Assembly (NCBI RefSeq): GCF_029633965.1
Contig: NZ_CP091277.1
Coordinates: 682,001-746,000, forward strand
Direction: 5' to 3'
DNA from: Methanogenium sp. S4BF
GTDB lineage: Archaea > Halobacteriota > Methanomicrobia > Methanomicrobiales > Methanomicrobiaceae
DNA length: 64,000 bases
Part shown: positions 1-64,000 of the stretch, piece after piece
Position numbering within the stretch: position 1 is the stretch's first letter
Layout of the letters: each line of letters begins with the position of its first letter
Program-made: the position numbers and the translations under genes
The notes under the pieces: model-generated
The model's input: the letters and a program-made list of their open reading frames with translations, nothing else
The model's database searches: none
What the model was told of the DNA's origin: nothing

Positions 1-1602
1 GACACCGCGAGTTGAATGCAGCATCTCTTTGGCACCCATGACTGCCCTGCCGGTTGCCTGCGCACGGGGGCCGGTGACAAATACCTCATCCCCTTCCCGT
101 ATTGCAGGGTCTGCATCCAGTACACCGGGAGCAAGTACATCGCCCTGCGGGATGAAGTCATCAATGTGAACCTGATACCGGTCACCAATCAGACCCCAGC
201 CTTCCATTGTGGGGCGCATCAGCCCGGTGGATTCATCAATACTGAATAGCTGGGTACGTCCGCTCATCACTTTCCGGCGGCCCCTGCGGCCCTTCAGCAT
301 CAGACGGCTGGTATCCACATCTGTATCAAACTGCCAGGAGAGTGTTCCCCGGATAACATCAGATCCCATCTTGCGGTTCCCTTTCAGGCTTTCCTCGAGC
401 CGCCTGAGGGATTCCGGAGATGTCGTGCGGTCGCCGACGCAGGTGGATTCAATCTCCATACCAACACGGTTCGCCGCATCTTCTGCAAGGATACGCGTCT
501 TTTCATCAAGATGCGCGATGATTCTTCCGAACTGATGTTTTTCAAAGTAGCGTGCAAGAGATGACGAGATAAATTCCCGCTCCTCACGGTCCCAGTAGCC
601 GGTGACCGGAATGTCATAATGGCCTGCCGGATAAATGGCCTCCAGCTCCCGTGGCACAATCCCCATAGGGGAGGTCAGAATCAGTTCATGTGCCCTGTTC
701 TGGATGGCAAACGTGAATTTGCGGTGGCTCTGTGAGAGGGAATATGGTTTGCGCGCAGAGCAGGGAAGAAGCACCACGGTGTCTGTCCGGGTCGGGATGA
801 ACCGGTCAATCACCCGGTTGACAAACCGCGTGACCTCTGTTCGCTTCAGGGAGTCTGCGCTGTTTGCCGAGAATGGTGTGGTCCGTACAATCGGTATGAC
901 CGGTTCAGAGTATGCGGATGCGGCATCGAGGAGGCGCATAACAGCCACCTGCCAGGCAGCATTCCGAACCCGTTTCTCTATAAATTCGCGGAACACGTGT
1001 GAGCGGATGAACCAGCGTGCGGATGCAATCTCTGTATCGAGTGCAGTCCGGTTATGCAGTTTTAGATCGCCATTCCTGCAGCCATCACATGAACAGATAC
1101 CGGAATCACGCACCTCATCATACGAAAACTCACCGTCCGGCGTGCAGAACATTCCCCGTACCGTCATCAGGTCAACTGCCCGGTAATCAAAGAGATCAAA
1201 TCCACAGTAGATGAGGACGGACACATTCGACGGCAGCGCACTTGCCGGTGCATACCAGGCAGTGTCCATCGGGAACCGTTCTTTCAGGTCAATTATAAGA
1301 TCCGTAAACCGGCGTGGGTTTTCAAAGAGGATGTGGCATCCCGGAACGATTACCGCTGACTCCTCTGAGCCGTCCGGCATCTCCCCGACGAATGCATTCA
1401 GGACACCTTCATACTGGACTGGCTTTGGCCACCGGATTTTATCCGGAAATTCAGGAGGGGTATTTGCGAACGGATGGTTGTATAAATCGGGAAACATCTC
1501 CTGTGGATTGATGACAGCAGGTGTCGCCACACCTGTGTCTCCGGAACGGTATTTTCCCGTCCGGCCCGGACCGTCACGAATGATACGCTCAAATAAACTC
1601 AT
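1..1602 (-). CDS. arcS: Archaeosine synthase ArcS (TgtA2), C-terminus cut by window edge
   Basis: This enzyme converts preQ0 already inserted at position 15 of archaeal tRNA towards archaeosine (family knowledge). Translating the minus strand from the ATG at 1602 gives 534 codons with no stop to the window edge. The protein starts [19 protein letters not shown] cysteine cluster, GICSCDGC, lies near residue 167. The ArcS signature [14 protein letters not shown] lies near residues 278-292. The last ~75 residues look like a PUA RNA-binding domain, so only about 10-20 residues are probably missing. The start overlaps the 3' end of tgtA by 14 nt, so the two genes act in sequence and are translationally coupled. 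The family's TGT-like N-terminal fold lacks the catalytic Asp of true TGT, as known for this paralogue. Confidence 0.9.
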
Positions 1603-3037
1603 AGCATTTCTCCATATTCTGCAGTGCATCTGCGATGACCGGTTTCCATCGCACACCTGCATTGATGGTGACCGGAATGCCGGGGTTTGCATGAATAAGT
1701 TCGATGATTCCCCTGCACCCGCTTCTGACCATATCTTCATCCCATTCCGGAATCTCGCTCTGACCTATCGGGAATGTTTCACTCAGTTCAGGTGGATACG
1801 GACCGAAAGGGGGCTTAAAGCGGAATGCTGTTGCACCGGCAGGGCCTTCCTCATCATTCAGGCTGATATGGATGGCTTCTCCGACGGAAAACCGGGGAAT
1901 CATCCCGTGATATCGTATCACTTCAGTCCGGCTGCAGGATTCGCTTCCCCGATAGAAAAACCGGCGTTTTGTCACCGAATCCCGTGTCAGGAGTTCTTCT
2001 GAATATTTCAGCAGTTCCCGGTAGCCGTCAAGCAGGCGGGGATGGTTTCTGCAGCGTTCGTCCACGAGCTCCCAGAGAGTGCCATCCTGAATGCACTGCC
2101 GGATGCGGGCAATCTCTGCAAGGCTCACGAGGAGGTTATGTTTGGCAAGCAGTTTCTCTTTATCCGGCGATGCCTGCAGTTCACGTGCCGTATGGGCGCG
2201 GCAGACTTCACAGGCACAGGGGAGCTCACTGAGTTCAGCAAGTTTAAAACTCCCGGATGGTGTCATATATCGGCCTTCGCGGGCATAGAGTGCATATGCG
2301 GCAGAATCAAAGACATCACATCCCATCGCTGCTGCAAGGGCAAACATCGACGGATGACCTGCCCCGAAGAGGTGGATGCATGAGCCGGGGGAGAGAGTCT
2401 GTTTTGCCGCCATCACAACCGTTACCAGATCGCGGTAGCGATATGACTCCATGAGTGGCACCACAGCACCAATAGGACAGAATATGGCTCCGGTTTCACG
2501 GACTTCCTCTCCTGCCCTCCTCCGGAGATCGGGATGGATGCCTCCCTGCACCGGGGCTGCGAGATGACCATCATCAATGATCTCCATCGCTTCGCGAATC
2601 CGCTGCATGGTCACAGCAAGTTCCTCAGCTGCTCCTTCATGGTCCCGGTCAGGAGGGGTAGCAAGGTCCATGGGAACAATTATTTCACTCCCAATCCGGC
2701 GCTGAAACTGTACGGTATCAGTATTTGAAAATGCCACATCTCCGTATACAGACTGCTGAAATGCACCGGAATCCGTCATGATGATCCCCTGAAACCCGAG
2801 AACGGAATGAAGACCTTCATTGATTGCCCGTTCCCGGTACTCCTCACTTTTACTGAAGATGTATGCATTGGTGATCAGCGCTTCAACGCCCATCTTCTGC
2901 ATCTCCTCAGCAGGGATTAACTGGATGTGGGGGTTTATTACCGGAAGAAGAAGGGGTGTTTTTGCGGTTTTATCCCCGACCCGGAGTTTCCCCGTCCTCG
3001 CCCATATGTCTTTATGCTGGCTCTCAAAGGTGATCAC
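1589..3037 (-). CDS. tgtA: Archaeal tRNA-guanine(15) transglycosylase (arcTGT)
   Basis: The enzyme exchanges guanine-15 in the D-loop of tRNA for preQ0, the first tRNA-level step to archaeosine. The protein has 482 residues. The N-terminal TIM-barrel carries the nucleophile-region motif TDSGAFQQ (near residue 88) and the substrate-site run [12 protein letters not shown] zinc site is formed by CACEVC followed by RAH (near residues 275-284). The last ~120 residues match the C-terminal accessory region of arcTGT. This copy has no clear PUA domain, which is carried instead by the downstream ArcS. The start is GTG at 3037, overlapping the AMMECR1 stop as GTGA. It is the middle gene of the AMMECR1-tgtA-arcS operon. 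Confidence 0.93.
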
Positions 3038-3609
3038 GTGTGTTCCTCCTCATAAAATATCTGTCCTTCAAATGTGTATAGTTCAGTGTCATTACTTCTC
3101 CATGTTCCGGGAGGAAGGCCTGCTTTGACACAGACCTGATCTAAAAATGTGCGTGCGTCCCAGTGATACTCGACCGGTACCTGCGGAAGGAGAAGGCCAC
3201 TTCTTCCGTACCCTGCAATGATAAGCCCGTGTTTTCCAACGATTACCGCCTCCGGACGTGAGGCAGGCGGTGATGAAATAAGAACGGGGGGTGTGAGTAC
3301 CGTTACCTCTATTGAAATTTCGGGAAGTTCGTCGGCGCGTACGGGTGGAAAACGTGGATCTTCGAGTGCGGCAGAGAGTGCGGCCCCGGGAATTGCTTCT
3401 GCAAGTGAAAGTACCGGTCTTGGATATCCAATACAGCCCCTGAGCTGGCCGTTGAGGGTCAGAGTGACAAATACACCCCGTTTTTCATGGAACGAAGCCG
3501 GAATTGAAACTTCCGGCATTGTTTCACCGCCAATGTTTTCCAGAAGAACCATTCGTGCGAGCTTTACCGCCAGCGCACCCTCTTCACTGCTGATCCCGTC
3601 CATGCCCAT
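3034..3609 (-). CDS. AMMECR1 domain protein
   Basis: This is a conserved archaeal/eukaryotic family of unknown biochemical function. From [11 protein letters not shown] at 3609 the product is 191 residues; an alternative ATG at 3603 would give 189. The family core [11 protein letters not shown] and the conserved [18 protein letters not shown] are present, followed by the usual [11 protein letters not shown] segment. The reading frame stays open further upstream, but that part lies inside the RNase P RNA gene on the other strand, so the long form is rejected. The gene overlaps tgtA by 4 nt, which suggests co-transcription with tRNA modification genes. A role in tRNA or translation is inference from context only. 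Confidence 0.88.
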
Positions 3610-3617
3610 ATATATTG
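3607..3617 (+). promoter_or_regulatory. TATA box for RNase P RNA
   Basis: CATATATATTG is centred about 29 nt before the inferred 5' end of the RNase P RNA, the normal archaeal distance. It overlaps the start codon region of the divergent AMMECR1 gene, so the two 5' ends are packed together. Confidence 0.55.
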
Positions 3618-3640
3618 CGAGATACGATATTAATAGGAGA

Positions 3641-3990
3641 GGGAGTGTGCGGCTGACGGTGGCAGAAAATGCTGCTGAGGAAAGTCCCCACACCAGCCGG
3701 ATACGTAGCCGCATGCAAGTGCGGGTGGCGAGAGTCACGGCTCTGACACAGAAACGACACGGCCTGCCGTTAGCGATGATGCGACTGAGCCATCGGTGCA
3801 TACTGGTGGCGAGAAGGCACTTTCGGTGCTGAGTTAACTCGCTGATGCACAGCGGCAGGATTCGATGGAACGGTGAAACCCTACGGGTGCAAGCCAGAAC
3901 AGGGCATCAGGGTCGTCCGGGCCTGCCCAGGTATGGCGCGTAGCTGAATGCCGCAGAGAAACAGAATGGGGCTTACTACTCCCACTCATC
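3641..3990 (+). ncRNA. rnpB: RNase P RNA (archaeal type A-like)
   Basis: This is the catalytic RNA that removes tRNA 5' leaders. Three signatures support it. The universal GAGGAAAGTCC (CR-I) is at 3677-3687. ACAGAA is followed by GGGGCTTAC at 3961-3975 (CR-V). The terminal helix P1 can form between GGGAGT at 3641 and ACTCCC at 3978. The interval is about 350 nt, typical for euryarchaeal RNase P RNA, and is rich in complementary segments. The exact ends are inferred from P1 and from the pyrimidine-rich tail CATCCTTTACTTTT, which may terminate transcription. No protein gene is credible inside it. Confidence 0.94.
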
Positions 3991-4042
3991 CTTTACTTTT
4001 AAAAAGGTATATACCGGTGTACCATAAGGTATCAGTACGGAA

Positions 4043-4606
4043 ATGGTAGCTATGAAAAATGCCGATTACTTTTCTGCATATATTCTGAAAATAAAGACTG
4101 CATGCCCTCTTCCTGATGAAATGGCCGGACATGCGATTGCCTCCATGCTCATCGGACACCGGATGGGATTATATGACCGGGCTGTTGCACAGGGGGAAAA
4201 GGCATTGCTGCTTCTCAAAGAGGAGAACACTATTCCCGGGGCCCTTTTACAGGCGGTTACAATCATAACGAGTGATGCCCGGGAAAAGATGCCTGATCAG
4301 GTGACCATTAAATCGAGTTTCGACTGGGAAGGGCAGGGCCCCTCACACAACGGGACAACGGTCATATCCGGTGATGATACGGAGTATGCATTCGATACAG
4401 ACAGCATTCAGTGGCTGGCTGTGCCACTCCCTGAAGAAAAGGCAGATATCCGTGATGCATATATGCTTGATACCGCTCTGATGCTCTTATATGGGGTGGC
4501 TGTCTGTTCTTCGCCGATGGATGAGCAGGCGATGGAAGAGCACCTTTATGATTACCTCATTCAGCGCCTTGGACTCTACCGTGAGGAAGCAGAAGAGGCT
4601 CTCTGA
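4043..4606 (+). CDS. Hypothetical protein, 187 aa
   Basis: I do not recognise this family. The protein is soluble, acidic, without signal peptide or membrane segment. The N-terminal half (residues 1-80) looks like an all-helical repeat with regularly spaced Ala/Leu (MAGHAIASMLIGHRMG, AVAQGEKALLLLKEE), reminiscent of a TPR-like hairpin. The C-terminal half has an acidic strand-rich stretch and then helices. A TATA-like GTATATACC lies at 4008-4016, about 30 nt before the start, so it has its own promoter. Either ATG (4043 or 4052) could be the start. It sits between RNase P RNA and an HTH-CBS regulator, and context gives no function. Confidence 0.75.
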   Translation: MVAMKNADYFSAYILKIKTACPLPDEMAGHAIASMLIGHRMGLYDRAVAQGEKALLLLKEENTIPGALLQAVTIITSDAREKMPDQVTIKSSFDWEGQGPSHNGTTVISGDDTEYAFDTDSIQWLAVPLPEEKADIRDAYMLDTALMLLYGVAVCSSPMDEQAMEEHLYDYLIQRLGLYREEAEEAL

Positions 4607-4673
4607 CAATTGAGCGGCAGAATATCCTCTAAGGGCATATATTATTTCTGTGATTATCACCTCTAATAATAAT

Positions 4674-5228
4674 ATGCAGATTCCAACATCTGGTGAGATT
4701 CGGGAAAAACGTATCAAGGCAGGTCTGACGCAATCAGATGTTGCAGAACGGGCAGGATTTTCCCAGTCAATGATTGCACGGATAGAGGCAGGGACCGTTG
4801 ATCCGCGGGCAAGTACACTCCGGCGGATTATTGCTATTCTCAATGAATCCGAGACATCCCGGACATCGGCCGGTGATATCATGACCACGCCTGTCATCAG
4901 CATCTCTCCGGAAGAAACGATTGAAAATACCGTGGATGTGATGGAAAAGTATGGTATTTCACAGGTTCCGGTGATAAAACACGGCGTCCCGATTGGATGT
5001 GTATCAGAATCAGCAATCATCGGGGCAATGGAGAACGGAACGATTCAGCGTTCGATGAAAAATGCTGTCACGGACATCATGGAAGAAGGATTCCCCACCG
5101 TCCCGCCGTCTGAAAAAATAGATGCCATTGTCCACAGTCTCCGAAACCATCATGCCGTTCTTGTGATGGAGCAAGGGAAAGTGGTTGGTGTAATCACCAA
5201 GCACGACTGTATACGGCACCTGCCTTAA
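4674..5228 (+). CDS. HTH-XRE / tandem CBS domain regulator
   Basis: This is a predicted DNA-binding regulator that senses an adenylate-type ligand. Residues ~8-58 are an XRE helix-turn-helix ([20 protein letters not shown], then [11 protein letters not shown]). Residues ~68-184 hold two CBS motifs ([17 protein letters not shown] and [18 protein letters not shown]), which in the family bind AMP, ATP or SAM. A TATA-like CATATATTATT at 4636-4646 places transcription start near 4670, so ATG 4674 fits a leaderless message better than the upstream in-frame GTG at 4650. The gene converges on tpiA and the two stop codons overlap by 4 nt. The target is unknown. Confidence 0.87.
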
Positions 5229-5893
5229 ATTTTTGATATAAGATCGCGAAGAACCGCTTCAGGATCCGCTGCCTTCACAACACCTGATGCGAGGAGCACG
5301 CCATCAGTGCCAAGGTCCAGTGCTGTTCTGACACATTCACCGGTACTGATGCCTGCTCCCGTCAGCACTTTTACCGACGCATTCACGGAGTGGACGGCTT
5401 CGACGGATTTTTCAATAATTCCCGGGTCTGCTTTTGAAACAGATACCCCGCTGCCAATCAGTTCCGGGGGTTCAATCGCAATATAGTCAGGGTGGAAAAA
5501 AGCTGCGGCACCGCTCGTTGCAACATTGTTTGTGCATATGACCGTTTCAAGACCTGCATTCTGTGCTGAACGGTTCGCGGATTCAATGTCTGCCAGGGTC
5601 AGCCTGCGTTCAGAATGGTTTATCAGCGTGCCTGTGGCACCTGCTGCCTTCAGGGCGTCTGCAACAATATGACCGGTATGCGCCCCCGGAAGAACGCCAT
5701 CAACGTGCTGGGCGAAAACCGGCAGCGAATAATGAACATGGAATGGGTGAATATCCATATATCCGGGTGCAAGACCGATTCTGACATCATTCTCATGTGC
5801 TATTCGTTCTGCACTCTGTGCAATCTTCTGTGCATTATGCCCGAATCCTTCTGCATAGGACTTCAGGTTTATGAGAATGAATGGAACTGTCAT
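5225..5893 (-). CDS. tpiA: Triosephosphate isomerase
   Basis: The enzyme interconverts glyceraldehyde-3-phosphate and dihydroxyacetone phosphate in glycolysis and gluconeogenesis. The 222 residues match the short archaeal form. Visible sites are the substrate Asn-Lys in [11 protein letters not shown] (residues ~7-11), the catalytic His in LINHSERR (residue ~93), the catalytic Glu in [11 protein letters not shown] (~141) and the phosphate-binding loops TGAGIS and [11 protein letters not shown] near the C-terminus. It follows the MBF1 gene by 39 nt with a GAAGGT ribosome site before the ATG, so the two are likely co-transcribed. Confidence 0.96.
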
Positions 5894-5932
5894 ATTGTTT
5901 ACCTTCTGTTACGCTTCTGTTATTATTTTTTT

Positions 5933-6424
5933 TTATCTTCCCTGCTTTTTTATCCGTATAACATCTCCAAGCGTTGTTGTCATTGCAGAGGTTCCGGATG
6001 TTTTCATGTTCCCATCAACTGATTCTATAAGCTGAATCTCCAGGACCTTCTCGATCTTCTTTAAGACCTGATCTTCCGGGATAAATCCTGTTTCGATTTT
6101 TTTGATGAGATTTTCCTTTTCTTTGATTTCGAGCGCGAGATCTTTCTGTGTCCATCCTTTCGCCATCCTGGCTTCACGGATTTCAACATTGAAATCATCG
6201 ACAATATCCCCTACCATCAGATCAAAGACATCACGGGGTCTGCTTGTCTGTGGTTTTTTTGAGCTGACCTTTGGTTTTGCTCCAGGGACTCTGGCTCCTG
6301 GCGGTTTCTTAATCTCTGTACCAAGTTTTGCACATTTCGGGCACACCCACATCTTAGCCCCACCAATCTGAACGAGAATTGGTTCGCCAGGGATAGATGC
6401 GCCACACACTTCACATTCGGACAT
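5933..6424 (-). CDS. Archaeal MBF1 (multiprotein bridging factor) homologue
   Basis: This is a small transcription- and translation-associated protein; archaeal MBF1 binds the 30S ribosome (family knowledge). The N-terminus is a zinc ribbon with CEVC (residues 4-7) and CPKC (residues 28-31). A basic Pro/Lys-rich linker follows (residues ~38-65). Residues ~75-130 form the HTH that defines the family (IREARMAKGWTQKDLALEIK, then ENLIKKIETGFIP). It is divergent from PAN1, with 58 nt between the two starts, and is followed by tpiA. Confidence 0.94.
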   Translation of the reverse strand: MSECEVCGASIPGEPILVQIGGAKMWVCPKCAKLGTEIKKPPGARVPGAKPKVSSKKPQTSRPRDVFDLMVGDIVDDFNVEIREARMAKGWTQKDLALEIKEKENLIKKIETGFIPEDQVLKKIEKVLEIQLIESVDGNMKTSGTSAMTTTLGDVIRIKKQGR

Positions 6425-6482
6425 TTCAAATCGTAAACAAATTTATAGTCATATGAACAGATATACCTAATTGAGGTATCAA
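6425..6482. promoter_or_regulatory. Divergent promoter, MBF1 / PAN1
   Basis: This 58-bp gap carries a plus-strand TATA-like AAATTTATAG (about 6439-6448) for PAN1 and a minus-strand AGGTATATCTG (about 6457-6467) for MBF1. Each lies at a distance consistent with a short leader. The positions are read by eye. Confidence 0.45.
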
Positions 6483-7721
6483 ATGGGGGATTACTCTGTG
6501 CCAAATCCGGAAATCGGCGATGAAGACCTGAAAGAGTATCTTCTGAACCGGATTGCAGCACTTGAATCTAAAAATATGCAGTACAAAGAGCAGGTGCGTC
6601 AGCTCGATATTGAAAAAAAGAACATTGAAAACCAAAAAATCCGGTATGAACGTGAAATCAGAAAACTAAAGAGTGAAGTCGAAAAACTCAGAAGCCCCCC
6701 CCTGGTTATCGGCACTGTTTCTGATCTCATTGATGAACAGCGCGTGATCGTGCAGAGCAGTGCCGGTCCGCGTTTTATGGTCCGGGTATCAAATTTTGTG
6801 AAGCCGGAAGATTTGAAGCCCGGGCTGAGGTGCACGATGAATCAGCAGTCACTGACTGTTGTTGAAGTATTGCCGGAAGCATTTGACAGCCAGATATATG
6901 GCATGGAAGTCGTCGATTCTCCCGATGAGACATATGATGATATTGGCGGACTTGAAGAACAGATCCGTGAGATAAAAGAGGCTGTTGAACTGCCGTTAAC
7001 ACGCCCGGACCTGTTTGCCTCTGTGGGAATTCTGCCTCCGAAAGGAGTACTCCTGTATGGGCCACCCGGAACGGGAAAGACTCTCCTTGCCCGTGCGGTG
7101 GCACATGAAACACAGGCACAGTTTCTCCGCGTAGTCGGGTCTGAACTGGTTCAGAAGTACATCGGTGAGGGATCACGTCTTGTCAGGGAACTGTTTGAAC
7201 TGGCGAAGAAAAATTCCCCATCAATTATTTTCATTGATGAAATTGATGCGATTGGGGCAATGCGCAGTGAAAGCACCACGTCCGGTGACCGGGAGGTGCA
7301 GCGGACCCTGATGCAGCTCCTGGCTGAGATGGATGGTTTTGAGTCCCGGGGCGATGTCAAGATAGTGGCCGCCACAAACAGGATTGATATTCTGGATCAT
7401 GCACTGCTGCGTCCCGGGCGCTTTGACCGCATCATTGAGATACCACTTCCCAACTGTGATGGCAGACAGTCAATAATGGAAATTCATTCAGCAAATATGG
7501 CTCTTGACAGTGGTGTTGATCTCCGTGAAGTTGCTGAACTGACAGAAGGGAAAAACGGTTCTGAACTCCGTGCGGTCTGCACCGAGGCAGGAATGTTTGC
7601 TATTCGTGCTGAACGGACAAAGGTGTATCAGTCAGATTTCATCAAGGCAATTGACAAAGTTACCTTCGATCTTTCCCATCACCCGAAGTGCAGCCCGTAC
7701 GACAGTGCGATGTTTGCCTGA
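6483..7721 (+). CDS. Proteasome-activating nucleotidase PAN, copy 1
   Basis: This AAA+ ATPase unfolds substrates and feeds them to the archaeal 20S proteasome. The 412 residues show an N-terminal coiled coil (residues ~10-68), an OB-type domain, Walker A GPPGTGKT, Walker [12 protein letters not shown], the second region of homology RPGRFDR and a C-terminal helical lid. ATG 6483 is preferred over the in-frame TTG at 6471. The C-terminus ends MFA, that is hydrophobic-Phe-X in place of the usual HbYX gate-opening tail. A second PAN lies about 1.6 kb away on the opposite strand. Confidence 0.93.
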
Positions 7722-7725
7722 ACTC

Positions 7726-8169
7726 TCATATTTTTTCAAGCTCTTCTTCAGAACACCGGGCACGGAATGTGGTGTCCATTCCTGATGTAAATTCAGTGAT
7801 ATCATTCAGCGCGGAATCAGGAGTGATGGCAATACGGTCCATGACCGTGTGGTATTTTATGCCAAAGAGGATTTCCCAGTCCCAGCTGTCATGAACGGAT
7901 TCCTCACGCCCATAGATAATTCCTGCATATCCGGGAGTACAGATAACGCCATTTGAGAGCAGACAGAGCGGTTGTGATACATACCGCTGGATGTACCATT
8001 TCAGTTCTGAAATGACCGATAACGCACTTCCCAGGGTTGATGCTTCGATGCAGACGCCCCAGTCGGTTTTTTTCGGGTGATAAAAACGGAGGACTTCCCG
8101 GCTGGTCTCGGATGCCAGAAGGGTGGAATGGAGGTCAGTCCCTTCCTTTTGTATGAGCAGGACCTTCAT
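7726..8169 (-). CDS. Hypothetical protein downstream of PAN2, 147 aa
   Basis: I do not recognise this family with confidence. The protein is soluble, with no signal peptide, and appears alpha/beta: it opens MKVLLIQKEGTDLHSTLLAS, has a central GVICTPGYAGIIYGRE turn and an acidic C-terminus ending EEELEKI. It begins 3 nt after the PAN2 stop codon and is almost certainly translated from the same message. It converges on PAN1 with a 4-nt gap, so it is wedged between two proteasomal ATPase genes. A role as a proteasome adaptor, inhibitor or substrate receptor is possible but is only inference from position. Confidence 0.8.
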   Translation of the reverse strand: MKVLLIQKEGTDLHSTLLASETSREVLRFYHPKKTDWGVCIEASTLGSALSVISELKWYIQRYVSQPLCLLSNGVICTPGYAGIIYGREESVHDSWDWEILFGIKYHTVMDRIAITPDSALNDITEFTSGMDTTFRARCSEEELEKI

Positions 8170-8172
8170 GAT

Positions 8173-9351
8173 CTAAAGGAACATGATGTCCGGATTCTGG
8201 GTTTTATCCTTGACTTTCCGCATGGCTTCTTCGAAATCAGTCCAGGTGATTGCATCTGAATCACGCCTGACAGCCATCATTCCTGCCTCACGGCATATTG
8301 CTTCGAGTTCTGCACCAGTGGTGTTTTCTGTCTCCGCTGCCAGTTTGTCAAGAGGTACGCCCCTGAGCTGCATCTTTGCGGAATGAATCTTCAGGATTTC
8401 AAGACGGGCCGCGGTGTCCGGAAGCGGAACCAGCAGGACCCTGTCAAACCGTCCCGGCCGCAGCAGTGCGGGGTCAAGCATATCCACCCGGTTTGTTGCC
8501 CCCATTATCCTGACATCTCCCCGGTTGTCAAATCCATCCATCTCAGCCAGGAGCTGCATCAGGGTGCGCTGGACCTCAGCACTTCCGGACGTCCCGTCAT
8601 GCATCCGCATTGTACCGATTGCATCAATTTCATCAATGAATACGATGGATGGTGCCCGTTCCCGTGCCATGGTAAAGAGCTCCCGCACCATCTGCGCACC
8701 TTCTCCGATGAATTTATGCACCAGTTCGCTGCCCGACATCCTGATGAAGGTGGCATTTGCCTGATGGGCGACTGCTTTTGCGATCAGCGTTTTTCCGGTA
8801 CCCGGCGGACCGTAGAGCAGAATTCCTTTGGGTGGTTCGACACCGATTCTGCGGAATACCTCAGGCTTTGTCAATGGATATTCAACTGCTTCCCTCACTT
8901 CTTCAATCTCCTCTCTGAGTCCCCCGATCTTTTCGAAGGATACATCCGGAGATTCAACAAGTTCCATCACCCGGACGCGCGAATCAACAGAATTGGCAAC
9001 GATACGCACAATGGAAAGCGCATTATTTACAGCAACCTTCATGCCGGGTTTCAGTTGGGGCCTCAGTTCATCCGTGCTTCCGGTAATATATTCCTGGTTA
9101 TTTCCCTGCTGGCGAAGATACACTTCTCCTGAATCGAGAATGTCAATAATAGCTGCTACGAAGAGTGGCGTCCGTTTTAGCTGATTATTCTCCTTCCTCA
9201 GCTGTTCAGCCTCTTTTTTCAGACTGAAGATTTCTTTGGTCTGGATTTCAATCTTTCCCTGCAGATCGTCAATTATTTCCTCGTATTCCTGATCGGTCAG
9301 GCTGGTCAGATTTCGTTCGGTATGAGTATTGTCGATGATGGTCTCATCCAT
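8173..9351 (-). CDS. Proteasome-activating nucleotidase PAN, copy 2
   Basis: This is the second Rpt/PAN-type AAA+ ATPase in the window, 392 residues from ATG 9351. The sequence shows the N-terminal coiled coil (residues ~20-65), OB domain, Walker A GPPGTGKT, Walker [19 protein letters not shown] and the lid. The C-terminus ends IMFL, again Hb-Phe-X rather than Hb-Tyr-X. An in-frame ATG at 9396 would overlap the start of the divergent gene by 8 nt. The minus-strand TATA-like TACATAAATG (9377-9386) fits a short-leader start at 9351, so I chose that one. Copy 1 and copy 2 differ clearly in sequence, so they are established paralogues that could form distinct or mixed rings. Confidence 0.93.
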   Translation of the reverse strand: MDETIIDNTHTERNLTSLTDQEYEEIIDDLQGKIEIQTKEIFSLKKEAEQLRKENNQLKRTPLFVAAIIDILDSGEVYLRQQGNNQEYITGSTDELRPQLKPGMKVAVNNALSIVRIVANSVDSRVRVMELVESPDVSFEKIGGLREEIEEVREAVEYPLTKPEVFRRIGVEPPKGILLYGPPGTGKTLIAKAVAHQANATFIRMSGSELVHKFIGEGAQMVRELFTMARERAPSIVFIDEIDAIGTMRMHDGTSGSAEVQRTLMQLLAEMDGFDNRGDVRIMGATNRVDMLDPALLRPGRFDRVLLVPLPDTAARLEILKIHSAKMQLRGVPLDKLAAETENTTGAELEAICREAGMMAVRRDSDAITWTDFEEAMRKVKDKTQNPDIMFL

Positions 9352-9388
9352 GTCATATTTATCTTTGTTCTCACCACATTTATGTAGT
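9352..9388. promoter_or_regulatory. Interlocked divergent promoters, PAN2 / AcnX small subunit
   Basis: The plus strand has CATATTTATC (9354-9363), about 28 nt before the DUF126 ATG at 9389. The minus strand has TACATAAATG (9377-9386), about 28 nt before the PAN2 ATG at 9351. The two core promoters face through each other in 37 bp, which should make them compete. Confidence 0.45.
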
Positions 9389-9796
9389 ATGTCCATTACA
9401 ATTCAGGCACGTGGCATTTCAGCAGGGATCGGGTCCGGTGCTGTTCTTGTCAGCAGTGAACCGATCTCTTTTCTTTCAGGAGTAGACCCGGAAACTGGTG
9501 TTGTGATTGAATCCGGTCACCCTCTGGAAGGGCAGTCAATAGCAGGAAAAGTGCTTGCGTTCCCTTATGGAAAAGGATCTACGGTTGGTTCGTATGTCAT
9601 TTATGCACTCAGACGGAACAATGTGGCACCTTCTGCGATAATCAATACCGAAGCCGAACCCATAATCGCTGTCGGTGCAATAATCGCAGAAATCCCGATG
9701 GTCGACCGTCCTGAGACAGCAATCAATGATCTGGAAGACGGCGCATCCGCATCCGTTGATGGCGGTTCCGGCAGCATAACAATTACTGATGATTGA
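9389..9796 (+). CDS. Phosphomevalonate dehydratase small subunit (AcnX swivel domain, DUF126)
   Basis: This is the small subunit of the aconitase-X type enzyme that dehydrates mevalonate-5-phosphate in the archaeal modified mevalonate pathway to isoprenoid lipids (family knowledge). The 135 residues match the DUF126 swivel fold: ARGISAGIGSGAVLVSSEPI near the start, the conserved GHPLEGQSIAGKVLAFPYGK at residues ~50-70 including the GKGST loop, and AIINTEAEPIIAVGAIIAEI. The catalytic large subunit (DUF521) is not in the window. The stop overlaps the start of the next gene (TTGA). Confidence 0.9.
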   Translation: MSITIQARGISAGIGSGAVLVSSEPISFLSGVDPETGVVIESGHPLEGQSIAGKVLAFPYGKGSTVGSYVIYALRRNNVAPSAIINTEAEPIIAVGAIIAEIPMVDRPETAINDLEDGASASVDGGSGSITITDD

Positions 9797-10932
9797 ATCC
9801 GGGTATCAGTGTGTATTATTATATCTTGTTAAATGATGTCTGTAATCTGAATTGCAGATACTGTAAAGGACGGATATTTCCCCAGATGGACACTGACTGC
9901 TGGGACACCCACCCCCGGCAGGTTCAAACGGATATTACCTATACGATTGATGATTTGTGCCGTTTTATCCGGATGGATGAGAATCCCTGCCTTACCTTTT
10001 ATGGCGGTGAGCCCCTCCTCTCGATTGATGCAATCCGGTCAGTTATGGAATCGTTATCCGGAACATGCCGGTTTATGCTTCACACCAATGGCACCCTTCT
10101 GGATCAGGTGCCTGAGACCGTCCTCAGCCGTCTGGAGACAATTATCGTATCAATAGACGGCCGTGAAACAACACATGACCAAAACCGGGGGGCAGGCACA
10201 TATCAACAGATCATAGAGAACTGTAAAAAGATTCAGGCAATGGAATTGCCTGCCGATTTCATTGGCAGAATGACGGTGACAGAAGACACCGATATCTACC
10301 GGGATGTTACCCACCTTGCATTCGATACCGGTGGGCTGTTTCCTTCTGTTCACTGGCAGCTTGATGCAAATTTCTCTGAAACCTACTGCCGTGATTCCTA
10401 CAGTACCTGGGTAGAGAACTCCTATATTCCCGGACTCTTCAGGCTTATGGACCGGTGGGTGTCCCATATGGAGGAGACAGGTGAGGTGCTGCGCTGGTAT
10501 CCGTTTATTGATACCATGCAGGATGCACTGAACGGTAAGCGGCTGTCTGTTCTCAGATGCGGCTCCGGGTTCGCCAATTATTCAATTACCCCTGACGGCA
10601 TGGTTTCACCCTGTCCCTGCATGGTTGGGATGACCGAGTATTATTGTGGTGACATCAAAAATGACACGCCCGATACATTGCGGAAAGTGGTGTATGACGG
10701 CGACTGCATTGAATGCGACCTTTTTGATTTCTGTGGGGGACGGTGCCTCTATTCCAAGGTAATGGATCTCTGGCCGGATGAAGGGTGCACTGATATCTAC
10801 CGCACCGTCAATGCCCTGTATCAGGCTGTTTGTCAGGCGCTGCCACGCGTGATGGCATGCATCCGTGACCATACGGTCTCACCGGAGCAGTTTGATCATC
10901 CTAAATTTAACGGGTGCGAAATAATCCCCTGA
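9793..10932 (+). CDS. Radical SAM enzyme with SPASM-type C-terminus (AF1577-like peptide-modifying family)
   Basis: This is a predicted [4Fe-4S] radical SAM enzyme. The cluster motif CNLNCRYC is at residues ~17-24, the SAM-binding FYGGEPLL near residue 72, and the SPASM-like auxiliary cysteines follow near the C-terminus (SPCPCM, then CIECDLFDFCGGRC). The length (379 aa) and this layout resemble the archaeal family named after AF1577, thought to modify peptides or proteins. No precursor peptide is obvious next to it. The start is TTG at 9793, overlapping the upstream stop, which implies translational coupling. The substrate is unknown, and the family placement is from memory of motif layout. 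Confidence 0.82.
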   Translation: MNPGISVYYYILLNDVCNLNCRYCKGRIFPQMDTDCWDTHPRQVQTDITYTIDDLCRFIRMDENPCLTFYGGEPLLSIDAIRSVMESLSGTCRFMLHTNGTLLDQVPETVLSRLETIIVSIDGRETTHDQNRGAGTYQQIIENCKKIQAMELPADFIGRMTVTEDTDIYRDVTHLAFDTGGLFPSVHWQLDANFSETYCRDSYSTWVENSYIPGLFRLMDRWVSHMEETGEVLRWYPFIDTMQDALNGKRLSVLRCGSGFANYSITPDGMVSPCPCMVGMTEYYCGDIKNDTPDTLRKVVYDGDCIECDLFDFCGGRCLYSKVMDLWPDEGCTDIYRTVNALYQAVCQALPRVMACIRDHTVSPEQFDHPKFNGCEIIP

Positions 10933-10943
10933 GGTAAGTGCAG

Positions 10944-12065
10944 ATGAAGGTTAACTGGCGCTCCATTCCCTGGGCAAAAAATTCATTTGCTGCGTTAAGC
11001 GCAGCATGCGAATGTTCCGGCATTACGCTCCATGAAGTAAGTGCACCAGAGAATGATATCACCTGCTATAGCCTGAATTCTGTCAATGAACCACATTTCC
11101 GTGAAGAAATCTCCCGTGCTGAATGCATCACCATTGTTGGAGGGCCGCATTCATCCGCCTGCTGGGAAGATGTACGCCAGTATGCAGATTATGTGGTGAT
11201 TGGTGAAGGGGAATTCACCCTCCCTGCCCTTATCGATATGATTGCGTCCGGCAGCCATACCCTGCCTGCCGGTGTGGCTTCAAAAGAGCAGACCGTGATG
11301 CCCAATCACTGTGTGCTCCTCTCCTCCTATCCGCCGTTTACTATCGTGAAGGGATATACCGAGATCACCCGCGGATGCCCGTTTGGGTGCGGATACTGCC
11401 AGACGCCGCAGCTTTTTGGCAGGAATATGCGCCACCGCAGAATTGATGATATTGAGCGTGCCACCCGTGTATTTCGCGACGTACGGTTTGTTACGCCGAA
11501 TGCTCTTGCCTATGGATCGGATGGCATCCACCTGCGCCTTGACAAGGTTGAAAAACTGCTCCGCTCGTTGACCGGAAGACGAATTTTTTTCGGAACGTTT
11601 CCGAGTGAAGTGAGGCCGGAGTGCATCTCCGATGCATCACTCGACCTGATTGAGAGCCACTGTGAAAACCGGAAAATCCATTTCGGCGCGCAGTCGGGCA
11701 GTAATCGGGTTTTACAGCTGCTCAGGCGCGGCCACACTGCAGAGGATGTAATGCGGGCATATGACATCTGCAGAGCGCATGCCATGACTCCGGTGGTTGA
11801 TTATATCGTGGGCCTTCCATATGAATCAGATGAGGAGCAGCGGCTTTCTGTTGCGCAGATGAAAGAGATCACCCGTGGCGGCAAGGTCCATGTGCATCAT
11901 TTCACGCCGCTTCCCGGCACACCCCTTGCCGGGATGGCGGCACGCACCATCCTTCCGGATGTACAGCGCGAGCTCGGGCGGATGGCGCTCAATGGAAAGG
12001 CAACGGGTTCATGGATCGATGCTGAGGTAAGGTTTTTTAAGGAAGATGAAGACCAGTTACCATGA
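10944..12065 (+). CDS. B12-binding-like/radical SAM protein (MJ1487-like family)
   Basis: This is a predicted radical SAM enzyme with an N-terminal cobalamin-binding-like domain. Residues ~1-125 resemble a B12-type Rossmann domain (ITIVGGPHSSACWEDV and ADYVVIGEGEFTLPALI). The radical SAM cluster motif is CPFGCGYC near residue 148 after TEITRGC. The C-terminal half has the usual barrel motifs (IHFGAQSGSNRVLQLLRRGH; VVDYIVGLPYES). ATG 10944 follows a GAGGT ribosome site at 10931-10935, so it is preferred over GTG 10938. It lies 5 nt past the previous radical SAM gene and overlaps the next by 4 nt. The substrate is unknown. Confidence 0.85.
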   Translation: MKVNWRSIPWAKNSFAALSAACECSGITLHEVSAPENDITCYSLNSVNEPHFREEISRAECITIVGGPHSSACWEDVRQYADYVVIGEGEFTLPALIDMIASGSHTLPAGVASKEQTVMPNHCVLLSSYPPFTIVKGYTEITRGCPFGCGYCQTPQLFGRNMRHRRIDDIERATRVFRDVRFVTPNALAYGSDGIHLRLDKVEKLLRSLTGRRIFFGTFPSEVRPECISDASLDLIESHCENRKIHFGAQSGSNRVLQLLRRGHTAEDVMRAYDICRAHAMTPVVDYIVGLPYESDEEQRLSVAQMKEITRGGKVHVHHFTPLPGTPLAGMAARTILPDVQRELGRMALNGKATGSWIDAEVRFFKEDEDQLP

Positions 12066-12703
12066 TGAAAATCCTGCTTCTGACAGATATCCACGGACAG
12101 TATGATACTATTCCCGGTTTTATGGAGCTTGCTCCGGATGTGGTACTCATAGCCGGGGATATCACCGACTGCGGCGATCCGCAGGAAGCAACGGAGGTGT
12201 TTAAGCAGATTGATGTCCCGTGTTTTGCAATTCCCGGTAACTGTGATGCCCGCCGGATCCTGGAAATCATCGAGGATTCTGACGCGGTAAGCCTCCATGG
12301 GACTTCCCTTGAACTCGGGCCGGTTACGTTTACGGGAGTCGGAGGTTCAAATCCCACACCCTTTAATACTCCGTTTGAACTCTCTGAGGAAGAACTGTCT
12401 GAAGTATTTGAGAAGGCAAAACAGAGAGCACGGCAGAATGTACACAATGTGTTGGTCACCCATGCACCCCCCTTCTGTACCCTTGATGATATAGGCGGTA
12501 CCAATGTCGGGTGTAAATGTTTCCGGGACCAGCTGAAGGATTTTGATCTCGTCTGCTGCGGCCACATTCATGATCATACCGGTGCTATTGAAGTCGAAGG
12601 CACGCTGGTTGTTAATCCCGGCCCTGCATCAGAGGGAAAATGTGCGCTGATTACGCTGGGGGATGAAGCAAAAGAGATTGAAGTTGAGTTCATCACCCTT
12701 TAG
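12062..12703 (+). CDS. Calcineurin-like metallophosphoesterase (YfcE/MJ0936-like)
   Basis: This is a predicted metal-dependent phosphodiesterase/phosphatase. The five family motifs are visible in 213 residues: LLLTDIHGQ (D and H ligands), LIAGDITDCG, IPGNCD (GNxD/H block), VTHAPPFC and CCGHIHDHTG. It overlaps the upstream radical SAM gene as ATGA, making a four-gene run from 9389 to 12703. The 3' end overlaps the convergent CYTH gene by 11 nt. The substrate is not predictable from sequence. Confidence 0.9.
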   Translation: MMKILLLTDIHGQYDTIPGFMELAPDVVLIAGDITDCGDPQEATEVFKQIDVPCFAIPGNCDARRILEIIEDSDAVSLHGTSLELGPVTFTGVGGSNPTPFNTPFELSEEELSEVFEKAKQRARQNVHNVLVTHAPPFCTLDDIGGTNVGCKCFRDQLKDFDLVCCGHIHDHTGAIEVEGTLVVNPGPASEGKCALITLGDEAKEIEVEFITL

Positions 12704-13229
12704 CGAGCAGCAGTTCAAGATAGGATTCCGGTATGTGTGCCCCGGAAATATTCAGCTCTTTTTTTACGGATTCAATTTTTGTATTTGCAGCAGAGACGTC
12801 TGCATCAGTCAGCACTTCAATTTCCATATAGGTGCCCAGCCCTTCAACATTGTCAAGAGAAATCGTTGTGCCGCCGTATTGGTATTCATTCCGTTCTTTT
12901 CTGACAACGGCACTCACGAAAAAACCGGTGGCAGTCAGAAGAGCAATAGCATCCTGTGCGGATGCAACGGAGAGGGTAATCTCTTTGCGTGCCTTTAACC
13001 CGCTGGCCTGAGTTTTCGGACCTTTATACGTTATTTCGGTGCCGCATTCCGTCTCACGGACACGAAGCGCCTCATCGGTGCGTGCATAATCGCAGTGCGG
13101 TGCATTCAGGTAGGTATCCTGCTGAACAGACCCTCCAAGGTCGGTTGCACCCAGAGAAAGGAGACGGTCTGCGATTTCAGAAAGATTTGATACCGCAATT
13201 TTGGTTTCAACTTCAATTACAGAGCTCAT
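12693..13229 (-). CDS. CYTH domain protein (CyaB/ThTPase class)
   Basis: CYTH proteins hydrolyse or cyclise triphosphate substrates in an acidic tunnel. Residues 1-10 hold the diagnostic EXEXK motif (EVETK), followed by LRVRET, ITYKGPK and the paired acidic YMEIEVL near residue 143. The product is 178 residues from ATG 13229; the upstream in-frame ATG at 13247 is less likely because it lies on the promoter. Archaeal members are often named class IV adenylate cyclase, but triphosphatase activity on an unknown substrate is equally possible. Confidence 0.88.
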   Translation of the reverse strand: MSSVIEVETKIAVSNLSEIADRLLSLGATDLGGSVQQDTYLNAPHCDYARTDEALRVRETECGTEITYKGPKTQASGLKARKEITLSVASAQDAIALLTATGFFVSAVVRKERNEYQYGGTTISLDNVEGLGTYMEIEVLTDADVSAANTKIESVKKELNISGAHIPESYLELLLAKG

Positions 13230-13273
13230 TATTTTAAGTAGGCACACCGTATAAATATAGACAGGTGAAATGA
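13230..13273. promoter_or_regulatory. Divergent promoter, CYTH / FKBP
   Basis: CGTATAAATATAG at about 13249-13261 reads as a TATA box on both strands and is the only such element in the 44-bp gap between the two start codons. A GGTGA ribosome site precedes the FKBP ATG. Confidence 0.45.
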
Positions 13274-14005
13274 ATGGCAGTTAATGAAGGAAGTTTTATT
13301 AAACTGAGATTTACCGGCTTATCAGATGGTATCGTTTTTGATACAACTGAAGAAGACAAAGCAAGAGAAGCAGGTATTTTCAATCCAAAGAAAGACTATG
13401 AGCCAATTGTTGTGCGCCTTGGCGGTATGCACATCATCCCCGGCCTCGACGAGGCATTAATCGGCAAAGAGGTTGGCGAAAAGGGCACCGTTGAAATTCC
13501 TCCGGAGAAGGCATATGGCCCCCGTGACGAATCAATGATCCGGTCTGCTCCCATCAAAAACTTTGCGGAGAAACCCCAGGTCGGCATGAGGATCTCCTCT
13601 GACGGTCAGGAAGGTGTCGTTGCCAGTATTGTTGGAAAGCGTGCGGTCGTTGATTTCAACCATGTTCTTGCCGGAAAAACGCTTACCTACGAATATGAGA
13701 TTGAGGCTCTTGTTGAGGACCCCAAGGAACAGGTAGAGGGTCTGATTGATCTGTATACCGGAAAAACCATGGATGTTGAACTCGCTGATGGCGTTCTCAC
13801 CGTGCTTCTCCCTCCCGGAATCAATTATGACAAGAGATGGGGAATGGCTCGCGGCATCCTCATCCACCAGATCTTTGAATTCATCGATGGTATCAACGAG
13901 GTCGTCTTAAAAGAATCGTACAAGCGTCCCGCAATGCCGGAAGAAACAGAAGAGATTGAAGAAGCAGATGAATCTTCAGCACCTGAAGAATCATCCGAAG
14001 AATAA
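13274..14005 (+). CDS. FKBP-type peptidyl-prolyl isomerase, long archaeal type
   Basis: This is a cytoplasmic folding catalyst of the SlyD-like branch. Residues 1-90 hold the FKBP core (GIVFDTTEED; RLGGMHIIPGLDEALIGKEV; KAYGPRDESMI), with an inserted flap (IF) chaperone domain in the middle (VGMRISSDGQEGVVASI). The core closes with VDFNHVLAGKTLTYEYEI. A C-terminal extension of about 90 residues ends in a Glu/Ser-rich acidic tail. The 243-residue length is that of long archaeal FKBPs (26-30 kDa) with combined isomerase and chaperone activity. It converges on pelA with a 6-nt gap. Confidence 0.94.
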   Translation: MAVNEGSFIKLRFTGLSDGIVFDTTEEDKAREAGIFNPKKDYEPIVVRLGGMHIIPGLDEALIGKEVGEKGTVEIPPEKAYGPRDESMIRSAPIKNFAEKPQVGMRISSDGQEGVVASIVGKRAVVDFNHVLAGKTLTYEYEIEALVEDPKEQVEGLIDLYTGKTMDVELADGVLTVLLPPGINYDKRWGMARGILIHQIFEFIDGINEVVLKESYKRPAMPEETEEIEEADESSAPEESSEE

Positions 14006-14011
14006 TTTTTT

Positions 14012-15037
14012 TTACTGAATGGGAAAACGCAGCAGTGCGGCAATTCCCCCAATCGCTCCCAGCTGTTTTCCAGGTTCGAATTCTGAGGAGAATACGGTTA
14101 TCTTTGCACGCATTGAGTCGGCGGATTCAAGCAGACGGTTGATGGCCTCCTCATTTATTTTGATGTCCACAACAAGAATATCTGAAACAGCACCATACTG
14201 AACGGCTGTGGCAACCTCATCGATGCCGTATGCAGCAGGGCCTGTCCCCGACATCCTGCTGAGCAGTTCATCCATCAGGGTTACCTCCCGTCCCAGCTGA
14301 AGGTCCTGTGTTATCCGTTCCAGTATTCCCTGCCCGATAACTTCCTGTACAGCACCCCGACCGGTTCTGCGTGTTTCAGCCGTAAGCATACGACCGGCCA
14401 TATCAGGATCGGTTCTGGTGAGATATGCCAGAAAATCCTCTTTTACAAAACCCGGCCCTGCGATAACAATCGACCCGGTGACAGAGGAGAGTGATTGGTA
14501 TATCTCTTCAAAAAACGCACGTCTGGCATCCACGCCCTCACGTTTTCCGCTTCCTGCGGTTATTTTCATCACATATTCAGGCCCGTACTGGCGGATACGG
14601 AATATCTGCGCTTCTCCTTCTTCAATGGCTGCGATATGTACGATACCGGTTGTCGATACGGTGACTGCCCGCTCGATTCGCTCCCGTTCCACCGGCGTCC
14701 AGATTTTAATGACAGATATTTCCCGCCCTGACTCAAGATTGATGGTATGGTAAAAGCCGGTGTCAGGACCCTGTTCAATCACCCCTGAGATTCTCAGCCT
14801 GAGAGAATCGGGGTGAAATTCTGTCTTTTCCACCCGTATGCCAAGACGGACCGGCTTCTTCTCGGCCTTTTCCGGACGGGTTTTGTCTGTCTGGGAATCA
14901 AGGCTCCTGAAGGTATCAGCGAAAATGAGATCTCCGGTTCTGATGAGGTGTTTGATATGCCAGAGATCATCGATTGATTCCGGGAACAGCCGTATTTCCC
15001 CGTCTGAATTTTTGAGGCCGTCATATTCCGCTTTCAT
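14012..15037 (-). CDS. pelA: Pelota (Dom34/aPelota), ribosome rescue factor
   Basis: Pelota enters the A site of stalled ribosomes with aEF1A and lets ABCE1 split the subunits (established for archaea). The 341 residues show the Sm-like N-terminal domain (GEIRLFPESIDDLWHIKHLI; GDLIFADTFRS), the central eRF1-like domain (IVIAGPGFVKEDFLAYL) and the C-terminal L7Ae-like fold (AAYGIDEVATAVQYGAVSDI). It has no GGQ release motif, as expected. The ATG overlaps the upstream RqcH stop by 4 nt (15034-15037). The partner ABCE1 is encoded 2.3 kb away. Confidence 0.96.
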   Translation of the reverse strand: MKAEYDGLKNSDGEIRLFPESIDDLWHIKHLIRTGDLIFADTFRSLDSQTDKTRPEKAEKKPVRLGIRVEKTEFHPDSLRLRISGVIEQGPDTGFYHTINLESGREISVIKIWTPVERERIERAVTVSTTGIVHIAAIEEGEAQIFRIRQYGPEYVMKITAGSGKREGVDARRAFFEEIYQSLSSVTGSIVIAGPGFVKEDFLAYLTRTDPDMAGRMLTAETRRTGRGAVQEVIGQGILERITQDLQLGREVTLMDELLSRMSGTGPAAYGIDEVATAVQYGAVSDILVVDIKINEEAINRLLESADSMRAKITVFSSEFEPGKQLGAIGGIAALLRFPIQ

Positions 15038-16917
15038 AGCTCTTCAGTAATGTCAGACCCGCCCGGCGGAACAAATGCAGCAATACTTTCCGAATTCAGC
15101 ACATTTTTCATTGATTTCCAGTCATCTCCGTATTTATCCCGCAGTATCCGGAGTATTTTTTTGGCAACGTCATTTGGCTCAAATCGTCCCGGCCGGAGAA
15201 CAACATAGTGTTCTGCCCTGCTTTTCACTGCATCTACCGGACCCCCGATGACACCTAACTCCGGCGTTGTCTGCAGGCCGATTGCCACACCAAGGCCCAC
15301 GTTGCGTATATAGGTCCGCTCCCCCCTGATGACAAACGCACCGCGTGAGACATATTCTCCGGACTCCGGAGTCTTACTCACCTGTTCCGGAGACGCAGCA
15401 TATACATCCGCTGTCAAATGGCCGTTTTTCCAGGCATTTGAATATGAAGCGGCAAACTGGGCGACTTCATTCATTTTATCCGTATCGCCCTTGAGAATGA
15501 TCACACTGCCGCCATGCACATCGGCGTGGACAAAGGTGTCGCCCCCCTGGAGGTATTTCTTTACGACCTCTTCATTTGTCCCGGCATCTTTCCCGCCGAC
15601 CATCAGTATTCCGTCTGATGTATAGCACCAGCGGAACCGGTGGTACCACTTCTTCTTCCGGAGAGGGATCACTTTTTTCTGCTTTTTTGGCGAAACGATC
15701 ATGCGTTCCATCGCTGCAAATGCGCCCTTTCGCTTCTTCTTAAATTTCTTTGCCAGTTCGTAATACCGGTCGGCGTTGACTTCAATAGTCTCCTGAACAA
15801 AAAGTTTGACAATCTTTCCGTCAATTTCAAGGTCAATCGCACTCTCAGCAGGGTATATCGTCTTAATGGCTGCAGCCGACTCGCTTTTGCTCTCTTTCAG
15901 GATTTTCTCGATGTCCTGCCAGGATGCAGAGGCACTGGCATTTTTAAGGGTTGAGAGGACGTCCTGAACAAACGTATAATGCAGATACAGCGCATCAACA
16001 ATCGTTTCATACCGTTCAATCTTCTTTTCGAATGACGCGATCGCATCCAGCTGGCGCTTTCGGATATTCTCCTCACGGGTGAGTTTGGGTTTTGGCGGGG
16101 TGATCAGCTCTTTCCCGCGGGGGAAATACTGATCAAGGGCTTGCGTAAAGGACGCAAATGTCTCAACCGGGGTTTCATTTCCCAGCAGAAACGGCCAGCA
16201 TCCGGATTTTGTGATGCAGGGGCTGCGTTCATCTTCTGTTTTTTTCAGAATCGCTGCATAGGCCGCGAACAGTTTGTCTGCGGGGGCGCTGAGGGCCGGT
16301 TCTGATTTGCTGACTCCGGCCATTTTACATGCTTCTTCCGCAAATTTACCACCCATGAGGAACTGTGTGGCGAGCGTCCTGACCGTATCGGCATCAGAAG
16401 CCTGAAGAATAGCAGCAAATTCCTCTTCAGATGCCGGGACTGAACTTTCTGTGAGGGTGTATGTCTCACCACCGAAAACGTTCCGGTCTTTGAACCGATG
16501 TTTTTTCAGTGGCTGAATAATGGTGTAATCCCCGTCCGTCAGGATGATATTGCCTTCATCAAAGAGTTCTACAATCAGGTGAAACCGGTTATCACTCTTT
16601 CCGATTTCAATATCTATAACCCGTTCGATTCCGGGTTGTGAGATGCCAAGCACCCTTCCGCCATTGCAGTATTTCCGCAGAAACATTGAATATCCGGATG
16701 GATTTGGTGTTGCTGCAGGGAGGGATGACGTGAAATGCACTCGTTTTCCGATTTCGATGATAAGTGAATATTTCTGCTTATCCTGACCATTGAGACGAAT
16801 TCCAAACAGCCCTGTATCATATTGGTAGGTTTTTCCTATCCACAAAGGGAGGAAACCCTGGGCTTCTGATACCATGGCATGAATATCAAGCCCACTCATT
16901 CCCTTTAAATTCGCCAT
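15034..16917 (-). CDS. rqcH: RqcH/NEMF/Rqc2 family protein (NFACT)
   Basis: This is the ribosome quality-control factor that binds split 50S subunits carrying stalled peptidyl-tRNA; bacterial and eukaryotic members recruit tRNA to add C-terminal tails. The 627 residues show an NFACT-N domain (MANLKGMSGLDIHAMVSE; residues 1-210), a HhH-like segment, a long coiled-coil middle (~300-430) and the NFACT-R RNA-binding domain (WYHRFRWCYTSDG; then FVHADVHGGSVIILKG). The conserved acidic-Arg pair needed for tailing in bacteria (DR) appears here as ER in PGIERVIDIEIG. It overlaps pelA and is divergent from the EMC6-like/ABCE1 operon. Confidence 0.95.
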   Translation of the reverse strand: MANLKGMSGLDIHAMVSEAQGFLPLWIGKTYQYDTGLFGIRLNGQDKQKYSLIIEIGKRVHFTSSLPAATPNPSGYSMFLRKYCNGGRVLGISQPGIERVIDIEIGKSDNRFHLIVELFDEGNIILTDGDYTIIQPLKKHRFKDRNVFGGETYTLTESSVPASEEEFAAILQASDADTVRTLATQFLMGGKFAEEACKMAGVSKSEPALSAPADKLFAAYAAILKKTEDERSPCITKSGCWPFLLGNETPVETFASFTQALDQYFPRGKELITPPKPKLTREENIRKRQLDAIASFEKKIERYETIVDALYLHYTFVQDVLSTLKNASASASWQDIEKILKESKSESAAAIKTIYPAESAIDLEIDGKIVKLFVQETIEVNADRYYELAKKFKKKRKGAFAAMERMIVSPKKQKKVIPLRKKKWYHRFRWCYTSDGILMVGGKDAGTNEEVVKKYLQGGDTFVHADVHGGSVIILKGDTDKMNEVAQFAASYSNAWKNGHLTADVYAASPEQVSKTPESGEYVSRGAFVIRGERTYIRNVGLGVAIGLQTTPELGVIGGPVDAVKSRAEHYVVLRPGRFEPNDVAKKILRILRDKYGDDWKSMKNVLNSESIAAFVPPGGSDITEEL

Positions 16918-16970
16918 TTATACCAAATTACATATTGTCCTACGACAAAATTATAATGACTGGTGTCAGG
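16918..16970. promoter_or_regulatory. Divergent promoter, rqcH-pelA / EMC6-like-ABCE1
   Basis: Only 53 bp separate the rqcH ATG (16917) from the chosen EMC6-like ATG (16971). TTACATATTG at 16927-16936 is the best plus-strand TATA candidate. AT-rich TTTATACCAAAT overlapping the rqcH start and ATTATAATG near 16950 are minus-strand candidates. Both ribosome rescue arms would be controlled from here. Confidence 0.4.
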
Positions 16971-17306
16971 ATGACTGAAGAAGATATATCCAACGGAACT
17001 GAGGCAAAAATAGTCAAGTCCGAAGAACAGAAGAGGAAAGAGCATAATGAACGGATCATCCGAACTGGTATTGCGAGCATTATGGGTATTATCGCCGGAG
17101 CTCTCTCATTTCTCCTTGTTCATAATGAAACTCAGGGTGTTATTGGATTTCTCCTTCTCCTTGGAGCAATGGTATTCCAGAAGCATATATTCATGCTCAT
17201 AAAGCTGGATATATCCGGACTGGGCGGAAAAGACTGGTTTTACCAGAGCTTTATGGCATTTTCGTTCTGGTTTATCTCCTGGACCATTCTCCTGACAATT
17301 CAATAA
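16971..17306 (+). CDS. EMC6-like small membrane protein
   Basis: This 111-residue membrane protein has a charged N-terminus (KSEEQKRKEHNER) and three predicted membrane helices: IRTGIASIMGIIAGALSFLL, TQGVIGFLLLLGAMVF and FYQSFMAFSFWFISWTILL. The size and topology resemble archaeal EMC6 homologues, relatives of a subunit of the ER insertase complex. In-frame alternatives at 16935 (TTG) and 16956 (ATG) exist; I prefer 16971 because of TATA spacing. It is followed 14 nt later by ABCE1, so the two are co-transcribed. A role in membrane protein insertion is inference. Confidence 0.72.
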   Translation: MTEEDISNGTEAKIVKSEEQKRKEHNERIIRTGIASIMGIIAGALSFLLVHNETQGVIGFLLLLGAMVFQKHIFMLIKLDISGLGGKDWFYQSFMAFSFWFISWTILLTIQ

Positions 17307-17320
17307 TTTTGTGATATACT

Positions 17321-19096
17321 ATGCGAATTGCTGTTGTTCATCGTGATCGGTGTCACCCGATAAAATGTGGCACCGAATGTATTTTGTACTGCCCACGGGT
17401 CCGGACCGGTGATGAAACGATCATCATCGGAGAGGACGGAAAAGCGGTTATCTCAGAGGAACTGTGTGTCGGCTGTGGTATCTGTATCAAAAAATGTCCG
17501 TTTGATGCACTTGACATTGTGAGCCTGCCTGAAGAACTTGATAATCCGACACATCGCTATGGAACAAACGGGTTTGCCCTCTATGGACTGCCGATTCCGG
17601 TAGAAGGAAAAGTAACCGGGATTCTTGGAGCAAATGGTATCGGAAAAAGTACGGCAGTCAAGATTCTCTGTGGTCAGCTTGTCCCGAATCTGGGAAACCC
17701 GGAGGACATGGCCAACTGGGAAGGGATATTAAAGCAGTATACAGGAACGGAATTATTTGATTACCTCCAGCAGGTTTCAAAGTCTTCCATAAAGCCATCG
17801 CTCAAACCCCAGTACATCGACTATATCCCGAAGGCATTTAAGGGAACGGTATCTGAGCTTCTGTCATCAACGGATGAACGCGGGATGCTGGATTATTATA
17901 TTCAGGAACTGCGTCTGGAATCCATTTTGGATCGTCCGATCGGGAAACTGAGTGGTGGTGAACTGCAGCGTATTGCTATTGCTGCCTGCCTCTCGCGTGA
18001 TGCAGATTTCTATTTCTTTGATGAAATCACCCCGTTTCTCGATATTTACCAGCGTATGACCGCTGCAAAACTCATCCGGGAACTGGCAGAGACACGTCCG
18101 GTAGTCATCGTTGAGCATGACCTTGCCATTCTGGATATGCTCGCAGACACCGTGCATGTCGCCTACGGTAAACCAAGTGTCTTTGGTATCATTACCCGGC
18201 CAAAAGGGGTGAGAATTGGTATTAACCAGTATCTGGAAGGATTTTTACCGGAAGAAAATGTGCGGTTCAGGGATTATGCGGTCACCTTTGAGACACGGTC
18301 GCACATGCGGGATACCGCCCGTCAGACTCTCATTGCATTTCCCGAGATGGAGAAGAGCTATGGCGATACCTTCTCGTTAACCATTGCTGCCGGAGAAATT
18401 CAGGCGGGAGAGGTGCTGGGCCTTGTCGGTGCAAACGGTATCGGAAAAAGTACATTTGCAAAACTGCTTGCCGGTGCAGAAAAACCTGACCGCGGTGAGA
18501 TGAATAAAAATGTGAAGATTGCATACAAACCGCAGTATGTAAAAGGTGATTCCTCCGTTTCCGTAGAATTCCTTCTGAGACAGGCCTGCCGTTCATTTGA
18601 TTCTTCATATTATCAGCATGAAATTATCGAACCCCTGTCAATTATCCCCCTTCTGCAGTCACCGGTGGATCAGTTGAGTGGAGGTGAACTGCAGCGGGTT
18701 TCTATTGCCCTTTGCCTCTCACAGGATGCCGACCTCTATATTCTGGATGAGCCGAGTGCTCATCTGGATGTTGAACAGAGGGTGAAACTGGCACGGGTTC
18801 TGCGCCGGCATGCAGAAGGCAGAGAGGCCGGCATCATTGTCATCGACCATGACATTTACCTCATTGATATGATCAGTGAGCGAATGCTTGTGTTTGACGG
18901 CACGCCCGGTGTCAAAGGTGCTGCTTATGGACCCTATGATATGGAGGACGGAATGAACCATTTCCTGAAAGGATTGGGGATAACGTTCAGGAGAGACCAG
19001 TCCGGACGACCGCGGATCAATAAACCGGGATCCTATCTTGACAGAGAACAGCGGGCGAAAGGTACCTACTATTATGCAGAAATCTCTAAATCATAG
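17321..19096 (+). CDS. ABCE1/Rli1 ribosome recycling ATPase
   Basis: This twin-ATPase splits ribosomes after termination or Pelota-mediated rescue. The 591 residues begin with the two-cluster ferredoxin domain (CHPIKCGTECILYCPR; then CVGCGICIKKCPFDALDIV). NBD1 follows with Walker A GANGIGKSTAVKIL, signature LSGGELQR and FFDEITPFLD. NBD2 has GANGIGKSTFAKLL, LSGGELQRV and ILDEPSAHLD. The family hinge and C-terminal regions are also present. It is encoded with the EMC6-like gene and directly opposite the rqcH-pelA operon. Confidence 0.97.
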   Translation: MRIAVVHRDRCHPIKCGTECILYCPRVRTGDETIIIGEDGKAVISEELCVGCGICIKKCPFDALDIVSLPEELDNPTHRYGTNGFALYGLPIPVEGKVTGILGANGIGKSTAVKILCGQLVPNLGNPEDMANWEGILKQYTGTELFDYLQQVSKSSIKPSLKPQYIDYIPKAFKGTVSELLSSTDERGMLDYYIQELRLESILDRPIGKLSGGELQRIAIAACLSRDADFYFFDEITPFLDIYQRMTAAKLIRELAETRPVVIVEHDLAILDMLADTVHVAYGKPSVFGIITRPKGVRIGINQYLEGFLPEENVRFRDYAVTFETRSHMRDTARQTLIAFPEMEKSYGDTFSLTIAAGEIQAGEVLGLVGANGIGKSTFAKLLAGAEKPDRGEMNKNVKIAYKPQYVKGDSSVSVEFLLRQACRSFDSSYYQHEIIEPLSIIPLLQSPVDQLSGGELQRVSIALCLSQDADLYILDEPSAHLDVEQRVKLARVLRRHAEGREAGIIVIDHDIYLIDMISERMLVFDGTPGVKGAAYGPYDMEDGMNHFLKGLGITFRRDQSGRPRINKPGSYLDREQRAKGTYYYAEISKS

Positions 19097-19141
19097 GGAT
19101 TTATCATTTTAAAAAATCTATAGTAGTATTAAGGTTGAGAT

Positions 19142-20332
19142 ATGGCACGGGGTGAGAAGCTCGGGGATGCAATCCGGTATGAAAAAATTGAGAATCTGCG
19201 GCAGGATCTCTATTCATATATCGACAATAATACGGAAAAAATTGATATAAATCTCCCTGTTTTTTTTGCCCATATCGTATCTGCACTGGATAATGGATTT
19301 CCGGATATTGATGGCGCAACCTACGATGAATTTATTGACAGTATAGCGTACCGTTTGATGACAAAGAGCAGTCAGGGGGGTTCAACACAGTATATTGAAC
19401 GGATAATATTGACAGCTATCCGCTCTAAACGATCTTCCGGAAAGGCTTCTCTGAAAATACTCGGTGGGCTGCAGCTCCTTTCATCAGGGCATTGTCAGGA
19501 TGCGATTTCGTACTTTGCCGACTACTGGAAGCATGATGCACGAATAGGTTTCTACATTGCATATTGTTATTATACCATTTCAAAATCAAGGAAAGGGGAG
19601 GAGAGTTCGGATATCTCACGTCAGAAGCAGGAAACGGAGCTTGCAGCACGGGAGCAGTTACTGGAAATGGTGCGGGTTAAGCCTCCCCTGTATCGCCTGA
19701 AACCGCTGGACCTTTCAGAAGATGAAGCGGTTGATAACGCCTTATGGTTTATGGTGAAGATGTCTCTCTGGTGGTTCCCGAATGAGAAGTGGTTCATTCA
19801 GGTTGGCCTGGAAAAAGCAAAAAAAGATAATAATGAGGCAAAACGGGTTGAACTTCTTAATATTGCAACCGTAAAATTCTTCAATGACCTTGATTTCCTC
19901 CGTGAATCGTTCATGTTCAGACTTGAACAGGGAGACGGGGTTGGAGCAAATGGCATTGTCAAACAGATGATTCAGCAGTATCCTGACAGTCTTGAACCGG
20001 TGTATTATGGCCTGAAACTCTCTCTGATAGCTACCGGCAAGACCTCGTATTCACAATATCGCTCGATGGCAGCAGAGAAAGGAATGCCTGTCTACCTGAT
20101 CCAGATTTTCGACTGGGCCTTTTATGTGTTAAAAGAACAGGAAAAAGAAGCAAACATGCAATTCAGGGAATTATCACGCAGATTTAAATCATTATCATAC
20201 TATTTCATCCCGTTGGATTATATTGTCCAGAATATTTTTTCTGCCGATGAAGAAGAGTCAAAACGGGCCCGCATACTATTCATTGATTCGATTGATCTCT
20301 ATGCCAAAAAAGTACTGAAGGTCCTTGCATAG
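19142..20332 (+). CDS. Helical-repeat (TPR-like) protein of unknown function
   Basis: I cannot name this 396-residue protein. It is soluble and predicted almost entirely helical, with repeats typical of TPR/SEL1-like solenoids (LLSSGHCQDAISYFADYWKH; VGANGIVKQMIQQYPDSLEP; AFYVLKEQEKEANMQFREL). There is no signal peptide or membrane helix. A TTTAAAAAATC element at about 19107 places transcription start just before ATG 19142, so it is probably separate from ABCE1 although only 45 nt downstream. It converges with the chemotaxis operon (1-nt gap). Confidence 0.8.
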   Translation: MARGEKLGDAIRYEKIENLRQDLYSYIDNNTEKIDINLPVFFAHIVSALDNGFPDIDGATYDEFIDSIAYRLMTKSSQGGSTQYIERIILTAIRSKRSSGKASLKILGGLQLLSSGHCQDAISYFADYWKHDARIGFYIAYCYYTISKSRKGEESSDISRQKQETELAAREQLLEMVRVKPPLYRLKPLDLSEDEAVDNALWFMVKMSLWWFPNEKWFIQVGLEKAKKDNNEAKRVELLNIATVKFFNDLDFLRESFMFRLEQGDGVGANGIVKQMIQQYPDSLEPVYYGLKLSLIATGKTSYSQYRSMAAEKGMPVYLIQIFDWAFYVLKEQEKEANMQFRELSRRFKSLSYYFIPLDYIVQNIFSADEEESKRARILFIDSIDLYAKKVLKVLA

Positions 20333-20333
20333 C

Positions 20334-21416
20334 TTATCCGACATAATGAACCGGGATCCGGATAGGATTGGAAGCTTCTGACCCGTCTGAATTCTCCGGA
20401 ATGAATGCATTCACCAACGTAACCGGAATTTTTTCGTTCAGATCATCCGGAAGATAGTATCCTGCCTCCCCCTTTGTAACAAACCACCAGCGGCCTTTTG
20501 AGTCGGAAAAGACCTTAATTACTTCATCACGGGTAACACCAACGGTATTCCGGGTAATATGGACAATAATTTCATCGTTGTATACTCCATACAGCCCGTT
20601 ATTCGTACCGATTACAAATACTCCCTCCTCTGTCACTGCCACATCATTGATTCGGGTAACGCCAGGGCCCAGCGCTTTCGGACCGGTGATTACAGCAATA
20701 CCATTGGATTCAGAGTAATGCAGGACAGTATCACGGTTAAAAAGAATTATCCCTCCAAACGGATAGTCCACTACATTCGTTATTTTCCCATATTGCTCTT
20801 CATCGATGGGGATGCGTAAAAAGGTAAATCCCCCTTCATCCTGTACGCCTTTCCACACACCATTGAAACGGGATGTCAGAATAATATTTCCGGTTGCATG
20901 ATCCTTTGCCATCGAAGGAATGTAATAGGCATCAGGCCCGTTCCGGGTAAACGGGCGTATCCATTCCCAGTTTCCTTCAGAGAAGTAATTCAGCCCGGAG
21001 TTCCCGTTTGCTATCCAAATGGCATCACCATCGCGAAGGATATCATGGATATCCATTGTGGTAAAAATTTCATCTGATCCAACCCGGGTAAATGTTATTC
21101 CATCGTATCTTTGGACACCAGCTGAAAAACCGAGCCAGAGATAATTATTTTCATCAAATTCGATGGTATTGATAAAATTGTCCTGTAAACCGGTATCATA
21201 TTTCCATGGCTCAGACTGGATGGCTACCCATCCCGAATCAAACAGAGACAGGCCATTCGTTGTTGCAAAGGCAATCATACCATCATGGCTTTCTGCAATA
21301 TCGGTGACATCAACTGAAGAGATCGACCCGGTTGCAGGTATATATGTGATAACACTGCCGGATACCGGAGTGATTACACAAAACAGAATGATACAAAAAA
21401 TTAAAGCTCGTAACAT
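20334..21416 (-). CDS. Secreted beta-propeller protein with regulator-propeller repeats
   Basis: The protein starts with a signal peptide (residues 1-20, MLRALIFCIILFCVITPVSG) and continues as a beta-propeller of about six to seven blades. Several blades match the sensor-type propeller consensus (W/F-I/V-x-T-N-G-L): IAFATTNGLSLFD, LWLGFSAGVQRYDG, IWIANGNSGLNYF, FVIGTNNGLYGVY and WWFVTKGEAGYYL. Such propellers usually form the outer part of hybrid histidine kinases, but here there is no transmembrane or kinase part: the 360 residues end in IRIPVHYVG. The start overlaps cheD by 16 nt, so it is the last gene of the chemotaxis run. The role is unknown; a secreted or cell-surface sensor or structural partner is inference. 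Confidence 0.83.
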   Translation of the reverse strand: MLRALIFCIILFCVITPVSGSVITYIPATGSISSVDVTDIAESHDGMIAFATTNGLSLFDSGWVAIQSEPWKYDTGLQDNFINTIEFDENNYLWLGFSAGVQRYDGITFTRVGSDEIFTTMDIHDILRDGDAIWIANGNSGLNYFSEGNWEWIRPFTRNGPDAYYIPSMAKDHATGNIILTSRFNGVWKGVQDEGGFTFLRIPIDEEQYGKITNVVDYPFGGIILFNRDTVLHYSESNGIAVITGPKALGPGVTRINDVAVTEEGVFVIGTNNGLYGVYNDEIIVHITRNTVGVTRDEVIKVFSDSKGRWWFVTKGEAGYYLPDDLNEKIPVTLVNAFIPENSDGSEASNPIRIPVHYVG

Positions 21417-21892
21417 TTGCCATCTGCCCTTCGAACGGTTATTTTACCCCCGTCTTCCGGATAAAAATTCACAGATCTTCCGGACGTTCCACCGGTATCC
21501 TCGGATTCAATGGGAATATGCATTTCGTCAAGATATTTTTTCAGGGCAGCTACATTTCTCTTTCCAATATCCAGATTCCCTTTGAACTGCTCAAACATAC
21601 TTGCCCCCCCGACCAGAGATGCGGATAAACTCCTCTTTGAAGAGCCGCATTTTTCCATTTCACGGATAAGATGCGGGACTGCTGTATCAGCAAATTTTCC
21701 CGGGCGTTCAATTCTGCCATTACTCTCAGGCAGCATCACATGTGCCAGGCCGCCTAATTTGAATTTTCTGTCATACAGAATAAATGCAACACAGGATCCA
21801 AGCCCGATTGATGAAATATGTGTATTTTTTATTATGTATTCTCCTATTCCAACATTTATTCCCCTTGAATCAGCTGCATTTATTTTTTCCAT
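21401..21892 (-). CDS. cheD: Chemoreceptor glutamine deamidase CheD
   Basis: CheD deamidates receptor glutamines and binds CheC. The 163 residues carry the catalytic Cys in IGLGSCVAFILYD (near residue 33) and the His in GGLAHVMLPES (near residue 50). The conserved SLVGGASMF and TGGTSGRSVNFYPEDG segments follow. It lies 15 nt downstream of cheC and overlaps the propeller gene. Confidence 0.95.
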   Translation of the reverse strand: MEKINAADSRGINVGIGEYIIKNTHISSIGLGSCVAFILYDRKFKLGGLAHVMLPESNGRIERPGKFADTAVPHLIREMEKCGSSKRSLSASLVGGASMFEQFKGNLDIGKRNVAALKKYLDEMHIPIESEDTGGTSGRSVNFYPEDGGKITVRRADGKCYEL

Positions 21893-21907
21893 TAATCAGT
21901 GCCGCCT

Positions 21908-22522
21908 CTATATCTCTGGGTTAATAAGATTATTCAGAAGCTGGAGGATATGCCGGAGAGTCTTTTCTTCAGGCAGCATAATAATCGTACTGCTGATATC
22001 GTTATTTTTGGATTTCAGTTCTGTCGAGAAGAGGATGATTTCGTTAATATCCACTGCCACCTGCGCAAGAATATTTTCAAAGGCTGCAAGGGCCATGTCA
22101 ATTGACATCATAGGGGGTGAAGGCAGCATGACAACACCGAGGAGTTCAGCTGTTGCATCAAGGAAATGGGAAATCATGATATTTCCAATTTCAATGATTG
22201 CGCTTTCATCAAGTTCACTAAATTCCCGGTCTTCATCGGTCGAACCAAGCATCGTATTGGTGAGCCGAATAGCTGATAACCGTGGTACATGGTAGACAAT
22301 ATAGCCTGCAGGCTCAATCTCTCCCTGTATCTCGAATACCACCATAGCCGAAATTTCTTCGTTGAAGTATTGATCGATCTGAGAAATATCGATAACAGCT
22401 ACCTCAGGTACAGTCATCTCAATTTCACTCATCAGCATCTGGGAAAGAGACGTCGCTGCGTGTGAGGCACCAATATTTCCCATTTCTTTTAGCATATCCA
22501 GTTGTTGGTCACTTAAATCCAT
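21908..22522 (-). CDS. cheC: CheY-P phosphatase CheC
   Basis: CheC dephosphorylates CheY-P and is regulated by CheD. The 204-residue protein has both CheC-type pseudo-repeat motifs with the E and N active-site residues: QLDMLKEMGNIGASHAATSL (residues ~7-26) and ELDESAIIEIGNIMISHFL (residues ~107-125). The start lies 11 nt after the cheA stop codon. Confidence 0.95.
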   Translation of the reverse strand: MDLSDQQLDMLKEMGNIGASHAATSLSQMLMSEIEMTVPEVAVIDISQIDQYFNEEISAMVVFEIQGEIEPAGYIVYHVPRLSAIRLTNTMLGSTDEDREFSELDESAIIEIGNIMISHFLDATAELLGVVMLPSPPMMSIDMALAAFENILAQVAVDINEIILFSTELKSKNNDISSTIIMLPEEKTLRHILQLLNNLINPEI

Positions 22523-22533
22523 TTTTACGCACC

Positions 22534-24795
22534 TTATATCATTGAATTTACATCGAGAATGGGAACCACGTCTCCATCACCTGGAATTGTGACTCCGCTT
22601 ACCCCTTTACATGATCCGATTACATTGCTCAGCGGTTTGACAACGACTTCCTGCTGTCCTTCTACTACATCAACCGGGATGCAGCATTTTGTGTCCTGAT
22701 ATTGTATCACGACAACAATATCGCCGCTGCTTTCTCCTTTAAACATTTCATTCAGATGATGAATCTGAAGCACATCTCCCCTGAACGGGATGGCTTCACT
22801 CTTTCCGATCCGGCTAATCGCCTTGCGGTCAATGCGTGCCACTTCAACAACCGCGGCAATGGGAATTGCACACCGCTTTCCGTTAATCCGGACCATCATC
22901 ACTTCAATTATTGCCATCGTAGGCGGAAGAACCAGCGTGAAGGTCGATCCCTTCCCTTCTTCACTTTCGACGTTGATTGTTCCTTTCAACGATTCAATGG
23001 CGCTTTTAACCACATCCAGACCGACACCCCGCCCACTGATATCCGTAATCTCTTCTGCAGTGGAAAAACCCGGCTGAAAGAGGATATTAATAATTTCTTC
23101 CCGGGAGAGGCCTTTCGCTTGTTCAGGCGCAATAAGACCCTTAGATAAGGCCTTCGACAGAACTGCGTCCGGGGAGATCCCACCTCCATCATCTTTCAGT
23201 CTGATGAGGACATTCCCTTTTTCTCTCCATGCAGAGAGAACAACAGTCCCTTTTGGATCTTTCCCTGCTTTGATTCTCTGTTCGGGAGTCTCAATACCAT
23301 GGTTTACCGCATTTCGAATCAGATGAAGGAGTGGATCACCCAGTCCGTCGATAACGCTTCTGTCCAGTTCAGTCTCTCCTCCGGTCATGATAAATTCCAC
23401 CTCTTTGCCATCATGCACCGCAACGTCTCTGACAACACGGGGAAAGCGGTTAAAGATCTGGTTGAGAGGAATCATACGGATATTCATCATCAGATTTTGC
23501 AAATCAGAAACAGAACGGCTGACCATATTGAGTGCTTCATCCATCTCTTTGCTGTTATACTGGTGGGCAATCTGCCGAAGCCTGCCTCCGGTAATGACCA
23601 GATCCTCTACCAGATTCATCATCTGGTCTAACCGGTGAATATCAACCCTGAGATTCTGCACCTCTTTCTTTTTTGATTTTTTCGGCATTTTCTCCGGGTT
23701 TATCTGGTCACTCTCTTCCGGATCTCTGCTCTCAGAACCTGAGAAAATGTTCATTTTGGTCTCTTCTTCCTGTACAAATGGTTCGACCCGTACATTCTGA
23801 ATATCAACACCCGATGCCGCATCATGCAATGCATCCGGACCGGCATCTGAATGAAGAATGACCGTCAGAATTCCGGAAAACTTTCCGTCATCAAGATCTT
23901 CAGGGGATGGTTCAGAGGAAATAATCTGCCCGATGTCAGCGAGGTTCTGATATGCAATCAATGCCCGTACATCACCCAGGTCACTGTCTTCAGAGACCAT
24001 AACCGTGATTTTATAGAGATTATTTGTAGATTTTAAGGCATTATCTGACCGCATCCCCTCACCGGAAATCCCTTCCTGTGCTGATGAATATGGCACAATG
24101 GTGATCTCTTTTATTTCAGAAACCATCGCTGCCTTCCGGATAATCTCTTCATCAGAGTCCGTCAGAATATAAAGCGAGAGTATGCCGCTGAAATCTGAGT
24201 CCGATGACTCCAGCATCTCAACAGATGGACTGGAACTGATGATCTCTGCAACCTCTTTGAGATTCTCAAGAGCAAGAAGTGCACGGATATCCTTCATATG
24301 ACTGGATTCATCAACGGTCAGAGAAATGTGATAAGAATATTCCTGTGGTTTATCCAGAGGAGTCGCATCTGTCTGGGAATGCGGTTCAGGTTCCTCTTCG
24401 TGGATCTCATTCTCTTCTGATATCAGTAATTTCAGCTTTCCGGCTAATTCACGGGAATCAAAAGAGGAACTGTCTCCACCCGCTTCAATATCCTCAAGCA
24501 TCTCTTCAATTCTGTCAGTGCATGCAAGAAGTATATCAATAAGATCTTTATCGACACTACGCTCACCACTTCGAATAAGATGTAAAACATCTTCCATGGA
24601 ATGGCAAAGTGTTTCCATCTCATCAAATCCCATTGATGCTGACATTCCTTTCAGGGTATGGGCAGCCCGGAAGATCTCATCTATTGCGGTATCATCGGAA
24701 CCATTTTCAAGAATTAAGAGATTATTTACAATATTCTCATGGTTTTCAATGGATTCAGCCACAAAGAGTTTCCGGTATGTGTCATCTTCAGCCAT
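22534..24795 (-). CDS. cheA: Chemotaxis histidine kinase CheA
   Basis: CheA phosphorylates CheY and CheB in response to receptors. The 753 residues start with an HPt domain whose phospho-His is residue 46 (FRAAHTLKG). Two tandem P2-like segments follow, about residues 153-240 and 262-345, both built on the same pattern (MKDIRALLALENLKEVAEII and LGDVRALIAYQNLADIGQII). After a Lys-rich linker come the dimerisation helices, the HATPase domain (N-box LIRNAVNHGIETP; DDGGGIS; GRGVGLDVV) and the CheW-like regulatory domain up to ILDVNSMI. It starts 4 nt after cheB ends. Confidence 0.97.
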   Translation of the reverse strand: MAEDDTYRKLFVAESIENHENIVNNLLILENGSDDTAIDEIFRAAHTLKGMSASMGFDEMETLCHSMEDVLHLIRSGERSVDKDLIDILLACTDRIEEMLEDIEAGGDSSSFDSRELAGKLKLLISEENEIHEEEPEPHSQTDATPLDKPQEYSYHISLTVDESSHMKDIRALLALENLKEVAEIISSSPSVEMLESSDSDFSGILSLYILTDSDEEIIRKAAMVSEIKEITIVPYSSAQEGISGEGMRSDNALKSTNNLYKITVMVSEDSDLGDVRALIAYQNLADIGQIISSEPSPEDLDDGKFSGILTVILHSDAGPDALHDAASGVDIQNVRVEPFVQEEETKMNIFSGSESRDPEESDQINPEKMPKKSKKKEVQNLRVDIHRLDQMMNLVEDLVITGGRLRQIAHQYNSKEMDEALNMVSRSVSDLQNLMMNIRMIPLNQIFNRFPRVVRDVAVHDGKEVEFIMTGGETELDRSVIDGLGDPLLHLIRNAVNHGIETPEQRIKAGKDPKGTVVLSAWREKGNVLIRLKDDGGGISPDAVLSKALSKGLIAPEQAKGLSREEIINILFQPGFSTAEEITDISGRGVGLDVVKSAIESLKGTINVESEEGKGSTFTLVLPPTMAIIEVMMVRINGKRCAIPIAAVVEVARIDRKAISRIGKSEAIPFRGDVLQIHHLNEMFKGESSGDIVVVIQYQDTKCCIPVDVVEGQQEVVVKPLSNVIGSCKGVSGVTIPGDGDVVPILDVNSMI

Positions 24796-24799
24796 TATT

Positions 24800-25822
24800 T
24801 TATTCCTTCTGTGCGATAGATTTCATAATTTCACGGTGCATTCTGTTAAGTGGGACGACCTTGTCAATACAATCCCGCTTTAATGCAGATCTGGCCATCC
24901 CATATACCAGACAGTCCTCTTCCCGAACAACAATATTTCTCCCTCCGGCATTTTTTATTGCAAGTGCTCCCTCTCCTGCATCATTTCCCATACCACTGAG
25001 AATGACCGAGAGGCAGTTCTTTCCAAATACCTTTGCAGCCGAAGAGAAGGTAATATCTACTGCAGGACGAACGGCATGGACCGGAGCTGATTTTGTCAGT
25101 ATTATCTGTCCGCCCTGGTGGCCCCTCCCATCAATATGCCGTGAAATTACCGTATGGTAGCCGCCTTTAGAGAGGTAGACATGTCCGTTGGTAAGGATGT
25201 CACCGCTTTCTGTCTCTTTAACAGGCATTGGACAGATTCTGTTAAGCCGTTCTGCAAGAGCTGCGGTAAACCCTTCCGGCATATGCTGCGTAATTACAAA
25301 TGCCGCGTTCTGTTCTCCTTTCAGATTAGAAAACAGCTGGTCCAGCATGGGAGGGCCTCCTGCAGATGAACCGATTAAAACCAGATTCTCTGCAGGAATA
25401 TCCGTATTCGGCACACATTTCTTTGTCTCTGAGATACTGATCAGCTGTTGTAATTTGGCTGTCAATTCATTCTCAATACCCCGCATCTTCGAGATGTTGC
25501 GTGGTTTCAGCATGAAATCATCAGCACCCAGACGCAAAGCCGTGTATGTCAGTTCAGCATCCCGCGAAGTAAGTGTGCTTAAGACCAGAATTTTTGGCCG
25601 GTATGACTGCTTATTTATCTCCTTCAGGGTTTCAATCCCATCCATCTGAGGCATCTGAATATCAAGCGTTATCACATCCGGCTTCAGCTCCGCTATCATC
25701 GGAAGTGCTTCGATACCATTACATGCTGTTCCGATTACTTCGATATCCGGAGCACGGTTAAGTAAGTCTGATAAAACAGTCCGGATGAATACTGAGTCAT
25801 CGACGATAAGAACCCTGAGCAT
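24800..25822 (-). CDS. cheB: Chemoreceptor methylesterase CheB
   Basis: This is a response-regulated methylesterase/deamidase. The receiver domain (residues 1-120) has the acidic pair IVDDS and phospho-Asp 54 in ITLDIQMPQMDG. The catalytic domain carries the Ser of IGSSAGGPP, the His of ITQHMPEGF and the Asp of SGMGNDAGEGA. The 340-residue length is normal. It is 10 nt downstream of cheY. Confidence 0.97.
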   Translation of the reverse strand: MLRVLIVDDSVFIRTVLSDLLNRAPDIEVIGTACNGIEALPMIAELKPDVITLDIQMPQMDGIETLKEINKQSYRPKILVLSTLTSRDAELTYTALRLGADDFMLKPRNISKMRGIENELTAKLQQLISISETKKCVPNTDIPAENLVLIGSSAGGPPMLDQLFSNLKGEQNAAFVITQHMPEGFTAALAERLNRICPMPVKETESGDILTNGHVYLSKGGYHTVISRHIDGRGHQGGQIILTKSAPVHAVRPAVDITFSSAAKVFGKNCLSVILSGMGNDAGEGALAIKNAGGRNIVVREEDCLVYGMARSALKRDCIDKVVPLNRMHREIMKSIAQKE

Positions 25823-25832
25823 AGTGACAGTC

Positions 25833-26195
25833 TTACGATTTCAATACGTTATTTATCTCTTCTAATACCTTTGGTGCCTGGAACGGTTTTACAATATATC
25901 CTTTGGCACCTGTTTTGATGGCAAGTTTAACCATCTGTTCCTGTCCGACAGCAGTGCACATAATTACTTTTGCTCCCGGGTTAATCGTCATAATCTCTTT
26001 CAGTGCTTCAATCCCGTTTTTTTTCGGCATTACAATATCCATTGTAACAAGATCGGGTTTGAGTGATGTGTATTTTTGAATTGCATCCTCTCCGTCCTCA
26101 GCTTCACCCACAATATCATGATTTCCGGAGAACAGGATATTTTTAAGAAGTGTTCTCATAAAGAGAGTATCATCAACGACCAGAATCCTTCCCAT
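25833..26195 (-). CDS. cheY: Chemotaxis response regulator CheY
   Basis: This single-domain receiver of 120 residues signals to the archaellum through CheF. The acid pair is VVDDT (residues 8-9), the phosphorylation site Asp 53 in VTMDIVMP, Thr in MCTAVGQ and Lys in YIVKPF. It has its own upstream region of 116 bp, unlike its tightly packed neighbours, and so probably its own promoter. Confidence 0.96.
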   Translation of the reverse strand: MGRILVVDDTLFMRTLLKNILFSGNHDIVGEAEDGEDAIQKYTSLKPDLVTMDIVMPKKNGIEALKEIMTINPGAKVIMCTAVGQEQMVKLAIKTGAKGYIVKPFQAPKVLEEINNVLKS

Positions 26196-26311
26196 ATGTG
26201 ATCAAATATTTCTTATGCCACATATGTAATAAATATTCTTAATGGGATATTTTCGGAGAAAATCAGTCAGAAATTTTTATGCAATTAATAGTATATAACT
26301 ATTGAATTCAT
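26196..26311 (-). promoter_or_regulatory. cheY promoter and inverted repeat
   Basis: This is the only sizeable gap inside the archaellum-chemotaxis run. On the minus strand AATATTTATTACAT (about 26225-26238) is a TATA candidate about 30-40 nt before the cheY ATG. Near the cheF end is the perfect inverted repeat AATAGT-ATATA-ACTATT (about 26287-26303), a candidate operator or transcript-end element. cheY-cheB-cheA-cheC-cheD could thus be transcribed independently of the motor genes. Confidence 0.45.
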
Positions 26312-27109
26312 CTATGGTGACGGAGGTTTCACAGCCTCTGTTACAAACCTGACACCCTTTGTTGTCAGTTTCACCTCACGGCGTGTCTGCACAACCTCAA
26401 CCAGTCCCAGCTCCAGCATTCTGCTGTACACCATATCTATTTCCTTTTGAGATTTTTCCAGCATCCCCTCAATTGAATGCGTATCCATCCCACTATACAC
26501 AAGCATTGCAACCTGTCCTGAAAGCGGGTCCAGTTCTCCATCCATTGAACTTTCTTTGGTAGCATCCGTCAGGTAGTTATAGAGCACCTGAAGAGTCGTG
26601 GGGGGGCAGAGGACAAAACTTGTTGAGACCTCACCTGTTTCCACATGATCAATCTTTACAACTTCTTTATCGCTTCCCTGTACTTCCCGTTTGGTCTGCT
26701 CAATTGCTGAGACATCAGATATCGGGATACAGATCTGATTATTCTGACTGACAAACCAGATCCCTGTTTTCAGGATAATAATTGCCCCTTTTTCCCATTC
26801 AGCGGATTTTACCATCACACCGCCTCTGATGGCCGGAGACATAAAATAGGCCATCAGACGATACCCCGAACATCCCATCAGGATCACTCGTTTGAGTACG
26901 ACAAGTGCTTTTGGTACGGTTGCAATGCGGTATTTTTTATCTGCAACAGAAATGGTAAGAACATTTTTTCTCTGCTGGACGTCGTCAATGGTTTTTATCA
27001 GAACCTGTTCATTTATTGGTTCAGGCAGATGGATGACCGTTTCATCTATTCCAATTTTGGCCGATATCCATTTACCCTCTGCTTCAAATTTAACGGGAAT
27101 TATTGTCAT
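26312..27109 (-). CDS. cheF: Archaeal taxis protein CheF
   Basis: CheF is the archaea-specific adaptor that links CheY to the archaellum motor switch (established in haloarchaea and Methanococcus). The 265 residues match the family length. Conserved parts are the N-terminal beta-rich region (IPVKFEAEGKWISAKIGIDE), a central block (KEVVKIDHVETGEVSTSFVL) and a C-terminal winged-helix-like region (KEIDMVYSRMLELGLVEVVQ, then REVKLTTKGVRFV). The start overlaps the stop of the upstream unknown gene by one base (TAATG). Confidence 0.9.
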   Translation of the reverse strand: MTIIPVKFEAEGKWISAKIGIDETVIHLPEPINEQVLIKTIDDVQQRKNVLTISVADKKYRIATVPKALVVLKRVILMGCSGYRLMAYFMSPAIRGGVMVKSAEWEKGAIIILKTGIWFVSQNNQICIPISDVSAIEQTKREVQGSDKEVVKIDHVETGEVSTSFVLCPPTTLQVLYNYLTDATKESSMDGELDPLSGQVAMLVYSGMDTHSIEGMLEKSQKEIDMVYSRMLELGLVEVVQTRREVKLTTKGVRFVTEAVKPPSP

Positions 27110-28596
27110 TATTCACTCCTGTCATTCAGATCGTTTATCGGTCTGGATTTTCCACCCATCGCATGAAGAACGATTTCGAGTTCTTCTGCCAGATCAACTG
27201 CTGTGACATTTACATCCTTCATATCACGCACAAGGCTTGCCTGTGGTGCTTTTTTTGTTAATTTGATGTCTGATTTCAGAACACTCAGGATATCATCATA
27301 CTCATTTTTTCCGGAAAATGATATTGGAGCATCAATTTGAGGAGTATTGAGACCGGAATCTTCAAGCAGAAAATTATTATCCTCTGAATCCTTATCGCTT
27401 CCACTTTTAGCCTCGCCTGAATCCTTAGATGGGAGATAGTCATCGGGGAATATATCAGTTTCATTAATTTCTTCTTCTTCAATGATAATTTCATCTGTTT
27501 CGAGAGAGAGATCATCAGTTTCAAGTTCATCAAGATTGATCGCATTAAAATCTGAAAATGGATCATCTTCCGGGTTTGATTTTTCAAAATCTTTAATGCT
27601 GCTGAGTTCATCCAGTGAATCATTCAGCGTGGCTGCAGGAATACGACTCTCACTGAACGAATCAGGGAGACTGATAAAGGATTCTTCATCAAGTCCGTCT
27701 TCAATGCCCTGTACAAAAAATTCCTCGGAATTAAATAAACCCTCTTCCGGACGTGTGGCCTGATCGTCTGCATCTTTAGGCTCGGTTTTAGAAGAGACAG
27801 GAGCACTGGCAGATTCTGGTGTTAGATCAGTATCATCATAATCATCATCAAATGCATTTTCAGCAAGCAGGATAGAATTGATTTCATCATCAAGGTTCAG
27901 TCCGGAATCCTGTTCTTTTTCGGCAGGAGACACCGTTGACTGTTCCCTGTCAAAATCAAATGACATCTCCTCACCTTCAATTTCAAGAGAGTCCAGACTC
28001 GCAAAATCCTCATCATTAAAGAAATCCATCTCATCAGAGGACATATTTGTATCATCCAATAATACTGGTGCAGGCGTATCTGTTCCTGTACCAGGAGAGG
28101 ATGCAAGTGGTTCATCTATCGTCGAATTCAGGAGCGAATTGATTTTTTCTGAGTGTCTATTATCCCTGGCTTTGCTTACGGTTGCATTAAAAGAGCCAAG
28201 AGCTGCACTCACACCAGCTGACAATCTGCTTTTTTCTGTTTTTTTGGGTTCATCAGCCGGAGCATTTTTTTGTTCTTTTTTACGGAATCGTGAAAATATC
28301 GGACCGGATTTGGTGATTTTTTTATCCTGTTTTGATTCCTTTTTTTTTGTTTCTTTCTTTGATTCCTGCTTTTTGGTTTCTTTTTTTGCTTTCACTTTTT
28401 TTATCGAAGGCATCTTCAGATTCTTTAACCGGTTAAAATCTTCCTTTTTAAGCAATCCGAGGGCCATTGCCATGATGAGACCAAACGCGAGTGCAGCAGT
28501 GATGGTAATATAAACGGATGTATTGAAGAAGATCAAAATTGTTCCAACGAAAACAATTCCAATCATCATTATTAAACGGCGTACAATTTCATTCAT
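27109..28596 (-). CDS. Membrane-anchored acidic disordered protein between arlJ and cheF
   Basis: I do not recognise this 495-residue protein. Residues ~7-49 form two membrane helices (IMMIGIVFVGTILIFF; ITITAALAFGLIMAMALGLL), with the rest predicted cytoplasmic. Residues ~50-115 are strongly basic with Lys-rich repeats (KKETKKQESKKETKKKESK). Residues ~150-420 are Asp/Glu/Ser-rich and low in complexity, probably disordered. The last ~65 residues turn ordered again (EYDDILSVLKSDIKLTKK; VDLAEELEIVLHAMGGK). The ATG overlaps the arlJ stop by 4 nt and its stop overlaps the cheF ATG, so it is made with both. A scaffold or tether between the motor and chemotaxis output is my inference. Confidence 0.85.
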   Translation of the reverse strand: MNEIVRRLIMMIGIVFVGTILIFFNTSVYITITAALAFGLIMAMALGLLKKEDFNRLKNLKMPSIKKVKAKKETKKQESKKETKKKESKQDKKITKSGPIFSRFRKKEQKNAPADEPKKTEKSRLSAGVSAALGSFNATVSKARDNRHSEKINSLLNSTIDEPLASSPGTGTDTPAPVLLDDTNMSSDEMDFFNDEDFASLDSLEIEGEEMSFDFDREQSTVSPAEKEQDSGLNLDDEINSILLAENAFDDDYDDTDLTPESASAPVSSKTEPKDADDQATRPEEGLFNSEEFFVQGIEDGLDEESFISLPDSFSESRIPAATLNDSLDELSSIKDFEKSNPEDDPFSDFNAINLDELETDDLSLETDEIIIEEEEINETDIFPDDYLPSKDSGEAKSGSDKDSEDNNFLLEDSGLNTPQIDAPISFSGKNEYDDILSVLKSDIKLTKKAPQASLVRDMKDVNVTAVDLAEELEIVLHAMGGKSRPINDLNDRSE

Positions 28597-30206
28597 GGTA
28601 AACCTCCCATAGCAGGAATCTGGAATAGCATATCTACGATAAATGGCGTCACAATAAATATTATTCCGGTGAGGGTGAACAATATACTTCCAAATGCATA
28701 ATACAGATAATTTGCGCCGCCTTTGACTATTTTTCCAGCCATCATATTACAGATAGTGATTATAAGAACGACAATAGCTACATACGTTCCCATTTTTTCT
28801 TCCGGAAAATTAACAAAGATATTCACCATGCCTGACATTGACCCTCCGACGGATGTTGTCGAATCGCTCATTGCTGCACTGGCTTCACTAAATGAAGCCA
28901 TCACCGCGGTAACGGCATGTGACATAGAGAGTAATATCTGATAGAGGAAGATAAAAATTGCAACCATTGCCACATGCATGGGAATGAGTAGTACAATAAA
29001 TCCTGTCGCAAGCATCTCCCTTTTTTCGCGCAACAGTGTCTGTTCAAGCATTGATGAACTGACTACCCGTGCAACCTCTGACGGTTTTCCCCCAAGTTTA
29101 ATGGAGTCCCGGAAAATATTCAGATACTTGGAGATGAGATTACTGCCGGATTCATCGATAAACCGCTCCCAGACCAGATTCTCGTCCAGACCAAGATTCA
29201 TCTTTGAATAGATTGACTGGATGAATTCAGAAAGGACTTTCATGGTTTTGATATCAATCTCGGCAAGGGCATAGGTTACGGTGAGGCCTTTGCCGCCCAT
29301 AATTGTACCAATACTCCGGATAAAAACGGAAAAGTCTGCATCCCGTCCAATGATGTTGGTATCATCAATAACCGCAAATATTCCCAGGGGTGCAAGGAGA
29401 ATCCCAATGATAAGGAAAATCAGGCCTGTGTTAAACCCTCCCACCATGAGAATAAGAGCGGCAATCAGAATTGTGGGCAGAATAAACCGTTCCATTCTGC
29501 GAATCATCTTCTGCTCATAACTCCCCTGACCGGGAATTTCATGGCATTTCTGATCACCGGGGATTGCACGGTACATGGTACCGATACCAAATATGCCAAT
29601 TCCGATGATCAGCAGATACGATGTATTCAGGGTAGTGTCTAAATCATCAGGTGCATAAATGGCAATCGACACCATAATAATGACACTGACAATGGTCGCT
29701 GAAAGCATCAGGGCGATGTATGCATCTCCCCATTTCTTGAGCATCTCGATACCCTGTTCGAAATAGTTCCGGTACACACTCCGTACGGTGGATAATTCAA
29801 GCAGAAGGAATTCATCATCCGGAACACCGGAGCTTATTGAGTTTCCATACCGGGACAACATGCTGGAGAGCATGGGGTTTTTTGTCCGGTCAGATACCAT
29901 CTCCAGCGCCTTTGCATAATTATAATTCCACCGCTTGACGAATGTTTCAACCTTCGCGATATACTTTGAAGTGGCATACTCCTTTCTCGTTGCGGTGAAT
30001 GCGAAGATTTCCGGGCGTGATATATCAGCAGTGATAATCGAGGCCATATAGGTGACCATGAAAAGGAGGTCTGACCCCATTCGCTTATTTTCTGCGATCT
30101 GGTTAAAATATGCTTTTATTTTTACTCCCGTATCTGCAAAGGGTAACTTGCCTCCTGATTTTTCGCGGACACTATTGGTAAACGATTCAAACATATCAGA
30201 TCTCAA
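28593..30206 (-). CDS. arlJ: Archaellum motor platform ArlJ (FlaJ)
   Basis: ArlJ is the polytopic membrane platform on which ArlI acts, homologous to type II/IV secretion F proteins. The 537 residues contain several hydrophobic segments (for example LMLSATIVSVIIMVSIAIY, PTILIAALILMVGGF and VAIVVLIITICNMMAG) and the two repeated cytoplasmic helical T2SF domains typical of the family (for instance SIRTIGTIMGGKGLTVTYAL). Its start overlaps arlI by 11 nt and its end overlaps the unknown acidic protein gene by 4 nt. Confidence 0.94.
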   Translation of the reverse strand: MRSDMFESFTNSVREKSGGKLPFADTGVKIKAYFNQIAENKRMGSDLLFMVTYMASIITADISRPEIFAFTATRKEYATSKYIAKVETFVKRWNYNYAKALEMVSDRTKNPMLSSMLSRYGNSISSGVPDDEFLLLELSTVRSVYRNYFEQGIEMLKKWGDAYIALMLSATIVSVIIMVSIAIYAPDDLDTTLNTSYLLIIGIGIFGIGTMYRAIPGDQKCHEIPGQGSYEQKMIRRMERFILPTILIAALILMVGGFNTGLIFLIIGILLAPLGIFAVIDDTNIIGRDADFSVFIRSIGTIMGGKGLTVTYALAEIDIKTMKVLSEFIQSIYSKMNLGLDENLVWERFIDESGSNLISKYLNIFRDSIKLGGKPSEVARVVSSSMLEQTLLREKREMLATGFIVLLIPMHVAMVAIFIFLYQILLSMSHAVTAVMASFSEASAAMSDSTTSVGGSMSGMVNIFVNFPEEKMGTYVAIVVLIITICNMMAGKIVKGGANYLYYAFGSILFTLTGIIFIVTPFIVDMLFQIPAMGGLP

Positions 30207-32058
30207 TTTTCAGCAGGCCCTGTTTCTTGATCTTCGTGATCATATGATACAGGTCCCAGAATCCTGTATATCCTGCTTTATGAAGCCGTTCTAATATCCG
30301 AGCCCTTTTTTCAACTTCCTGGTAGATTTCGGCTCTCCGGTCTTCGGGGAGTCCGAGAAGGGTGGCAATCTTATTTTCCAGAAGGAAACTGCTTCCGTTC
30401 CCCGGAAAATCAAACGTATCGGTAACCGGGTTCCAGACAAACATCGCCACAAATGAAAAACCACCTGTTTCAGGGTCATATCCTACCAGTTCATTGACAG
30501 AGAGCATTCTGCGCACCATGTCACCGTTTGGCCTGCGTACTGCACTCTGAATAATCACGATATTCAGGTTGTCGACATGGGCGATAGGGATATTAATGGG
30601 GTCACTGCAGAGACGCTGAATCAGTTTTTCAACAGAAGCGGCGTGGAATGTGCTCATGACCGGGTGGCCTGTCTGCATCGCACCAAATGCAACTGCACCC
30701 TCGGAACCTCGTATTTCACCCACAAGAATCTGGTTTGGCCTCTGTCGCAGCGCTGCACGCAGGAGATCAAACATGGTAACCGATCCGCCCTCTCCTTCAC
30801 CGCTCCCTTTTCCTTTGGATACCTCACGGGTCCAGTTTTTATGGGGAACAGTCAGTTCGGGAGTATCTTCAATGGTTACAATCTTATTTTCCGGCCCGAG
30901 GAAGGTGGTGATAGCATTGAGACTCGTTGTCTTTCCGGATGCTGTTTCGCCGCTGACAAAGAGCGACATCCCGTATTCCAGACAGATCCAGAGATAGGAA
31001 GCAACCATATAGTCTGTCGTCTTCCATTCAATCAGCTGAAGAATGCTTGCCGGTTCTTCACTGAATTTACGGATGGTAAAGTTAGACCCGTGTTTACTGA
31101 TTTCAGTACCATATACGATATTTATACGGGACCCATCCGGGAGGGTCGCATCAACGATTGGATCACGATAGGTAAGCGGCCGTTTGATGCGTTCTGCCAT
31201 ACGAATTACAAAATCATCAATTTCATTTGATTGTCTGAATTCGACGGCAGATTTAAGGCCTTTAAATATTTTATGCTCGATAAATATTGGCCCTACTCCA
31301 TCACAGGTGATATCTTCGATATATGAATCATTCAGGAACGGCTCCAGAATTCCCATACGGATTTTGTCCCGGATAAGCAGATATTCAATGGAATTAAATT
31401 CCATCCGGGTCAGGATCAGCTTTCCCTCCGGCGTTGTGGGCACTTCAGGCAGTTTCGCTTTTTTTGACTCATTTTTCTCCGTAAAATCAGTATTCAGAAA
31501 TGCGATGATCTTTTCTTTCAGTCCTTTTTCTGCGGTATCTCCGGCTGTGAGAGTCTTTACATCTTCATCAGGCCCGACAATATGAGTAATTTCCCGCAGC
31601 ACCCGGCGCAGCACTTCAATCCGCTGCTCATCGGTGATTGGGTCCTCTTCAAAACTGTCAATAAAGTCGACAAGTTTCTTCTCCACATGAGCCATCATTT
31701 CGGTGACACTGTGAAGGAATGACGGCTCAATGGGAATATAGAAATTTCTGACATCATTTTCATCCGGAAAGATGTGAATAAATGTCATATCACTTACCGG
31801 ATAGATGAGATTCGGGCTTTCCATCCCCTTGACATCACGTGTAAGTTCAGAGAAAAACAGCGGGATCCCAAAGGTATTCACGGGAAATATCTGGAGATAT
31901 TCAAGAAGATGGGGTGCCTGCTTTACATACTCCTTTGCGTTCGCCGGAAGCATCCGGAATAATGCACTGGCTTCAACCGATTTTGCATCATAGGATAATG
32001 ATTCATCAGCATCTTCAGGCGTGAACGGAAGATTGATTGAAGCGCTTAATGTTCCCAT
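30196..32058 (-). CDS. arlI: Archaellum assembly/rotation ATPase ArlI (FlaI)
   Basis: ArlI is a hexameric ATPase driving both assembly and rotation of the archaellum. The 620 residues have the variable N-terminal domain, then the secretion-ATPase core: Walker A GETASGKTTSLNA, Asp box IVTIEDTPEL, Walker B ILVGEIRGSEG and His box GHPVMSTFHA. The C-terminal region ends LLKIEI. It starts 4 nt downstream of arlH. A segment of about 55 residues near 150-200 (including a KNESKKAKLPEVPTTPEGK linker) may be an expanded hinge. Confidence 0.96.
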   Translation of the reverse strand: MGTLSASINLPFTPEDADESLSYDAKSVEASALFRMLPANAKEYVKQAPHLLEYLQIFPVNTFGIPLFFSELTRDVKGMESPNLIYPVSDMTFIHIFPDENDVRNFYIPIEPSFLHSVTEMMAHVEKKLVDFIDSFEEDPITDEQRIEVLRRVLREITHIVGPDEDVKTLTAGDTAEKGLKEKIIAFLNTDFTEKNESKKAKLPEVPTTPEGKLILTRMEFNSIEYLLIRDKIRMGILEPFLNDSYIEDITCDGVGPIFIEHKIFKGLKSAVEFRQSNEIDDFVIRMAERIKRPLTYRDPIVDATLPDGSRINIVYGTEISKHGSNFTIRKFSEEPASILQLIEWKTTDYMVASYLWICLEYGMSLFVSGETASGKTTSLNAITTFLGPENKIVTIEDTPELTVPHKNWTREVSKGKGSGEGEGGSVTMFDLLRAALRQRPNQILVGEIRGSEGAVAFGAMQTGHPVMSTFHAASVEKLIQRLCSDPINIPIAHVDNLNIVIIQSAVRRPNGDMVRRMLSVNELVGYDPETGGFSFVAMFVWNPVTDTFDFPGNGSSFLLENKIATLLGLPEDRRAEIYQEVEKRARILERLHKAGYTGFWDLYHMITKIKKQGLLKIEI

Positions 32059-32062
32059 TCTT

Positions 32063-32809
32063 CTACACCCGTGCCATTGAAATCGGAATAATCTTCATGC
32101 CAAAACCCGGGTGTACTTCAAATGAAACGATATTTCCGGTTGTTCTCCGTGCCCCGCGAATCTTAACCACCTCCATGACCATGACATATTTCTGGCCGAC
32201 AAGCGCCCGCTTCATCATCAGATGTGCATCACAGATAGAACGGATTCTTACGAGGGTATCCTCCTGGAAAGCATAGGTGTGAAGCGTGATGAGTATCGTT
32301 TTTCCGGTATCAACCATGGTTTTACAGTTGGTGAGAAATGCAAGGAGATCCGACTGATCGGTGGATTCGGTTAATAGTGTCAGAGAATCGATGATGATGA
32401 CATCTGCCTTTGATTCACGCATATGTCTGATGATTCGCCGTAACATTCCCTGCATCTCTTCCGGACCCCATTCAAACCCGATGGTATGCATGGGAAAAAT
32501 ACGAAGATGACCCCATGCAAAGAAATCAGAGATATCAAGGCTCATGGATTCCATCTGGCTCAGGAAGCTTTTTGCTGTATTCTCAGAAGTATAGAGATCA
32601 ACATTCATGCTCCCTTTCAGACCGCCCCAGATGATCTGTTGGGTGATGACACTCTTTCCGGTATCATTTTCTCCTTCGATAAGTGTCAGGGATTCCAGCG
32701 GAAGGCCATCCGCGAGTTTTTTATCAATATCAGGATACCCGGTTGAGAGAATTTTCTTATCATCCCCGCCCAACAAATCTCCTAGTCCATTCTTTCTGCT
32801 CATTGGCAT
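32063..32809 (-). CDS. arlH: Archaellum regulatory ATP-binding protein ArlH (FlaH)
   Basis: ArlH is a RecA/KaiC-like ATP-binding protein that docks on ArlI. The 248 residues contain a Walker A EGENDTGKSVITQQ near residue 40 and a Walker B-like DVIIIDSLTLL near residue 137 with no obvious catalytic Glu, as known for ArlH. ATG 32809 and a second ATG two codons later are both possible. Confidence 0.95.
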   Translation of the reverse strand: MPMSRKNGLGDLLGGDDKKILSTGYPDIDKKLADGLPLESLTLIEGENDTGKSVITQQIIWGGLKGSMNVDLYTSENTAKSFLSQMESMSLDISDFFAWGHLRIFPMHTIGFEWGPEEMQGMLRRIIRHMRESKADVIIIDSLTLLTESTDQSDLLAFLTNCKTMVDTGKTILITLHTYAFQEDTLVRIRSICDAHLMMKRALVGQKYVMVMEVVKIRGARRTTGNIVSFEVHPGFGMKIIPISMARV

Positions 32810-32820
32810 CCCCCTGTTGA

Positions 32821-33312
32821 TTATGTATTCACATATGCGGAGTCATATACACCGTTCGGAGTGGCGACCTTTATCCATGACGGAGTGATTCCAGCGGTAT
32901 ATGTCACGGTCATCGTCACTGCCTCCCCCGGATCGAGCTCATTTGGATGGACGACATCCGGTGTTATCTGCGACGCATACCAGGTATTATCTGTTCCCGG
33001 CGTATCGGTGTACGGGACCAGTATTGGTTGCGCTCCCGGATAGATCATATATATATCCATGTACTTAAACTGCGAGATCTTCTCATTCCCGCTATTATTG
33101 ACAATCATATCGAGGGTATGTGTTTCATTTGATACCGTGATATCAAAAATATCGATGGATGTGTGCATCCTCAGTTCCTGAAGACGGAAGCGTTCTGCCT
33201 GTGACATTGTCACAATATCTGATGTGGCGAGTATTCCTCCGACAACGACATATGCTGTGATAATCAGGAGCACCAGAGCAATAGCAGTTGCAATAAGGCT
33301 TGCGCTTCCCAT
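32821..33312 (-). CDS. arlF: Archaellum stator protein ArlF (FlaF)
   Basis: ArlF anchors the motor to the S-layer through an external beta-sandwich. The 163 residues start with one membrane helix (SLIATAIALVLLIITAYVVV), followed by an Arg/Gln-rich collar (QAERFRLQELRMHTSIDIF) and a beta-rich domain. The RMHTSIDIFDITVSNETHTL stretch resembles the (H/N)TAIxV region of haloarchaeal FlaF. ArlF and ArlG are related folds, and I assigned names by N-terminal pattern; the two could be swapped. Confidence 0.75.
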   Translation of the reverse strand: MGSASLIATAIALVLLIITAYVVVGGILATSDIVTMSQAERFRLQELRMHTSIDIFDITVSNETHTLDMIVNNSGNEKISQFKYMDIYMIYPGAQPILVPYTDTPGTDNTWYASQITPDVVHPNELDPGEAVTMTVTYTAGITPSWIKVATPNGVYDSAYVNT

Positions 33313-33321
33313 AATTCCACC

Positions 33322-33822
33322 TTATGATACAGTATACTGGGTTGAGACAGAAACACCGTTAGGCAGTACAAACTGGAAATATGCATACTCCCCCGATGAG
33401 AATGTGGAGGCGTCAACTGCCAGCGTGATTTCTACTGTTTCACCCGAATCCCAGTATTCATTTGCTGTTCCGACATCCCGTATGGTAAATGTCCACTGAC
33501 CGGACGAAGGGACCCCGGCAGTATTGATCATGTAATCAAAATCTCCCGGAATGCCAAAATAAACATCCGATGAAGAGATATCCGTGTCAGCAATCCTGAT
33601 TGAACCGATATTTTTAATCCAGATTTTAGAACTGCCGTCTGCTGCAGAGTATGCATTGACAATCTTCAGATCGGTCCGCAACCGTTCGTCCGAACTCTGT
33701 GACGATTCGGTGAATGTACTGGTTGCAGAATAAATAACCGGAAAAAAAGCATTCACCAGTATTGCCGCAGCTACAATGGCAGTGATAAGAAATATTGCGG
33801 TGGTGAATGTTTCACTTGACAT
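33322..33822 (-). CDS. arlG: Archaellum stator protein ArlG (FlaG)
   Basis: ArlG caps and supports ArlF in the periplasm-like space. The 166 residues have one N-terminal membrane helix (IFLITAIVAAAILVNAFFPV), a Ser-rich collar ending in RLRTDLKIVNAYS, and a beta-sandwich with the IWIKNIGSIRI strand. The RTDxxIV...KNxGS pattern resembles FlaG. The resulting order ArlG-ArlF-ArlH-ArlI-ArlJ matches the crenarchaeal layout. The assignment relative to ArlF is moderately sure. Confidence 0.75.
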   Translation of the reverse strand: MSSETFTTAIFLITAIVAAAILVNAFFPVIYSATSTFTESSQSSDERLRTDLKIVNAYSAADGSSKIWIKNIGSIRIADTDISSSDVYFGIPGDFDYMINTAGVPSSGQWTFTIRDVGTANEYWDSGETVEITLAVDASTFSSGEYAYFQFVLPNGVSVSTQYTVS

Positions 33823-33824
33823 TC

Positions 33825-34700
33825 TTAGATCCTGTCAAGCATGTCAATCCATTCATCTTTTGCCAGTTTTGTTTTGATTTTTCCGGATTGTTCTTCCGGT
33901 GACGACTGCCCGGCCCGCATATCCATGAGGACTTCGATCATATCGCGGTCCAGTGACGAATCACTGGGTGACAGAATTCTGTTGAGCACATACAGCTCGG
34001 AAACGAATTCATCCGAGCTTATTTCATGGGATTCACCCAGACTCTCAGGCATGAGACGGGCGATATCATTGACCTGCTGATAGGAATCATCCGAGATATA
34101 CCCCATTGTCCGGTATGATTCAATCATGATTTCAAGTCTGTCATGCCCGTATTTTTTGACCATTTTATTGGTCCATTCAAACAGGCGGTGAAGTTTCTGG
34201 AGACGTACCTTCTCAGGAGGTGCATCCTTATCTACGGGAGCGAGCTCCTCCATCTTTCGCTGCAGGGAAAGAAGCAGGGATTCATCCTTCGATAACTGGG
34301 AAAACCCGTGAGACGGCATGCCTTCTGGAACCAGAATGCCGGATTGCTGCATCGCTCCGGTATTCCACGGTTCAGGGTTACCCTGCAACGCTGGTTCTGC
34401 CGACGACGACGGCTGCATCGCAGGCTGCACTGCAGTCTGCTCAGGTTTCAGTACAGGTTCTTCCAGATCCTCGGTCAGTTTCTCCGGCACAGAACTGCGT
34501 TTTGGCACTTCAGTCTGCATAGAAGCGACAATGAACGGGTTTTCCATTTCATTCATTCGTTCCCGGATATCGATGAGGAGTCGCTTTATAGATTTTTTGA
34601 GAAGATCAACCTCGTCCTGAAGGTTCTGCAGCTTAACCTCCGGATCGTCAGCAGAGGCCGAACTGATAATGTGGTCCACCTGCGATTGATTTATAGCCAT
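33825..34700 (-). CDS. ArlC/D/E-type archaellum cytosolic ring protein
   Basis: ArlC/D/E proteins form the switch complex below the motor and receive CheF (family knowledge). This 291-residue protein has an N-terminal coiled coil (LQNLQDEVDLLKKSIKRLLI; residues ~23-50), a long Pro/Gln/Ser-rich linker (~65-125) and a conserved FlaD/E-type domain near residues 165-220 (LHRLFEWTNKMVKKYGHDRL, then MGYISDDSYQQVNDIARLM). A C-terminal helical part of ~60 residues ends WIDMLDRI. Only one such gene is present where many euryarchaea have two or three, so it may combine their roles. Its promoter lies just upstream and implies a nearly leaderless mRNA. Confidence 0.85.
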   Translation of the reverse strand: MAINQSQVDHIISSASADDPEVKLQNLQDEVDLLKKSIKRLLIDIRERMNEMENPFIVASMQTEVPKRSSVPEKLTEDLEEPVLKPEQTAVQPAMQPSSSAEPALQGNPEPWNTGAMQQSGILVPEGMPSHGFSQLSKDESLLLSLQRKMEELAPVDKDAPPEKVRLQKLHRLFEWTNKMVKKYGHDRLEIMIESYRTMGYISDDSYQQVNDIARLMPESLGESHEISSDEFVSELYVLNRILSPSDSSLDRDMIEVLMDMRAGQSSPEEQSGKIKTKLAKDEWIDMLDRI

Positions 34701-34740
34701 AACTATACTTAATTTAAATAGGATAGTATAAATACTTTTA
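34701..34740 (-). promoter_or_regulatory. Promoter of the archaellum motor operon
   Basis: On the minus strand AAGTATTTATACTATCC (about 34721-34737) gives a TATA box about 27 nt before the ATG at 34700. It is separate from the archaellin promoters, so filament and motor genes can be tuned independently. Confidence 0.5.
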
Positions 34741-34865
34741 TAATATTCCCAATTCCGGATAAATCCTATTTTCCTTTTTTGGGGAATCTAACTACTAAAT
34801 ATCCCTTTGTTCCGGTTTTATGGAAATTCTGGACAATTAAATATAATACTATTCGATACAGCCTG

Positions 34866-34882
34866 TCAAAAAAAGAAAATTA
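34866..34882 (-). terminator. T-rich terminator after archaellin 1
   Basis: Directly after the archaellin 1 stop the minus strand reads TTTTCTTTTTTT (34868-34879), an oligo-T tract of the kind that terminates archaeal transcription. It separates abundant archaellin mRNA from the motor operon. Confidence 0.5.
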
Positions 34883-35458
34883 TTAATAGAGTAAGTTGAC
34901 TTTGTCAATCTTTGCCGGAGTGGTTCTTTTCAGTCCGAATGCAGCACCCGTTGATGGTCTGATCTCCAGGTTGAATTTGGTGTTTGTTCCGAGTGCTGTC
35001 GTCGATACTGCGATGATGGTGAATTTGTCCTCACCCTCCAGAAGAACATCCGTATCTGATGCACCATTGGTGATATTCCATTCTTTCGTACCGGCCACCG
35101 TTGCATTGAGGGGATCTGTCCCATCAAGGATTTCTACCGCCGATTCTGTGGCATACACCATCTGCACCGTGCTGAAATCAACGGGCGACCCTCCTGCGGC
35201 AAGGCCAAGGGTGAACCGAATTGCTTCGATGTCATTGTCATCATCCGCATCAAGACCGTACACATCCCCGATGATTTCCATACTGGATGACGCCATGTCA
35301 ACACTCGTATAGACAACTTCCTGAGATTTCTGTGTGGTGAAGAAACCAGCGCCCAGCACAACATATGAGAATACTGCGGCAACGACGACAAAAGCGATAA
35401 GCACAATTGCTGCCTCAAGGCCGGTGAATCCCTCATCTTTATTCCTGTTTTGTTTCAT
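34883..35458 (-). CDS. arlB: Archaellin 1
   Basis: This is an archaellum filament subunit, 191 residues. The class III signal peptide is KQNRNKDEG with cleavage by the prearchaellin peptidase expected after Gly, leaving mature FTGLEAAIVLIAFVVVAAVF, the filament-core helix. The C-terminal part is a beta-rich domain ending KVNLLY. Two N-glycosylation sequons are present (NAT and NIT). It has its own TATA box (about 35530-35540) and a 5' leader of roughly 50 nt. The signal-peptide and core region is identical in protein to archaellin 2, although codons differ. Confidence 0.95.
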   Translation of the reverse strand: MKQNRNKDEGFTGLEAAIVLIAFVVVAAVFSYVVLGAGFFTTQKSQEVVYTSVDMASSSMEIIGDVYGLDADDDNDIEAIRFTLGLAAGGSPVDFSTVQMVYATESAVEILDGTDPLNATVAGTKEWNITNGASDTDVLLEGEDKFTIIAVSTTALGTNTKFNLEIRPSTGAAFGLKRTTPAKIDKVNLLY

Positions 35459-35499
35459 TTTATACCCCCGTGTGTTCGTTATCTCATAACCATGAGAGG

Positions 35500-35545
35500 A
35501 GTTATGATGACCATTTCTTTTTTGGAAGGTATAAATACTCTAATG
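35500..35545 (-). promoter_or_regulatory. Archaellin 1 promoter
   Basis: The minus strand carries GTATTTATACC at about 35530-35540, with transcription start expected near 35508. A GGGGGTAT element just before the ATG could serve as ribosome site. Confidence 0.5.
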
Positions 35546-35610
35546 AGATCGACCTGATGAAAATCTTCAATACAACAGGAAGAAAGAATGCCCTAAAAAC
35601 TGCGCAATGA

Positions 35611-35623
35611 GAAGAAAAAAAGA
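35611..35623 (-). terminator. T-rich tract after archaellin 2
   Basis: The minus strand has ATCTTTTTTTCTTC immediately after the archaellin 2 stop, a likely oligo-T terminator that may be leaky into archaellin 1. Confidence 0.45.
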
Positions 35624-36202
35624 TTAGTAGAGAAGATTTACTGCATTAATCTTAGCTGGGATTGTTCTTTTTAGACCAAAAGATGCTCCGGTGGATGGTC
35701 TAATTTCAAGATTAAATTCCTGGTTTTCTACCAGTGCTACTTTTGGCTTGGCAAGAATTGTAAATTTATCTTCACCTTCTAAAAGCACATCACTAGTAGT
35801 AGCACCTTCAAAGATACTCCAGTTTCCGGTCCCTGGATTGGTTGTACTCACCAGAGTTGGAGACTTATTAAGAATGTCAACATTGGCACTGGTAGCAAAT
35901 ACCATCTGCACCGTGCTGAAGTCAACCGGCGATCCACCTGCTGCAAGACCAAGAGTGAATCGAATCATATCAACTTTAGTTGCACTTGCAGTATCAAGCC
36001 CATACACATCGCCAATAACTTCCATACTGGATGATGCCATTTCAACACCGGTATAGACAACTTCCTGTGATTTCTGTGTGGTGAAGAAACCGGCGCCGAG
36101 TACTACGTATGAGAATACTGCGGCGACCACAACGAATGCAATGAGCACAATTGCGGCCTCCAGACCGGTGAACCCTTCATCACGGTTCATTATTTTCTGC
36201 AT
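35624..36202 (-). CDS. arlB: Archaellin 2
   Basis: This is the second archaellum filament subunit, 192 residues, with the same prepilin-like N-terminus (MNRDEG before FTGLEAAIVLIAF). A strong ribosome site (AAAGGAGGC, 36208-36216) is spaced for the ATG at 36202 rather than the ATG four codons later. Sequons NWS and NKS are present. The variable middle (residues ~70-140) differs from archaellin 1 and is more AT-rich. The first position in the cluster and strong signals suggest it is the major subunit; that is inference. Confidence 0.95.
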   Translation of the reverse strand: MQKIMNRDEGFTGLEAAIVLIAFVVVAAVFSYVVLGAGFFTTQKSQEVVYTGVEMASSSMEVIGDVYGLDTASATKVDMIRFTLGLAAGGSPVDFSTVQMVFATSANVDILNKSPTLVSTTNPGTGNWSIFEGATTSDVLLEGEDKFTILAKPKVALVENQEFNLEIRPSTGASFGLKRTIPAKINAVNLLY

Positions 36203-36235
36203 TTTTTGCCTCCTTTCTGTTGTTCATCGGAATGA

Positions 36236-36280
36236 TGATTAACAAAGTATATCTCGCAGGTCCAATATATATAAGTTTTG
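36236..36280 (-). promoter_or_regulatory. Archaellin 2 promoter
   Basis: The minus strand reads CTTATATATATTGG at about 36264-36277, an unusually strong TATA element. Transcription start would fall near 36240, giving a leader of about 38 nt that includes the AAAGGAGGC ribosome site. Confidence 0.55.
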
Positions 36281-36457
36281 TATATATCCTGCTTTTCACC
36301 CCATTATTCTGCCCTATATTTAAACGAACAGGGTAATTGCAAGACTCATCTGCCTATCAGTCACGGTATGCTCCTTAGACTCCATTGGCACATATCACCC
36401 GCCTTCCGGAGAGTTATATCCAATATGCTTTAATGCACACATGTCCATTATTTTAGC

Positions 36458-37123
36458 ATGGATAAGAAGGATCTGGCATTCTTTGGAGCGGCGATTGTCA
36501 TTGTCATCGTCGTTGCCCTCATTGGGAAACCTCTCATGATGGGCGAACCAATACCATTTCTGCCATCAGCGGAACCTTCCGTCAACCCCAATGAACCCCT
36601 CCCCATTCCGGCCGTCCTTCCTACAAGAACTCCCAAAGTGACCGAGACACCGGTTCCGACGCCCACACCAGTCTGGGACGGAGAAGTGAAAACGGTCAGT
36701 TATGTCGATCCGTCAACATACAATATCGAGACGCCGGAAAAGCTCGTCATGGGCGAGCAGCCGGCCCCCTACCAGCAAAATCGTACGATGACTACCTACG
36801 CAGTCATTCAGGGCGAGGCAAGCGGCGTCACAGAAATTGTTGCCATCCCGTCCGGATACTGGGAGATGCATATTACATTTGATCCATGGACGGACAGTCC
36901 CATCAACTCATATCTTGAATTCCAGATCCGGAATGCTGAGGACAGGTCTGATTATCAGACATTCAATTCCGTTGATGAAGGCCCCCGTGTATCCAAGGAG
37001 GCGGGAGGACAGAACATGTGGGTTATCGAGCGGTACGAAGCCGGCAGCTTTTATTTCGTCATTAACGAACAGCTGCTGAAATCATATACCATAGAGATCC
37101 TGATTCCAAAAACGGACATATAA
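36458..37123 (+). CDS. Membrane-anchored extracytoplasmic protein with Pro/Thr linker
   Basis: I do not recognise the family beyond its architecture. The 221-residue protein starts with a short basic N-terminus and one membrane helix (DLAFFGAAIVIVIVVALIG). A Pro/Thr/Val-rich linker follows (TRTPKVTETPVPTPTPVW, residues ~48-70), then a beta-rich outer domain of ~145 residues (IPSGYWEMHITFDPWTD; SYLEFQIRN; FYFVINEQLLKSYTIEI). One sequon, NRT, is present. This layout is common for methanogen surface proteins. It is separated from the archaellin promoter by about 180 bp and is on the opposite strand. Confidence 0.82.
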   Translation: MDKKDLAFFGAAIVIVIVVALIGKPLMMGEPIPFLPSAEPSVNPNEPLPIPAVLPTRTPKVTETPVPTPTPVWDGEVKTVSYVDPSTYNIETPEKLVMGEQPAPYQQNRTMTTYAVIQGEASGVTEIVAIPSGYWEMHITFDPWTDSPINSYLEFQIRNAEDRSDYQTFNSVDEGPRVSKEAGGQNMWVIERYEAGSFYFVINEQLLKSYTIEILIPKTDI

Positions 37124-37188
37124 TATATGTCCATTTTACGGGACCATAAGGGATAAACTTAAATAAACCACGACAAATGAAAGAGGCC

Positions 37189-37216
37189 GGATAATCCGGA
37201 TTCTTCCGGACTATCC
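37189..37216. terminator. Hairpin between convergent genes
   Basis: GGATA-A-TCCGG pairs with CCGGA-C-TATCC around a short ATTCTT loop. It covers the agmatinase stop codon and lies 66 nt after the surface-protein gene, so it may end transcription from both sides. A T-run follows on the plus strand at 37221-37226. Confidence 0.5.
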
Positions 37217-38065
37217 CTGATTTTTTATCCGGTGACCTGCAATAAACTCACGTACGAGTTTTGCTGCCACTGCCGCCGTCTGCCCTGCATCAATGGGACA
37301 TACTTCCATGTAATCAAACGCCTCTGCAAGCGGTCCGATTGTTCTGATGACATCCCGGACATCAAAAGGGGTTATTCCAAACGGCTCCGGGGTGCCGAGG
37401 CCGGGAGTAAGACAACAGTCGATAGCATCCGCATCGATGGACAGGTATACACTCCTTCCATTGATCTTTTCAACAATTTCTTTCAGAATATCGGTAATTC
37501 CCCGTTCACGGACATAGTCAGCGGAGTAGAGATTCAGGTTTTGTGCGAAGGCAAACTCTTCTTCGGTTCCGCTTCGCGCACCGATAATGAAGATCTCTTT
37601 TGCCCCTGCTTCTGAAACCCTGCGGGTGATGCATGCATGATTATAAGGGGTATTCCCAAATTCATCCCGCAGGTCAAGATGCGCATCACAGACCACAAAA
37701 CATTCAGAACGAAATGCCCGGTACGCGCCAAGGGTGATGCTATGCTCCCCTCCCAGTAGAACAGGAATTTTCCCGTCTGCTGCAATCTCAGCAGTGATCT
37801 CAAAAACTGCATCAACGACATCCTCAGGAAGCGAGGGGACTTCCAGATTGCCGAGATCATGAATTTCTGCTTCGCTCAGCGAATATTGATATTCAGGGAG
37901 ATACTGTTCAAAATTATAACTGACCTTCCGTATTGCATCCGGACCATGCCGCGTGCCTGCTGCAAATGATGTGGTACCGTCATAGGGCACCCCGAAAATA
38001 ACATACCGTGCATCTTCATACGGGGTTTCGGCATCCGCAAAAAGATTGTTGGTAAAATATTGCAT
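37211..38065 (-). CDS. speB: Agmatinase
   Basis: The enzyme hydrolyses agmatine to putrescine and urea, part of archaeal polyamine synthesis. The 284 residues have the ureohydrolase metal sites: His in LLGGEHSITLG, DAHLDLRD (residues ~138-145) and SIDADAID (near 223), followed by PEPFGIT. The family consensus SIDxDxxDPxxxPG appears here as DAIDCCLTPG, so a Pro is replaced by Cys. It is located 15 nt downstream of aIF5A, a conserved archaeal pairing that fits agmatine/spermidine-derived deoxyhypusine on aIF5A. Confidence 0.95.
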   Translation of the reverse strand: MQYFTNNLFADAETPYEDARYVIFGVPYDGTTSFAAGTRHGPDAIRKVSYNFEQYLPEYQYSLSEAEIHDLGNLEVPSLPEDVVDAVFEITAEIAADGKIPVLLGGEHSITLGAYRAFRSECFVVCDAHLDLRDEFGNTPYNHACITRRVSEAGAKEIFIIGARSGTEEEFAFAQNLNLYSADYVRERGITDILKEIVEKINGRSVYLSIDADAIDCCLTPGLGTPEPFGITPFDVRDVIRTIGPLAEAFDYMEVCPIDAGQTAAVAAKLVREFIAGHRIKNQG

Positions 38066-38080
38066 GTTGGATATCAGGCT

Positions 38081-38464
38081 TTAGATATCGAGTTTGCGCT
38101 TTCCCAGTGATGCAATGATGGGGATCTCCGCTCCTGCTTCAATGCTTTTGAGCTGTTCGTCAGTGACGTCAAGGTCAAACATTTCGTAGTCCTTGATATC
38201 CATGAACTGAACGGTATTGCCTGCGATGGAGATAACCTGCGCGCTTTTCCGCTCGACGATGGGGACATAGGTTTTTGCTGATACCGGCTGAACAATCGAG
38301 CGCTTCATCCCGTCAAAGATGCCGACGACATCAATTCGTGCCTTTGCGGCGCCGTGTTTTCCGGGTTTTGATGTTGCAATTGAAAGAATCTTGCAGGGTT
38401 CATCATCAACAACTACATATCTGCCTTCTTTCAGTTTTCCTATTTCGGTCTGTTGTTTACTCAT
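38081..38464 (-). CDS. Translation initiation factor aIF5A
   Basis: This is an EF-P/eIF5A homologue that relieves ribosome stalling. The 127 residues from ATG 38464 contain the modification loop SKPGKHGAAKARID with the deoxyhypusine/hypusine Lys in PGKHG, followed by the OB domain (FMDIKDYEMFDLDV). The frame is open farther upstream, but that part covers the divergent IMPase gene and lacks similarity. Its neighbour agmatinase supplies polyamine precursor. Confidence 0.97.
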   Translation of the reverse strand: MSKQQTEIGKLKEGRYVVVDDEPCKILSIATSKPGKHGAAKARIDVVGIFDGMKRSIVQPVSAKTYVPIVERKSAQVISIAGNTVQFMDIKDYEMFDLDVTDEQLKSIEAGAEIPIIASLGKRKLDI

Positions 38465-38543
38465 GATGATCAATCTCGGAATAGATATCTCGGTAAAATT
38501 AAATAAATACAATGGTAATGTCCACGTAATAACAGGTTCAGGT

Positions 38544-39329
38544 ATGAGTTTTTTTTCACTATTCGACGAGATTACGTCAGCAGTATCAGATGCCATCACC
38601 GATATTGCAGGTACACCGGATGCCGGAATAATTGTTGAAATGGGAGCAGACGGTACACCGACAAAGGCAATTGACAAAATTGCAGAAGATGTCATTCTCT
38701 CCTCTCTTCGTACCGCTGAAGCATGCGGCGAGGTTATCAGTGAAGAAGCAGGCAGATGCCGTGTCTCTGATGCAGACGGCATCATCATTCTTGACCCGAT
38801 AGATGGCACCTATAACGCAATCCATGGAATTCCCTATTATGCAATCTCTGCAGGATATATGGAAAATGGGGAGGTTATTGCTGCATATATCAGCAATCTG
38901 GGATTTCACGAGGTATTTACCGCTGAGAAAAATGGTGGTGCCTTTCTGAACAGAAAACCCATACGGGTCTCTGCTGTTGACACGCTTGATACCGCCACGT
39001 TCAGTCTGTATGGTAAGCGGCACCATATCGATTCGGTGATGGAGATCGCAGGTACTGTCAGGCGGTGGCGCCATCTTGGTGCGTCTGCCCTCGAACTTGC
39101 CTATATCGGATGCGGAAGAATCGATGGGTTTGTCGATATGCGCGGAACGCTCAGATATACCGATGCAGCCGCAGGCATGCTAATATGCGAGGAGGCAGGC
39201 GGCAGGGTTACCTCTGCCGTGGGTGAACCGGTCGCATTCTCTGAAGACGTCAGAGAGGGGAGAACGCTGGTCGCTACCAACGGGTTATTGCAGGACGAAA
39301 TTATCCGCTGCCTGGAGCACTCTGCATGA
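38544..39329 (+). CDS. IMPase/FBPase-like phosphatase (archaeal bifunctional family)
   Basis: This is a Mg-dependent phosphatase of the inositol monophosphatase superfamily; archaeal members act on fructose-1,6-bisphosphate, inositol phosphate or NADP. The metal sites are SEEAG (near residue 73), LDPIDGTYNAIHGIP (near 90) and the C-terminal TDAAAGMLICEEAGG. The product is 261 residues from ATG 38544, preceded by CAGGTATG. A longer in-frame start at 38463 is possible but overlaps the aIF5A start. It overlaps NAD kinase by 4 nt. Confidence 0.92.
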   Translation: MSFFSLFDEITSAVSDAITDIAGTPDAGIIVEMGADGTPTKAIDKIAEDVILSSLRTAEACGEVISEEAGRCRVSDADGIIILDPIDGTYNAIHGIPYYAISAGYMENGEVIAAYISNLGFHEVFTAEKNGGAFLNRKPIRVSAVDTLDTATFSLYGKRHHIDSVMEIAGTVRRWRHLGASALELAYIGCGRIDGFVDMRGTLRYTDAAAGMLICEEAGGRVTSAVGEPVAFSEDVREGRTLVATNGLLQDEIIRCLEHSA

Positions 39330-40141
39330 AGATCAAAATTATTCCGCGTCCGGATGATGTCCGTGCTGTCAGGTATGCACGAGAGCTTGGGGTAAAATTT
39401 CTAAATGATGGTCAGACGATCTGGTTTGAACAGGGGAACCCACTCAATGAGTCATTCCACCTGTCTCCCCTGACGGATGCGGATGCCGATATTGCCGTTG
39501 TTATCGGAGGAGATGGATCGGTTCTTCATGCAGTGCAGTCGATGAAGCCCCAGGTGCCTCTCGTCGGCATCAATTTTGGGAGGGTGGGGTTCCTTGCAGA
39601 CCTTGAATCCGATGAGGCATACGCGTTTATCGCACAGTTGCACCCGGAAACCATGGAAACCGAAGCCCGAATGCGCGTGGAAATTTCTGTGGATGGAAAA
39701 ATATGCGGCTGTGCACTCAATGAGGCTGTTATTGTCACAGAACGTCCGGCAAAAATGCTTCAGTTTTCCATCATTGTAGATGGCATCCCGGTGGAGGAAT
39801 TCCGTTCCGACGGACTCATCATCAGTACACCCACCGGGTCAACCGCATATGCAATGAGTGCCGGAGGCCCGATTGTTGACCCGAAAGTGAAAGGCTTTCT
39901 GCTCGTTCCCCTGGCACCGTTTATGCTCTCTTCGCGCCCCCATCTCATTTCAAGCGAACGCAACCTCGCGGTTCAGCTGGATAGCGATAAACCGGCAAGC
40001 CTTGTGATTGACGGCCAGTATGCAGGAGAATTGCATAATGAATCCCTGATTACCGTTACCGCATCCCCGGAACCGGCACTCTTCATCAATGTCAGGAAAA
40101 ATTTCTTCACGAAAGTGGACCGGAAACTCAGGACGTTATAG
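39326..40141 (+). CDS. nadK: NAD kinase
   Basis: The enzyme phosphorylates NAD to NADP. The 271 residues show the GGDGS motif (VVIGGDGSVLHAV, near residue 60), NFGRVGFLADL, LNEAVIVTER and the conserved SDGLIISTPTGSTAYAMSAG segment; the DGQ of LVIDGQYAGE closes the site. It is translationally coupled to the upstream IMPase-like phosphatase, the same pair that is fused in Methanocaldococcus MJ0917. Confidence 0.96.
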   Translation: MKIKIIPRPDDVRAVRYARELGVKFLNDGQTIWFEQGNPLNESFHLSPLTDADADIAVVIGGDGSVLHAVQSMKPQVPLVGINFGRVGFLADLESDEAYAFIAQLHPETMETEARMRVEISVDGKICGCALNEAVIVTERPAKMLQFSIIVDGIPVEEFRSDGLIISTPTGSTAYAMSAGGPIVDPKVKGFLLVPLAPFMLSSRPHLISSERNLAVQLDSDKPASLVIDGQYAGELHNESLITVTASPEPALFINVRKNFFTKVDRKLRTL

Positions 40142-40236
40142 CGATACCAGAGTCTTTCTCCCTTTTTTTGTCAGTGACATAATATTTATCATTCTCCCGA
40201 CTGATGTGAGACTGTATTGGAATAGCTGGTGAAACA

Positions 40237-40965
40237 ATGATCGATGAAAACAAAATGGACCTTAATTATCAGGAAATTGCAGATGCATTTAAGATGGCCG
40301 GTATATCCGGTTCCCCTGTCGCGGTGAAATTTGCAAAAACCGAAGAGGGGATTCCTGATGGCGTGGAGGAGATCTCAGAAGCCGTCCGTCACTGTAAGAT
40401 GGTAAGTATGGCACGGACCGAGGGGAGCATTCTCTTTGCACGTGCAGACAAGCACCAGTGTATGGGTGGTGCATGGGCCCTTGGCCTGAGGGAACTCTCT
40501 CCCACCCTGAAATCCGGCGAATTTTATTTCAAACTGGGCAAATTTGCATCCTGGGCCGGATGCATGCGGACGATTGACTCGGTGCCTCATGTCCATCCGC
40601 CGGGTGGTGAGGAAGTCAGCACCTATGCAACCGTCTATGCACCTCTGGAGAAAACACCCTTTGACCCGCATGTTGTCATCATCATGGCACAGCCTCTCGT
40701 CATGCTGAAGATTGCGCAGGCAGTTCTTTACAAAACCGGCGGGCGCATCCATACCAATATGTCGGGAATACAGTCAGTGTGTGCAGACACCTGCGCCTAT
40801 CCGTACATGTCCGGTGAAGTAAATTTTTCACTCGGATGCGATGGATCACGAAAGTTTTCGGGCATTGCTGACGACCTGATGGTAATGGGAATCCCTGCCG
40901 AACTGATAAAAGATGTTGCAGATGCCTTACCGGTAATTCTGGGTGCTGCAGGTTCAAAGAAATAA
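40237..40965 (+). CDS. DUF169 family protein
   Basis: This 242-residue protein resembles the DUF169 family, which is of unknown function and frequent in methanogens. Seen features are conserved cysteines at RHCKMVSMAR, KHQCMGGAWALGL, SWAGCMRTI, SVCADTCAYPY and SLGCDGSRK, suggesting a metal or cluster site. The early GSPVAVKF and the VVIIMAQPLVMLKIAQAV core also fit. The start is ATG 40237 (alternative 40255). It is not coupled to its neighbours. Confidence 0.85.
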   Translation: MIDENKMDLNYQEIADAFKMAGISGSPVAVKFAKTEEGIPDGVEEISEAVRHCKMVSMARTEGSILFARADKHQCMGGAWALGLRELSPTLKSGEFYFKLGKFASWAGCMRTIDSVPHVHPPGGEEVSTYATVYAPLEKTPFDPHVVIIMAQPLVMLKIAQAVLYKTGGRIHTNMSGIQSVCADTCAYPYMSGEVNFSLGCDGSRKFSGIADDLMVMGIPAELIKDVADALPVILGAAGSKK

Positions 40966-41030
40966 GGATGAAACGGCCAGGTTTCAGACTTCTGATGAGA
41001 GATCACGATGTGATTTCTCTCCAGAATACA

Positions 41031-41483
41031 TCATTCTTTTTTTATCGTGCTCAGAATTCGTTCACATGCATCTTCTACTGCCCGCTCCATTTCAGGACTC
41101 ATCGAATCAGAGAACTCTTCAACTGTCCCTGCCTCTATCCCAATAATTGTTATCTGCGGACAGATACCCAGTTCTTCAGCAATATTTACTGCATCAAGCA
41201 CCCCGATATCAGATAACGAGAGCGGGAAAAATTCGTTGGAGGGCGGTTTTGAAAAGACCATAATCTCTCCGATATGCGTCCCATATCCTGTTGTTGCATC
41301 GACCAGAATGATGTGGTCATATCCTTCCATCATCGGGATCAGGCCCAGTCCGCCAACACCACCCTCAATGACATCTATCTCCGGATGGATTTCATGCAGC
41401 ATGTCAATGACACGGACACCTACCGCATCGTTTCCCATCAATGGGTTGCCACAGCCGATCACCCGCACACGTTTATTGCTCAT
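41031..41483 (-). CDS. Hydrogenase maturation protease
   Basis: This endopeptidase removes the C-terminal tail of [NiFe] hydrogenase large subunits after nickel insertion. The 150 residues start with the family signature VIGCGNPLMGNDAVGVRVID, including the metal-binding Asp of GNDAVG, and continue with IEGGVGGLGLI and IILVDATTGYG (second acidic ligand). It could serve an F420-reducing or energy-converting hydrogenase; no hydrogenase genes are in the window. It is divergent from the ACT gene. Confidence 0.93.
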   Translation of the reverse strand: MSNKRVRVIGCGNPLMGNDAVGVRVIDMLHEIHPEIDVIEGGVGGLGLIPMMEGYDHIILVDATTGYGTHIGEIMVFSKPPSNEFFPLSLSDIGVLDAVNIAEELGICPQITIIGIEAGTVEEFSDSMSPEMERAVEDACERILSTIKKE

Positions 41484-41583
41484 CTAAATCTTCCTGATGA
41501 TTCCGGCACCCACCGAATTTGAAAACAACTCTCCATCCAATAGTATAATGCTTATCCCTTTTGGCGTTCAACAGAAAGAACAA

Positions 41584-41590
41584 GAGGGAG
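41584..41590 (+). promoter_or_regulatory. Ribosome site deciding a TTG start
   Basis: GAGGGAG ends 6 nt before TTG 41597 but 18 nt before the first ATG (41609), favouring initiation at TTG for the ACT-domain gene. Confidence 0.5.
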
Positions 41591-41596
41591 ATATAA

Positions 41597-42097
41597 TTGC
41601 AGGTTTCAATGAAACTGGAAATGAAAGATTCACCCGGACAGCTGGTCTCTGTTATACAGCCAATATCAGATATTGGTGGCAATATACTCTCGGTTATTCA
41701 TGAACGGGACCCCGAAGCCGGGGGGGATCTTCTTGATGTACAAATCATGTGTGAGATCCCGGAAGGTTCCCTTGAAACCCTGCTTTCAGGATTCAGGACA
41801 CAGGGAGTCAATGTGCTGCGTGTCGGTGAAGAGCGGTTTCTGGTACGCCGATCAGTGATTCTCATTGGCCATCTGATTCACACCGATATCAGTGACACCA
41901 TCGACACAATTGATTCGACAGGCTATGCCGAAGTGCATGAACTTTCCATGGTGATGCCTGCAATCAATGAACCTTCATCGGCCAAAATGACCATTAAATC
42001 CGACTGTCTGAAGGATATCAACCGGGCACTGGCAATCCTCCGTGATGTGGCACGGGCGAAAGGATTTTTAATTATCGAACCGCTGGAGGGGAACTGA
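41597..42097 (+). CDS. ACT domain protein associated with homoserine dehydrogenase
   Basis: This is a predicted amino-acid-binding regulatory protein of 166 residues. The N-terminal ACT domain (residues ~4-78) opens MKLEMKDSPGQLVSVIQPIS and contains GGNILSVIHERDP, with the ligand loop Gly/Asp residues. The C-terminal half (VILIGHLIHTDISDTIDTID) looks like a second, divergent ACT-like unit. The stop overlaps the hom start (TGATG), so it is made in step with the enzyme. It is probably the allosteric subunit responding to Thr or Met; the ligand is inferred. Confidence 0.88.
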   Translation: MQVSMKLEMKDSPGQLVSVIQPISDIGGNILSVIHERDPEAGGDLLDVQIMCEIPEGSLETLLSGFRTQGVNVLRVGEERFLVRRSVILIGHLIHTDISDTIDTIDSTGYAEVHELSMVMPAINEPSSAKMTIKSDCLKDINRALAILRDVARAKGFLIIEPLEGN

Positions 42098-43083
42098 TGC
42101 GCATTGCAATCATTGGATTCGGTTCTGTCGGCAGAGGGGTTGCAGAGGTAATCGCCGCGAAGAATACCGGCCTGATTGTTACCGCGGTTGCAGACTCCAG
42201 AAGCGGGGCAATTGATGCGTCCGGACTGGATATTGCCGCCGTTCTCAGCAATAAAAAGGAAACCGGCATGTGCGGCACTCCTGATATCACTGTTTCTGAC
42301 ATCCTTTCTTCAGATGCCTACGATGTTCTGGTCGAGGTTTCTCCCACCAATGCTGAAACCGGTGAACCGGCATTAGGATATATCAGGGAAGCCCTTGCAG
42401 GCGGCAAACATGTTGTCACGTCAAATAAGGGCCCTGTTGCTCTCAGATTTGAGGAGCTGCATACGCTTGCCGCTGAACATAACGCTACACTCCGCTATGA
42501 GGCCACCGTATGCGGGGCAATACCCCTTATGCATACCATTGAGTGCGGCATTGCAGGAAACGAGATTTCCCGTCTCTATGGTGTCTTTAACGGAACCTGC
42601 AATTATATTCTGACCCGGATGGCAGAAGAGGGGCTTACCTACCAGCAGGCGCTCCTTGAAGCACGTGAACTCGGGTATGCCGAAGCGGATCCAACCTATG
42701 ATGTCAAGGGAATTGATGCTGCAATAAAGCTGGTCATTCTCGCAAACGCGGTGTGGGGCATGAAGAAAACCCTCGCGGATGTGGATATCATCGGCATTGA
42801 CGGCGTTACATCGGCTGCAATCGCACTGGCCGAACGGGAGGACCAGACCATCCGGCTGATCGGTGAGATTGATCCGGCCAATGGAGTACTCCGGGTGTCT
42901 CCGGGCATCATCCCGAAATCCCATCCGCTTGTTGTCCGTGATACCCTCAATGCGGTAACAATTGAAACGGATCTCGCCGGGGAGATCACGCTGATTGGAA
43001 AAGGTGCGGGTTCATCTGAGACAGCAAGCGCAGTTATTTCAGATCTGCTCTTCATTCGTGATTGCCATGGCAGGCGTGATTGA
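42097..43083 (+). CDS. hom: Homoserine dehydrogenase
   Basis: The enzyme reduces aspartate semialdehyde to homoserine in threonine/methionine synthesis. The 328 residues include the Rossmann motif IIGFGSVGRGVAEVI, the HVVTSNKGPVA loop, the family signature around GVFNGTCNYILTRMAEEG, and YAEADPTYDVKGIDAAIK with the catalytic Lys and Asp. The C-terminal ACT domain of many bacterial enzymes is absent and is supplied by the overlapping upstream gene. Confidence 0.96.
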   Translation: MRIAIIGFGSVGRGVAEVIAAKNTGLIVTAVADSRSGAIDASGLDIAAVLSNKKETGMCGTPDITVSDILSSDAYDVLVEVSPTNAETGEPALGYIREALAGGKHVVTSNKGPVALRFEELHTLAAEHNATLRYEATVCGAIPLMHTIECGIAGNEISRLYGVFNGTCNYILTRMAEEGLTYQQALLEARELGYAEADPTYDVKGIDAAIKLVILANAVWGMKKTLADVDIIGIDGVTSAAIALAEREDQTIRLIGEIDPANGVLRVSPGIIPKSHPLVVRDTLNAVTIETDLAGEITLIGKGAGSSETASAVISDLLFIRDCHGRRD

Positions 43084-44212
43084 AAAGCGTCGTGAACTTC
43101 TTGCCATTATGAGGGAGTACACCCTCGAGAATGGTTTTTTTACCATCAATGATATCGCAGATGCAACAGAAATTGCACGAAGTACGATTCAGGACTGGAT
43201 TAACCGTCTGGTGACGGAAAAGTGTGTTGCAGTTAAAGAAGAAAAGAAAGGGCGCGCACCGGCAAAGTATGTGACAACCAATGTCATGATGACCAGTTCG
43301 TGCAGACGAATTTTTACCACAACTGACGGAGACTGGGTCACAATCTATCACCAGTGTATGAGTACGGGGTGTGCTGCGTTCTGTGAATATCATCACCGTC
43401 TTGCAGGGGGCGTCATCCATGATGTCAGGAGAGACGGAAGAATACTCATCGAATATGCCCATCTGGGGACGGGCGGTTCTGACATTGGCCTGTACCCGAA
43501 ACCGGCTGTCGGTGTCACCCGGGTGAGAAAGGACGGGCAGTATATTATTCAGACCATCCGGTGCGTGGGAGGGCCTGCCTATTCCCTGACCGATATGATG
43601 GCAATGGCGGTCGGGGTCTGTGAGGTGCACCTGACCGACAGCGGCATGATTACCGAGGGGGAGGTCGTGACACGGGCACTTACCCATCTGATCATCGGCC
43701 TTGATGATACTGATACCAAAGAGGGGGGTGCAACATTTGCACTTGCACTGGGCCTTCTGCAGTATCTGGCCAAGATGCATGAGGTGATTCCGATTGGGCA
43801 TGCCGTTGCAATGCTGTACCCTTATCTAACCGAATGTACAGCAGGCAACTCCTGTAGTTTTATCGAGATAGCAGTAAATCCTGAAGCCGTTGATCATGTT
43901 GTCGAGCGTGCGGTGCGGTTTATTGAGGCAGAATCGTTATCCAGAGAATGGGGACTTGCGGTGAAGCAGGGGTTCATTATTTCAGAAGGGCTCCGCCGGT
44001 TTGGTATGGCGGCACGCGGCCAGGTCGTGACAGCAGAGATGGCCGACACCGTGGCAGATTCTGAGAATATCCGCCTTTTTGGAGGGAACGGAAGAATCGG
44101 GGCAGTGGCAGCAATCGGCCTGTCACGTGAAGACAATGCGATTCTCCTCAATCCCGGCGATTCGCCGGATTCCGCGAGCGGATCCTTCACCCCCCTTTCG
44201 GGGAAAAATTGA
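43067..44212 (+). CDS. HTH domain fused to a GLDDTDT domain (TiaS/methanogenesis-marker-11-like)
   Basis: The exact function is unknown. Residues ~1-60 are a helix-turn-helix (YTLENGFFTINDIADATEIA; RSTIQDWINRLVTEK). A cysteine patch follows (SSCRR; QCMSTGCAAFCEYHH, ~residues 80-110). The C-terminal half has LIIGLDDTDTKEGGATFALA (near residue 210), resembling the ATP/Mg loop of tRNA-Ile2 agmatidine synthetase and, as I recall it, methanogenesis marker protein 11, then TECTAGNSCSFIEIAV and FGGNGRIGAVAAIGLSRED. ATG 43067 lies inside hom (17-nt overlap); GTG 43076 is an alternative. The coupling to hom suggests regulation or a linked enzyme, which is inference. Confidence 0.75.
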   Translation: MAGVIEKRRELLAIMREYTLENGFFTINDIADATEIARSTIQDWINRLVTEKCVAVKEEKKGRAPAKYVTTNVMMTSSCRRIFTTTDGDWVTIYHQCMSTGCAAFCEYHHRLAGGVIHDVRRDGRILIEYAHLGTGGSDIGLYPKPAVGVTRVRKDGQYIIQTIRCVGGPAYSLTDMMAMAVGVCEVHLTDSGMITEGEVVTRALTHLIIGLDDTDTKEGGATFALALGLLQYLAKMHEVIPIGHAVAMLYPYLTECTAGNSCSFIEIAVNPEAVDHVVERAVRFIEAESLSREWGLAVKQGFIISEGLRRFGMAARGQVVTAEMADTVADSENIRLFGGNGRIGAVAAIGLSREDNAILLNPGDSPDSASGSFTPLSGKN

Positions 44213-44241
44213 ACTATTCTCATCGTGATTTCTATTACAAT

Positions 44242-44775
44242 ATGAAGAAACGTGTATTGAACAGAATGACAGGGCTCCTCTGTCTTCTCCTTATATGCAT
44301 CTGTGCTGCAGGATGCACGGACCAGTCACAGCCGACGGAAGTCGCAGCTGCCGGAGATACGGTTCAGGTGGATTATAAAGGATATTTCGATGACGGGGAG
44401 GTCTTCGACTCATCCTATGAACGGGGAATGCCCAGTGAATTTGTTGTCGGAGCAGGCCGGATGATCCCCGGATTTGATGCCGCGGTCGTTGGGATGGCGG
44501 TTGGTGAGACAAAAACCGTCAGACTGTCTCCTGATCAGGCATATGGAGAATGGACTGAAGATAAACTCATGATCATCAATAAGAATGAATTTGCTGAAAA
44601 TTCAACCTTTGAAATAGGTCAATCCGTTTACCTGTCCTCACCACAGGGGGTCTTCAGTTTCCCCATTATTGCAGTCAATGAATCTGCAGTAACCATCGAT
44701 ACAAATCACCACCTGGTAGGAAAGACACTGAACTTTGACATTGAACTTGTCGCTATTAACCCTGCAGATGTCTGA
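44242..44775 (+). CDS. FKBP-type peptidyl-prolyl isomerase lipoprotein
   Basis: This is an exported folding enzyme. From ATG 44242 the 177 residues start with a basic n-region, a hydrophobic core (MTGLLCLLLICICAAGC) and a lipobox AAGC, so Cys should be lipid-modified. The FKBP domain has the active-site pattern DDGEVFDSSYERG, FVVGAGRMIPGFDAAVVGM and DQAYGEW, followed by an inserted flap region and VTIDTNHHLVGKTLNFDIEL. It overlaps the next FKBP gene by one base (TGATG). Confidence 0.93.
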   Translation: MKKRVLNRMTGLLCLLLICICAAGCTDQSQPTEVAAAGDTVQVDYKGYFDDGEVFDSSYERGMPSEFVVGAGRMIPGFDAAVVGMAVGETKTVRLSPDQAYGEWTEDKLMIINKNEFAENSTFEIGQSVYLSSPQGVFSFPIIAVNESAVTIDTNHHLVGKTLNFDIELVAINPADV

Positions 44776-45245
44776 TGTCGGAGAATCTGTCCCCACAAAT
44801 CGCACCGGGTGATATCGTCACCCTCCATTTTTCCTCCGCTGACGCACAGACAGGGGAAATGCTGGAATACACGTATGACGAAGCGCCTAAGGCGTACACC
44901 ATTGGTGCAGGTAAAATAAATCCGGCATTTGAGGCGGCACTTCTCGGATGCAGGGCGGATGATGAAATCTGTGTGACGCTGCCGGCCAAGGAAGCCTACG
45001 GCACCTACAATAAAAGTCTGGTCTTAAAAATCAGTCGAAAAAAGCTGCCAACAAACACCATCCCGGAGCCGGGTACAATCCTTCCCATGAAACTGCCCAG
45101 AGGTCGTGAGGCGAATGTAACGATTCTGTCGGTTTCCAAAACAACCGTTGTTGTAGACGCAAATCATCCGTTTGCCGGAAGAGATATCCAGTACAAAATC
45201 TGGGTATGCTCTGTCGCTTCTCCTGAGTCAGCGTCAGACAACTAA
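44775..45245 (+). CDS. FKBP-like protein, degenerate active site
   Basis: This is a cytoplasmic FKBP/SlyD-like protein of 156 residues without signal peptide. The scaffold is clear (GDIVTLHFSSADAQTGEMLE; YTIGAGKINPAFEAALLG; KEAYGTYNKSL; VVVDANHPFAGRDIQYKI). The usual DGxxFDSS strand reads TGEMLEYTYDEAP and the VIPGF turn reads INPAF, so several prolyl-isomerase residues are changed. It may act mainly as a chaperone. It is translationally coupled to the lipoprotein FKBP. Confidence 0.87.
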   Translation: MSENLSPQIAPGDIVTLHFSSADAQTGEMLEYTYDEAPKAYTIGAGKINPAFEAALLGCRADDEICVTLPAKEAYGTYNKSLVLKISRKKLPTNTIPEPGTILPMKLPRGREANVTILSVSKTTVVVDANHPFAGRDIQYKIWVCSVASPESASDN

Positions 45246-45594
45246 TGTCGTAGACATTCCCTTCCTCCTCCTATTCTTTATTGATTCTGAAATTATGAAT
45301 GAACATAATTACAGGAGCGGAGTGAAAGAGGCTCTGTGAAAGCAGCCGGGATGTTCAAATCCCTTTTCATTTTTATCAGTATTGAACAGACATACCCATT
45401 TGAGACACATTTTTGAGCGATAAGCTGTTTCGTTGCAGATATCCAAAGAAGAATCGCATCTCATAAATGTCTGTGATCAAATAAGAACATGAAGAAAGGG
45501 AATCAAATCATCGTGAAATGATAACCCATTCTTCTCACAACGCGTCCTGTGTCTGTTATGCGCAGTAGCGTTCATATTTACCGGAGTTACGACG
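45246..45594. other. Intergenic region without a recognisable gene
   Basis: This 349-bp stretch holds no credible reading frame. A small perfect inverted repeat, AATGTC-GTA-GACATT (45244-45258), begins at the FKBP stop codon. The rest shows no clear TATA box, repeat or RNA signature. It marks the border between the housekeeping genes and the DUF3089/repeat segment. Confidence 0.5.
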
Positions 45595-46653
45595 ATGGCA
45601 TCTACCAAAAAAGAAGAGGATACACGTACGCTGGAAGACTTACGGGGACAGGAGTTAGGCATCCCGACAACGTTGCCACCCTTTAATCCCGATACCGATG
45701 TCCCGGACGCTCCGGATTATACCAATCCCGACAGCTGGCTCACCATGCCCGCATATTTCAGCACGGATGAGCAGCCAGTCGATGTGTTCTGGGTGTATCC
45801 CACCATTCTCTCTGATAATTCGACGTATCTGATGGATATGAATGATCCGGTATTACGGGAGAAGGCACACTGGACGCTGGTGGAGCAGGCCAGCATATTT
45901 GACGGACAGGCAAATATTTACGCACCGTTTTACCGGCAGAACAATGTGAAAATCAATCCTTTGATGCTCACCCGTGCGAAATCCATCTTTGTTCTGGGGC
46001 AGCAGGACCTCATTACTGCATTTGCTTATTTCCTGGAACATTTCAATAAGGGAGAACGGCCCATTATCCTCGCGGCCCACAGTCAGGGGTCGGTCAGGGT
46101 CGTTGAACTGTCAAAGGCAGGAGAACTCCTGACCGGTGATGCCGAATCACTGAAGAGACTGGTGGCGGCGTATGTTATTGGGTATTCGATCACGCAGTCG
46201 GATCTGGATTTAAACCCGTTTATGAGGATCAGTGAACATGCGACTGACACGGGTTGTTTCATCACCTACAATACGATATCCGATGAAGAAGGCAAAGAGA
46301 AGGAGGGGCCGACAATCATTCCGGGAACGTTTGTGGTAAATCCTCTGACCTGGAAGACCGATACCACGTTTGCACCTGCTTCCCTGAATCGTGAAGCAGT
46401 GTTCTTCAAACATGAGCATCCCGAAAGTCCGGACAGGTATCCGAACTTTGCAGCAGCCCAGGTCGTAAACAACGCGTTGGTGATAACAGACATATCCAAT
46501 CCGGAGGAATTACCGGCGACCAGCGTCACCTTCCCTGAGGGTGTCTACCACATGTATGATTATGCAGTCTTTTACGAGAACCTCAGAACGAATGTCGGCG
46601 ATCGTATTCAGGCATATCTAAATCGATATGAGCGGTCAGCACAGTCATCTTGA
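45595..46653 (+). CDS. DUF3089-like alpha/beta hydrolase
   Basis: This is a predicted serine hydrolase of a mostly bacterial family, 352 residues. Visible blocks are VDVFWVYPTIL (near residue 63), ANIYAPFYRQNN (~102) and the nucleophile elbow AAHSQGS (~160). IIPGTFVVNPLTWKTD and, near the C-terminus, GVYHMYDYAVFYENLR follow, with an Asp and His placed to complete a triad. There is no signal peptide from ATG 45595, although many relatives are exported. It lies between two gene-poor stretches and is followed by a bacterial-style palindromic repeat, which suggests lateral transfer. Confidence 0.84.
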   Translation: MASTKKEEDTRTLEDLRGQELGIPTTLPPFNPDTDVPDAPDYTNPDSWLTMPAYFSTDEQPVDVFWVYPTILSDNSTYLMDMNDPVLREKAHWTLVEQASIFDGQANIYAPFYRQNNVKINPLMLTRAKSIFVLGQQDLITAFAYFLEHFNKGERPIILAAHSQGSVRVVELSKAGELLTGDAESLKRLVAAYVIGYSITQSDLDLNPFMRISEHATDTGCFITYNTISDEEGKEKEGPTIIPGTFVVNPLTWKTDTTFAPASLNREAVFFKHEHPESPDRYPNFAAAQVVNNALVITDISNPEELPATSVTFPEGVYHMYDYAVFYENLRTNVGDRIQAYLNRYERSAQSS

Positions 46654-46680
46654 CATTTTATTTTTTAGGTAGGTCATCCG

Positions 46681-46708
46681 TGTCAAGGGGGGATTCCTCC
46701 CCCTGACA
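46681..46708 (+). terminator. GC-rich hairpin after the DUF3089 gene
   Basis: TGTCAAGGGGG pairs with CCCCCTGACA around a short GATTCCT loop with one bulged base, 28 nt after the stop codon. A TTTTATTTTTT stretch precedes it. It is a likely transcript-end structure. Confidence 0.5.
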
Positions 46709-46846
46709 GACCTCCTCAGATGTGATGAGGACTATTCGGGTTAGTCTATGTGATATCTGTGATTTATTGGTATTTTTTGAGATAATCAATCATCTACGTG
46801 TCTATTCTATTGCGTTCTCAAATCAACCCCACCATCCCATGAACTG

Positions 46847-46905
46847 CCTCTCCCCTCAAGGGGGAGAGGAGGAGCCCGGCGTATGCCGGGCGGGTGAGAG
46901 GGGGT
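46847..46905. repeat. Bacterial-style palindromic (REP-like) element
   Basis: Two adjacent perfect hairpins are seen: CCTCTCCCC/GGGGAGAGG (46847-46855 with 46861-46869) and GCCCGGC-gtat-GCCGGGC (46874-46891). They are followed by GGGTGAGAGGGGG, whose GAGAGG can also pair with the first arm. This double hairpin with a GGGTGAG tail has the architecture of short dispersed palindromes common in proteobacterial intergenic DNA. No second copy was noticed in the window. Confidence 0.65.
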
Positions 46906-46939
46906 ATTGATATGAGCCTGTTTAATGGACAAATGAACC

Positions 46940-46950
46940 CCAAAAAAGAT
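46940..46950 (-). terminator. Oligo-T tract after feoB
   Basis: On the minus strand ATCTTTTTTG follows the feoB stop by about 16 nt and is a plausible terminator for the feo operon. Confidence 0.4.
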
Positions 46951-46965
46951 AAATATAGATGTTTT

Positions 46966-48822
46966 TCAGAGAAACGAGACTGCCAGCAGATTAACGACGG
47001 TTCCAATACCCATGCCGAGGGTCAGGGTGTATGCTGAGACCATGAGCGCTGTCTTCCATCCCATCTCCCGGTAGAGAACCGCAATTGTTGAGATGCAGGG
47101 CACAAAGAGCACACTGACAACGGCAAATACATAGAGCTGAAGGCCGGTCATCACCGAACCCAGATCTGCGGTGCCTGCAAGGATAGCGAGAGTTTCAAAC
47201 GCCATTTCTTTTCTCAGAATACCAAATATCAGTGCAGTAGAGGCATAAGGCGGAAGGCCGAGAACAGTCTCCATAAACGGTGCAAAGATATCCTGAAATG
47301 CCTGGATGATTCCTGCATACTGGAGCACACCTAAAAAGACGCTGCTGACCAGAAGCAGGGGCATGGCAATGAAGAGGAACTCCTTCATATGGAGCCATGC
47401 CCGTTTCAATGTCTGCACCGGCTGCGGTTTTCTCAGGGGAGCCATCTCAAGGATCATCCCGAACTGTTCACCGGGAGTAATCTTTGTCAGCACAAACCCG
47501 GTAAGGATGATCAGAATAAACACAATCAGGTAGATGGAGAAGGCCCACGCAACACCGACAAACACAGCAACAATACCGGCAATAATCACTGTTCGTGCCG
47601 AACAGGGCACCATCGTGATCAGAAATGACGCAATTATCCGCTCCCGTTTAGATAACTGGCGTATGCTCATAATGGCAGGCACATTGCAGCCCAGCCCCAG
47701 CACCATGGGAATCAGCGCCTGCCCGTGCATGCCGACATGGTGCATTGCCCGGTCTGCGAGAAATGCCGCCCGTGTCATATACCCGGAGTCCTCGAGAATC
47801 GAGATGAGGATATAGAAAACAAAGACAAAGGGGAATGCAATCCCAAGTCCTGCCTGCACCGCAAGAATGAGTGAGAAGAGAATCTGCTCCCAGAACGGCG
47901 ATAATCCGGCACTCATGAGGGGTGCAATCAGATAGATATCGAACAGTTCGACAATTCTTTCTTCGAGAAACGAGCCGACAAAAAATACTGTGAGCAGGGT
48001 TGAGAAGAGCAGGAACAGGAGTATCGGAATGCCCGGAAATGACCGTGTCAACAGGCTGTCCAGATCGGGTTTTTTCTTCTGATCTTTAAATACCGTAATT
48101 TCATCCGCAATTTTTGCGGCGGCATTGTGCCGGTTGGTTGCAATGATCTGGTGCACGGACATCTGGTGCTCGTCTTCAATCTCTCCGGCAAGGGTGGATG
48201 CCGAATCAAGCAGATCGGCATCTGCTCCCAGATTCTGAAGGGCATCAAGGGCCTCCCTCCGGGAACATCCGTGGATCTTGACAAGGCTTCGGATGGCAGC
48301 CTCAATGTGCTGGCCATAGGGAACCTCGTAGCTCATTTTTCGTGCTTCTGAGAGTGCACAGGGGATGATGTCTCCGACATTTCGTCCTTCTGATGCAGCT
48401 GCGGCAATGACTGTGCATCCGAGCATATCAGAGAGCCGGGCGAAATCAATCTCGACACCGGCCTTTTCGGATTCATCAACCATGTTGATGACGACAACAC
48501 CGGACAGCTGATACTCCGCAATCTGCAACAGCAGGTAAAGGTTGCGTTCAAGATTTGATGCGTTGAGGACCGGGACGATTACATCAATATTTTCTTCCTG
48601 CAGATAGCGGCGGACACTGATTTCCTCATCGGATGTCCCGTCAAGGGAATAGATGCCGGGAAAATCAACGAGTTCAACAATCTCCCGCTGATAACAGACA
48701 CCGCCGGATAAAATATCGATGGTGGTGCCGGGAAAATTACTGATCTCAACACCGATCCCTGTCAGCTGGGTAAAGATCAACGATTTGCCGACATTGGGGT
48801 TTCCAATGAGTGCGACTTTCAT
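46966..48822 (-). CDS. feoB: Ferrous iron transporter FeoB
   Basis: This is the membrane Fe(II) uptake protein with a cytoplasmic G domain. The 618 residues begin with G1 GNPNVGKS, G3 DFPGIYSL and a G4-like NMVDESEKAG (canonical NxxD), then a helical GDI-like domain. The permease part begins near residue 275. It has the Gate motifs GLGCNVPAIMSIRQL and PCSARTVIIAGIVAVF, each with the conserved Cys or Pro residues. It is shorter than E. coli FeoB, as is usual in archaea. The ATG overlaps the DtxR-FeoA stop by 4 nt. Confidence 0.96.
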   Translation of the reverse strand: MKVALIGNPNVGKSLIFTQLTGIGVEISNFPGTTIDILSGGVCYQREIVELVDFPGIYSLDGTSDEEISVRRYLQEENIDVIVPVLNASNLERNLYLLLQIAEYQLSGVVVINMVDESEKAGVEIDFARLSDMLGCTVIAAAASEGRNVGDIIPCALSEARKMSYEVPYGQHIEAAIRSLVKIHGCSRREALDALQNLGADADLLDSASTLAGEIEDEHQMSVHQIIATNRHNAAAKIADEITVFKDQKKKPDLDSLLTRSFPGIPILLFLLFSTLLTVFFVGSFLEERIVELFDIYLIAPLMSAGLSPFWEQILFSLILAVQAGLGIAFPFVFVFYILISILEDSGYMTRAAFLADRAMHHVGMHGQALIPMVLGLGCNVPAIMSIRQLSKRERIIASFLITMVPCSARTVIIAGIVAVFVGVAWAFSIYLIVFILIILTGFVLTKITPGEQFGMILEMAPLRKPQPVQTLKRAWLHMKEFLFIAMPLLLVSSVFLGVLQYAGIIQAFQDIFAPFMETVLGLPPYASTALIFGILRKEMAFETLAILAGTADLGSVMTGLQLYVFAVVSVLFVPCISTIAVLYREMGWKTALMVSAYTLTLGMGIGTVVNLLAVSFL

Positions 48823-49457
48823 TCGATAGTCTCCACAAGTACAGATGCTGCAATTTCCGGGCTGATTGCAATATCACTTCCTTTGATGGTGACGACAAGT
48901 GATCCGTTTGAGAGTTTTCTCTGGATGGTGATCTCCTCGCCGGGTATAACACCAATATCATTGAGGCGTCCCATCCGGCGGGGTCCCCTGATGACGGCTA
49001 CACGGACGGTTTCTTTTTCATTATGGAGAGAGAGGGGTTTCAGCTCACACGGCTGGGCACAGACATGGTGACGCTCCTGTCTGCACCGCCTCGGGCGTGA
49101 AAGATATTGATTGAGCCGGCTGATGGTGTCATCGGATGCTTCGTGCTCCATGCGGCAGGCCTGCTGTGAGGCAGTGTCCTGATCCATCCCCAGCATCTCC
49201 GTAAAGAAACATTCGAGTATTTTATGTTTTTTCAGGACACATTCAGCCGTTTTCTGTCCCTTTTCTGTCAACCTGACGGTGCTGCCGGGGCCAAGGATAA
49301 TATCCCCGGTTTCTTCGAGCTGGTTCAGGTCATTTCGAACCGTATCCCGGCTCCGGTCAAATTTCTGGGAGAGAAACTGAAGTGTATCTTCTTCGAGAGT
49401 ATCAATCCGGTTTTCGAGGATCCATTCCAGATAATCCTCGTGAACTGCAGTGTGCAT
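48819..49457 (-). CDS. DtxR-type regulator fused to a FeoA domain
   Basis: This 212-residue protein joins a metal-responsive repressor to the FeoA partner of FeoB. The N-terminal part (residues ~5-65) is a winged helix (YLEWILENRIDTLEEDTLQF; SRDTVRNDLNQLEETGDIIL). Residues ~70-115 form the DtxR dimerisation/metal-binding helices (HKILECFFTEMLGMD, then CRMEHEASDDTISRL). A Cys/His-rich bridge CRQERHHVCAQPCE follows, then an SH3-like FeoA domain (RRMGRLNDIGVIPGEEITIQ). It probably senses Fe or Mn and controls its own operon with feoB. Confidence 0.93.
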   Translation of the reverse strand: MHTAVHEDYLEWILENRIDTLEEDTLQFLSQKFDRSRDTVRNDLNQLEETGDIILGPGSTVRLTEKGQKTAECVLKKHKILECFFTEMLGMDQDTASQQACRMEHEASDDTISRLNQYLSRPRRCRQERHHVCAQPCELKPLSLHNEKETVRVAVIRGPRRMGRLNDIGVIPGEEITIQRKLSNGSLVVTIKGSDIAISPEIAASVLVETIE

Positions 49458-49476
49458 ATATCGAAATACATTATGC
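49454..49476. promoter_or_regulatory. Divergent start region, feo operon / ArcS-like gene
   Basis: Only 15 bp separate the DtxR-FeoA ATG (49457) and the first ATG of the divergent gene (49473). GCATA at 49454-49458 and TATGC at 49472-49476 form an inverted repeat with a 13-bp spacer that spans both start codons. It could be an operator for the DtxR-type protein, but this is weak evidence. Each gene's core promoter must lie inside the other's coding region or leader. Confidence 0.3.
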
Positions 49477-50162
49477 TGTCCGTGGCTAATGATTATGTCG
49501 GCCTTACCAAGGTGAGAGATATTTCAGGAAAAAACGCATCTTCCCACTCTAATAATTCCAGACAGATTCTGGATCCCCCGTTTTACCTCAACCAGTTTGA
49601 GGAGGCATTTCGCTATATTATCGATGAATATCAGATTCCCCGGCATGACATCGGGGTATTTATTCCCTGTGCGGTCAGAAAACCCTACAGCACGTCGCCA
49701 AGCCACCGCCTGTTCCATAAAATATTTGATTCCGTGTATGCCACCGGCACGTCATATCATGTCGTGATCTTCGGCACCTGCGGGACCGTACCGGCCGAAC
49801 TGGAATGCATGTACCCGTACGCACAATACCATTACATGCTGGGCAAATGCACGAACGAGAGAATTCGAGACGATTTTCTAAAGATAGAGACCTATCGCCT
49901 GACAGAATTTCTGGAGAAAACGGCCGATATATACGAGGTGCGGATTGCATACTGCATTGGTGTGTTCCGGGAGGCAATGGTCCGGGCGGCCGCAAAGACG
50001 AATACCGACATTCTGATCTATCCCACCGATCCTATGATCAAGAAGATGTATGCCGACGACTGCCCGTTTCCCGAGGGCAGTCTCTCCATGCAGGAATATA
50101 TCGATGAGTTCACGGCCGGTCTTCTGAGGGCGAAGACACTGGTCGACATATCAGAGAAATAG
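49473..50162 (+). CDS. Stand-alone ArcS-core-like protein (DUF5591 type)
   Basis: This 229-residue protein carries the ArcS signature without the rest of ArcS. The motif IPCAVRKPYSTSPSH lies near residues 64-78, compared with [15 protein letters not shown] in the window's own ArcS. It continues with FGTCGTVPAELECMYPYAQY where ArcS has [17 protein letters not shown], and shares the later helix region. There are no TGT-like and PUA domains. ATG 49473 is the first start; GTG 49482 would be leaderless-compatible. The substrate is unknown; a tRNA-type or nucleobase-type amidotransfer reaction is inference from the motif. It is divergent from the iron uptake operon. Confidence 0.8.
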   Translation: MLSVANDYVGLTKVRDISGKNASSHSNNSRQILDPPFYLNQFEEAFRYIIDEYQIPRHDIGVFIPCAVRKPYSTSPSHRLFHKIFDSVYATGTSYHVVIFGTCGTVPAELECMYPYAQYHYMLGKCTNERIRDDFLKIETYRLTEFLEKTADIYEVRIAYCIGVFREAMVRAAAKTNTDILIYPTDPMIKKMYADDCPFPEGSLSMQEYIDEFTAGLLRAKTLVDISEK

Positions 50163-50200
50163 CATTTTTTGGGGAACAGGCGGGAGACCCTCCGGTCTTT
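50163..50200 (+). terminator. T-run and weak hairpin after the ArcS-like gene
   Basis: TTTTTT at 50165-50170 directly follows the stop codon; an imperfect GGAGACC/GGTCTTTCC hairpin lies just downstream. It is a plausible terminator facing uvrB. Confidence 0.4.
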
Positions 50201-50266
50201 CCGGTGACCTGTCGCACATGTGGGGAAGGCTGTGGATGGGTTTTTCACTCCTCACGGGCCCCGATC

Positions 50267-52201
50267 TCACCCTTTCTGCACTTCCGCATTCAGTTTTTTC
50301 AGCTTATCCCGCAGCACAATGGCCCGTTCAAAATCAAGCCGTTCTGCCGCCTCCTGCATCTCGGTTTCTACCTGAATAATGAGATTGGGCAGTTCATACC
50401 GTGGAATATGTTTGGTATCCTGAATGTCCACCTCTTTCTCCCGGATGGGTTTGTGAATGGTGACCGGGCTGATGCCATGCACCCGGTTATACTCCATCTG
50501 CATCGCACGCCTCCTGCCGGTCTCTTCAACGGCGGTTTTTATCGAATCGGTGATTTTGTCGGCATAGAGGACGACATGGGAGTGGTCATTTCGTGCCGCC
50601 CGCCCGATGGTCTGGATGAGGCTTCGGGCATCCCTGAGAAAGCCTTCCTTATCCGCATCCAGAATGCCGATGAAACTCACTTCCGGAATATCAAGCCCTT
50701 CCCTGAGGAGATTAATGCCGACGAGCACATCAAAGATTCCCAGGCGGAGTTCACGGAGGATCTCGGTTCGTTCGATGGCATTTATCTCTGAATGGAGATA
50801 GCGGGTCTTTATTCCCTTTTCTGCGAGGTATTCCGAGAGTTCTTCTGCCAGTTTTTTGGTCAGGGTCGTTATGAGTACCCGGTCCCCTGCCGCGATGGTC
50901 TTCTGAATTTCTTCGCATACGTCAGGAATCTGGGTTTTGAGCGGCCGGATACTGACTTCAGGATCAACCAGCCCGGTCGGACGGATGATCTGTTCAATGA
51001 TCGCTGAGGAATGCTCTTTTTCATAGGGGCCGGGGGTCGCGGATACGAATATCGCCGTCCTCATGTAGTCTTCAAATTCAGGGAATTTCAGCGGGCGGTT
51101 GTCAAAGGCGGACGGGAGCCGGAATCCATACTCAACAAGGGATTTCTTCCGCGAAAAGTCGCCGTTGTACATCCCCCGCACCTGCGGGAGCGTCTGGTGA
51201 CTCTCATCTATTACCATCAGAAAGTCATCGGGGAAATAATCCAGCAGGCAGAATGGTTTCTCTCCCTTTTGCCGATGATCAAAGAACCGGGAATAGTTTT
51301 CAATCCCTTTGCAGTAGCCGGTCTCCTCAATCATCTCGATGTCATAGAGCGTCCGCTGGCGGAGCCGATGTGCTTCAATAAGGCCCAGTGTAGGAAGAGT
51401 CGCTTCCAGCTCTTTCTGTATCTCGATTATTGCCCCGGCCTTCTCCTCTTCCGGTATCACATAATGGCGGGCGGGGTAGATGAAAAAATATGGGAGCACC
51501 TGCTTCTGCGTATGAGTGATTTTGTCAATCTCGGTAATTCTCTCAATTTCATCGCCAAAAAACTCAATCCTGATGATGTCCGGGCCATATCCGGGGATCA
51601 GATCAATGGTGTCCCCCTTCACCCGGAACCGCCCCGGCTGGAGTTCAATATCATTGCGTTCATACTGGATCTCAATCAGGCGGGAGAGGATGTCATTGCG
51701 TTTCACCCGTTCTCCCTGCGCCACCTCAAATCCAAGCCCTTCAAAATTCTCCGGGTTTCCCAGACCGTAGATGGCGGAGACAGATGCGATGACAATAACA
51801 TCATCACGTGAGAGTAGAGATGCGGTCGCCGCAAGACGCATCTGCTCAATCTTTGGGTTGATTGCGGCGTCCTTTTCGATATAGATGTCTCTTTGGGGAA
51901 TGTAGGACTCCGGCTGATAGTAATCATAATAGGAGACGAAATATTCGACCCGGTTCTCCGGGAAAAAGTCCCTGAATTCGTTATACAACTGTGCCGCGAG
52001 TGTTTTATTGTGGGCAAGGACAAGGGTCGGCTTCTGCACTGCGGCAATCACATTTGCAATGGTAAATGTCTTCCCCGAACCGGTTACGCCCATTAACGTC
52101 TGAAACCGGTTTTTATGACCAATGCTCTCTACAAGGGATTTGATCGCATCAGGTTGTGAGCCCTGGGGAGAAAAGTCAGATTTCAGATTAAACCTGGTCA
52201 T
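50267..52201 (-). CDS. uvrB: Excinuclease ABC subunit UvrB
   Basis: UvrB is the damage-verifying helicase-like subunit of bacterial-type nucleotide excision repair. The 644 residues have Walker A MGVTGSGKT, the beta-hairpin region YDYYQPESYIPQRD, DEXX-type VIDESHQTLPQ, motif VI (LIQTIGRAARN) and the C-terminal UvrC-binding coiled coil (ETEMQEAAERLDFERAIVLR). It overlaps uvrC by 14 nt and is the last gene of the operon. Confidence 0.97.
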   Translation of the reverse strand: MTRFNLKSDFSPQGSQPDAIKSLVESIGHKNRFQTLMGVTGSGKTFTIANVIAAVQKPTLVLAHNKTLAAQLYNEFRDFFPENRVEYFVSYYDYYQPESYIPQRDIYIEKDAAINPKIEQMRLAATASLLSRDDVIVIASVSAIYGLGNPENFEGLGFEVAQGERVKRNDILSRLIEIQYERNDIELQPGRFRVKGDTIDLIPGYGPDIIRIEFFGDEIERITEIDKITHTQKQVLPYFFIYPARHYVIPEEEKAGAIIEIQKELEATLPTLGLIEAHRLRQRTLYDIEMIEETGYCKGIENYSRFFDHRQKGEKPFCLLDYFPDDFLMVIDESHQTLPQVRGMYNGDFSRKKSLVEYGFRLPSAFDNRPLKFPEFEDYMRTAIFVSATPGPYEKEHSSAIIEQIIRPTGLVDPEVSIRPLKTQIPDVCEEIQKTIAAGDRVLITTLTKKLAEELSEYLAEKGIKTRYLHSEINAIERTEILRELRLGIFDVLVGINLLREGLDIPEVSFIGILDADKEGFLRDARSLIQTIGRAARNDHSHVVLYADKITDSIKTAVEETGRRRAMQMEYNRVHGISPVTIHKPIREKEVDIQDTKHIPRYELPNLIIQVETEMQEAAERLDFERAIVLRDKLKKLNAEVQKG

Positions 52202-53747
52202 GCCTGATCTTCTTTTTCATGAGGGTCCGGTTATAGGTTACGGCAAACCGATGCGCCTCGTCACGGATCTCCTGAATAAACAGGGATACTTTTTCGTTCT
52301 GTTTGATGGGGAGCGGATGCTGAAAATGCGGCACATAGATCTCCTCCTCACGTTTGGCAACCGAAATCAGCGGAATGCTGAGATTCAGGTTTTTCAGGGC
52401 TTCTTCTGCTGCATGAAGCTGGCCTTTTCCGCCGTCAATAATAATCAGATCGGGGAACTCCCCGTTTTCGTCCCGGATGCGGGAGTACCTCCGATGCACC
52501 ACCTCTTTTATTGCGGCAAAATCATCAATTCCTTCTACGGTGCGTATCCTGAACCGGCGATAGTTTCTCTTGTCAGGCACCCCGTACCGGAACTGCACCA
52601 TGGACCCGACCATCGCACTCCCGGCATGATGGGATATATCGAAACATTCGATGATCTCCGGCGGTTCCGGCAGACGCAGGCGTTTCCTGAGGGCGTCTAC
52701 CTTCCCCCCTCCCCCGAAAAAGGTCGTCTCAATATTCCGGGACACAATCTCGAGCAGGTCTTTTTTGTCTCCCCGCTGTGGAACTGATATTTTAACTTTC
52801 TTTCCTTTCTGGAGTGACAGATACTCACCGACTGCATCATCCGGCGCCTCCGGGAGGATTAATTCGGACGGAGGCTCATTCTCCCCGTAATACTGCACCA
52901 TGAACTCCTCGATAGCGGTTGCCTGATACGGAAAACTGAATTCCTGCTTTTCCCCCAGAACCCCCTTGTAGACGGAAAAGAGAATCAGATACACCATCTC
53001 GTTGCGGATCTGATAATTGATGATATCCTCATCGGTCTTTTTCAACCGTTCCACTGCCTGCCTCTCGGAGAGTTTTTGAACGGATTCTATCTGATCCCGC
53101 AGTTCAAGCGCTTTTTCAAAGTTCTGCACCTGTGATGCCGCTTCCATCTCTGCTTTCAGAACCTCTATGAGTGCGGCAGAATGTCCTTTTAAGACCTCAC
53201 GGGCGCGGGATATCTGGTGGGTATACTCTTCTTCAGTGACCGCCCCTACACATGGCCCGGAACAGGTCCCGATATGATACCGCAGACAGGGGCGTTTAGG
53301 GATTTTTCTGCAGGATCTGATGCGGAACGTCTTTTTCAGGACGTGCAGGACCTGGTCCCGGTCTTTTGCGGATACAAACGGGCCAAAATAGTCTCCGCCC
53401 TGTGTTGTATCCCGGATATAGTGAATACGGGGATACGGTTCATCAGTCAGGTGAATATAAGCATACCGTTTGGAATCTTTCAGGTCGATATTGAACTTTG
53501 GCTGAAGACGTTTTATGAGCGAATTCTCAAGGATAAGCGCCTCCACCTCTTTTTTGGTGACGATAAAATCGAGGCTGACAGCAGCAGCGACCATCGCCGC
53601 GGTCTTGGGATCCCTGACTGTGCGGGAAAAATAACTGCCCACCCTCTTCTTCAGATTCCTGGCCTTGCCCACATAGATGACCGTATCCGTATCATCCTTG
53701 AACAGGTAGCAGCCGGGGTCCGACGGGAGGGAGAGGTAATCAATCAT
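52188..53747 (-). CDS. uvrC: Excinuclease ABC subunit UvrC, short form
   Basis: UvrC makes both incisions around a lesion. The 519 residues include the GIY-YIG nuclease ([20 protein letters not shown], residues 10-30), the Cys cluster ([20 protein letters not shown]), the UVR motif ([20 protein letters not shown] region) and the RNase H-like nuclease ([33 protein letters not shown]). It stops at [19 protein letters not shown], the point where bacterial UvrC continues into the (HhH)2 DNA-binding domain, so that domain is absent. It overlaps uvrA by 4 nt. Confidence 0.95.
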
Positions 53748-56551
53748 GCCTGCAGCAGGGGTCGAAGATAAACTCCGGTATAACTTCTCTTTTCAGCCGC
53801 CACTTCTTCCGGGGTGCCGGATATAAGAATCTCACCACCATACTCACCGCCCTCCGGTCCCAGATCAATCAGGTAGTCGGCCGATTTTATCATATCCAGA
53901 TTATGCTCGATGACAATGACCGTATTCCCCTTTTCGACCAGTTCATTCAGCACCCCGATCAGCTTCTTTACATCATGGAAATGCAGGCCGGTAGTGGGTT
54001 CATCCAGGAGATAGATGGTCTTCCCCGTCCCTTTTTTGGACAGTTCACGGGTCAGTTTAATCCGCTGCGCCTCTCCTCCCGAAAGGGTGGTCGAACTCTG
54101 GCCCAGTTTGATATAGCCCAGCCCGACTTTCTGCAGGGTTTTGAGCTTCTGCAGAATGGATGGGTGATTTTCGAACAGTTCGACGCCCTCATCGACCGTC
54201 ATTTCGAGGACATCTGCGATCGTCTTTTCCCTGAACCGGACCTCGAGTGTTTCTGCGTTGTAGCGCTTCCCTTTGCACTCCTCACATTCCACATATACGT
54301 CCGGCAGGAAATTCATCTCAATCTTGATGAGCCCATCGCCGCTGCAAGCCTCACACCGTCCTCCTTTGACATTGAAGGAGAAACGGCCGGGTTTATATCC
54401 CCGCATCTTTGCCTCTTTGGTGCCGGCAAAGACCTTGCGGATTTCATCAAACACCTTTGTGTAGGTGGCAGGATTTGACCGTGGCGTCCGTCCGATCGGG
54501 CTTTGATCGATGACAATGACTTTGTCGGGCTGTGTGTCAAACGCGATGGAACGGTACTTGCCCGGTGTCACACTCGATTTGTGGATGGTCTTCATCAGTG
54601 CCCGGTACAGGGTGTCATAGATGAGGGTTGATTTTCCGCTCCCCGACATGCCGGTAACGACCGTAAATACCCCCTGCGGGATGTGGGCATCCACATTCTT
54701 CAGGTTGTTTTCCGTGCATCCCAGCAGATGGATATATTCATGGGAGATACGGCGCCGGTCCGGGACGGGAATGAATTCCGCACCGGAGAGGTACCTCCCG
54801 GTGAGAGACTCGGCGTTCTGCTCGATCTCAGCCGGGGTGCCTGCCGCAACGACTCTGCCGCCGTGGATGCCCGCTCCCGGTCCCATATCCACGACATGGT
54901 CTGCCTGCCGGATGGTATCCTCATCATGCTCAACCACAATGAGGGTATTTCCCAGATCACGCAGGTGCTGCAGGGTCTCAATCAGGCGGTGGTTGTCCCG
55001 CTGATGCAGGCCGATGGATGGCTCGTCAAGGACGTATAATACCCCCATCAGATTAGAACCGATCTGGGTTGCAAGACGGATGCGCTGCGCCTCCCCGCCG
55101 GAGAGGGTGCCTGCCGCACGGGAGAGCGTGATATAGCCAAGGCCGACCTCTTCCAAAAATCCCAGCCGTGAATGGATCTCTTTTAAGACCTGCCGTGCGA
55201 TCTCTTCTTCTTTTGCCGTGAGGGTGAGGTCCCGGAAGAATGCACTGCAGCTGCTGATGGAGAGGTCTGTCACATCAATGATGGACTTGCCGTCAATACG
55301 GATGGCAAGCACCTTCGGTTTCAGGCGCTGTCCGTTGCAGGAGGGGCAGCCGGATATCCGCATGAATTTTTCCAGTTCCCTGCGGCGGTATTCAGACTTT
55401 GTCTGTCCGTAGAGACGCTCTGCCTGGGGCAGGAGGCCCTCCCATGTGCCATTATGCGCCCAGTGCCCCTCGCCGCCTTTCATATTCATCCGGAACTCAA
55501 TCTTCTCATCAGACCCATACATCAGGGCCCGGTACTGCTCGTCGCTCAGGTCGGCAATCGGCGTGAAGATGGTGAATCCATAGTGTTTTGCAACCGCTGC
55601 GAGGTACTGGATCCGGTATCCGTCCAGGAAATTGCGGTAGAGGGCCACCGCCCCGTCGGCGATTGATTTGTCCCGTTCCGGGATAATCAGGTCAGGGTCC
55701 AGTTCCATCCGGATTCCAAGTCCCTTGCACTCCTCACAGGCACCGAACGGGCTGTTGAAGGAGAACATGCGTGGCTGGAGTTCTTCAAATGAGATGCCGC
55801 AGACAGGGCACGCCATCCGGGAGGAGTAAATGTGTTCTTTCTCCCCGTCTTTCCCTGCAACAATGACAAGGCCATCGGATTTGTGCACCGCATTTTCCAC
55901 GGCCTCCACCAGCCGGGACCGGTCATCATTCATGCACCGGTCAAGGACAATCTCGATGTCATGCTTCACATACCGTTCCAGCTGAATCTCTTCATCTGTC
56001 CGGATAATAGTCCCGTCTACTCTGGCACGGACATATCCCTCTTCGTTCAGGTCTTTTATCAGCTGCTGGTAGGTCCCCTTCTTCTGGCGGATGATAGGCG
56101 AGAGGATGGTCACTTCACCGGAGAAGTCGGATTCAATTGCATCTGCGATCCGCTCCGGCGACTGTGATTCAATTTTGATGCCATGCTCCGGGCAGTAGGG
56201 CGTCCCGATGCGTGCAAAGAGCAGGCGGAGGTAGTCATAGATTTCGGTGACGGTACCGACCGTACTGCGTGGATTTTTCGAGGTTGTCTTCTGTTCAATG
56301 GATATTGCGGGGGAGAGGCCTTCGATGGAGTCGACATCCGGCTTATTCATGAGGCCAAGAAACTGCCGGGCATAGGCGGAGAGTGACTCCACATACCGCC
56401 GCTGCCCTTCCGCATATATGGTGTCGAAGGCGAGGGTTGATTTTCCGGACCCGGAAACACCGGTAATAACGATAAACCGGTCCCGTGGGAGGTCCAGTGT
56501 TACGTTCTGCAGGTTGTGTTCCCGTGCTCCGCGTATGGTAATATGATCCAT
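53744..56551 (-). CDS. uvrA: Excinuclease ABC subunit UvrA
   Basis: UvrA is the damage-sensing ABC ATPase. From ATG 56551 the product is 935 residues. It has Walker [19 protein letters not shown], a zinc finger ([10 protein letters not shown]...CEECKGLG), ABC signature [14 protein letters not shown], a second Walker [16 protein letters not shown], a second zinc finger ([24 protein letters not shown]) and ABC signature [15 protein letters not shown]. The frame is open a further 160 bp upstream but the [17 protein letters not shown] start is canonical. It is first in the uvrA-uvrC-uvrB operon. Confidence 0.97.
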
Positions 56552-56611
56552 AAATTCGTTCCAGATATATATGCGCACTGCATAAATAGACCTACAGGTA
56601 GGGGTATAATA
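56552..56611. promoter_or_regulatory. Divergent promoter, uvrA / small Cys protein, with inverted repeat
   Basis: TGCATAAATAG (about 56579-56589) can serve as a TATA box in both directions: about 27 nt to the ATG at 56612 (leaderless) and about 33 nt to the uvrA ATG at 56551. Just beside it CCTAC-AG-GTAGG (56591-56602) is an inverted repeat between the TATA box and the plus-strand start, a candidate operator. Confidence 0.45.
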
Positions 56612-56836
56612 ATGGAACACCCGACGGACACGCCAACGTGCAACTTCTGCAAAAAGAGAGCAATCGGCATGCAGATACTGGGCTGCTGCAAACAGGAGGT
56701 CTGCGAAGACCATGCTGAGAAGATGCTGATTGCCATGAAACCCGGCGAGAGAAAGGACTGGGGGGCATGCTACTATGTCCGCTACCCCGAAAAACCTGAA
56801 TCCGGGGAAGAGAATTCGGAAACCGAACCGGAATAA
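56612..56836 (+). CDS. Small zinc-binding-like protein, copy A
   Basis: I do not know the family function. The 74-residue product has CNFC (residues 10-13), CC near residue 25 and CEDH near residue 31, a Cys/His spacing that suggests a zinc site. The shared helical part [20 protein letters not shown] and an acidic tail ([13 protein letters not shown]) follow. ATG 56612 is placed for a nearly leaderless message. It faces away from uvrA across a 60-bp promoter region and has a paralogue 550 bp downstream. Confidence 0.82.
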
Positions 56837-57148
56837 CGGGCACAGACTTGAGTGAATACAGATTCCTGCTCCCTGACTTTACTGTTTCGTCGGAGGTGCC
56901 CTGTCAGGAATGGCTGAACTTTCCGGACGCCCACGGTAGTGCCAGCCGGGATCGGTTTGAATCAGATCCTTACGTTTTTCAGACAGAGTCCTTACAGCCG
57001 GTGTAATTGCCTTGCCGGGGAGGACGGAGGCGAGGCACGGGTTTACCCCTTTTTTCTTTCGGAAGGGAGAGCTGCTGTACTCTGTATCTGGTATTAAGGT
57101 CGATAATTTCCGTCCAAAAATGCACACAAACCAGTTAAATATCACCTG
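56837..57148. other. Spacer between the two paralogous small genes
   Basis: This 312-bp stretch has no well-supported gene. A minus-strand frame of 88 codons (56879-57145) lacks a ribosome site and recognisable motifs. AT-rich CCAGTTAAATATCACC near 57130-57145 is probably the promoter of copy B. Confidence 0.4.
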
Positions 57149-57163
57149 TTGAAATTTATATCC

Positions 57164-57343
57164 ATGAACACCCCGACGTCGAATGCAAGGTGTGATTTTT
57201 GTGTGAAGAAGGCAATCGGTATGCAGATCCTGGGATCAGTAACTCAGAATGTCTGCGAAGACCATGCCGAGAAGATGCTGATTGCCATGAAACCCGGTGA
57301 GAGAAAGGACTGGGGAGAGTGCTATTTTATCCGCTACGAATGA
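57164..57343 (+). CDS. Small zinc-binding-like protein, copy B
   Basis: This 59-residue paralogue of the protein at 56612 has CDFC (near residue 10) and CEDH (near residue 31) but lacks the CC pair and the acidic tail; it ends CYFIRYE. The stretch from 57251 to 57315 matches copy A in DNA with only two mismatches in 65 nt, which points to recent duplication or gene conversion. An in-frame TTG at 57149 is a weaker start. It lies just upstream of the glycosylase gene. Confidence 0.82.
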   Translation: MNTPTSNARCDFCVKKAIGMQILGSVTQNVCEDHAEKMLIAMKPGERKDWGECYFIRYE

Positions 57344-57359
57344 GATACTCTCAAGACAG

Positions 57360-57893
57360 GTGAATGATTACTTCGCATCAGGACTTGCACCGGTTTCCGG
57401 TGCTCATCCGCATGTCCTGATTCTGGGCAGTTATCCGAGTGAACTGTCGTTGCAGCGGCATCAGTACTACGGCAATCCCCGGAATCAGTTCTGGAGAATA
57501 ATGGGAATGGTTCTCTCATTCCGTTCTGATTTTCCGGAACTGCCCTACCAGAACCGGCTGAACTGCCTGACCGCCCATGGCATTGCCATCTGGGATGTGC
57601 TTGCGTCATGTTCGCGCAAGGGCAGCAGTGACAGCTCAATCTGTGATACCATACCAAATGATATTCGCCGTTTTTTAGCGGACCACCCTTCAATCCGCTG
57701 CATTGCCTTAAACGGAAAGACGGGTGCAGGACACTGGTTTCAGCGGTATTTTTCTGATCTCCTGAACGATGAAGACAGGGGACTGAGGGTGATATCCCTT
57801 CCGTCAACCTCTCCCGCCTATGCAGGGATGAGCCTTGAAGGGAAGGCTGTTATCTGGCGGCAGATAACTGAAGTTTGCATGAAATCTGAATGA
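57360..57893 (+). CDS. Hypoxanthine/uracil-DNA glycosylase family 6-like protein
   Basis: This is a predicted DNA base-excision enzyme removing deaminated bases such as hypoxanthine. From GTG 57360 the 177 residues have the UDG-superfamily site VLILGSYPSELSLQRHQYYG followed by NPRNQFWRIMGMV (family HDG pattern), AIWDVLASCSRKGSSDSSI, and the C-terminal loop ISLPSTSPAYAGM. An upstream in-frame ATG at 57297 overlaps copy B and would add a non-conserved tail. It continues the repair theme of the uvr operon. Confidence 0.86.
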   Translation: MNDYFASGLAPVSGAHPHVLILGSYPSELSLQRHQYYGNPRNQFWRIMGMVLSFRSDFPELPYQNRLNCLTAHGIAIWDVLASCSRKGSSDSSICDTIPNDIRRFLADHPSIRCIALNGKTGAGHWFQRYFSDLLNDEDRGLRVISLPSTSPAYAGMSLEGKAVIWRQITEVCMKSE

Positions 57894-58030
57894 ACAAAGC
57901 GTTCCTGCTTCTGACATTTGAAGGAGCAGGCATGGTGGTATTCAGAAGTCCGGCAGTCATCATTACAAAAACCGGGGGAAAGGATCCAGATGATGGACAA
58001 TAACGGGGAGCGTGAGATGGTCAACCGGAA

Positions 58031-58489
58031 TTATTCGCTGTCCATTCCATTCTGTTTTCCATGCAGCTCTTCAATATCGATACGAATGACTGCCACCTGA
58101 GTCAGGTTCAGATCATCGACACAATATTCTTCGCCGTGATAACGGTCAATGATACAGGCAATCCCGTCTTTTATCTGCTGTTCATTGTCAAGTATTGCTG
58201 CTGTTCCGAAGCCAACGACGCTTTGATACTTCATATTGTATGAACAGGGATGGTCGCCGCGAAGTGTTTCATAATACAAATCAACTTCAAAACAGACATG
58301 TTTGTTGCTTCTGAGAAAGTCCATTTTTGTCCCGGTTATTGAACTGTGCAGATAAATGGCTCCGTCTCTGTATCCGAAAGACATCGGCACGATATAGGGC
58401 CGCCCATTGTTGCAGAGACCGAGACGTAAATACGGTGCATCTGACAATATCTTCTCAATCACTTTGTTATCCACGATTTTTTCGCTCAT
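58031..58489 (-). CDS. Pyridoxamine 5'-phosphate oxidase-related flavin protein (NimA-like)
   Basis: This is a split-barrel FMN-binding family protein of about 152 residues (155 if started at 58498). The pattern LRLGLCNNGRPYIVPMSFGY followed by IYLHSSITGTKMDFL and HVCFEVDLYYETL is typical of NimA/MSMEG-type flavin proteins that bind FMN through the central strands. VVGFGTAAILDNEQQIKDGI follows. No operon partner is present. The substrate is unknown; 5-nitroimidazole or protein-thiol roles known for relatives cannot be assumed. Confidence 0.88.
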   Translation of the reverse strand: MSEKIVDNKVIEKILSDAPYLRLGLCNNGRPYIVPMSFGYRDGAIYLHSSITGTKMDFLRSNKHVCFEVDLYYETLRGDHPCSYNMKYQSVVGFGTAAILDNEQQIKDGIACIIDRYHGEEYCVDDLNLTQVAVIRIDIEELHGKQNGMDSE

Positions 58490-58499
58490 GTGACACATC

Positions 58500-58832
58500 C
58501 TGCTCTTTCTGCCGGGAAAGATCAGAGATATATATTCATTATCGTTTGGAATCGATTTCGCTGCCGATGGCAGAGTTGAAAAGAGGAGAGAGATACCGTA
58601 CCGGCCAGAATCCGGGCAATTCGTGATGATGGAAACTCATAGAGACCATCAGGGGGAGTGCACAGGGGCAAACGGAGTCGGGCCGGGGATTCGCTGGCAT
58701 GAGGCCAGGAGTTCAGCTCACTTCGTACAGAATCTTAATGACAAACAGCGCCTGTATCACGTATCCTGATTTTTTCCGAACAACCGGTATTCTCAAAAAT
58801 CCGGAGATATCATGGAAAACAAACCGGGATGA
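58500..58832. other. Gene-poor stretch
   Basis: About 330 bp hold no reading frame that I can support. The stretch may contain the lost 5' part of the decayed membrane-protein gene that becomes readable from about 58833. No tRNA, repeat or terminator stands out. Confidence 0.4.
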
Positions 58833-59538
58833 TTGTATGCATACCATAACGAAATCCGAAAAAACGTTCCTGGACTCGTTTTCCTGATGCTTCCGGGAAA
58901 AGGTGTCTGGACATACGCCGGTGTGGACCATCCGATCGTCCAAAACCGGACCGGGACCTGGTTGGCTGCCATCCTTGCAGCTGTTTTTGGTTATATTGTG
59001 ATAAAACTGGCCCCACAAACCGGTTTCCCGACATCCGGGACGACAACGTCTCGAACAGAGAGCGTTTTTGTATCCGGTTATCCTGGGTCTTGTGTTTGCC
59101 CTGGTGGAGATTCGGGTCGTTCTGGCAATGAACCTGCCCGCTATCCATGTAGCCTTTCCGTATTCCATTCCCGTGTATCTCAGCGGCGGGATCTTCCTTG
59201 AAATCCTCTATCATCTTATCCCGACAGGTTTTCTGGTTTGATTTATCTCAAATGTCCTGCTGAAAGGTGATAAACAGGCCGAGGTTTTTGTCGTGGTTGC
59301 TGTTCTCGCAAGTCTGTGGGAACCGATCATGCAGATAACAGGCATGTATCAGATGGGAATGCTTCCGGGTACGATTTTCGGATCCGGCCTCTTCATCTTT
59401 ATATTTGCCGGGAACCTCATTCCCATTGCCCTTTTTCCGCAAATACGAATTCCTGGCCCCGGTGATCCGGAGGCTTGCTGACTATAGTCTGTGGCACGTA
59501 ATCTGGCCGATGATCTATTACAGATCCTTTCCGTTTTA
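58833..59538 (+). pseudogene. Decayed multi-pass membrane protein gene
   Basis: A membrane protein can be followed only by changing frames. Frame one gives VPGLVFLMLPGKGVWTYAG and LAAILAAVFGYIVIKLAP (58863-59010). A shift near 59035-59045 continues as FLYPVILGLVFALVEIRVVL and PVYLSGGIFLEILYHLIP. An in-frame TGA near 59240 interrupts FLV/FISNVLLKG, where a Trp codon is likely lost. VVVAVLASLWEPIMQITGMY and LFIFIFAGNLIPIALF follow. A second shift near 59440 leads into KYEFLAPVIRRLADYSLWHV to a stop at about 59538. I cannot name the family. Confidence 0.7.
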
Positions 59539-59591
59539 GCAGGACGAAGGACACGAAGAATTATTACGAAAGGAGAGGTCTGCGCAGAGTT

Positions 59592-60281
59592 CTACCGTAT
59601 CCCGATAAAGACAGCATACAGCCCACGGTGATACGGGCACCGGATTTCTGAGAATCCCGCTGCCTCCAGCATCTCCCGGAATCCGTCCGGCGTGGGTATT
59701 CGTTCCCGTGCCCCGTCCCATGATGCACGCTGCCGCTGTGCTTCTTCCGGGTCAAGGCCGGCATCCTGCATGAACGTCTCCCAGCGGGCCAGCTGGCATT
59801 GCTCCTCATCTGCAGTCGGGGGCCGTACAACACATCCCGTGATGCAGACGCCGCCGGGGCGAAGTGCACGATATGCCCGTCTGAGCACCGTCTGCTGTTC
59901 GTGGGATTCAAGGGCAGGAAAGCAGAAGGAGCTCACCACGGCATCGTACGGCCCGGCCGGCCACGGCTCCCGGATATCTCCCATTATCATTATGACGCTC
60001 TCAAGCTCCGTTTTCTGCCGGGCAACCGCAAGCATGGCCTCAGAACTATCAATGCAGATGACAGCTGCCTCCGGGTGAATTGATCGGATTCGGGCGGTGA
60101 GGATACCGGTACCGCAGCCAAGTTCAAGCACCCGGACGCTATGCTTCGGGATGGCATCGGTGACAGCACCATAGAAGTATTCCATCCCGGGGACGATCCG
60201 TGCGGTCATGTCGTCATAGTCTGCCGCCATTTTTACAGAGTCCCACTGCATGCCTGCCTCTTCCTCAGTGTCCCTCGCCAT
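59592..60281 (-). CDS. SAM-dependent methyltransferase (class I)
   Basis: This is a predicted methyltransferase of the Methyltransf_11/25 type, 229 residues. Motif I is VLELGCGTGILTARI (near residue 41), motif II VICIDSSEAML, post-I VIMIMGDIREPWPAGPYDAV, then ALRPGGVCITGCV. ATG 60281 has a ribosome site (GGAGAGG) about 10 nt upstream, which favours it over the earlier in-frame ATG at 60317. The C-terminal ISR-like helix and RCPYHRGLYAVFIGIR are conserved-looking. The acceptor is unknown. It stands alone next to the pseudogene. Confidence 0.9.
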   Translation of the reverse strand: MARDTEEEAGMQWDSVKMAADYDDMTARIVPGMEYFYGAVTDAIPKHSVRVLELGCGTGILTARIRSIHPEAAVICIDSSEAMLAVARQKTELESVIMIMGDIREPWPAGPYDAVVSSFCFPALESHEQQTVLRRAYRALRPGGVCITGCVVRPPTADEEQCQLARWETFMQDAGLDPEEAQRQRASWDGARERIPTPDGFREMLEAAGFSEIRCPYHRGLYAVFIGIR

Positions 60282-60568
60282 GTATCTTTGCCTCTCCTGT
60301 GTTCCATTCACGGTCATCTTTGGGATATGACATATTTTTTGTGCTGCAAAAAAGGGCCCTCCGGATGGAATCCCGTCCTTGGTTTTCCGGCCCACCCGGC
60401 AGCCATCGGGACGTGCTTACAGATGTGTGCCAAAGACAGGGAAATAAATCGTTTTATGCACAGGAATGCATCGTTTCACGATATCGTGGCAGGGCAGTAA
60501 TAGCATCCGACACTGCCTGCTCTCTTACCGGACGACAAACCATCACTCCTGCGAAAAAAGCAGACCCT

Positions 60569-63500
60569 CTAAAAAATACCATGATGTTTTTTCAGGTATT
60601 CCCGTATTTTCTCAGATTCCAGCCAGCCCTGATCCAGACGGTGCACGATATCATCAATGGCCCGGACCTGTTTCAGGATGGGTTCAGCCACCTCCTCATC
60701 AGAAAAGCCGATGATACCGGTAATAACCGCAAGGGGGTTCCTGATTTCGTCATTTAATGTCCCAAGCTGCATCAGATTCTGTTCTATCTGGCGGAGAGCG
60801 GTCGCCTCCCGGTCCCGGGCTTCACGTTCCTCCGTCAGATCACGAACGAGCGACAGAATGAAATGACGGCCACGAAGCTCAATCATCCGGGCGTTCACAT
60901 GCACCGGGAATACGGACCCGTCTTTTCGCACGTGTTCAGCATCAAACGAAATCGTGTTACCGGTCTGAAGTGCGATAACCCGTGCCGCATCTTCTTTTCT
61001 GACCGGCCCGGTATTGATATCAGCAACAGTAAGGTTCAGGAGTTCTTCACGGGAATATCCCAGACGACTGCAGGCAACATCATTAACCTCCACAAAAAAT
61101 CCCCGACTATTATCTGCCAGCACCTCATGCAGAAAAACGGCTTCGTTAATATTATTGAAAATCTCGTGGTATTTTTGTTCATTCTCGATAAGGGCATCCT
61201 CTGCCCGTTTCTTCTCTGTCTGATCATCATACACCGCGACAACCTCTCCGGACGGCAACCGGTACACGTAATTCTCACGCCACCCCTGAATAGATTCGTC
61301 TTTATACTCTGCAAGGGGCAAATATTCCGGTTTCCCTGTTTCAAAGACCCTGCGCAGGACAGCAGGCAGGCCAAACGCCTCAGCACCGGGGAAGACTGCA
61401 AAGATACTTTTCCCGATTACATCCTCCCGCCGAATATCATCAATCGCTTCTGCTGCCTTGTTGATGTCCCGGAAGATGAAGTCACTTCCGTCTTCGGTCA
61501 CATCATATACCGCCACACCACTGCTCATATTGCTGAAGAGCTCCCGGAACTTCTCCTCGCTCTCCCGGAGACGGACTTCAGCAGACCGCCTGCTCAGATA
61601 ATTACTGATACGTTCACTGATGATCTTTAAGAGCGAACGTTCTTCAGGCAGGAAAGATTCCTCATCAGAATGGTCTCGCAGGTACCTCACCGTGATCGTC
61701 CCAAACACACGGGTATCCACAAAAATCGTGTTGTCGATCACCGGTCCGGTTTCCTGAAACCCTTCCGTCTGGTACGTATGACCATCGGTCTGCACCGCAA
61801 CACCCGTATCCGCAGGATACTGCATCGCTGCCTGAATGGCAGGAAGGATTCCGTAAAATAACTCTTCATCAGAGGGTTTTTGGAGAGTGATTTCTGAGAT
61901 CTCCCGCAGGCAGGTCAGCTCTTTCACACGCTCTTCCAGGGCATGCGAGGTCTCAAGGATCTGGTGTTCAGCCTCTTTCATCAAGGTGATATCACGAATG
62001 GATTCAATGGCGCCGGTGACATTCCCTTCAGAATCGTAGAGACGGCACGCAGTAAACCAGACATAGGCTCCCCTTTCCTTATAGAGATGGGGCACATAAT
62101 TTTCTGCAACCAGCGTATCTCCCTCTTCATACCATACCGGATACTCAATTTGATCACGAAGTTCTGTATGAAGCATGAGATCAATCAGAATCGGCCGGCG
62201 TTTTCCATAGACCCGATACCCATATTCATAGTTCCCCTCACCCAGCATCTCAGACGCAGGAATGCCCGTCATCGCCTCTATAGCCTTATTCCACGCGATA
62301 ACACGGCCGTTCGTATCAATGGCAAACGTAGCATCCGGCAGGAACTCGATAATCTGCGAAAGGCGGCGTTCGGTCTCCCGCAACTCCTGCTGACTCACTA
62401 CCAGATCCTTCAGATACTCACGCAGTTTCTCTTCACCTGCTGCAAGATCCTGATACGCCGCCTTCAGGGAATTATTCTTCTCCAGAATCTCCTCCTCTGC
62501 CTTCCGGCGTTTCTCCTCGAGTTCAATGCTGTACAGGGCAAATCCCAGATCGCCGGCCACCTCAGCGAAGAGTTCCTGCTCCTCAGTGTCACGTGCCAGT
62601 TCACGGGAGACATAGGTGGAAATGATCCCATAGACGGTGCCGTCAGACTCAAGACGTTTCGTTAGTCCACTCATCTTTTTATAGGACCAGGGGAGCGGGC
62701 AGTCGGTGCAGGTCTTCGTGGGATCATCGGTTACCACAACCTCACCTGTCGCGATTGCCCTCTTTGCACACCCGGTGAGGTTGCCTTCCTTCAGGTACTC
62801 AAGCATCGGCCGGAACGTATCGCCGGAGTCTGATACTGCTATGGACTGTGTTTTACCATCCCTGTCAAACAGGACAATCCAGACATTTTCATACCCTCCT
62901 ACCCCGGTCAGGGCCCCGCAGGTTTTTTCTGTCAGTACCTGGGGATCTTTTTCCTGCACAATCAGCTGATTCACATTTCGGATAGAGGCCAGCAGTCTGT
63001 TCAGGTGATAAATCCGCTCTTCCGCCTGTCTGCGTTCGGTGATATCAGATGTAAATCCAAGAGACATCCCGTTGGGGAGCACGATGGCACTCAGATTGAC
63101 GGTACAGATACTCCCGTCTTTTTTCAGCAGGCGTGTCTCGGACTTTAAATGACCGGTCTCCTGCAACATCCGGAAACCCTGGCGTGCTTCGTCCAGGTCT
63201 TCCGGCAGTACAAGTTGGGTGATATTCATCGCGAGAAGTTCATCCCCGGTATACCCCAAGAGATCACACGCCGCCTGATTGACTTCACGATAGTGGCCCC
63301 CTGCATCAGTGACAAAGACCCCCTCCGGTGAGCTGTCAATATAACTCCGATATTTCTGTTCAGAAAAGGTGAGTTCTTCTTCAGTCTGCTTATGATGCTC
63401 CACCAGGGCTGCCAGTTTGAGATTGCTGTAACTCAGATCCGAGATCATGCGGGCAAACTTCTGGTAAAATACCATTGCTGTCTGCACTTTCTCATGGCTC

Positions 63501-64000
63501 CATCGCGGAACACGTTCAAGAGCAGCAAGATACGCTTCTGTATCAAATCCATATCGTTCTGCCTGTTCAGTAAATATGCGGATGTCAACCTCTTCATCGT
63601 CATAAAAAAACTGCCCAAGAAAGAGATTGCCCATATGCTTCCCTCCGACAAAGATCGGCGTTACCGTGTCCCACATATTATTTTTACATTTATAATACCG
63701 GATTTCACCTGAAGTCGCACCCGTTGTCAGTGCGACATCACTTTCAAAACAGTTTTTTTGCGTTTCAGGATTGACCCGGTGAAATTTTGTACAGATATCC
63801 TGCCATCCGGTAGAGATCAGAATATTCCCGTTTAGATCAAGAATGGCGATGCCAATGCCCGTTAGTGTGTAAAAATCATCCATCAGTGACTGTATCGCGT
63901 CGCTGTCGATGATATTGCGAAACTCCGCTTCCTCAACAGGATAATCCGGTGAGAGAATTGAGTCAAGCTTGAGGCGGAGTTTCTCCTCACTTTTTAGCAA
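60569..64000 (-). CDS. PocR/PAS/GAF multi-sensor protein with degenerate H-box, N-terminus cut
   Basis: This is a large cytoplasmic sensor with no membrane helix seen; at least 1143 residues are in the window and it probably continues past the right edge. Domains in order: PocR-type ligand domain (~25-190, with Cys in KNCFESD and YYKCKNN), PAS (~214-330), GAF (~345-495, with CTDCPLPW), coiled coil, PAS (~553-685), GAF (~700-835), PAS (~845-965), PAS (~968-1080). A terminal HisKA-like helix pair contains LGTLNDEIRNPLAVI. The usual H of the HEIRNPL box is Asp here and no HATPase domain follows. It may pass signals by contact with another kinase, which is inference. Confidence 0.9.
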   Translation of the reverse strand: MLKSEEKLRLKLDSILSPDYPVEEAEFRNIIDSDAIQSLMDDFYTLTGIGIAILDLNGNILISTGWQDICTKFHRVNPETQKNCFESDVALTTGATSGEIRYYKCKNNMWDTVTPIFVGGKHMGNLFLGQFFYDDEEVDIRIFTEQAERYGFDTEAYLAALERVPRWSHEKVQTAMVFYQKFARMISDLSYSNLKLAALVEHHKQTEEELTFSEQKYRSYIDSSPEGVFVTDAGGHYREVNQAACDLLGYTGDELLAMNITQLVLPEDLDEARQGFRMLQETGHLKSETRLLKKDGSICTVNLSAIVLPNGMSLGFTSDITERRQAEERIYHLNRLLASIRNVNQLIVQEKDPQVLTEKTCGALTGVGGYENVWIVLFDRDGKTQSIAVSDSGDTFRPMLEYLKEGNLTGCAKRAIATGEVVVTDDPTKTCTDCPLPWSYKKMSGLTKRLESDGTVYGIISTYVSRELARDTEEQELFAEVAGDLGFALYSIELEEKRRKAEEEILEKNNSLKAAYQDLAAGEEKLREYLKDLVVSQQELRETERRLSQIIEFLPDATFAIDTNGRVIAWNKAIEAMTGIPASEMLGEGNYEYGYRVYGKRRPILIDLMLHTELRDQIEYPVWYEEGDTLVAENYVPHLYKERGAYVWFTACRLYDSEGNVTGAIESIRDITLMKEAEHQILETSHALEERVKELTCLREISEITLQKPSDEELFYGILPAIQAAMQYPADTGVAVQTDGHTYQTEGFQETGPVIDNTIFVDTRVFGTITVRYLRDHSDEESFLPEERSLLKIISERISNYLSRRSAEVRLRESEEKFRELFSNMSSGVAVYDVTEDGSDFIFRDINKAAEAIDDIRREDVIGKSIFAVFPGAEAFGLPAVLRRVFETGKPEYLPLAEYKDESIQGWRENYVYRLPSGEVVAVYDDQTEKKRAEDALIENEQKYHEIFNNINEAVFLHEVLADNSRGFFVEVNDVACSRLGYSREELLNLTVADINTGPVRKEDAARVIALQTGNTISFDAEHVRKDGSVFPVHVNARMIELRGRHFILSLVRDLTEEREARDREATALRQIEQNLMQLGTLNDEIRNPLAVITGIIGFSDEEVAEPILKQVRAIDDIVHRLDQGWLESEKIREYLKKHHGIF

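Follow-up and report, generated by a model that had tools for sequence, protein, structure and literature searches.

A stand-alone ArcS-type core protein (DUF5591) of methanogens with two additional conserved cysteines, a possible sulfur-transfer or desulfuration enzyme

Genomic context and start of the gene

The window, i.e., the whole stretch of DNA analysed here, covers 64 kb (positions 682001-746000) of a 2.51-Mb single-contig Methanogenium genome. The gene under study encodes a stand-alone DUF5591 protein and lies between ferrous iron uptake genes and a UvrB-like reading frame; full-length archaeosine synthase (ArcS) is encoded in the same window. The following features are referred to throughout (positions in the window):

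49473..50162, + strand: ORF of the stand-alone DUF5591 protein in its longest reading (229 aa; contains FIPCAVRKPYSTSPSH)
49510..49515, + strand: Shine-Dalgarno-like AGGTGA, 5-6 nt before an in-frame ATT
49521..50162, + strand: probable translated part, with ATT at 49521 (codon 17) as putative start
49668..49670, + strand: C66 of PCxxxKPYxxSPSH
49779..49781, + strand: C103 of FGTCGxVPxEL
49953..49955, + strand: C161 of AYCxGxFR
48819..49457, - strand: DtxR-FeoA fusion (Fe_dep_repr_C and FeoA domains), the divergent neighbour
46966..48822, - strand: FeoB (TIGR00437, 435.7 bits)
50267-52201: UvrB-like ORF (named by sequence), on the far side of the stand-alone gene
1..1602, - strand: full-length ArcS, for comparison (NF040592, 568 bits; TGT-like, DUF5591, and PUA domains)
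1589..3037, - strand: TgtA, just upstream of ArcS (TIGR00432, 560 bits)

In addition, a DUF3089 protein (PF11288, E 1.4e-50) is encoded at 45595-46653, convergent with feoB.

Comparison with seven relatives gave pN/pS values of 0.14-0.27 for the stand-alone ORF, which indicates purifying selection. Its 5' end was compared among five Methanogenium sequences, in which the AGGTGA motif is conserved by inspection. In one of them (L036), a TAG interrupts the frame immediately ahead of codon 14; in another (L034), the part before codon 17 contains a 1-nt indel and stops in frame. When read from the ATT at 49521, all five are in frame. This pattern suggests that translation probably leaves out the first 16 codons and begins at a non-standard AUU at 49521, or at a later ATG in some relatives. 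The first-pass annotation had placed the gene 15 bp from the DtxR-FeoA/FeoB operon; the divergent arrangement and the 15 bp between the two ATGs are as described, but because codons 1-16 are probably not translated, the gap to the dtxR start is probably nearer 60 bp. An imperfect dyad (TGCATA-N13-TATGCT/A, 49452-49478), seen in Methanogenium only, spans the divergent starts of dtxR and the stand-alone gene and could be an operator or due to chance.

Gene neighbourhoods were laid out for 96 stand-alone loci. FeoB and DtxR-FeoA occurred within three genes of the stand-alone gene in six of them, all from Methanogenium or near relatives, and a Feo link was therefore rejected as a general rule. The metal-linked expression proposed from the divergent start region is accordingly not supported.

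Domain content and conserved residues

The protein encoded at 49473-50162 matched PF17884 (DUF5591) over residues 49-179 (55.9 bits, cut-off 26; E 5.6e-15), and the Pfam scan found neither a TGT nor a PUA domain in it. The NCBIfam ArcS model NF040592 covered the core only, at 53.9 bits and thus below its cut-off of 440. Exactly two DUF5591 matches were present in the whole genome, i.e., the stand-alone protein and ArcS. The initial description of an isolated ArcS-type core, accompanied in the same window by a full ArcS with TGT-like, DUF5591, and PUA domains, is upheld by these results.

The core carries the ArcS signature PCxxxKPYxxSxSH, which the alignment showed to be kept in all complete stand-alone homologues, so that the loss of active-site residues, named beforehand as an argument against the first interpretation, was not observed. 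Among 87 aligned stand-alone sequences, C66, K70, Y72, S75, and H78 were invariant wherever the positions were present (86/86). The same residues were found in all 63 ArcS-type rows, with S77 replaced by T in 11 of the 63; C66 is thus common to both groups (86/86 and 63/63).

Two further cysteines, missed in the first-pass annotation, are specific to the stand-alone line. C103 was present in 87/87 stand-alone and 0/63 ArcS-type sequences, the latter having L, I, Y, M, or P at this position. C161 was present in 86/87 stand-alone sequences, the exception being a truncated contig (L053), and in none of the aligned ArcS-type rows. The invariance or near-invariance of the three cysteines extends over several families, both in Methanomicrobiales and in Methanosarcinales with their relatives.

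An AlphaFold model of the stand-alone protein, built from only 21 sequences, was of middling confidence (mean pLDDT 71.3, pTM 0.72). In this model, strands 58-64, 95-99, and 154-160 end just ahead of C66, C103, and C161, respectively; judging from this topology, the three sulfurs would be clustered. Within the core, confidence is lowest in the loop holding C103 (residues 102-111; pLDDT <50). The sole significant fold match was 2q07, the structure of AF0587 (Foldseek E 6.7e-4; Z 10.4 over 132 residues). Other matches (DHAD, SMUG1/TDG, cutinases) had Z <8 and were too weak for use; AF0587 presumably belongs among the uracil-DNA glycosylase-like folds, with which the weak SMUG1/TDG rows agree.

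Phylogeny and distribution

The proposed comparison of DUF5591 domains alone and within ArcS was carried out as a maximum-likelihood tree of 105 cores. All 59 stand-alone sequences fell on one side of a branch with support 99/97, apart from the ArcS group (99/98) and a third group of haloarchaeal TGT fusions (99/94). This separation from ArcS points to a paralogous line rather than decayed ArcS. By its phylogeny and conservation, the stand-alone gene represents an ancient and conserved sister lineage of the ArcS core and not a stray ArcS fragment, and the encoded proteins, judged by their sequences, are an uncharacterised paralogous DUF5591 subfamily with a cysteine pattern of its own.

With the stand-alone protein as query, matches were obtained in 145 of the 150 genomes of the order, most of which had one clearly high-scoring stand-alone copy plus ArcS; two genomes (G025 and G031) had two stand-alone copies each. 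The gene is present besides full ArcS and RaSEA in almost every Methanomicrobiales genome and in many genomes of Methanosarcinales/Methanocellales. For the search of a sample of the phylum, 27 aligned stand-alone proteins served as the query, and E <1e-70 was counted as a strong match. Strong matches were found in families f1, f3, f4, f5, f6, f7, f8, f14, f26, f30, and f31, and none in f2, f9, f10, f12, f13, f17, f21-f24, and f29, where only ArcS-level scores were reached. The distribution is patchy, f2 and f22 being without the gene though mcrA-bearing.

Several candidate explanations were rejected. A link to methanogenesis does not fit, as mcrA is found in f2, f10, f12, and f22, all without the gene, and as f26 (G274, G403) has the gene yet is not among the mcrA matches. 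RaSEA scored over its cut-off in 44 of 45 genomes, with or without the stand-alone gene, and ArcS was also there; this co-occurrence indicates that neither is replaced. The one genome without RaSEA over the cut-off (G002, family f2; best E 5.9e-5) is 98% complete. The gene was also considered as a complement of TudS, but the occurrence of TudS was patchy and showed no pattern. Regarding a virus or plasmid origin, there was no phage match and no viral contig, and two plasmid matches were weak (25-26% identity).

Sulfur-transfer genes in the neighbourhood

In Methanomicrobiales, the stand-alone gene lies recurrently near genes for MoeB/ThiF and LarE, and in single cases near genes for NifS/SufS, NifU, MoaD/SAMP, CysE, ThiI, or SepCysS. 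Individual arrangements included the run moeB-samp1(moaD)-stand-alone-cysK-cysE/sufT (L087, L089; cysK by sequence only), stand-alone-larE-ferredoxin-nifS-nifU (L086; ferredoxin by sequence only), a SufS-like desulfurase divergent from stand-alone-larE-fdhD (L098, L161), larE and thiI beside the gene (L170), and SepCysS near it (L097). The YcaO gene for McrA thioamidation was found nearby together with moeB in L159 and L160, and methanogenesis marker 8 together with moeB in L096 and its kin (kin by sequence similarity and inspection). In G025/G031, it is one of the two stand-alone copies that sits in the moeB-samp1 run of L087 and L089. Other recurrent neighbours among the 96 loci were Uvr genes (~20), a TIGR01177 methyltransferase (11), TBP (6), and an Ogt-like gene (6).

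ThiF (PF00899) and LarE (TIGR00268) were then mapped in 64 genomes with 66 stand-alone copies, with expectations calculated for uniform placement. ThiF/MoeB lay within 3 kb of 10/66 copies (0.20 expected) and within 10 kb of 17/66 (0.66 expected), the copies concerned being spread over families f1, f4, f5, and f6; LarE lay within 3 kb of 5/66 (0.18 expected). The Poisson tails of 2e-14 (ThiF) and 1e-6 (LarE) are overstated, because the genomes are related and the two families were picked after the neighbours had been seen; the 66 copies correspond to far fewer independent cases, and the pattern was noticed post hoc. The gene order differs between families, which argues against a single inherited block. 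No link to sulfur genes was seen at the Methanosarcinales loci, where the neighbours are TBP, Ogt, and KaiC-like genes, and the window itself has Feo and Uvr genes flanking the stand-alone gene in place of sulfur neighbours.

Proposed function and alternatives

The two cysteines beyond the ArcS signature and the frequent sulfur-transfer neighbours make a sulfur or iron-sulfur enzyme with a nucleotide as its target likelier than a spare, iron-linked archaeosine enzyme. We tentatively favour, at somewhat below an even chance, an ArcS-like nucleobase-binding core that became an enzyme of sulfur transfer or desulfuration, with three cysteines that probably hold a [4Fe-4S] cluster. Known precedents are TtuA and TudS, in which three cysteines bind a [4Fe-4S] cluster whose open iron carries sulfur to or from the nucleobase (PMC8584467). 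By analogy, C66, C103, and C161 would hold a [4Fe-4S] cluster and leave one of its irons free, as TtuA/NcsA and TudS do, while the ArcS-type core would still bind a nucleotide or nucleobase. The free iron would carry or accept sulfide, and sulfur could be put into, or removed from, a nucleotide, an RNA base, or a nucleotide-derived cofactor, either direction being conceivable. Sulfur may be supplied by the LarE, MoeB-MoaD, or cysteine desulfurase systems often encoded nearby; LarE is a PP-loop sulfur transferase with a CxxC-C motif in most homologues (PMC8584467). TudS (PF04463) and TtuA/NcsA may be functional analogues, i.e., three-cysteine [4Fe-4S] enzymes acting on thionucleobases or tRNA (PMC8584467), whereas no sequence relation to the stand-alone protein was found, the TudS model giving no row up to E 1. 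TudS is present independently in some of the genomes that bear the stand-alone gene. That the proteins constitute an undescribed [4Fe-4S] sulfur-transfer or desulfuration family of methanogens, built on the ArcS core and acting on a nucleotide, a tRNA base, or a nucleotide cofactor, is a more doubtful proposition.

The same core would also suit a second archaeosine-type enzyme, which would add lysine or a different amine to the preQ0 nitrile in RNA, a nucleotide, or DNA, since every residue of the ArcS signature is retained and a related DUF5591 domain is fused to a TGT-like domain in haloarchaea. ArcS accepts even the preQ0 nucleoside, with higher activity on its 5'-phosphate, yet the enzyme of T. 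kodakarensis is inactive on the preQ0 base (PMC11298593), which weakens the earlier idea that the isolated core modifies a free base. Nothing in ArcS corresponds to C103 and C161, however; ArcS and RaSEA co-occur with the stand-alone gene and leave no gap to fill, and inspection by eye of the neighbours read revealed no gene of the preQ0 or queuosine type. We regard this explanation as unlikely. The cysteine pattern and the sulfur neighbours would also fit a site that binds zinc or forms a thiol or persulfide; the protein would then relay persulfide or be a zinc enzyme, and not an iron-sulfur enzyme. Three ligands at the rim of an active site with no fourth invariant cysteine beside them would, however, resemble an open-site [4Fe-4S] cluster more than structural zinc, and we give the zinc or thiol site a rather small chance.

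A non-catalytic subunit that regulates or assists TgtA, ArcS, or RaSEA would agree with the presence of RaSEA in all checked genomes bearing the stand-alone gene, and of ArcS in nearly all of them, but seems improbable: a mere scaffold would not need the whole catalytic signature that is under purifying selection, and many genomes with ArcS and RaSEA are without the stand-alone gene. We consider just as improbable a role akin to that of YaaA, an iron/peroxide-stress protein, with binding of iron or DNA. Consistent with it are the divergent orientation to DtxR-FeoA that the gene has in Methanogenium and its near relatives, the Uvr genes near about 20 loci, and a DUF5591/DUF6884 protein (L210) with an additional match to YaaA (E 1.5e-5, below the cut-off of that model); against it stand the restriction of the Feo linkage to 6/96 loci and the lack of a YaaA or DUF6884 match in the stand-alone protein (no row up to E 1 for the YaaA model PF03883).

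If a cluster is bound, archaeosine-type nucleobase recognition would be joined with iron-sulfur sulfur chemistry in one protein. Were the sulfur-enzyme reading true, this would be a new enzyme class on the ArcS fold and possibly a new thiolation or dethiolation step for tRNA or a cofactor. The protein is common in Methanomicrobiales and Methanosarcinales and known only as DUF5591, a name for which the literature search found no paper using it; its Methanosarcina carriers are genetically tractable.

Related DUF5591 proteins

ArcS (NF040592; archaeosine synthase subunit alpha) shares with the stand-alone protein the DUF5591 core including PCxxxKPYxxSxSH and GxVPxELExxYP, and differs in that the stand-alone protein is without the TGT-like and PUA domains, has C103 and C161, and falls into a separate clade. 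AF0587 (2q07) is the top match among solved structures in both sequence and fold, but extends into a part that aligns with ArcS in its C-terminal PUA region, and AF0587 is closer to ArcS (E 1.9e-43) than to the stand-alone protein (E 1.7e-4). YaaA (PF03883) and DUF6884 (PF21818) probably share a superfamily with DUF5591, although neither matches the stand-alone protein directly: a 178-aa protein (L210:950-1486) matches DUF6884, DUF5591, and, under the cut-off, YaaA, so that the folds are probably related.

A second line of stand-alone DUF5591 proteins occurs in other families of the phylum (L207-L209, L211-L213). It has PCxxKKPY but lacks the SPSH part and C103, and is characterised by the motifs PCxxKKPYxPPR, EPLALEPREFW, and DAPFFPWIEKYGYKW; stand-alone DUF5591 proteins are thus of more than one kind. 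Not every DUF5591 protein should be named archaeosine synthase.

The haloarchaeal fusions (L145-L150, 661-674 aa) have a related DUF5591 domain, but it is fused to a TGT-like domain and carries SGMYGPVP and GYxTSKTYR where the stand-alone protein has GTCG and AYCxGxFR. These fusions are candidates for 7-deazaguanine DNA modification. Both of the weak plasmid matches are located on haloarchaeal plasmids, in genes annotated as tRNA-guanine transglycosylase.
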